In this document: piece after piece, positions 1-21,162 of the stretch | Layout: the number at the start of each line of letters is the position of its first letter | How positions within the stretch are numbered: the stretch's first letter is position 1 | Virus record (IMG/VR): IMGVR_UViG_3300005910_000042 | Span: 1 to 21,162 of that record | Reading direction: 5' to 3' (one strand) | Origin: a virus | Length of the DNA: 21,162 nucleotides | Translations under genes and position numbers: made by a program | The notes under the pieces: generated by a model | Told to the model about the DNA's origin: nothing | Seen by the model: only the letters and a program-made list of their open reading frames with translations | Database searches by the model: none

Positions 1-34
1 CTTGGAGCGTATCTTTCAACGGCGCGTAGTTCAT
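1..34 (-). CDS. Partial CDS, unknown small early protein (5' end only)
   Basis: The start codon is the ATG at 34-32 and the reading frame runs off the left edge after about 11 residues (MNYAPLKDTLQ). A GGGGGAAAC ribosome binding site lies just upstream. The ATG overlaps the TGA of the gene before it in an ATGA junction, so translation is probably coupled. It continues the leftward accessory operon. The visible part is too short for a family assignment. Confidence 0.6.
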   Translation of the reverse strand, partial: MNYAPLKDTLQ

Positions 35-234
35 GTTTCCCCCTTCAATGTTAATCCGGCTTGTTGCATTTCATCCAGTGTCCATTCCTGGTTCCCGATG
101 ATTCCATTCTCAAGCCGATAGAGTGGTTCCACAAATCCCGTGTTGCGCTTTGGCTTGTGAACACGATGCACGATATACGTTTTTCCCTTTGTGCTTTCGA
201 GGGTGTCACCCGTTTTTAATTCTGGCAATGTCAT
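31..234 (-). CDS. Hypothetical protein, 67 aa
   Basis: This is a small soluble protein beginning MTLPELKTGD. I start it at the ATG at 234 rather than at the longer frame start at 276. An AAGGAG ribosome binding site lies at the proper distance before 234, and the extra residues would only be a read-through of the preceding endonuclease gene. It overlaps that gene's stop in an ATGA junction and overlaps the next gene in the same way. The first half (KTGDTLESTKGKTYIVHRV) resembles a small beta-barrel or SH3-like fold with basic residues, but I recognise no family. The 3' part of the upstream GIY-YIG gene supplies its ribosome binding site. Confidence 0.7.
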   Translation of the reverse strand: MTLPELKTGDTLESTKGKTYIVHRVHKPKRNTGFVEPLYRLENGIIGNQEWTLDEMQQAGLTLKGET

Positions 235-983
235 ATTGCGTCTCCTTCTCTTTTTAAACTGTATTGATTTCTCCATGACTTTTTGCTGGCTTCACTAATT
301 CTTTTGCAATGTTCTTTGGAAAGCGGAACATTCTTTTTCTCTTGATTCATTTTTGCCCTTTCTTCTGCTGAACGATGTTTACCGTTTATTCTTCCAATGC
401 TTATATTCTTGCGGTGTTCCGCTGAAAGCTTTTTACCCTTTAAAGAAGTCGTTCTGTTTCTGCGTCGCTCCGCTCTATTTGACTGAACTATCCGCATTTT
501 TTCTTTTGTTGCTTCTGAGTGCCGTTTCCCTAAATTAGCCAAACTTAGCTTTTTTCTCATTTCTTGTGATCGCACCTTTCCTTTGTTGGCAATTCCTACT
601 TTTTTATTCCATTTAGAAGAATGCCGTTTTCCTTTACGTGCCAGACTCATTTTTCTTCGAGATTCTTCCGACATTTTTCTCCCCGACATAACTCCATCTC
701 CACCAATAGTTGTGTTCACTAAATCTATTCCCTTTTCTCTTAAAAACTTAATTTGATCTTTTTCTTCTTGGCATCCGTCTCCGTCTACCTCTCTTATAAG
801 TGCGATGTTTGGTAAAAACCCTCTTGCTTGCATAGAACGAATCCATCTGCTTTTGTGGGTGTTTTCGCCGCTTTTTGCGCTATAAATATGAGAGTACATC
901 CTGTCTCGCAATGGCTTAACAGTTTTGCCTACATAACGAATGAGCCAGTTTTCGTCGCGGAGAACATACAGCTTGGTTTTCAT
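231..983 (-). CDS. GIY-YIG homing endonuclease with NUMOD3 repeats
   Basis: A free-standing homing-type endonuclease of 250 aa. The GIY-YIG nuclease domain covers roughly residues 3-100: the LYV strand, then RYVGKT at about 16-21, a conserved Arg near 26-28, an acidic EEKD segment in the middle, and the LVNTTIGGDG end motif near 88-97. The rest is a lysine-rich array of NUMOD3-type DNA-binding modules (SEESRRKMSLARKGKRHS and variants), typical of phage homing endonucleases. I start at the ATG at 983 because GGAG lies 7 nt upstream; the frame could extend to 1007 without a good site. It sits between the SleB hydrolase and a 67-aa gene, and its tail holds the next gene's ribosome binding site. 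It is clearly paralogous to the endonuclease at 18521-19462. Being free-standing, its cleavage site is probably in a related phage lacking the insertion. Confidence 0.9.
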   Translation of the reverse strand: MKTKLYVLRDENWLIRYVGKTVKPLRDRMYSHIYSAKSGENTHKSRWIRSMQARGFLPNIALIREVDGDGCQEEKDQIKFLREKGIDLVNTTIGGDGVMSGRKMSEESRRKMSLARKGKRHSSKWNKKVGIANKGKVRSQEMRKKLSLANLGKRHSEATKEKMRIVQSNRAERRRNRTTSLKGKKLSAEHRKNISIGRINGKHRSAEERAKMNQEKKNVPLSKEHCKRISEASKKSWRNQYSLKREGDAI

Positions 984-1016
984 AATACAACTCCATACAG
1001 TTGCCATAGATTGAGA

Positions 1017-1076
1017 TAAGCAGGACAGAGCAAGCTATGGGACTTGCCTTTTTGGGAGCTACCCTATTCCTGCTTA
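1017..1076 (-). other. Stem-loop element with inner hairpins between SleB and GIY-YIG genes
   Basis: The 9-bp arms TAAGCAGGA (1017-1025) and TCCTGCTTA (1068-1076) are perfectly complementary. Inside them are GCAAG/CTTGC (1030-1034 with 1043-1047) and GGG/CCC (1054-1056 with 1062-1064), giving a possible three-way junction. It lies directly downstream of the promoter at 1079-1106 in the minus direction. The predicted start site falls within the outer arm, so only transcripts entering from upstream would contain the full stem. The function is unknown; it is not a tRNA. Confidence 0.5.
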
Positions 1077-1078
1077 AT

Positions 1079-1106
1079 ATCATACCATATTCCTCAAATA
1101 AGTCAA
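1079..1106 (-). promoter_or_regulatory. Internal sigma70-like promoter with extended -10
   Basis: On the minus strand, the -35 box TTGACT is at 1106-1101 and the -10 box TATGAT at 1084-1079, with a 16-nt spacer that ends in TGG (extended -10). The -35 box begins just upstream of the SleB stop codon (1112-1110). It would drive the GIY-YIG gene and the genes to its left. The same TGG-TA arrangement occurs at the promoters at 7344-7372, 7388-7416 and 13990-14018. Confidence 0.6.
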
Positions 1107-1109
1107 CAG

Positions 1110-1505
1110 CTATTTTAACGAGCCAAAAACATGCGACCCCACAGTCACTTTCCCCCGCAATGCTTTCGCCCAGGACGGGGAGGCTTTGGAAGGGTTGTAA
1201 TAGTGGTTGGCCTTTGTCGTCGGTTCAAACGTGCCGTCCATTATCTCCCCGGCGATCAGCAGGCAATCCCGCCATACTTCTGTGCCACCTTGCCCCATTA
1301 TCATGCGGTCAACCGATGCCGCCGCGTGTGCCTGTCCATTATTCAGGCATGAAAACTGTTTGCGCTTTGTCAATGCAGCTTCCACCTGCGTCGCCTTCCC
1401 TTCGGCTCGATTCCATATCACGGATGCAACGGCCAGTTTCCCTTGATAGGATTCACCGCCAGCCTCCAGCATGAGGCAGATTGCCAGTAATGTTAATGTT
1501 GTCAT
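1110..1505 (-). CDS. SleB-type cell wall hydrolase
   Basis: A peptidoglycan hydrolase of the SleB (Hydrolase_2) family, 131 aa, covering little more than the catalytic domain. The family pattern is clear: LEAGGES near residues 13-19 with the presumed catalytic Glu, AVASVIWNRAEG at about 25-36, QFSCLN near 50-55, and the C-terminal ANHYYNP, PSWA and GSHVFG motifs. The hydrophobic start (LTLLAICLML) corresponds to the first helix of the domain, so I do not call it a signal peptide. The start ATG at 1505 follows a GGAG site, and the upstream gene's TAA is nested in that site. The role is probably host lysis or wall degradation. No holin or spanin is visible nearby, and it lies in the leftward accessory operon rather than with the virion genes. 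Confidence 0.85.
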   Translation of the reverse strand: MTTLTLLAICLMLEAGGESYQGKLAVASVIWNRAEGKATQVEAALTKRKQFSCLNNGQAHAAASVDRMIMGQGGTEVWRDCLLIAGEIMDGTFEPTTKANHYYNPSKASPSWAKALRGKVTVGSHVFGSLK

Positions 1506-1513
1506 GTTCTCCT

Positions 1514-1816
1514 TTACTCCTGGCCGGTTGCGGATTTGATGGCGGCTTCACCGGCTTTGATAGCGGCGGCGGCTTCTTTTGTGTTGTCGCCGTCTCCCCA
1601 GCATTTATGTACCATGGCGCAATGCTCGAATAGGTCTTGCAACGCTTTCACAAGTGCGTCATGGTTATTACAGGCCTGGACGATGTAGGCGGCGTTATTG
1701 TCTTTATTGATCCCTTCGGCTTGCCCAATGATTTTATCTATTTCGGATAATATCAACCCGAAGTCTCCAGCATGATACGGTCCCGGCGTCCGCTGCCCTG
1801 TCGTTTTGGTTGTCAT
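1514..1816 (-). CDS. Hypothetical phage protein, 100 aa
   Basis: A small soluble protein. The start is the ATG at 1816, 8 nt from a GGGAGG ribosome binding site; the GTG at 1825 abuts that site and is an unlikely start. The sequence carries the pattern RTPGPY near the N-terminus, AAYIVQACNNHDALVKALQDL in the middle and an alanine-rich tail. Proteins of this pattern are common in phages and prophages, but I know no function for them. Its stop codon overlaps the ribosome binding site of the SleB gene, so the two are tightly linked. Confidence 0.75.
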   Translation of the reverse strand: MTTKTTGQRTPGPYHAGDFGLILSEIDKIIGQAEGINKDNNAAYIVQACNNHDALVKALQDLFEHCAMVHKCWGDGDNTKEAAAAIKAGEAAIKSATGQE

Positions 1817-1875
1817 GGTTGTCACCCTCCCTTATGCTATTGTTTGCGCCTCATCGGTATGGACTTAATCCATAG

Positions 1876-1895
1876 ACCGGCCAGGGTGGGCCGGT
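1876..1895. other. GC-rich perfect hairpin in intergenic gap
   Basis: ACCGGCC (1876-1882) pairs with GGCCGGT (1889-1895) across a 6-nt loop. It lies 16 nt beyond the stop of the gene at 1912-2094. No U-run follows on the minus strand, so it is not a classical intrinsic terminator. It may stabilise or process the transcript. Confidence 0.45.
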
Positions 1896-1911
1896 TTCGG
1901 CGTGGTGTTAT

Positions 1912-2094
1912 TTACAAAACGATTGCTTTGACTTTCCCGTTTTGGTTGCTATATCGGCAATAGCCTGTTGATAGTTCTTGAATTTGTGAATCAAGTCGTT
2001 CCCGGCATGATGCCTTCGCTTCCTTCAAACTGACGAAATCCAGTTCAAACCGGCTTGCGCCGTGAATCACTCTCCATTGTGTTTTGTGTTTCAT
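1912..2094 (-). CDS. Hypothetical protein, 60 aa
   Basis: A short basic protein beginning MKHKTQWRVI, with an AAAGGG ribosome binding site 9 nt before the ATG. I recognise no domain. It is flanked by small gaps of 86 and 43 nt, both holding GC-rich hairpins; a five-pair stem CCCGC/GCGGG near 2112-2127 lies just upstream of its ribosome binding site. It is supported by its position in the operon and its ribosome binding site only. Confidence 0.55.
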   Translation of the reverse strand: MKHKTQWRVIHGASRFELDFVSLKEAKASCRERLDSQIQELSTGYCRYSNQNGKVKAIVL

Positions 2095-2137
2095 AGTCTG
2101 TTACCCTTTCCCCGCATCTGCGCGGGTTGCGTGTGTG

Positions 2138-2488
2138 TCAAAACGCGCTGACAATGATCCCGCCGTCAAACTTGATCAGCTGGCCATTATCGTTTATATA
2201 TTCCTCAATTTCAGATTCCACTTCTTCCCAGTCGTCATCCTTTTCGATTTCAAACTTTTCTTTCGCTTCCTTCTCTCCGAAAAAATCTATCGCCCAGTCT
2301 TTCAGATCGTCGTATTCCGAATAGTCGCACCGGATAGCGACAATGTCCAATTCCATATCTTCCCCGGTGTCCTCTTCGTATTGCTCCATGTATTCTGCCA
2401 GGGCCCGCGCTCCGGCATACGTCCATCCGGCATTGTCATCGGCAAGCAATCTGTCCGCGATCTGACTTGTTGTGAGTGTTTCTTTCAT
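2138..2488 (-). CDS. Strongly acidic hypothetical phage protein, 116 aa
   Basis: About 30% of residues are Asp or Glu against roughly ten Lys and Arg, giving a net charge near -25. The most acidic stretch is the C-terminal half (KDDDWEEVESEIEEYIND). The middle contains the segment VAIRCDYSEY, which I recall from uncharacterised phage proteins. The ATG at 2488 follows an AAGGAGGG site at 8 nt. High acidity is a feature of DNA-mimic antirestriction proteins, and an ArdC-like gene lies close by, but this is only suggestive. No catalytic motif is seen. An alternative is a structural or regulatory accessory protein. Confidence 0.75.
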   Translation of the reverse strand: MKETLTTSQIADRLLADDNAGWTYAGARALAEYMEQYEEDTGEDMELDIVAIRCDYSEYDDLKDWAIDFFGEKEAKEKFEIEKDDDWEEVESEIEEYINDNGQLIKFDGGIIVSAF

Positions 2489-2530
2489 GGTCGCTTCCCT
2501 CCTTGCGCCCTCGCGCGGTTAGTGTGGTCG

Positions 2531-2740
2531 TTAGTCGTAAACATTCGCCATATATACGCTGCAAACCCCGCCATTAGGCTGCCCGATTCCGTCATATTTC
2601 TTGAGCTGGTTCGGAAGCGTAAAACATGAGCATTTGACGCCCTGCGCCCGATATTCTTTTACGGCCTTGTTTCGCGCCTGCATTGATTCCTTGTCGGTTT
2701 TAAATCCATCCCATAGTGTCGCAAAGCTAATCTGTTTCAT
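2531..2740 (-). CDS. Hypothetical protein, 69 aa
   Basis: A small protein beginning MKQISFATLW, with a GGAGG ribosome binding site 6 nt before the ATG. A central CSCF and a later VCSVY are its only cysteines, and the arrangement does not make a convincing zinc site. No family is recognised. It belongs to the leftward accessory operon between the ArdC-like gene and the acidic-protein gene. Confidence 0.65.
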   Translation of the reverse strand: MKQISFATLWDGFKTDKESMQARNKAVKEYRAQGVKCSCFTLPNQLKKYDGIGQPNGGVCSVYMANVYD

Positions 2741-2777
2741 CGTCTGCCTCCATGTGGGTGGTGGTTGTTAGTGGTTG

Positions 2778-3194
2778 TCATGCTGTCGCTTGGTTTAAGT
2801 CGTCTGTCTGCCCAATATCAAACACCGGCACCAGCCGGAAGCGCATATTCGGCTTACTCTCCGCGCTGGTGTCGTCTGTGGCGTCTTCGCTGGTCTTGTC
2901 TGCGGTAGCATTACCAAACATGGGCACAAGTATGTCCCCGGCGGCGTGCTCGCCCTTCTTTACTATCCGCCCAGCCTTCTGCCACTGTTTGAAGCCTGCC
3001 ACTATGGCCAGCGCTTTTCCGGCCTGCAACCATAAGAAGCAAGTATTCCAGGCGCTCAACGTGTGACCTTCCGGTGTGCGTGTGCCCAGTCTGAGCGCCA
3101 AGGCTTCGCGATCGGCCGGCGCCATTGCTTTTACCTGCTTAGATATTCCCGCCATCTTCTGTTTCCATGCTGTCTTGTCGGCTTCTGTTCTCAT
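2778..3194 (-). CDS. ArdC-like N-terminal ssDNA-binding domain protein (stand-alone)
   Basis: A 138-aa protein matching the N-terminal, ssDNA-binding domain of ArdC-type antirestriction proteins. The family pattern is visible: SAWNTCFLWLQ near the middle, VAGFKQWQKAGRIVKKGEHAAGDILVPMFG, then a low-complexity acidic linker and RLVPVFDIGQT at the C-terminus. Full ArdC proteins continue into a zinc metalloprotease-like domain after this point; here the gene ends a few residues past FDIGQT, so only the DNA-binding half exists. I start at the ATG at 3194, which overlaps the upstream stop as ATGA and has a GGGGG site; the frame is open to 3245. The likely role is binding ssDNA, perhaps protecting entering DNA or aiding replication. 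The family call is from motif memory, not from a search. Confidence 0.75.
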   Translation of the reverse strand: MRTEADKTAWKQKMAGISKQVKAMAPADREALALRLGTRTPEGHTLSAWNTCFLWLQAGKALAIVAGFKQWQKAGRIVKKGEHAAGDILVPMFGNATADKTSEDATDDTSAESKPNMRFRLVPVFDIGQTDDLNQATA

Positions 3195-3388
3195 CGCGTC
3201 CCCCTTGTTACTGGTTGATGGTTCATTATCGCTTGGGCATAACACAAATCACAAAGCCATTTGAACCGTGGCTTGTTAGAATTACCGGAAGTCCGGTATC
3301 CGTTCAGCCGTTCCTTTTCGACCTTACACTTACTGCATATAAATGTTTCAAACCCGTTTGTGTGCTTATGTATTTTTGGGCCGTTCAT
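3191..3388 (-). CDS. Small zinc-ribbon-like protein, 65 aa
   Basis: The two pairs FICSKCK and WLCDLCY, about 28 residues apart, form a CxxC...CxxC zinc-ribbon-like arrangement. Basic residues lie between them (ERLNGYRTSGNSNKPRFK). I prefer the ATG at 3388, preceded by AAAGGG at 6 nt, over the ATG at 3418, whose extra residues would be translated from that ribosome binding site. The stop overlaps the next gene's ATG as ATGA. Proteins of this kind in phages are often nucleic-acid-binding regulators, but no function can be assigned. Confidence 0.7.
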   Translation of the reverse strand: MNGPKIHKHTNGFETFICSKCKVEKERLNGYRTSGNSNKPRFKWLCDLCYAQAIMNHQPVTRGTR

Positions 3389-3419
3389 GGCGTTCCCTTT
3401 CGTGTTCGTGGTGGTCATG

Positions 3420-3605
3420 TTATACTTCGCCCTGTTCGACTTTCACCTTGCGCCCATGTAACTGTTGCTTGATAAGGTCTACGTCAACCGGGAATATCTG
3501 CAAGGCTGAATCCTTATCGCCCCATGATGCTTGCGATCCTTGGTTGCTCAGGTGTATGAGATACTGGCCTTGATATGGTTGTTCGGTTTTCTTTAATACC
3601 TTCAT
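3420..3605 (-). CDS. Hypothetical protein, first gene of the leftward operon, 61 aa
   Basis: This is the first gene after the promoter at 3645-3673, with about 33 nt of leader. An AAGG followed by a G-run ends just before the ATG at 3605. The protein (MKVLKKTEQPYQGQYLIHLS...) looks like a small soluble alpha/beta protein. No family is recognised. It ends 1 nt before an alternative ATG of the zinc-ribbon gene. Confidence 0.6.
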   Translation of the reverse strand: MKVLKKTEQPYQGQYLIHLSNQGSQASWGDKDSALQIFPVDVDLIKQQLHGRKVKVEQGEV

Positions 3606-3644
3606 CGCGCCCCCCCCTTGTTCGTTTGTGGTTGTCTGTTCATG

Positions 3645-3673
3645 TTTATATATAGTAGCTTAAACCGTGCCAA
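3645..3673 (-). promoter_or_regulatory. Sigma70-like promoter of the leftward accessory operon
   Basis: On the minus strand, the -35 box TTGGCA is at 3673-3668 and the -10 box TATAAA at 3650-3645, with an exact 17-nt spacer. The expected start is near 3638, followed by about 33 nt to the first ATG. Unlike the other four promoters in the window it lacks the TGG before the -10 box, so it may belong to a different expression class. Confidence 0.65.
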
Positions 3674-3685
3674 GTCCTACGCACA

Positions 3686-3767
3686 ATCAATAATAGTCAA
3701 GCGGGCATTGATAATCTTTTTTTTGTGTCACACCCGCCAGCCGTTTGTCTCTATCAATAGTAGACAA
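3686..3767. repeat. Imperfect 15-nt direct repeat next to the early promoter
   Basis: ATCAATAATAGTCAA (3686-3700) recurs as ATCAATAGTAGACAA (3753-3767), 13 of 15 bases identical and 67 nt apart. The first copy lies 12 nt beyond the -35 box of the leftward promoter. It is a possible operator or replication protein site. Confidence 0.4.
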
Positions 3768-3780
3768 TAACAAGGATCGT

Positions 3781-3830
3781 GTCACACTTTACGGTCAAAC
3801 GTCACACTTACCATGAAAATTGTCACACTT
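3781..3830 (+). repeat. Iteron-like repeats, core GTCACACTT
   Basis: The 9-mer GTCACACTT occurs at 3781-3789, 3801-3809 and 3822-3830, at steps of 20 and 21 bp, about two helical turns. A shorter match, GTCACAC, lies at 3727-3733. Such spacing places copies on one DNA face, as for replication-initiator iterons or repressor operators. The AT-rich stretch that follows (about 3899-3980) would suit an unwinding element. Confidence 0.6.
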
Positions 3831-4183
3831 ACACGCCGATTTGGGGCGTTATGGCACACATTCGCTCGGAAAGTAGTGCCACGATGCGATTCTACGTCGT
3901 ATAATATTATCATTAATTATCGTGCAAATCCTTTATTATTGCTGTTTATCACAATCTTGCAACCGGGTTGAATAATTGTGCAATGGGATTGTCCGTCTCT
4001 CCCGCGCTCTTTTCGTTCCAGGTTCGCCGTGTTTTCGCTGGGCGCGTCCCGTTTCAGGCGTAAACCATTGATCTGCAGCGTGTTAGTTCCCGTCAATAGG
4101 GCTGACGCTCCACCGTGTCACCGTATGCCTGCAAACATTGGGTGTAATTGATGGCGCTTGTTTTGTGTCCGTCTGGTTTATTG

Positions 4184-4229
4184 TCCACTTTCGCACTATA
4201 TTGATTAGCAAGTACTTACGCAAAGTGGA
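4184..4229. repeat. Inverted repeat TCCACTTT/AAAGTGGA around a palindrome
   Basis: TCCACTTT (4184-4191) and AAAGTGGA (4222-4229) are exact inverted copies 30 nt apart. The interval contains the perfect palindrome AAGTACTT (4210-4217). It could be a protein-binding site or a cruciform in the candidate origin. Confidence 0.45.
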
Positions 4230-4235
4230 TAGGCA

Positions 4236-4248
4236 ACATAAGTTATGT
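4236..4248. repeat. 13-nt palindrome ACATAA-G-TTATGT
   Basis: Six-base arms flank a single central base. Its size and symmetry are those of a dimeric regulator's operator. It lies 6 nt after the preceding inverted repeat in the non-coding region. Confidence 0.4.
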
Positions 4249-4281
4249 TATGCGACATGACCCCACATTTCACAGCCTCTT

Positions 4282-4303
4282 GTCAGACGGGCGTCCGGCT
4301 GAC
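4282..4303. other. GC-rich hairpin in the non-coding region
   Basis: GTCAG pairs with CTGAC (4282-4286 with 4299-4303), then after one mismatch CGG pairs with CCG around a GCGT loop. No T-run follows on either strand. Confidence 0.35.
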
Positions 4304-4535
4304 GGCACGGCCCAGCCAGCCAGCCAAAAATCAACCGCCTGATGGCCGTCCTCGGCCTGACTCGCTTCTGCCGCTATAGTGCCGCTTCGGCCTAATCCGC
4401 CGCTCTGTACCGACTCACAGCCCGTCTCACGGCACGCTCAGACATGGGGGGAGGGTTCCCCGCCGCCGTTGCCGGTTCAGATGCTTATTTGGTTTTATCC
4501 CCACTCCCGCCCAGAGGGAAAGAACGAGGGAAGGG

Positions 4536-4566
4536 TTGGCGACCCACGGGGTGCAACAATCGCCAA
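4536..4566. other. 7-bp hairpin in the non-coding region
   Basis: TTGGCGA (4536-4542) pairs exactly with TCGCCAA (4560-4566) across a 17-nt loop. It may be an RNA hairpin in leftward read-through from the replication operon or a DNA site. It lacks the U-run of an intrinsic terminator. Confidence 0.3.
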
Positions 4567-4811
4567 AAGCGGAACCTGAATTTTGAAAAAATTAGGATTT
4601 TCAATGTAAGAAAGCATTTAGCGTAAGCAGTCCGAAAGAGTCAAAATCCCATTCAGAACGGAGAAATTAGTTGTAAGTCGTTGCAAAATGACGCCATGAC
4701 AGTTACTTAGCACCTTATTTGAAATAAAGTATTTAATATATAAGACAAGAGGATATACTGCCGTATTATGGTATGTGTGTAGAACACAAAGGTAATAACT
4801 TGCCGTCACAA

Positions 4812-4886
4812 CGTCATTGATACGGCTGGTAAAGGGTGGGAGGCCAATTTGACCCCGTCATTGGCAGTTGCAGACCCCGTCATTGG
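4812..4886. repeat. Phased repeats with core CGTCATTG, including an exact 14-mer pair
   Basis: GACCCCGTCATTGG is present exactly at 4851-4864 and 4873-4886. The core CGTCATTG also lies at 4812-4819, so copies start at 4812, 4856 and 4878, steps of 44 and 22 bp. The cluster abuts the stop codon of the helicase gene (4888-4890). Confidence 0.55.
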
Positions 4887-4887
4887 G

Positions 4888-6531
4888 TTACGGCTCGATA
4901 GACCAAATCCGCTTGTGGGCGGTGCGTTCTTGGGTAAAGCGTTCTGGGTATTTCTTGGCAAGGCGGGACAGATAGGTTCCGCAGGCATTCGACCAACTAA
5001 GGAGCTTGCGAGATTCATAGGTATAGTTGGCATCGGCGGTAAGTTTAAGTTCCAAGTCTTCGGCTGTGCCACGCCAGGTCGTAGAGAGGTTGTCGGGAAA
5101 TAGCACCTTATTGAGCATCATCATCAAGTGGTATTCTGGGGCCAAGGCGTCTATTTCCTGTAGAAGGTCTGGGTGTTGTATATGGGTGATACCGTATCGC
5201 TGGCTCTGTAATTCGGTTGGTATTTGCCACTGGCATAGGAAATCAATGAATGCGGGTATTTCTGAAACGAGTTGATTCCAAAATGCGATACGTTGGTCAT
5301 GGGTTCCAGAAGGCATAGGCATAGGGGCTTGCACAGCTCTAAGGATAATCATTTTGTCCTCGATGCTGTCCGAGATCGGTGGCAATACCATCAGTTCTTC
5401 TGGGTCGTCATTCAGGGATATGGTTAATCGCCAAAATGGGGTTAATATAATAGCCTCGCCGTGTTTAGGGTGGCAACGCTGGGTGTCTTCGCCGGATATT
5501 TGTTTAACCTGTGCGCCGAAAGCGCGGCGGGATCGAATATCGGTGGTTGCTTGCTCGTCGCCAATACACAGGTGCTCTGCCTTGAACATATCGGAATTGA
5601 AGGATGTAGTGTCGGTCATAAACTGGTAGGGTTTTGCCGACCGTCCGCCAATAATTAGGGTGATGATTTTTTGGAGCATGGATTTGCCGCTGTCCTTTTT
5701 GCCACATAATACGAGGGTTTGCCCAGTTCGTAGTTTTTGGGAGGCCAAGGATTCATAAGCTATTTTGAGCCATCCAAAGAGATAGTCTTTTTGTTTTATT
5801 TTTTCATCGAGGAGCATGTTTAATATGAGAGAGCCGATGTTGTTCCACTCGCCAGCAACGGGCTTGATGATATTTGGTGAGTCAGTGACAAGTATGCGGC
5901 GTCCATCAATCTCGTAGAAACCGCTGTTATAACCGGCTAATGAGCCAACGTAATCAACATCCCGTTCGTCGCGGAGTTGGATAATAAACTCATCGGCCTC
6001 GGATAAATTCTCGCCTTTTTCCTTGTGGGGCCGCATTCCCCGGTGGGCAAGCTCCTTCTTAAACTGTGTTTCAGATAGTGATAGCCAGCATTTACGCTTG
6101 TTTTTGAGCAGGTATTCCTTCTGGTTTTTGTCGTAGAAAAACTCCTCTGGTTTGGGAAGCTCGACTGGCTTCCACTCCAATGTTGACTTACATATTGCGA
6201 TTATTTGTTCACGGGTGCTGGTCGGTGGTAAGGAAATGATATAGACTGATTTGGCCTTGCCGTAGAGCACGGTAGCAACCAAGTGGCCAAAAGTCTTTTC
6301 GTTATCTGCTTTATCGGTTACGATATAGACTCTTGCGCCAATTAACACGTCAGTATTAAGCTTCGTCCAGTTGTTGCGTTTGCTGTAGTGTGCTGTGGCG
6401 CATAGGTTTAGCCCAATAAACCGCTCCAAAGCCTCTTGGTTTTCAACAATGAATACGGCGTTGCCAGCCGCAACGGTATTGGTGACGGCTTCGAGGTTGA
6501 GTAGTGTTTTTTCAGGAGTGGGACTGGTCAT
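4888..6531 (-). CDS. Primase-helicase-like protein: degenerate TOPRIM-like N-terminus and D5/SF3-like ATPase
   Basis: A 547-aa replication protein. Residues about 24-103 look like a degenerate TOPRIM fold: VFIVENQEA with a Glu at 30, then VYIVTDKADN with Asp 73 and 76. The ATPase core has a Walker A motif, GKKDSGKS at 277-284, and a Walker B-like HLCIGDE at about 320-326. The LTISLNDDPEEL segment and the later DSIEDK fit the sensor region of phage primase-helicases of the D5 or DUF5906 type. There is no catalytic RNA polymerase domain like that of DnaG and no zinc finger; the zinc finger is encoded separately at 6951-7181. The ATG at 6531 overlaps the HNH gene's TAA as TAATG, with GAGG 7 nt upstream inside that gene. 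It probably unwinds DNA at the fork or origin. Priming activity is uncertain because the TOPRIM acidic motif is altered. Confidence 0.8.
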   Translation of the reverse strand: MTSPTPEKTLLNLEAVTNTVAAGNAVFIVENQEALERFIGLNLCATAHYSKRNNWTKLNTDVLIGARVYIVTDKADNEKTFGHLVATVLYGKAKSVYIISLPPTSTREQIIAICKSTLEWKPVELPKPEEFFYDKNQKEYLLKNKRKCWLSLSETQFKKELAHRGMRPHKEKGENLSEADEFIIQLRDERDVDYVGSLAGYNSGFYEIDGRRILVTDSPNIIKPVAGEWNNIGSLILNMLLDEKIKQKDYLFGWLKIAYESLASQKLRTGQTLVLCGKKDSGKSMLQKIITLIIGGRSAKPYQFMTDTTSFNSDMFKAEHLCIGDEQATTDIRSRRAFGAQVKQISGEDTQRCHPKHGEAIILTPFWRLTISLNDDPEELMVLPPISDSIEDKMIILRAVQAPMPMPSGTHDQRIAFWNQLVSEIPAFIDFLCQWQIPTELQSQRYGITHIQHPDLLQEIDALAPEYHLMMMLNKVLFPDNLSTTWRGTAEDLELKLTADANYTYESRKLLSWSNACGTYLSRLAKKYPERFTQERTAHKRIWSIEP

Positions 6532-6935
6532 TATTCCACCTCGTTTTCAAAAAAGCCAGATTTTGTATTTGGAATGATACGATGTCCGCACTGGTTACAA
6601 GCATCATAATGCCCTTTTTCTCGTAGGTCTGTGCTCCCGCAAATTGGGCAATTACTCCAAGAAAAACCTACGCCGTGGCCGCTTTTATCGTCAATTGGTT
6701 CCCACCAAATCCCTCCTTTGGGATGTGGCCCAAGGTCTTTGTGGCAATCTTCGCAAAGGGTTTGCAGGTCATCGTCCTTGGCTTCCCAAGGTTTTCCGAT
6801 GTATTTTTTGTGGTGGACGTTAAGTGTTTTGTTTTTTCTCAAACAAGCGACACACTGAAAGTTGTCTCGTTGCATTATTTCAAGACGTTTTTTTTGCCAA
6901 CGCGGATCGCGCAACATACTGGAATGTTTGCTCAT
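6531..6935 (-). CDS. HNH endonuclease with C-terminal zinc ribbon
   Basis: A 134-aa free-standing HNH nuclease. Residues about 24-70 hold the core: DNFQCVACL with CxxC, LNVHHKKY with the His pair, and LQTLCEDCHKDL with the second CxxC. A second zinc ribbon, CPICGS and CNQCGH, lies at about 96-118 and may help bind DNA. The ATG at 6935 has an AAAGGAGAGG site. It is wedged between the CHC2 zinc-finger gene (16 nt upstream) and the helicase gene, to which it gives a ribosome binding site. The position suggests a homing-type insertion in the primase locus. The alternative, a packaging-associated HNH, is less likely because it lies far from the terminase genes and on the other strand. Confidence 0.85.
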   Translation of the reverse strand: MSKHSSMLRDPRWQKKRLEIMQRDNFQCVACLRKNKTLNVHHKKYIGKPWEAKDDDLQTLCEDCHKDLGPHPKGGIWWEPIDDKSGHGVGFSWSNCPICGSTDLREKGHYDACNQCGHRIIPNTKSGFFENEVE

Positions 6936-6950
6936 GACCTCTCCTTTGTT

Positions 6951-7181
6951 TTATTTACACATTTTAATTGCTCTATCAAGGCCCACTTCTTCATATGCCA
7001 TAATAAATTCTCTTGCTCCACCATGACGCCCGCAAGCAAAGCAATGCCATGTTTGAAGGTTTTTGTTCACTATAAATGATTTAATTTTGCCTTTATGAAA
7101 TGGACATTTTGAAACAAAAAGCCCGTTTACGGTCTTCGATAATTTGAAATATGAGCCAACAACGTCAACAATATCTTTCAT
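6951..7181 (-). CDS. CHC2-type primase zinc finger protein, 76 aa
   Basis: A stand-alone zinc-binding domain of the DnaG/T7 gp4 primase type. The ligand pattern is KCPFH (Cys26, His29) and WHCFACG (Cys47, Cys50), followed by GRHGGAREFIMAYE as in CHC2 domains. In most phages this domain is fused to TOPRIM and helicase domains; here it ends after 76 residues, and the partner lies downstream past an HNH gene. A strong TAGGAGG site precedes the ATG at 7181, itself overlapping the stop of a leader ORF. It probably recognises the priming site on ssDNA together with the helicase protein. Confidence 0.88.
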   Translation of the reverse strand: MKDIVDVVGSYFKLSKTVNGLFVSKCPFHKGKIKSFIVNKNLQTWHCFACGRHGGAREFIMAYEEVGLDRAIKMCK

Positions 7182-7189
7182 GGTTCCTC

Positions 7190-7333
7190 CTAAAAAAAGC
7201 GGCGGTCAGGTGGAACCCAGGGTGGAACCACGTATCTTGACGATACTGATACCCCTTGAATGGCCTGCCGCCGCCTTGTTGTCTTTGTTGGGTGTAATAC
7301 ATTTGATTCCATTTTGAGGGTTCCATTCCTCAT
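7190..7333 (-). CDS. Possible leader ORF, 47 aa, overlapping an attenuator-like hairpin
   Basis: This frame begins MRNGTLKMES at the ATG at 7333, only about 4 nt after the predicted transcription start of the promoter at 7344-7372. It runs through the hairpin at 7199-7274 and stops at a TAG that overlaps the TAGGAGG site of the zinc-finger gene. No clear ribosome binding site precedes it, so translation would be nearly leaderless or not happen at all. The C-terminus contains PPWVPPDRR. If translated, ribosomes would open the stem before the U-run. A chance open frame is equally possible. Confidence 0.3.
   Translation of the reverse strand: MRNGTLKMESNVLHPTKTTRRRQAIQGVSVSSRYVVPPWVPPDRRFF
7192..7274 (-). 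terminator. Attenuator-like hairpin with U7 tail before the primase zinc-finger gene
   Basis: On the minus strand, an 11-bp stem (GCGGCGG and CAGG, 7264-7274 with 7199-7210, one bulged base) is followed directly by seven T's (7198-7192) and then the ribosome binding site of the zinc-finger gene. The large loop holds a GTATC/GATAC hairpin (7232-7246) and a 9-nt direct repeat, GGTGGAACC on the plus strand (7209-7217 and 7221-7229). The layout is that of an intrinsic terminator placed in the leader, so it may attenuate the replication operon. Confidence 0.6.
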
Positions 7334-7343
7334 TTCTGCAAAC

Positions 7344-7372
7344 ACTCTACCACAAGAGACCAGTTTTGTCAA
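7344..7372 (-). promoter_or_regulatory. Sigma70-like promoter of the replication operon, extended -10
   Basis: On the minus strand, the -35 box TTGACA is perfect (7372-7367) and the -10 box TAGAGT lies at 7349-7344, with a 17-nt spacer ending in TGG. The predicted start is near 7337, leaving about 155 nt of leader before the CHC2 gene. It is arranged back to back with the rightward promoter at 7388-7416; the two -35 boxes are 15 bp apart. Confidence 0.75.
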
Positions 7373-7387
7373 CAACTATTTTTATTC

Positions 7388-7416
7388 TTGACTTTTCTCC
7401 TGTGTTATGGTAGTGT
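7388..7416 (+). promoter_or_regulatory. Sigma70-like promoter of the packaging and virion genes, extended -10
   Basis: The -35 box TTGACT (7388-7393) and -10 box TAGTGT (7411-7416) are separated by 17 nt ending in TGG. The predicted start near 7423 gives a 20-nt leader to the ATG at 7443 with its AAGGA site, a consistent set. It is divergent from the replication-operon promoter. Confidence 0.65.
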
Positions 7417-7442
7417 GTTTTTCAAACAAGGAACCAAAGTAT

Positions 7443-7937
7443 ATGGATGAAGTACAAGACGAATTTGCGCCAGGAAAGCCGGTTGATACGGCTGCTCTGG
7501 TCGCTCCGGCCACTTCCGTGAAGCCCAAGATGGGCCGACCGCCGAATATAAGGCCATCGCTTTACCACCAAGATGACGAATACTTTGACAAGGTAGAGGC
7601 CGAGGGTGACGGCGCACGGCAGGTACGCGACTTGCATGGCGAGATTAAGTTGCTTCGGGCGACAACGCTTGAAATGCTCAAGAACTTCAGGGAAAAGCCA
7701 ACGGAAAGCGATGATGCGTCAAAGGTCATGGCTATCTGTCGGCTGACGAAGACGATCAGCACGCTCTCCAAGGTGGACTTTGAACTGGCGAAGGAAGGGT
7801 TTATCAGTAAGGGTAGCCTGAAGGTTTGGCTGTCGAATCTGGCGCGGGAGATTAAGTCGAAGTTTCCACTGGTCGAGGATCAGAAGAAGTTTGCTGATAT
7901 TGCACAGGCTGTGGGTGAGCCGCTGGGAAACGAGTGA
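7443..7937 (+). CDS. Candidate terminase small subunit
   Basis: A 164-aa protein, first gene of the packaging operon. It is mainly helical and charged. A GRPP segment near residue 32 resembles an AT-hook-like DNA contact, and the middle (RDLHGEIKLLRATTLEMLKNF) looks like a coiled coil suited to ring assembly. No sequence-level family match is claimed; the call rests on its position ahead of the large terminase and on its size. I start at the ATG at 7443, which has AAGGA 10 nt upstream and follows the promoter; the frame opens at 7407, inside the promoter. It would bind the phage packaging site and hand DNA to the large subunit. It could also be an unrelated regulator. Confidence 0.6.
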   Translation: MDEVQDEFAPGKPVDTAALVAPATSVKPKMGRPPNIRPSLYHQDDEYFDKVEAEGDGARQVRDLHGEIKLLRATTLEMLKNFREKPTESDDASKVMAICRLTKTISTLSKVDFELAKEGFISKGSLKVWLSNLAREIKSKFPLVEDQKKFADIAQAVGEPLGNE

Positions 7938-7960
7938 TGAAAAAACACAAAGGGAATGAA

Positions 7961-8146
7961 ATGAAAAAAAGACGTTTTAATTTGCCGTATCTCAGTATGT
8001 TTTTGGACGTTGGCTTTCTTGTGTTGCGAACTGACTTAATGGCCCATTCTGCAAAAACAAGAACATTTAACTACATTGTCTTAGAGTGGAAATTTTTTAA
8101 GTGGAGTGGACAACTCAGACTTTATTCTCCGGATTACCGCTTATGA
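7961..8146 (+). CDS. Hypothetical protein between terminase genes, 61 aa
   Basis: A small basic protein beginning MKKRRFNLPYLSMFLDVGFLV, with an AAAGGG site 6 nt before the ATG at 7961. An upstream ATG at 7937 overlaps the previous stop (TGATG) and is an alternative start. Its lower GC content than its neighbours suggests a later arrival. It ends in an ATGA overlap with the next gene. No family is recognised. Confidence 0.55.
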   Translation: MKKRRFNLPYLSMFLDVGFLVLRTDLMAHSAKTRTFNYIVLEWKFFKWSGQLRLYSPDYRL

Positions 8147-8370
8147 AAAACATTCTTATCATTCAGCCACGTCATTGCAAAGAGCCGTCTAACATAAAGA
8201 CTATCAAAACCGAAACCACGAGCGTTTCGTTTCTATGTTATAAAAGCGGTTTCCGGTTTGTAGAGCTGCGAGAGTGGGACTTAATCTTGATTGATGGGTG
8301 CTTGGATAATCTGGATTCGCGTTTTCTTAAAGTCATCGAAACACATTCTAAACGCTTCTTAATATTATGA
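8143..8370 (+). CDS. Hypothetical protein directly before large terminase, 75 aa
   Basis: The ATG at 8143 overlaps the previous stop as ATGA, and its own stop overlaps the terminase ATG as ATGA, so all three are probably translationally coupled; neither junction has a clear ribosome binding site. The sequence MKNILIIQP ... ELREWDLILIDGCLDNLD alternates strand-like and acidic segments and recalls a small alpha/beta or receiver-like fold. That is a loose impression. No function can be assigned. Confidence 0.55.
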   Translation: MKNILIIQPRHCKEPSNIKTIKTETTSVSFLCYKSGFRFVELREWDLILIDGCLDNLDSRFLKVIETHSKRFLIL

Positions 8371-10238
8371 AACCCGACAATCCCCCAAAATCCTTTTTTT
8401 CTCAAGCACTCGCTGGGAACGAACAGACGGACTTTAATATGTTCGAGCCGTTCGATTGCCCCCCGCGCCCACAATGGCTGATAGACACAGCAAAAAAAGC
8501 CGAAATAGAGATTAACCCTAACGGCAATGAATTTCAAATCGGCATGTTGATGGACACACAGCAGACGCCCGGCGCGGCGATGAGTGTTGCTGGCACGCAA
8601 TCAGGTAAATCAGTGGAAGCCTTGGTTGAAGCCGTTATCATGGCGTCAGGGCAGGTGCCAGTTTCCATGCGCTTTGAAAAAGGTGTTGACACAGGTGTTC
8701 CGCGAGTAGTCAATGAAGAAAACATTGCGCGGTTTGGGTTGAAGGAAGACGGTACGTGCGGAAATATTATCGGTGTGGGAATATACCCCAAGGAAAAAAT
8801 ACCGAAGGCAGGTTCGCAGATATGGATTTGTACGTATAAAGAGGCGAAGGAAAAAATGTGGCGCAAAAAGTTCGCCAAAATAATTCCTCAATATTTTTTG
8901 GACGCTAAACGAGGGGTAAATGGATTTTCAGAATTAAAGCAGACATATTTTTTCAATAACGGGAACACCATATCATACATTACGTATGAGCAGGACTATC
9001 ACAGGGTTGAGGCTGAAAAGGCGTGGCTCATTATTCTTGACGAGGAACCGCCGGACAGAAGGTTTTGGATTAGTGCTTTGGAACACGCCGTATATCTGCG
9101 AGCTTCCTTCACGCCTATAAATGGTCTGAGCTGGTTATACCACGACGTTTACCTTCCCATTATTTCTGGACAAAACAAATACTGCAAGATTTACTACTGC
9201 TCGCAATACGATTCGCCATATCATAACCGCAAAAAAGTAGATCAGAAGATCAAGACGTACAAGCCCTACGAATTGAAAGCGAGAGTGTGGGGCCAGTTTA
9301 GTGACATGCAAGGGAAGCCGTATTATACATTTGATGTGACTCAAAAGAATTTGCGCACTTACGTTCCGCGCCACTCGTATGCGAAAATTTGGCCGACACA
9401 GAAACCAGAGACCGCCAGGGAAGCACTTAAGATTAAGATGCTGTTTGAGAACGTGGAAGAGCGCGGCGATGATGTGTGGGAGATATACGAGGAATACAGG
9501 GAGACCGATTCCTACTGGCTGGCGGCTGATATTGCTGAAGGTAACGAAAACCCCGAAGCCGCCGCCGATGCCAGTGTCGCGTATATTCGCCGGTTGCCAC
9601 GCGAGGGAGAAGTTGATCCGGTGTTGGTGTCCGCGCTCTATTCACGTATGCGTAATGTAGAATTTGCATGGATGTGCCTATATGCCTCAATTTACTACAA
9701 CCTATGCCTGATGGCTCCTGAAGCGCGTGGCGAAGATGCGGCAGTATTCCTAACGACAATTATAAATTACCCCTTCATTTATCAGCACGTTGTTACCAGC
9801 GATAAAACCAGACGGTTGAAAGAGGTCAACGGGTTTGATACCACCGTGGGAAACCGTAAGGTAATCTTCGACTTGGCTGGCACATGGATTTACGACAGGC
9901 CGGATAATCCGAAGATTTATCATTATGCGTTACTAAAGGAATATTCCGAATGTATTGTAGGGAAGAGCGGTCGGCCTGACCACGGCGAGAACGGGCATAC
10001 AGATTGTCTTGTGTCGTGGGGTATCAGTCAGTTCGTTTATACATTCGCCAAAAACCAAATAAGAAATAACCGCAGTCGGAAGTTTTCGCTATCCAAAGAC
10101 CCCGACCCCATGACGTTCCCAAATGTTTTTTTGGCGGGGAGACATATTCGCGAAACCAGAAAAATACTTGGCTCTCAACGCGGGCTTGATTTAAGATCGC
10201 AATATGATAAACGATATGTTTCCACAAATCAAGAATAA
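8367..10238 (+). CDS. terL: Terminase large subunit (ATPase-nuclease)
   Basis: The packaging motor, 623 aa, which would pump DNA into the prohead and cut it. The N-terminal ATPase has a Walker A variant, GTQSGKS (about 76-82), and a Walker B, WLIILDEEPP (about 220-229), with the catalytic Glu next to the Asp. The C-terminal RNase H-like nuclease shows AADIAEG (Asp about 388), a middle acidic APEARGE (about 450-456) and HTDCLVSW (Asp about 546). The segment GFDTTVGNRK fits the family's conserved region before the last motif. The length is on the long side for the family. The start overlaps the preceding gene (ATGA) with no Shine-Dalgarno, so expression depends on coupling. A GIY-YIG endonuclease gene follows 18 nt after the stop. 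Confidence 0.93.
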   Translation: MKPDNPPKSFFSQALAGNEQTDFNMFEPFDCPPRPQWLIDTAKKAEIEINPNGNEFQIGMLMDTQQTPGAAMSVAGTQSGKSVEALVEAVIMASGQVPVSMRFEKGVDTGVPRVVNEENIARFGLKEDGTCGNIIGVGIYPKEKIPKAGSQIWICTYKEAKEKMWRKKFAKIIPQYFLDAKRGVNGFSELKQTYFFNNGNTISYITYEQDYHRVEAEKAWLIILDEEPPDRRFWISALEHAVYLRASFTPINGLSWLYHDVYLPIISGQNKYCKIYYCSQYDSPYHNRKKVDQKIKTYKPYELKARVWGQFSDMQGKPYYTFDVTQKNLRTYVPRHSYAKIWPTQKPETAREALKIKMLFENVEERGDDVWEIYEEYRETDSYWLAADIAEGNENPEAAADASVAYIRRLPREGEVDPVLVSALYSRMRNVEFAWMCLYASIYYNLCLMAPEARGEDAAVFLTTIINYPFIYQHVVTSDKTRRLKEVNGFDTTVGNRKVIFDLAGTWIYDRPDNPKIYHYALLKEYSECIVGKSGRPDHGENGHTDCLVSWGISQFVYTFAKNQIRNNRSRKFSLSKDPDPMTFPNVFLAGRHIRETRKILGSQRGLDLRSQYDKRYVSTNQE

Positions 10239-10256
10239 TATTTTATAGTTTATCAA

Positions 10257-10862
10257 ATGAAAACTAAAAAAATTGGCATATACGGTTTTCGTAATATTAT
10301 AAATGGGAAATGGTATATTGGGCAGAGTATTGATATTAGGAAAAGAAGGGTTTTGCATCTTTGGGCATTGCGATCACGCAAACATCGCAACAAACATTTT
10401 CAAGATGCTTTCTTAAAATATGGTGAATCCAATTTTGAATTTCATATACTTGAGGAAACAAGTGAAAATATGTTGGATGTTCGAGAACGTGCTTGGATAA
10501 CATATTATAAAAGCATGGATAGAAAACATGGATACAATATGACCAGTGGCGGAAATAAGAATAAACGTTACTCCAAAGAAATTTGTCTTAAAATATCAAA
10601 AGCAAGTAAAAAGAAAACTTTTTCACTTGAAACGCGTCGTAAAATGAGCGAGTCTGCAAAAATACGAAACGCCAGAGATGGTAATTTTTTTGCCGGGAAA
10701 CCAGGATGGAATAAAGGCAAACATCATTCCGAAGAAACTAAACTCAAAATTCGAGAGTCCAATAAGGGAAAACATGTTTTTACTAAGGAAAAAATAATTG
10801 AGATGTCTAAAAGACGTAAAAATTGGAAACGAACACCAAAGGGAATGTTCATAAAACATTAA
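10257..10862 (+). CDS. GIY-YIG homing endonuclease between terminase and portal
   Basis: A 201-aa free-standing endonuclease. The domain is canonical: GIYGFRNIINGKWYIGQS at about 7-24, IRKRRVLH with the likely catalytic Arg at about 27-34, an ERAW acidic motif near residue 78, and YNMTSGGN near 93-100. NUMOD3-like modules (SLETRRKMSESA, SEETKLKIRES) follow. It belongs to a different GIY-YIG subgroup from the two at 231-983 and 18521-19462. The gene is visibly more AT-rich than the terminase and portal genes, which suggests recent acquisition. The leader has no strong ribosome binding site. It separates two genes that are usually neighbours. Confidence 0.92.
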   Translation: MKTKKIGIYGFRNIINGKWYIGQSIDIRKRRVLHLWALRSRKHRNKHFQDAFLKYGESNFEFHILEETSENMLDVRERAWITYYKSMDRKHGYNMTSGGNKNKRYSKEICLKISKASKKKTFSLETRRKMSESAKIRNARDGNFFAGKPGWNKGKHHSEETKLKIRESNKGKHVFTKEKIIEMSKRRKNWKRTPKGMFIKH

Positions 10863-10875
10863 GAAAGGTGCAATC

Positions 10876-12714
10876 ATGGCTGACAAAAACAATAATACTT
10901 ATGCCCCTTATACGCCCTCCGAAGATTCAGACAAGAAGCTGAGAAAATACCTCGCGCTGTTCCGGCTGGCATGGAAAGAGGCGCGTCCGTATTTTGATTT
11001 GGCAAACGAGGACGTGCGAATGTTCAATCAGGACGTGAACCCTGACAGACCTACGTTGTCGGATGTTACGCTCGCGCAGGCGCGGTTGTTCGTTGACCAA
11101 GCGTTGCCGCCGCTTATGAGCCGGTTGTTTGATGCGGATAACCCGTTTGATTTAATACCAACGGACGCCAAGATTGAGTATGAAACAGCCCGCAAGATCA
11201 GAGACCTTGTTCTCTACAACATGCGGACGCACATGCAGATTGAGCGGAACGGATACCTGACGTTACGTGAAGCGGTGAAACTCGGCAAGGGATATGGTAT
11301 AATTGAGCCGCGTGTTATTACTCCACCAATGTCCGAAGAGCAGATTGTCTTGGCTGGCGGCAAAGAAGTAAAAAATCGCATAATGGGGATTGGCAAGAGC
11401 GAACTGGTGCCGGGATATACCTGTCTGCCGTTTGGAACAGTAATCCCAACGCCTGACGGCGCTACGCCCGATGACGTTAGTTGCGTGTTCGTCCTGAGGA
11501 TGTTTCAGGAGGAACCGTTCCGAAAAATGTTCGATAAAAAATTGAATCCCGACACTCCGTTTGAAGGGCCGGTTGAGAAGATCATAGACCGCGCAAGGTC
11601 AAAGATATTCAACGGTTATTTAGCTACACCGCGTCAGATTGCGACTCAGATTGCCAGCTTGCAGCGTTCACCAGCGCAAGCGATGAATGAATCAGGTTAC
11701 GATACCCCTGTTATCATCCCTGTGTTGCAGTGCTTCTCAAGGGATGAGCACGCATGGTATGCTTGTGACCAGTTTGAGATTTACAGCGCCAAGGCCAAAT
11801 ACCAGACATTACGTAATCCGGTGGTGGCGGCAACATTCGATCCTGACGGTGTTGAGTGGTTCACGCCGGGAATCATTCGCCCACGGCGCAGGATGATTAT
11901 GGGGTCTGAAGATTTCTTCAACGCCATCATGGATATGATTTCCATGTCATTGCATCCGCACCAGATTGTCAATCGTGACGCGTTGTTAAGTGAAGACCAG
12001 AAGACCGACATGCAACCTTACGGGCGCACGTATATCAGCGGTTCAGCAAAAGCCGCAGACGTGATTTCATGGGCGCAGTTGCCGCAATTACCGGCGTATG
12101 TGTTTGAGGCTGGCAACAAACTGGAAGAGCATGATACGGCCAGTGTCGGGCAACCGAAGTCATTGCAGGGGCAGGGAACGCCAGGGCTGGTGCGCGGTGG
12201 GTCGGGCGCGATGGAATCGCTGTTGCAGTCAACGTCAGGGAGAGAGAAGCTGACGGCAAGACATGTTGAGAACGGGTGGTTTTCTGCGGTAATCGAAAAT
12301 ACCTTGGTATTGAGCCAGATGTTAGCCAAAGACAAGCAATACCTGCCGTCTATTTCTTATGTACCGGAGTCAAAGAAAAACAAATTTGATTTTTCTGAGA
12401 TCAGTCGTGCAGATATTCGCAGAGTATATACGGTGCAGTTAAGCTTTCAAGATAAGCTTCGTAACGAGCTTAGTGAAATGACTCGTAAATCTATGATATT
12501 CGACCGCGCCATTCAACACGAGGGAGTAAACAGGGATGAACTAATGAATTGGTTTATTGGGAATGATAAGGAATCGAAGCGATTATTCAGCGGAGTTGAC
12601 CGTGAAGAAAATATGCGTATATTGCAAAGCCTTGGTAAGGGTGGTGGAGAGGCACCAAAGGAAACTCCTATCACGGGTGGTAAAGGACTTACTGGTGGAG
12701 GGCTTCAAGTTTAA
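10876..12714 (+). CDS. Portal (head-tail connector) protein
   Basis: A 612-aa protein placed just after the large terminase, where portals lie. The pattern fits podovirus-type portals or connectors: an N-terminal helical segment (KKLRKYLALFRLAWKEARPY), a conserved ARLFVDQALPPLMSRLF region, an RRMIMGSEDFFNAIMDMISMSLHPHQ helix, an internal glycine-rich loop (GQGTPGLVRGGSGAMESL), and a polar glycine-rich tail. It would form the dodecameric ring through which DNA enters. The ATG at 10876 has an AAAGG site. The TAA overlaps the next ATG as TAATG. The assignment is by position, length and motif pattern, not by alignment. Confidence 0.82.
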   Translation: MADKNNNTYAPYTPSEDSDKKLRKYLALFRLAWKEARPYFDLANEDVRMFNQDVNPDRPTLSDVTLAQARLFVDQALPPLMSRLFDADNPFDLIPTDAKIEYETARKIRDLVLYNMRTHMQIERNGYLTLREAVKLGKGYGIIEPRVITPPMSEEQIVLAGGKEVKNRIMGIGKSELVPGYTCLPFGTVIPTPDGATPDDVSCVFVLRMFQEEPFRKMFDKKLNPDTPFEGPVEKIIDRARSKIFNGYLATPRQIATQIASLQRSPAQAMNESGYDTPVIIPVLQCFSRDEHAWYACDQFEIYSAKAKYQTLRNPVVAATFDPDGVEWFTPGIIRPRRRMIMGSEDFFNAIMDMISMSLHPHQIVNRDALLSEDQKTDMQPYGRTYISGSAKAADVISWAQLPQLPAYVFEAGNKLEEHDTASVGQPKSLQGQGTPGLVRGGSGAMESLLQSTSGREKLTARHVENGWFSAVIENTLVLSQMLAKDKQYLPSISYVPESKKNKFDFSEISRADIRRVYTVQLSFQDKLRNELSEMTRKSMIFDRAIQHEGVNRDELMNWFIGNDKESKRLFSGVDREENMRILQSLGKGGGEAPKETPITGGKGLTGGGLQV

Positions 12715-13496
12715 TGGAAAGCAACCCAAAACTAAAGCGATGTTCAAAGTGCGGAGAAACAAAACCGTTTTCGGAATTTTTCAAAAACAAATCAAAGAAA
12801 GAAGGAATAAATAGTTGGTGCAAGGTTTGTAGTATTAAAGACACTAATCATCGGCAGAAGGTTCATCGGAAAAGATGTAATGAATATTCTAAAAAATGGC
12901 AGAAAAACAATTACGAAAAACACAAAAAAAGCAAGGCGAAATGTGTATCTAAAAACTCGTCAAAATATAAAGAAACCTCCAAAAGATGGAAGCAAAATAA
13001 TTTTGGAAGAATGATGGAAAAGAAAAAAGTTTGGGAATTAAATCATCCTGGTTATCATTCGGAATATACACGAAATAATTTAGAAAGAGCCAGGCTGTCA
13101 CATCGTGAATATGACAAAAAAAGACGTTTAACCCCAAGGGGGAGGTTAGATGATAGCATGAGTTCTCAAATTTATCTTGCCATACGTGGTAATAAAGCAG
13201 GTCGTTCGTGGGAGTTGTTGGTGGGTTACACGGTAGGAGAATTGCACGCTCATCTTGAATCAAAATTTACTGATGGAATGTCATGGGATAATTACGGCAA
13301 GGATGGGTGGGCAATTGATCACATCGTACCCAAAGCAAGATTTCATTATGAGCATCCAGAAGATCAAGAATTTCGTGTGTGTTGGGCATTAGCTAACTTG
13401 CAACCTTTATGGGCAAAAGACAATTGCCAAAAGAACGATAGAACGATGGAAGAATGGGAACAATACAAAACGCAACGTGTGGCTCTTGGAGCGTAA
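12714..13496 (+). CDS. HNH endonuclease with N-terminal zinc ribbon
   Basis: A 260-aa free-standing HNH nuclease. The N-terminus has a zinc ribbon (RCSKCG at about 9-14, WCKVCS at about 35-40), then a long Lys-rich helical linker (about 45-140). The C-terminal core contains WAIDHIVPKARF and RVCWALANLQPLWAKDNCQKND, matching phage HNH proteins of this class. The ATG overlaps the portal's TAA (TAATG), so translation is coupled. It is AT-rich in the first two thirds, unlike the portal. It probably acts as a homing endonuclease, here inserted between the portal and the next virion gene. Confidence 0.9.
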   Translation: MESNPKLKRCSKCGETKPFSEFFKNKSKKEGINSWCKVCSIKDTNHRQKVHRKRCNEYSKKWQKNNYEKHKKSKAKCVSKNSSKYKETSKRWKQNNFGRMMEKKKVWELNHPGYHSEYTRNNLERARLSHREYDKKRRLTPRGRLDDSMSSQIYLAIRGNKAGRSWELLVGYTVGELHAHLESKFTDGMSWDNYGKDGWAIDHIVPKARFHYEHPEDQEFRVCWALANLQPLWAKDNCQKNDRTMEEWEQYKTQRVALGA

Positions 13497-13502
13497 AAAC
13501 GA

Positions 13503-13575
13503 AGGCAAGGCATGAAGGTACGAGCGATAGCAAATACTACATCAACATCGCCAAGACTATTTTCTTGCCTTGCCT
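13503..13575 (+). other. Long stem-loop after the portal-adjacent HNH gene
   Basis: AGGCAAGGCA (13503-13512) pairs exactly with TGCCTTGCCT (13566-13575). Each arm is a tandem 5-mer, so slipped pairing is possible. The 53-nt loop holds an internal GCGAT/ATCGC pair. CATTTTAATAT follows on the plus strand, a weak U-tract, so it could act as a terminator or attenuator before the gene at 13604. It lies in the 107-nt gap between the HNH gene and that gene. Confidence 0.45.
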
Positions 13576-13603
13576 CATTTTAATATAATAGAAAGGGAAA
13601 AAC

Positions 13604-13960
13604 ATGAGATTAGAAGCCCAAGTAAAGTCGGATGTCAAAAATATTGATAGCGCAATCAAGAGTGTAAAGGAGTCCAAGGAAATCGGTGAGATTCCAGGTG
13701 CTGACCGTTTTATTGCATTTCTCTGGAAATCCCATGAATATGAAGCGAAACTCTTAACAGAACTTGACCCGTTTTCCGAACATTTTGTTACAGAATATGC
13801 CAAACATAAGTATTTCAAAGGCGAAATTGTAAAGATTGTGAACTATATGGAACACGCACCTACCGTTTTGGCAAACTTGGAGAAGGGTAAACTCGCTCTG
13901 CACAAGGAGTTAGAGCTAATAAACGATGAAAAGGCGAGGCTGGAAAAGAACGCTTATTGA
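13604..13960 (+). CDS. Hypothetical helical protein, 118 aa
   Basis: A charged, mostly helical protein with coiled-coil-like C-terminal heptads (LEKGKLALHKELELINDEKARLEK). An AAAGGG site lies 6 nt before the ATG. It sits between portal and scaffold, where small head-morphogenesis proteins are common, but I recognise no family. Its end overlaps the promoter region for the scaffold and capsid genes. Confidence 0.7.
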   Translation: MRLEAQVKSDVKNIDSAIKSVKESKEIGEIPGADRFIAFLWKSHEYEAKLLTELDPFSEHFVTEYAKHKYFKGEIVKIVNYMEHAPTVLANLEKGKLALHKELELINDEKARLEKNAY

Positions 13961-13989
13961 CACTATGGGTGGTATGTTTAATTTTGTTG

Positions 13990-14018
13990 TTGACATCCAC
14001 CGCAAAATATGGTATAGA
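13990..14018 (+). promoter_or_regulatory. Sigma70-like promoter for scaffold and capsid genes, extended -10
   Basis: A perfect -35 box TTGACA (13990-13995) and -10 box TATAGA (14013-14018) lie 17 nt apart, with TGG just before the -10 box. The start is expected near 14025, about 52 nt ahead of the scaffold ATG at 14077. Its position just upstream of scaffold and major capsid fits the need for high capsid expression. Confidence 0.75.
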
Positions 14019-14076
14019 TCATTTCAGAAATGGGAAAAGGTGTATTCAAAAACCCCCTGACGAAAGGATAGTAGTT

Positions 14077-14784
14077 ATGGCAAACGACCCCAAAGATGCC
14101 CCCGATAAGGGAAAAGGCACGGAAGAAAAGGGAACGTCGCAGGAAGAGAAAACATGGGAAACGCTCGGATTCAGTTCTGAAGAGGCTATGGCAGAAGCCG
14201 CTAAAGAGGCAACTGGCCTTCGCGAGAAGGTCGCCACAGCGGAAGCAGCCGTAGAGAAAGAGAAGAGTGGTCGGCAGAAAACCGACTCCGCATTTATGCG
14301 GCAGACAACCGAACTGGGCGAATTACGCAAGCAATTGAAGGATGCAGAGGCAAAGGCGAAACTGCCGCCTGAAGAAGAGAAAACGGACGAGGAACTTATT
14401 GAATCGCTCTCTGAAGACGACGGGAAGCGTTTTGACGAACTGTTGGATAAGCCCGAAAACCTCGAACTCAAGAAGGCGGTGCAGTCTGGTGGCGCGAAGG
14501 CTATGGCGGAATTTATCCGTTCATTCAATAAAAACGCGCCAATAGACATCAAAGCCCCTGTATTCGGCACGCTGAAGAAAAAGAAGAGTGATCTTGTCCA
14601 GAAAAGCTCGATAGCCAACATGGTCAAGTCGCTTTTTGAATCGAACGAAACCGAAAATCGAAATAAATTACCAGCCACTTCTCCGGCGGGGAGTCCCTCA
14701 GATGGGGATACCAAGACGAAGAAAGTGTCCGCTATAGGAACGGTTACTGCAAGTTTCTATGACGGGACGAAACCAAAGGGATAA
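14077..14784 (+). CDS. Scaffold-like protein preceding the major capsid gene
   Basis: A 235-aa acidic, low-complexity protein rich in Glu, Lys and Ala, with a long coiled coil at about 45-105 (EEAMAEAAKEATGLREKV...), acidic PPEEEKTDEEL, then a basic C-terminal region (TLKKKKSDLVQKSS) as in scaffolds that bind coat protein. It is 21 nt upstream of the capsid gene. I start at the ATG at 14077 (MANDPKDAPDKG), with AAAGGA 8 nt upstream; the frame is open to 13957, but that would cover the promoter. The assignment rests on composition and position. It would guide prohead assembly and be lost before or during packaging. Confidence 0.75.
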   Translation: MANDPKDAPDKGKGTEEKGTSQEEKTWETLGFSSEEAMAEAAKEATGLREKVATAEAAVEKEKSGRQKTDSAFMRQTTELGELRKQLKDAEAKAKLPPEEEKTDEELIESLSEDDGKRFDELLDKPENLELKKAVQSGGAKAMAEFIRSFNKNAPIDIKAPVFGTLKKKKSDLVQKSSIANMVKSLFESNETENRNKLPATSPAGSPSDGDTKTKKVSAIGTVTASFYDGTKPKG

Positions 14785-14805
14785 GTTTGGCTGTAGGAGA
14801 CCATT

Positions 14806-16053
14806 ATGTCAAACACAGCAAGTATTCACGGCGCGTATCTAACCTATGATGCGACTGCCGGACAGACCGCCCTTAATACTGGCGGGATTTTCAGGGTGCG
14901 AGATATTGACCCTGATATTCCGTTCAAACGTCCGTATAGTGCAATGTTTTACAAGTTTCTGACCGCCGTTCCGCATGGCCGCACGGCCACGCAGGATAAG
15001 GTTCAGTGGGGTGAGCAGGAACGTATCCTCAACTATCTGACCGTTCAAGCTACAGCGGCCAGCGGTGCTACGTCCATTGATGTGACTAACGCCTATAATG
15101 CGGTTCCTGGCGATAAGTTCATCAACTGGCGCACGGGTGAAATCATCCGTATTCTGGCTCTTACCGACGCTAATACCATTACTACTCCAGCAACAACTGG
15201 TTATGGTCGTGGGTTTGTTGGAACGACTGCCGCTGCTATGCGTATTGGCGACCGTCTGTACAAAATGGGTAATGCCCTGACCGAAAAAGGACGTACTCCG
15301 CAAACCCTGTCCAAGATGCCGACTGACGCATATAACTATTGCTCATTCTACATCAAGGCAGTGGATGTTACTCGTCAACAGGAAAATTCCGTCATGCTCG
15401 GCAACTTCGGCAAGATGTCTGAGAAGATGGCCAACACCCTGCATAACTTCCGCGAGGAAATCAACATGGACTTGTGGAAAGGCAAACGCGCATTGATCGT
15501 AGTTGCTTCAGGCGCGGCCCATGACGAAGGTGGCGGCAACCTGTATCAGATGAACGGGTTTGACGAGCAGGTGAAAACGCATGCGTGGGATTTGGACGAC
15601 ATCGGACAGATGACATGGGAGCTTTGGAATGAAATCCTCAGCCCCGTGTTTGACAACGACTCCGGTGACAGGTTCATGTATTGCGGTAAGAACGTCATGG
15701 CGAGTATCCGCAGTACATCTCGCGGCAACGTGGTTCCTACCGTTTACCCTTCGATCCTTGAAGGCGTGAACATTACGGCGATCACGGTTGATGGCGGCAC
15801 GGTTCACTTGGTTCCTGACCCCGATGGTCTGCCTCCGGGTTCTGCCCGTCTGGTGCATCCGTCGTTTGTCGAGTACCGTGAACGCGACGGCTACGGCGAA
15901 CAGTGGATCATGAACACCAAGCTCCCGACGCAGGTACAGGAAGAAGTCAACACGCTGGTAGCCGGCGGAACACTGGTGCTCAAGAATGAGGAAACGATGC
16001 TCAAGTTGGACAATCTGGGTGGCCCGTTCACTCGCGGCATCAAGGATGACTAA
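14806..16053 (+). CDS. Major capsid protein
   Basis: A 415-aa protein after the scaffold-like gene, with a TAGGAG site 8 nt before the ATG. The features agree with an HK97-fold coat protein: an N-terminal arm, a beta-rich inserted region (about 70-135, TVQATAASGATSIDVTNAY...), a middle helix block (MLGNFGKMSEKMANTLHNFREEINMDLWKGK) like a spine helix, and a C-terminal domain ending in an LPTQVQEEVNTLVAGGTLVLKNEE stretch. The pattern reminds me of SU10-like/DUF5309 capsid proteins, which is an impression only. A strong hairpin follows at 16070-16099. It is the shell-forming protein and probably the most highly expressed gene here. Confidence 0.85.
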   Translation: MSNTASIHGAYLTYDATAGQTALNTGGIFRVRDIDPDIPFKRPYSAMFYKFLTAVPHGRTATQDKVQWGEQERILNYLTVQATAASGATSIDVTNAYNAVPGDKFINWRTGEIIRILALTDANTITTPATTGYGRGFVGTTAAAMRIGDRLYKMGNALTEKGRTPQTLSKMPTDAYNYCSFYIKAVDVTRQQENSVMLGNFGKMSEKMANTLHNFREEINMDLWKGKRALIVVASGAAHDEGGGNLYQMNGFDEQVKTHAWDLDDIGQMTWELWNEILSPVFDNDSGDRFMYCGKNVMASIRSTSRGNVVPTVYPSILEGVNITAITVDGGTVHLVPDPDGLPPGSARLVHPSFVEYRERDGYGEQWIMNTKLPTQVQEEVNTLVAGGTLVLKNEETMLKLDNLGGPFTRGIKDD

Positions 16054-16069
16054 TCGTAAATAAGTGTAG

Positions 16070-16099
16070 CCGAGGGGACAGGATTCGCCTTCCCCTCGG
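16070..16099 (+). terminator. Strong hairpin after the major capsid gene (terminator-like, no U-run)
   Basis: CCGAGGGGA (16070-16078) pairs with TCCCCTCGG (16091-16099), and AGG pairs with CCT around an ATTCG loop, 12 bp with one bulged C. No T-run follows. It may slow polymerase, protect the capsid mRNA from 3' exonucleases, or mark a processing site. It lies 17 nt after the stop codon. Confidence 0.6.
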
Positions 16100-16126
16100 T
16101 AGCACTAACAAGGGAAGGAAGCGGAT

Positions 16127-16573
16127 ATGACGAAACAGACCGAAAGGAACGGAGAACAAGTCATGGAACAGAAGCCGGAAGTTCCGGTTTCCCAGAACTC
16201 CCCGAAACAGGTCGTGTTCCGAAGCAAGGATGCAGCGTTGGTGCTTGCGTTCAAAGCCGGGTATATGGATAAGTCTCATGGTCAATCGAATTATGTACCC
16301 AGCGAAATAGAGTCGTTCGAGGAGTTTTTTCTACGTATAGACGACATTCCTGCGAATAAGAAACGTATCGAGAGGTTACGAACACATGGGTCGCACGGTA
16401 TTTCCTTCAGGGAAGTGCCGGACTTCAATGACCGCGAGGACTTGCCACCGATAGACGAGTTGGAAGTCATGTCAATCAAGGAATTGAAAGACTTGTGCAG
16501 CAAGCGGAAAGTGGAAGTAAGCGAAGATGCCAGCAAGGAAGCAATCATGTTGGCGTTAATCAAGAAACAGTAA
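16127..16573 (+). CDS. Hypothetical virion or head-completion protein, 148 aa
   Basis: It follows the major capsid gene. The C-terminal part (MSIKELKDLCSKRKVEVSEDASKEAIMLALIKKQ) is like the small HeH/SAP-type helical motif found at the ends of phage head proteins; the N-terminal half is charged and probably extended. AAGGA lies 7 nt before the ATG at 16127. A second ATG at 16163, with GGAG at 8 nt, could start a 136-aa form. The function is unknown; position suggests a head-decoration or head-tail joining role. Confidence 0.65.
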   Translation: MTKQTERNGEQVMEQKPEVPVSQNSPKQVVFRSKDAALVLAFKAGYMDKSHGQSNYVPSEIESFEEFFLRIDDIPANKKRIERLRTHGSHGISFREVPDFNDREDLPPIDELEVMSIKELKDLCSKRKVEVSEDASKEAIMLALIKKQ

Positions 16574-16603
16574 GAGTAAAAAATCATAACAGGAGATGAC
16601 GAA

Positions 16604-17341
16604 ATGTTAATGAAATTAAAATCTGCGGCTTTGGCTGCGCCTTGTATCCGTGTGCGTTACACCGGCAAGTATGCGTATGCCAGTTTGGTGCTGGTCAAGA
16701 CGGCGGCTGCGCCCATACTTAGCTTGGGTGTTAGTGATGTCAGTTTGGCCGATTCTGTTACCAATACAGAGGTGGTAATAACTGGCAACCTGACGTTTAA
16801 TCTGCGTGATGTTGTGCAGTCAATCAACAACTGGCTTGATACCACATCAACTCAGGCTGTTCTGCAAGGTGACTTCCAAGCCGAACTCTACAATGCTCTA
16901 TACTCCGACATCTTCGGCAACGCTACGGCGGCACAGTTTGAAACTGCTGCCGGTACGGTGCAGTTGAAGAATGTCTGGGGCGATGCCTTAATCAAAGATG
17001 ATAATGCCAATGGTTCTTCGCATACGTCCTTGATGATTGCTCCGCCTTCGATGAGTCATGGTATGGTTGTAATCAAGGAAATTACGGGTCATCCCGGCAC
17101 TTCCGGCACACCGACTGTTGTGCGATCCATTTATGATATGGACGGCAACTTGCTGGCATCCAGCGGTTCTATTGGTTCGGCCACCGATGCTCTGTTGGCG
17201 GCTGCTTTGCCAGCGTTTGCGGAACCCGTGATCCTGTGCGATGGCCCTGTCATTGTGCGTGATACCATTGGGACATATTTGCACAATACCGCCACGACCA
17301 TGAGAGTCATGTATTCGTTCCCTCAAGCCAAAAACTTCTAA
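16604..17341 (+). CDS. Hypothetical virion protein, 245 aa
   Basis: A predominantly beta-rich, neutral protein with many Ala, Thr, Ser and Val residues, as in phage structural proteins. The segment NTEVVITGNLTFNLRDVVQSINNWL and the later DMDGNLLASSGSIGSATDALLAA are typical of virion proteins but match no family I know. The ATG at 16604 has AGGAG 8 nt upstream. It has no signal peptide, unlike the next gene. A tail or head-decoration role is likely. A hairpin at 17364-17398 follows. Confidence 0.65.
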   Translation: MLMKLKSAALAAPCIRVRYTGKYAYASLVLVKTAAAPILSLGVSDVSLADSVTNTEVVITGNLTFNLRDVVQSINNWLDTTSTQAVLQGDFQAELYNALYSDIFGNATAAQFETAAGTVQLKNVWGDALIKDDNANGSSHTSLMIAPPSMSHGMVVIKEITGHPGTSGTPTVVRSIYDMDGNLLASSGSIGSATDALLAAALPAFAEPVILCDGPVIVRDTIGTYLHNTATTMRVMYSFPQAKNF

Positions 17342-17363
17342 TCGGGAACACTAAAGTCTTAAT

Positions 17364-17398
17364 CCGGTTGCCGTGGCGTAAAAACTACGGCCAACCGG
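17364..17398 (+). terminator. Hairpin between virion genes (terminator-like, no U-run)
   Basis: CCGGTTG (17364-17370) pairs with CAACCGG (17392-17398), and CCGT with ACGG (17371-17374 with 17387-17390), leaving a 12-nt loop and one bulged C. It ends 6 nt before the ribosome binding site of the next gene. It has a similar build to the hairpin after the capsid gene. Confidence 0.5.
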
Positions 17399-17418
17399 AA
17401 GGACAAGGAGATATGATG

Positions 17419-18432
17419 ATGAATGGAATTGTAAAAAAAGTTGGATTGTTTTTGGCTACGTTGGCTGTGGCGTGGAGTTGTCAAGCACTTGATTATAGCC
17501 AACATTTCGGGAGACCGCCACGTATGTATCGTGTTTCTCTCGGTGTTGGTGGTGCTCCGTCTGCGGCTGATATGAATACGGTTTACATTCGGCCTGGTGA
17601 TATGGTGGCAAACGCCGATGATGATGCGTTGTTTATCATGTCAACTACGAATGTTTATACCAAGATAGAGGCGGATGGAACTGTAACAATAGTGTCAATG
17701 GATATTAGTGACCGCATGGACATCGGTGGATGGGGTTATGCAGGTGAACACGCTCCGTTGGCTGATACAGACGAGACTCATACTATGGCTGGTTTCGGCC
17801 AGTTTAACGAGGTTTCTACTGTGGTTTCGGCTGGCAAGGTCATGGCGGCGAAATATTCCAGGCTTCTGATAAGTGAAAGCCAGACCAATTCGTCTACCTT
17901 TATTGGAACTGAGAGTCAACTAAGACTTCGTGGAGCCAACATCGGCGAGGGAGTTCATGCTGGACTCTGGGCTTATGCTGAGCAATCCGGGGTTTCGACT
18001 CAAAGCGATGCTGGCACGTTTGACGCCATAACCGCAACTGTTGAATCTGAAGCAACTTATACTATTGGTGCTACTGAGCAGATTTCAGGCATTACGCTTG
18101 ATTCGTCTATCAATACAGGTGCAACGATAAATGCAAGTGCTAACTTCTCTGCTGTGTATATCAAGTCGAATGGCCTTGACTGGTTCAATGGTCTTTATAT
18201 TACCGGTTGCGACAACGCCATATTGTTTGATGGCGGGGCTACGATAGACCAAAGTGATACTAACACGCTGACGATTACGGAGGCGAATGTTGCTGTAGTT
18301 GGTGACTTTGCGGCCAGTACGATTGCGGCTGATAATGGATATACTGGAATTATTACTAATGGCCCTACAGGTTATACTAATGTGACGACATTTGTTAATG
18401 GCATTTGTACATCCAATGTATTCAATCCGTAA
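17419..18432 (+). CDS. Virion-type protein with N-terminal signal peptide
   Basis: A protein of 337 aa (or 338 from the ATG at 17416). AAGGAG lies 8 nt before 17419. The N-terminus is a Sec-type signal peptide: MNGIVKK, a hydrophobic core VGLFLATLAVAWS (8-20), and a likely cleavage near C-Q-A|L (residue 23). The preceding Cys21 does not fit a proper lipobox. The rest is polar and beta-rich with repeated Thr/Asn/Ala patterns, suggesting a fibrous beta-solenoid-like virion protein. The C-terminus (YTGIITNGPTGYTNVTTFVNGICTSNVF) resembles a small beta motif common at the ends of phage structural proteins. It lies between a virion gene and a GIY-YIG gene. A signal peptide on a virion component is unusual. 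Confidence 0.7.
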   Translation: MNGIVKKVGLFLATLAVAWSCQALDYSQHFGRPPRMYRVSLGVGGAPSAADMNTVYIRPGDMVANADDDALFIMSTTNVYTKIEADGTVTIVSMDISDRMDIGGWGYAGEHAPLADTDETHTMAGFGQFNEVSTVVSAGKVMAAKYSRLLISESQTNSSTFIGTESQLRLRGANIGEGVHAGLWAYAEQSGVSTQSDAGTFDAITATVESEATYTIGATEQISGITLDSSINTGATINASANFSAVYIKSNGLDWFNGLYITGCDNAILFDGGATIDQSDTNTLTITEANVAVVGDFAASTIAADNGYTGIITNGPTGYTNVTTFVNGICTSNVFNP

Positions 18433-18452
18433 CTAATCGCGATGAGAGAATT

Positions 18453-18492
18453 GGGCGGGTACAGTTGAATTAAAACCTTACCTTGCCCGCCC
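18453..18492 (+). terminator. GC-rich stem-loop before the GIY-YIG gene
   Basis: GGGCGGG (18453-18459) pairs with CCCGCCC (18486-18492) across a 26-nt AT-rich loop. GTTCTTTCC follows, a weak U-tract, so a terminator after the preceding gene is plausible. It ends 16 nt before the AAGGAGGG ribosome binding site of the endonuclease. Confidence 0.5.
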
Positions 18493-18520
18493 GTTCTTTC
18501 CTGATGAAGGAGGGATGCTC

Positions 18521-19462
18521 ATGGCGATGATGACAAAGATATACGCCCTCTGCTCACCTACTGCTGAAATCCGATACATCGGCAAGACCGTTAATTCTCT
18601 TGTAAGAAGGTTGGGCAGTCATCTTTATGTTGCTCGTCGTGGCGACCAAAATCATCTTTATAATTGGTTGCGTTCCGTATTATCCACTGGTCATCTTCCC
18701 CTGATACAACTAATTGGCGAAGTCATAGGTAATGGAAACAATGAAGAACGTGCCTGGATTATTTATGGCAAGGGTGAGGGATGGCGACTTGTAAATTCTA
18801 CTTCAGGTGGAGAAGGGATATTAAATCCTTCGGAAGAAACACGTCGTAAATTACATGATTCTCATGTAGGCAAGCCCAATGGCTGCTTAGGAACTCATCG
18901 GTCAGAAGAGTCTCGGCTTAAAATGTCATTGGCTAAAAAAGGGAAACATTTCACCAAAGAACACCGCCGTAAAATAGGATTAGGAAATAAAGGAAAAATA
19001 ATTTCAATAGATCAAAGACGTAAAATATCAAAAGCGAATAGAAATCGTATTGTTTCTATAGAAACACGTCAAAAATTAAGCAAACTCACAAAAACACGAT
19101 TAGCTCAAAATGGACATCCCCTTTCAGGAAAACATCATTCTGAAGAATCAAAACGAAGGATGTCGGAATCTCATAAAGGTGAAAAGCATTTTAATTATGG
19201 CAAACATCTTTCCGAAGAAACCAGACGAAAAATAGGGTTGGCAAACTTGGGAAGACATCAGTCAGCAGAAACTCGTCAAAAAATAAGTGAAGCGACCTTA
19301 AGGCAATTTGCTGCAAAGGGACATCCAAGACAAGGTTGTCATGCCTCGGACGAATTAAAATGCAGAATGAGTGAAACAACCAAAAAGAGAATGACTCCCG
19401 AATATCGTAAAAAAATAAGCAATAGTCTTTTACGTTATTTTCAATCTAAGAGGGTGGTATGA
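18521..19462 (+). CDS. GIY-YIG homing endonuclease with long NUMOD3 array
   Basis: A 313-aa endonuclease. The GIY-YIG domain covers roughly residues 5-105: IYALCSP, EIRYIGKTV, LVRRLGSHLY with the likely catalytic Arg, an acidic NNEERAW and LVNSTSGGEG. About 200 residues of repeated lysine-rich NUMOD3 modules (SEETRRKL, SEESRLKMSLAKKGK, and so on) follow. It is closely similar in layout and motifs to the minus-strand protein at 231-983 (shared RY-V/I-GKTV, LP.I.LI.EV.G.G, LVN.T.GG.G). I start at the ATG at 18521, 6 nt from AAGGAGGG; the frame also has ATG at 18515 and 18530. Its last codons hold the ribosome binding site of the next gene, and its TGA overlaps that gene's ATG (ATGA). Confidence 0.92.
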   Translation: MAMMTKIYALCSPTAEIRYIGKTVNSLVRRLGSHLYVARRGDQNHLYNWLRSVLSTGHLPLIQLIGEVIGNGNNEERAWIIYGKGEGWRLVNSTSGGEGILNPSEETRRKLHDSHVGKPNGCLGTHRSEESRLKMSLAKKGKHFTKEHRRKIGLGNKGKIISIDQRRKISKANRNRIVSIETRQKLSKLTKTRLAQNGHPLSGKHHSEESKRRMSESHKGEKHFNYGKHLSEETRRKIGLANLGRHQSAETRQKISEATLRQFAAKGHPRQGCHASDELKCRMSETTKKRMTPEYRKKISNSLLRYFQSKRVV

Positions 19463-21162
19463 AAAAAACATTATGTTGGTTTTTATTTTCTATATTTTCT
19501 TTTGCGCTTTCTCTTTTTGCGGCTTCTCCTTCTATTACATTTAGCGTAGACACAGAAATTCCCAGTGTTTTCGAGGTGCAAACCTATGCAGGTAATACGC
19601 CTACCATTACAGTAAATATCCAATCGGGCGGAAGCAATTTTACTGGACTTGGCGCGGGGTGGTCAGCGGAATTTAATTATTCTAAATCGGATTATGCTAC
19701 TGCCTTGAAAACAATTACCGGAACCGTGAACGCGGCAACTGGGGTGGTTACTTTTAATTGTGCCACGAACGCATTTCCAGCTTCAGGCGATTATTTTGGC
19801 GAGATATTTTTGCAAAATGGTTCCACAAAAATAACAAGCGGGCAGGGTTTGGTAAGGGTAAAGAAATCCCCGAGTTCAGGATCAACTACTATTTGGGATT
19901 TGAATAATCGCGTGAACTGGGATATTTTGACTTCGATTGGAAATTTGCCGTGGAGCGATTTTGACACTAACACGCTCCAAAGCCAAATCACCGCCAACCT
20001 CGCATCCGCCAACGCAACCAGTGTGGTATTCCAGGCGAAGTTTGACGCACAGGCGAACACTAACGCTGACTATGAATCCCGTATTGCAGCCGAGGAAACC
20101 CTGTCAACAGCCCAGGCCAATACCAATGCGGCATTATTGGCGGCAATAGTGGCTAACGGGACCAGCGACGTATCGCTTGTAACCTATAACGCCCATGTAG
20201 CCGCACAAGCCGCGACCAATACCGAGGTCTATACTTTCCGGACGAATCAGGTGGCCACGAACGCGGCATTGCTGGCGGCGATTACCGCGAATGGCACAAG
20301 CGATGTTTCACTGGTAACGTATAACGCTCATGTGACGGCGCAGGCTACTACAAATACGGAGTTTGAATCTCGGATTGGGTCAAATGAAACCTTCCGAATT
20401 ACGACACAGCCAGCGACTAATGCCTCTTTGTTGGCACAAGCCGCCTATGGGATTACTGCTTATGGGTGGGGCGATTGGTCTGGACAAGGATTTATAACTT
20501 CTGCCACGAATATCTTTACTTCCCTCTATGTTGCTGATCGCTCTCAGTTGGACGCGAATATATCAGGACTGACGCAAGGAGTTTATACCGGCTCGTTGAC
20601 TACGGTGGCTTACACTGGCGCTACTGCGCTGGTGTCTGGAAAGACTTACGTTTACGGCTACAGCAAGGTCGGGGCAAGTGGAACTTCCACGCTTTCGATT
20701 GCTGGGTTTACGCTTGGGCCGCATACTGCTGTCAACAATTACAGCAACTATTTCTCCTTTGAAGATACTGGAAGTAATTTAGTGATAAAACTCGATGGCT
20801 CTGGTTTGTCGCTATGCAATGCGTCGAATATATACGTGAGGGCTTCCACGGGGGGCACTATCAATGCGGCTGGCGACATGAATGTAGGAGGAGTTATACG
20901 AGCTTATGGCGCGATAATGACCAACCCTGCGGTGCATATTGCTGACACGGCTAACCCTCACGGCGTTACGGCGTCACAGGCCGGGGCGGTGGCGACAAAC
21001 GATGCCGATTATCTTGTCGCTCTGACCAACGCCCGTCCGTGGGATGAACCTAATTATAACACGATTACAAACCCACCGACTATCCCCACTACAAATGGGT
21101 TTATAAAAACTGGCGAGGCAGGTGCATGGACGAACCTATCCGAGTATAATGACGACCTTGCG
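19459..21162 (+). CDS. Tail fibre or receptor-binding protein with signal peptide (partial, open at right edge)
   Basis: The frame is open from 19459 to the window edge, 568 codons. The ATG overlaps the endonuclease TGA, and the AGAGGG site lies inside the endonuclease gene. The N-terminus is a clear Sec signal peptide: MKKTLCWFLFSIFSFALSLF with cleavage near FA|AS (residues 20-23). Next comes an Ig-like region (about 24-150; ITGTVNAATGVVTF and ASGDYFGEIFLQNG) like the N-terminal fold of baseplate upper proteins. A helical repeat region follows at about 190-310, with a 35-aa unit duplicated at 20122-20226 and 20257-20361. Then come beta-rich segments and ANPHGVTASQAGAV near 495-508, a tail-fibre hallmark. 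It probably binds the host surface or forms a fibre. The C-terminus is not in the window. Confidence 0.8.
   Translation, partial: MKKTLCWFLFSIFSFALSLFAASPSITFSVDTEIPSVFEVQTYAGNTPTITVNIQSGGSNFTGLGAGWSAEFNYSKSDYATALKTITGTVNAATGVVTFNCATNAFPASGDYFGEIFLQNGSTKITSGQGLVRVKKSPSSGSTTIWDLNNRVNWDILTSIGNLPWSDFDTNTLQSQITANLASANATSVVFQAKFDAQANTNADYESRIAAEETLSTAQANTNAALLAAIVANGTSDVSLVTYNAHVAAQAATNTEVYTFRTNQVATNAALLAAITANGTSDVSLVTYNAHVTAQATTNTEFESRIGSNETFRITTQPATNASLLAQAAYGITAYGWGDWSGQGFITSATNIFTSLYVADRSQLDANISGLTQGVYTGSLTTVAYTGATALVSGKTYVYGYSKVGASGTSTLSIAGFTLGPHTAVNNYSNYFSFEDTGSNLVIKLDGSGLSLCNASNIYVRASTGGTINAAGDMNVGGVIRAYGAIMTNPAVHIADTANPHGVTASQAGAVATNDADYLVALTNARPWDEPNYNTITNPPTIPTTNGFIKTGEAGAWTNLSEYNDDLA
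20122..20361 (+). repeat. Duplicated 35-aa unit in the fibre gene (period 135 nt)
   Basis: The unit TNAALLAAI(V/T)ANGTSDVSLV...NTE occurs at 20122-20226 and 20257-20361. The protein sequence is nearly identical while many third codon positions differ. Shorter similar segments flank it: YESRIAAEE before, and FESRIGSNE with ATNASLLAQ after. The full period is about 45 residues. It is probably a trimeric coiled-coil or helical shaft region. Confidence 0.75.

Follow-up and report, generated by a model that had tools for sequence, protein, structure and literature searches.

Predicted Sec signal peptides on a putative host-contact gene module of an SU10-like tailed phage

The window, a DNA stretch of 21,162 nucleotides from an uncultured tailed phage (positions 1 to 21,162 of IMG/VR record IMGVR_UViG_3300005910_000042), contains the first part of a block of four consecutive genes whose products begin with predicted Sec signal peptides. 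The best explanation, to which we assign a probability of roughly 0.6, is that these genes form a host-contact module of virion fibres and lectin-type tips that are made as Sec pre-proteins and joined outside the cytoplasm. The general view is that tail fibres fold and are attached to tails in the cytoplasm, and the preliminary description of this sequence was right that virion proteins normally assemble there, as is true of most phages. No prior description of signal peptides on phage virion proteins was found in the open-licence literature, and in one study the lack of signal peptides was counted in favor of a phage origin for a variable protein (PMC6199706).

Four consecutive genes with predicted signal peptides

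The window is identical at 21161/21162 bases to part of a longer 43-kb record, in which the signal-peptide genes number four (starts at 17419, 19459, 22487, and 23244); genes 3 and 4 (22487 and 23244) lie beyond the window end. Signal peptides were called with a rule-based scorer of our own (not SignalP), which passes 8 E. coli controls, and the window signals show a basic n-region, an uncharged hydrophobic h-region, and small residues at -3/-1 under this rule. The features of the block inside the window are as follows.

17419..18432, + strand: fibre-type gene 1, 337 aa, signal-peptide protein (SD AAGGAG, scorer pass, 10 viral relatives of the C-terminal domain)
17419..17487, + strand: predicted Sec signal peptide of gene 1, MNGIVKKVGLFLATLAVAWSCQA, predicted cut before LDY (rule-based scorer)
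17665..18348, + strand: conserved viral-only domain of gene 1 (GGWGYTGEH ... GLWAYAEQSG ... GTFDAI; alignment A1)
18515..19462, + strand: free-standing homing endonuclease of the GIY-YIG/NUMOD3 type, an insertion that separates gene 1 from gene 2 (Pfam NUMOD3 1.7e-25, PHROG homing endonuclease)
19459..21162, + strand: fibre-type gene 2, signal-peptide protein (scorer pass, NPHGVTA-type fibre motif)
19459..19521, + strand: predicted Sec signal peptide of gene 2, MKKTLCWFLFSIFSFALSLFA, predicted cut before ASP (rule-based scorer)
19522..19899, + strand: predicted BppU-like baseplate-attachment domain, directly after the gene 2 signal peptide (Pfam sub-threshold, AlphaFold2 and Foldseek)

The gene 1 ORF extends over 17368-18432 with ATGs in tandem at 17413, 17416, and 17419, of which 17419 is the best start because it lies 7-8 nt after AAGGAG; the N-terminus then reads MNGIVKKVGLFLATLAVAWSCQA ahead of LDY. 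Gene 2 starts at the ATG at 19459, with MKKTLCWFLFSIFSFALSLFA ahead of ASP, and is open at the window end, having 567 aa inside the window and a full length of 1008 aa in the 43-kb record. Among random N-termini generated from the mature composition of the respective protein, 0.16% reach the signal score of gene 1 and 0.10% that of gene 2; gene 3 passes the signal-peptide rule from its true start at 22487. A lipoprotein reading of gene 1 (cut between AWS and C) was rejected for its poor lipobox, with W at -2 and A at -3, and signal peptidase I is preferred.

The preliminary description had placed Sec signal peptides on the proteins starting at 17419 and 19459, and both pass the scorer with plausible cleavage sites. 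Its account of the feature as two genes is correct for both of them but leaves out the two beyond the window and the wide recurrence described below. The two genes are also not adjacent, as had been stated, since the endonuclease at 18515-19462 separates them, its stop overlapping the gene 2 start (ATGA). This endonuclease is the sole interruption of the four-gene block, and of the ~49 remaining ORFs of at least 60 aa in the 43-kb record, not one passes the signal-peptide rule.

It is this genomic pattern, four in a block and none elsewhere, that carries the case, because neither signal is overwhelming alone. Hydrophobic N-termini that arose by chance or in relation to assembly, with no export role, would be in keeping with the 5-6% of shuffled N-terminal 40-residue stretches of genes 1 and 2 that pass the rule one at a time. 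Such an origin is highly improbable and is already contradicted by the gathering of 4 of ~40 genes in a single block (chance, ~4e-4), by the relatives of gene 1, by the division among Cellulophaga virion proteins, and by the residue exposed at the predicted cut, the last three of which are presented below.

Predicted attachment and lectin-type domains

BppU_N (PF10651) matches gene 2 at 19.6 bits (E, 7.9e-4), below the Pfam gathering cutoff of 23.1. When a single-sequence AlphaFold2 model of the domain (pLDDT 58, pTM 0.54) was submitted to Foldseek, the best 11 PDB matches were phage baseplate entries (E, 3.6e-7 to 1.9e-4), including BppU of the Lactococcus phage TP901-1 (4v96 and 3uh8) and the baseplates of 80alpha and NF5; the match to 3uh8 had an E value of 1.2e-6 and TM scores of 0.68/0.72. 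The model predicts that the domain after the gene 2 signal has the fold of the BppU N-terminal domain, which is the baseplate-attachment part in TP901-1. The two differ in that the gene 2 sequence match falls under the Pfam cutoff, the genes of the window phage are podovirus-like, and BppU of TP901-1 is not known to have a signal peptide. Contig L016, which has a short motif in common with gene 2, has no signal peptide.

Gene 3 encodes a LamG domain (PF13385; 62.2 bits, 7.9e-17) and gene 4 an Lcl_C domain (PF07603; 50.1 bits, 4.1e-13), both above cutoff, and the LamG protein matches PHROG baseplate/virion families. A need for disulfides is not evident as a reason for export, given the few cysteines in the mature window proteins.

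Position of the block in an SU10-like structural operon

The genomic context in the window includes the following genes.

8367..10238, + strand: large terminase (tblastn to annotated terminases, 5e-11)
10876..12714, + strand: probable portal protein (weak SU10_portal match of 7e-4 and 18.5 bits, cutoff 30; gene order as in SU10)
14806..16053, + strand: major capsid protein, SU10 type (Pfam SU10_MCP 1.2e-15)

An SU10_adaptor match (2.7e-6, above cutoff) is also present in the 43-kb record. On the sequence evidence of an SU10-type capsid, an SU10-type adaptor, and the SU10 gene order, the window phage is an SU10-like tailed phage. The structural operon of Kuravirus SU10 (NC_027395) likewise has fibre genes between capsid and adaptor, and the four signal-peptide genes, lying between the capsid gene and the SU10_adaptor gene, take the position of the SU10 tail fibres gp12/gp13. 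The preliminary description was right to call the proteins fibre-type. Unlike the putative window fibres, the SU10 fibres gp12, gp13, gp17, and gp18 are without signal peptides, as are fibres of phi18:1, phi38:1, and B40-8, among many; export is not a general need of fibres, because so many do without it.

Relatives of gene 1

All 10 relatives of the gene 1 C-terminal domain are viral, and alignment A1 of this domain covers 11 viral sequences at 48-66% identity. A pattern-seeded scan of genome contigs returned no cellular relative of the domain, which had no PDB match, weak PHROG matches, and an AlphaFold2 pLDDT of 49; with genes 1 and 2, tblastn gave no match among 50,697 phage records. The preliminary description had named homologues without the hydrophobic segment as evidence that would count against it, and an export segment stands at the N-terminus in 10/10 relatives, 8 with classical signals and 2 with a long n-region.

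In L003 and L005, a cytoplasmic N-terminal region of 60-80 residues with a DxDGDGQxG-type loop precedes the hydrophobic segment. These regions, together with the anchor-like segments encoded downstream of the capsid gene in L018, L021, and L019, would be compatible with an uncleaved anchor that keeps fibres at the inner membrane, where tails would be completed with N-termini intact. Most members, however, have good cleavage sites, and the mark of signal peptidase I is frequent in loci with likely or known Bacteroidota hosts (see below), making a general anchor role distinctly improbable. Such an anchor was the second option of the preliminary description; it fits L003, L005, L018, and L021 but is not favored for the window or for the Bacteroidota-type relatives, with their good cleavage sites.

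An analogous module in Cellulophaga phages

The cultured marine Cellulophaga phages phi10:1, phi19:1, and phi18:3, from the Assiduviridae and Pachyviridae, carry a fibre/pectate-lyase module of three to four consecutive fibre-type genes, all with a Sec signal, as in the window phage, while their core virion proteins are without signal peptides. Signal peptides were found in 11/11 module proteins (phi10:1 gp091-094, phi19:1 gp101-104, and phi18:3 gp085-087) and in 0/23 other MS-marked Cellulophaga virion proteins. The virion evidence consists of GenBank notes ("annotation based on experimental MS/MS proteomics analysis"), and proteins that have been exported may be carried along when particles are purified. 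The signal and the next ~40-60 residues are common to Cellulophaga fibres with different C-termini, an arrangement that is expected of an attachment module and is the usual fibre design. The module has no detectable sequence relation to the window proteins, and it combines Bacteroidota-type sites (cut between A and Q) with pectate lyases, whereas the window sites are mostly non-Q. By analogy, the Cellulophaga phages appear to export their module as proposed for the window phage. In the Flavobacterium phage hattifnatt9-1, a cultured relative of the L010 capsid, the structural genes are without signal peptides.

Signal peptides with lectin or lyase-type domains would also suit proteins that are secreted and are not virion parts, which could coat the infected cell, thereby masking receptors or excluding superinfecting phages, or could release progeny by cutting exopolysaccharide; the exclusion proteins known from phages are exported as well. 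We consider this unlikely in view of the virion MS/MS annotation of the Cellulophaga counterparts, the N-terminal module that they share in front of exchanged C-termini, the BppU-like domain of gene 2, and the location of the block at the fibre site of a structural operon.

Glutamine at the predicted cleavage site

In Bacteroidetes, Gln stands at +1 in most signal peptidase I substrates, a Q-rule described for cellular proteins with phages unmentioned (PMC5837995). Gln is also exposed after the predicted cut in the relatives and the Cellulophaga fibres: it is found at +1 in 32/41 signal-peptide ORFs of Bacteroidota-type loci (1.9 expected) and in 2/17 of other loci, a comparison that is partly circular, as L006-L012 were assigned to Bacteroidota partly by their signals, the Cellulophaga hosts being known. 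The fit of the Bacteroidota-type loci to the rule argues for real cleavage.

A possible two-compartment assembly

Late in infection, the module proteins would be made with the signals seen in their sequences. Transfer by Sec across the inner membrane and cutting by signal peptidase I, suggested by the sequence and backed by the Q-rule in relatives, would be followed by oligomer folding outside the cytoplasm. Capsids and core tail carry no signals and would be built in the cytoplasm. The exported proteins would bind the tail via the domain next to the signal, which in gene 2 is BppU-like, either at membrane breach or at the envelope. As its first option, the preliminary description had listed export, with the proteins then coating the cell or decorating virions once lysis has occurred, and this is the best supported, given the attachment-like domain of gene 2 and the virion-annotated signal-peptide fibres of Cellulophaga phages; the third option, in which the segment has some other function in a particular host group, found no support.

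It is probable that, in some phages, particles are completed outside the cytoplasm. More tentatively, and with somewhat less confidence than we would need to favor it, tailed phages of several unrelated lineages may share a two-compartment assembly, in which a cytoplasmic head and core tail and a Sec-exported, signal-peptidase-processed fibre/enzyme module come together at the envelope or upon lysis; exported fibres could, in addition, act on the infected cell surface before lysis. If some phages do export their receptor-binding module, models of tail assembly, host-range evolution, and superinfection would change, and a missing signal peptide would be an unsafe test for a virion protein. Host-specific signal sequences would then be predicted, as the Q-rule pattern suggests. 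The Cellulophaga phages are a system in which the export idea is testable at once.

Host of the window phage

Terminase matches by tblastn were distant and came from mixed hosts. No relative pointing to a host was returned by scans of genome contigs with the gene 1 domain and a 1142-aa tail protein, and viral scans with the capsid, the gene 2 N-domain, and the tail protein returned the same 43-kb record only. The Q-rule pattern of the Cellulophaga and Bacteroidota-type loci is not followed by the window phage, in which Gln at +1 is present in gene 4 and absent from genes 1-3. Because genes 1-3 are without this residue, the host of the window phage is, as judged from these sites, probably not a member of the Bacteroidota.

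Genomic context of the export-signal genes

The window, a linear fragment from IMG/VR, is included in a 43,292-base record of the same database (21,161 of 21,162 bases identical), which adds 6.2 kb on the upstream side and 15.9 kb on the downstream side; coordinates above 21162 continue the window numbering into this record. Replication genes on the minus strand are followed by terminase, portal, scaffold-type protein, capsid, the genes at 16127 and 16604, the signal-peptide genes described here, two further genes, SU10_adaptor, a tail protein, and further large proteins. The source is a tailed phage with an SU10-type capsid and adaptor.

Features of the window and its continuation (slash, predicted cut)
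8367, terminase
10876, portal
13957, scaffold-type protein
14806, SU10-type capsid protein (Pfam, 1.2e-15)
17419, gene 1, N-terminus MNGIVKKVGLFLATLAVAWSCQA/LDY; best start, among three consecutive ATGs (Shine-Dalgarno AAGGAG)
19459, gene 2, N-terminus MKKTLCWFLFSIFSFALSLFA/ASP; full length 1008 aa
22487, gene 3, N-terminus MKRISIIIVAVCGLLAMAGA/TD; LamG domain (7.9e-17)
23244, gene 4, N-terminus MKHLLTIILALTCATLHA/QT; Lcl_C domain (4.1e-13)
25918, SU10_adaptor (2.7e-6)
27560, tail protein, 1142 aa
231-1007 (minus strand), free-standing endonuclease-like gene
10257-10862, the same
12714-13496, the same
18515-19462, the same
26796-27563 (43-kb record), the same

The structural operon is interrupted by GIY-YIG/NUMOD3-type ORFs and one HNH-like ORF. 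A GIY-YIG/NUMOD3 homing endonuclease sits between genes 1 and 2, and the endonuclease ORF at 18515 overlaps the gene 2 start by ATGA, which suggests translational coupling of the two.

Signal peptides and their probable processing

Signals were called with a purpose-written rule (n-region charge, uncharged hydrophobic core, and small residues at -3/-1) that eight E. coli controls pass. The proteins at 17419 and 19459, for which the preliminary description had proposed Sec signals, both pass, and their scores are reached by 0.16% (gene 1) and 0.10% (gene 2) of random draws with their own mature composition. Because 5 to 6% of shuffles of their first 40 residues also pass, a single match would be weak. 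The 43-kb record holds ~53 ORFs that reach 60 aa, of which four pass. These are genes 1 to 4, consecutive but for the inserted endonuclease; the chance of four among ~40 genes forming one block is ~4e-4. The evidence for the signals is thus this clustered pattern, not single matches. Further downstream (31444-32544), a protein of 366 aa has a hydrophobic segment at its N-terminus (MSIATTSLKYGWKVLALLTIGTGSIFVADN) but fails the rule; the N-terminus of a protein on another viral contig (L005:15243) resembles it.

In Bacteroidetes, Gln is exposed after most signal peptidase I signals, on average 71% across species (PMC5837995). Gln occupies +1 of an allowed site in 32 of 41 signal-peptide ORFs of Bacteroidota-type phage loci (1.9 expected) and in 2 of 17 on other contigs (1.3 expected), counts that take in some non-structural ORFs, with loci lacking a known host grouped partly by their own signals; for the Cellulophaga phages, the host is known. 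Since these phage sequences appear to follow their host's signal peptidase habit, their signals are best explained as real processing sites. A less likely alternative is that the hydrophobic segment is an anchor. Window genes 1 to 3 depart from the Gln habit, so the host of this phage is probably not a member of the Bacteroidota.

Fibre modules with export signals in Cellulophaga phages

The same design is found in Cellulophaga phage phi10:1, whose gp091 to gp094 begin, in order, with MKKILLLLLFISASLSA/QT, MRKLLLISLFLTSVLSFG/QN, MKKTIYILSILLLTISGVSA/QT, and MKHTISIVLFFILSLGLNA/QT, and whose record entries each state "annotation based on experimental MS/MS proteomics analysis." Signal and note likewise coincide in phi19:1 gp101-104 and phi18:3 gp085-087, so that all 11 fibre-module proteins annotated by MS/MS in these three phages, according to the record notes, carry a signal. 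Virion preparations may also contain co-purifying exported proteins. In phi10:1, phi19:1, and phi18:1, a scan of 23 further virion proteins that bear the MS mark, among them portal, capsid, connectors, and tape measure, gave no signal; for a few of them, the mark is a partial record note read as the same phrase. The module is also present in phi19:3, phi46:3, and Nekkels_1.

The signal and the next 40 to 60 residues are common to fibres with differing C-terminal parts, one set comprising phi10:1 gp094, phi46:3 gp081 and gp082, and phi18:3 gp087, and a second phi10:1 gp093 and phi18:3 gp086. In phi10:1 gp092, the signal is kept though the remaining N-terminal part is unlike that of its homologues. 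The module has the usual fibre plan, preceded by an export signal.

Recurrence on other viral contigs

A gene 1 domain of ~220 aa is common to ten proteins of other viral contigs (48 to 66% identity). Cellular relatives did not turn up in a pattern-seeded search across the genomes of 84,980 cellular species, nor did any solved structure match. Despite varied lengths (370 to >1000 aa) and N-terminal halves, all ten carry an N-terminal export segment: eight are classical signal peptides and two (L003 and L005) have a 60- to 80-residue n-region bearing a DxDGDGQxG-type loop ahead of the hydrophobic core. In these two (L003:9119-9400 and L005:8753-8980), the region is cytoplasmic and coiled-coil-like and the loop EF-hand/dockerin-like, unlike the short signals of the other relatives. 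In several contigs, the gene 1 relative lies directly 3′ of the capsid gene.

Among contigs sharing a short gene 2 motif, signal-peptide ORFs among the structural genes number six in L014/L015, three in L017, and none in L016. L014 (1504-11247) and L015 represent one phage lineage, in which four of the six are consecutive among structural-type genes. Elsewhere, anchor-like N-terminal hydrophobic segments occur in genes soon after the capsid gene (L018:7524-8597, L019:7804-8680, and L021:6993-8351). Two similar tandem signal-peptide proteins with Gln at +1 directly follow an HK97-type capsid gene in L012 (2172-3054); small and beta-rich, they could be exported capsid decorations.

Proposed virion attachment and assembly route

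Phage SU10 (NC_027395) encodes its own fibres, gp12 and gp13, between the capsid and adaptor genes, where the window phage has its four signal-peptide genes; the SU10 fibres lack a signal. The stretch of gene 2 right after the signal weakly matches Pfam BppU_N (19.6 bits, below the cutoff of 23.1). When its single-sequence AlphaFold2 model (pLDDT, 58; pTM, 0.54) was searched against the PDB, the eleven best matches were all phage baseplate entries (E, 3.6e-7 to 1.9e-4), either BppU of Lactococcus phage TP901-1 (4v96 and 3uh8) or the 80alpha and NF5 baseplates. Profile and fold comparison agree in suggesting a virion-attachment domain, which would form the mature N-terminus. The LamG protein (gene 3) matches PHROG baseplate and virion families.

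The signals, their clustering, their recurrence, the attachment-type domain, and the association with MS-annotated virion proteins of cultured phages are shown here. We propose that the proteins would be exported by Sec, cleaved, and joined to particles outside the cytoplasm, at the envelope, at lysis, or afterwards. Less probably, they are secreted only and are not virion parts. Under the proposed route, exported fibres might also act at the cell surface before lysis.

Absence of signal peptides has been used to support a phage origin of variable proteins (PMC6199706), and one to two signal peptides were reported in rumen Bacteroides phages with no link made to fibres (PMC5723332). Within open-licence papers, we found no prior description of exported fibre modules. 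The proposed assembly route may be a general one. Small signal-peptide proteins, non-structural and of unassigned function, lie in other genome regions of phi10:1 (L037:23531-23845) and phi19:3 (L039:5645-6725), several with Gln at +1.
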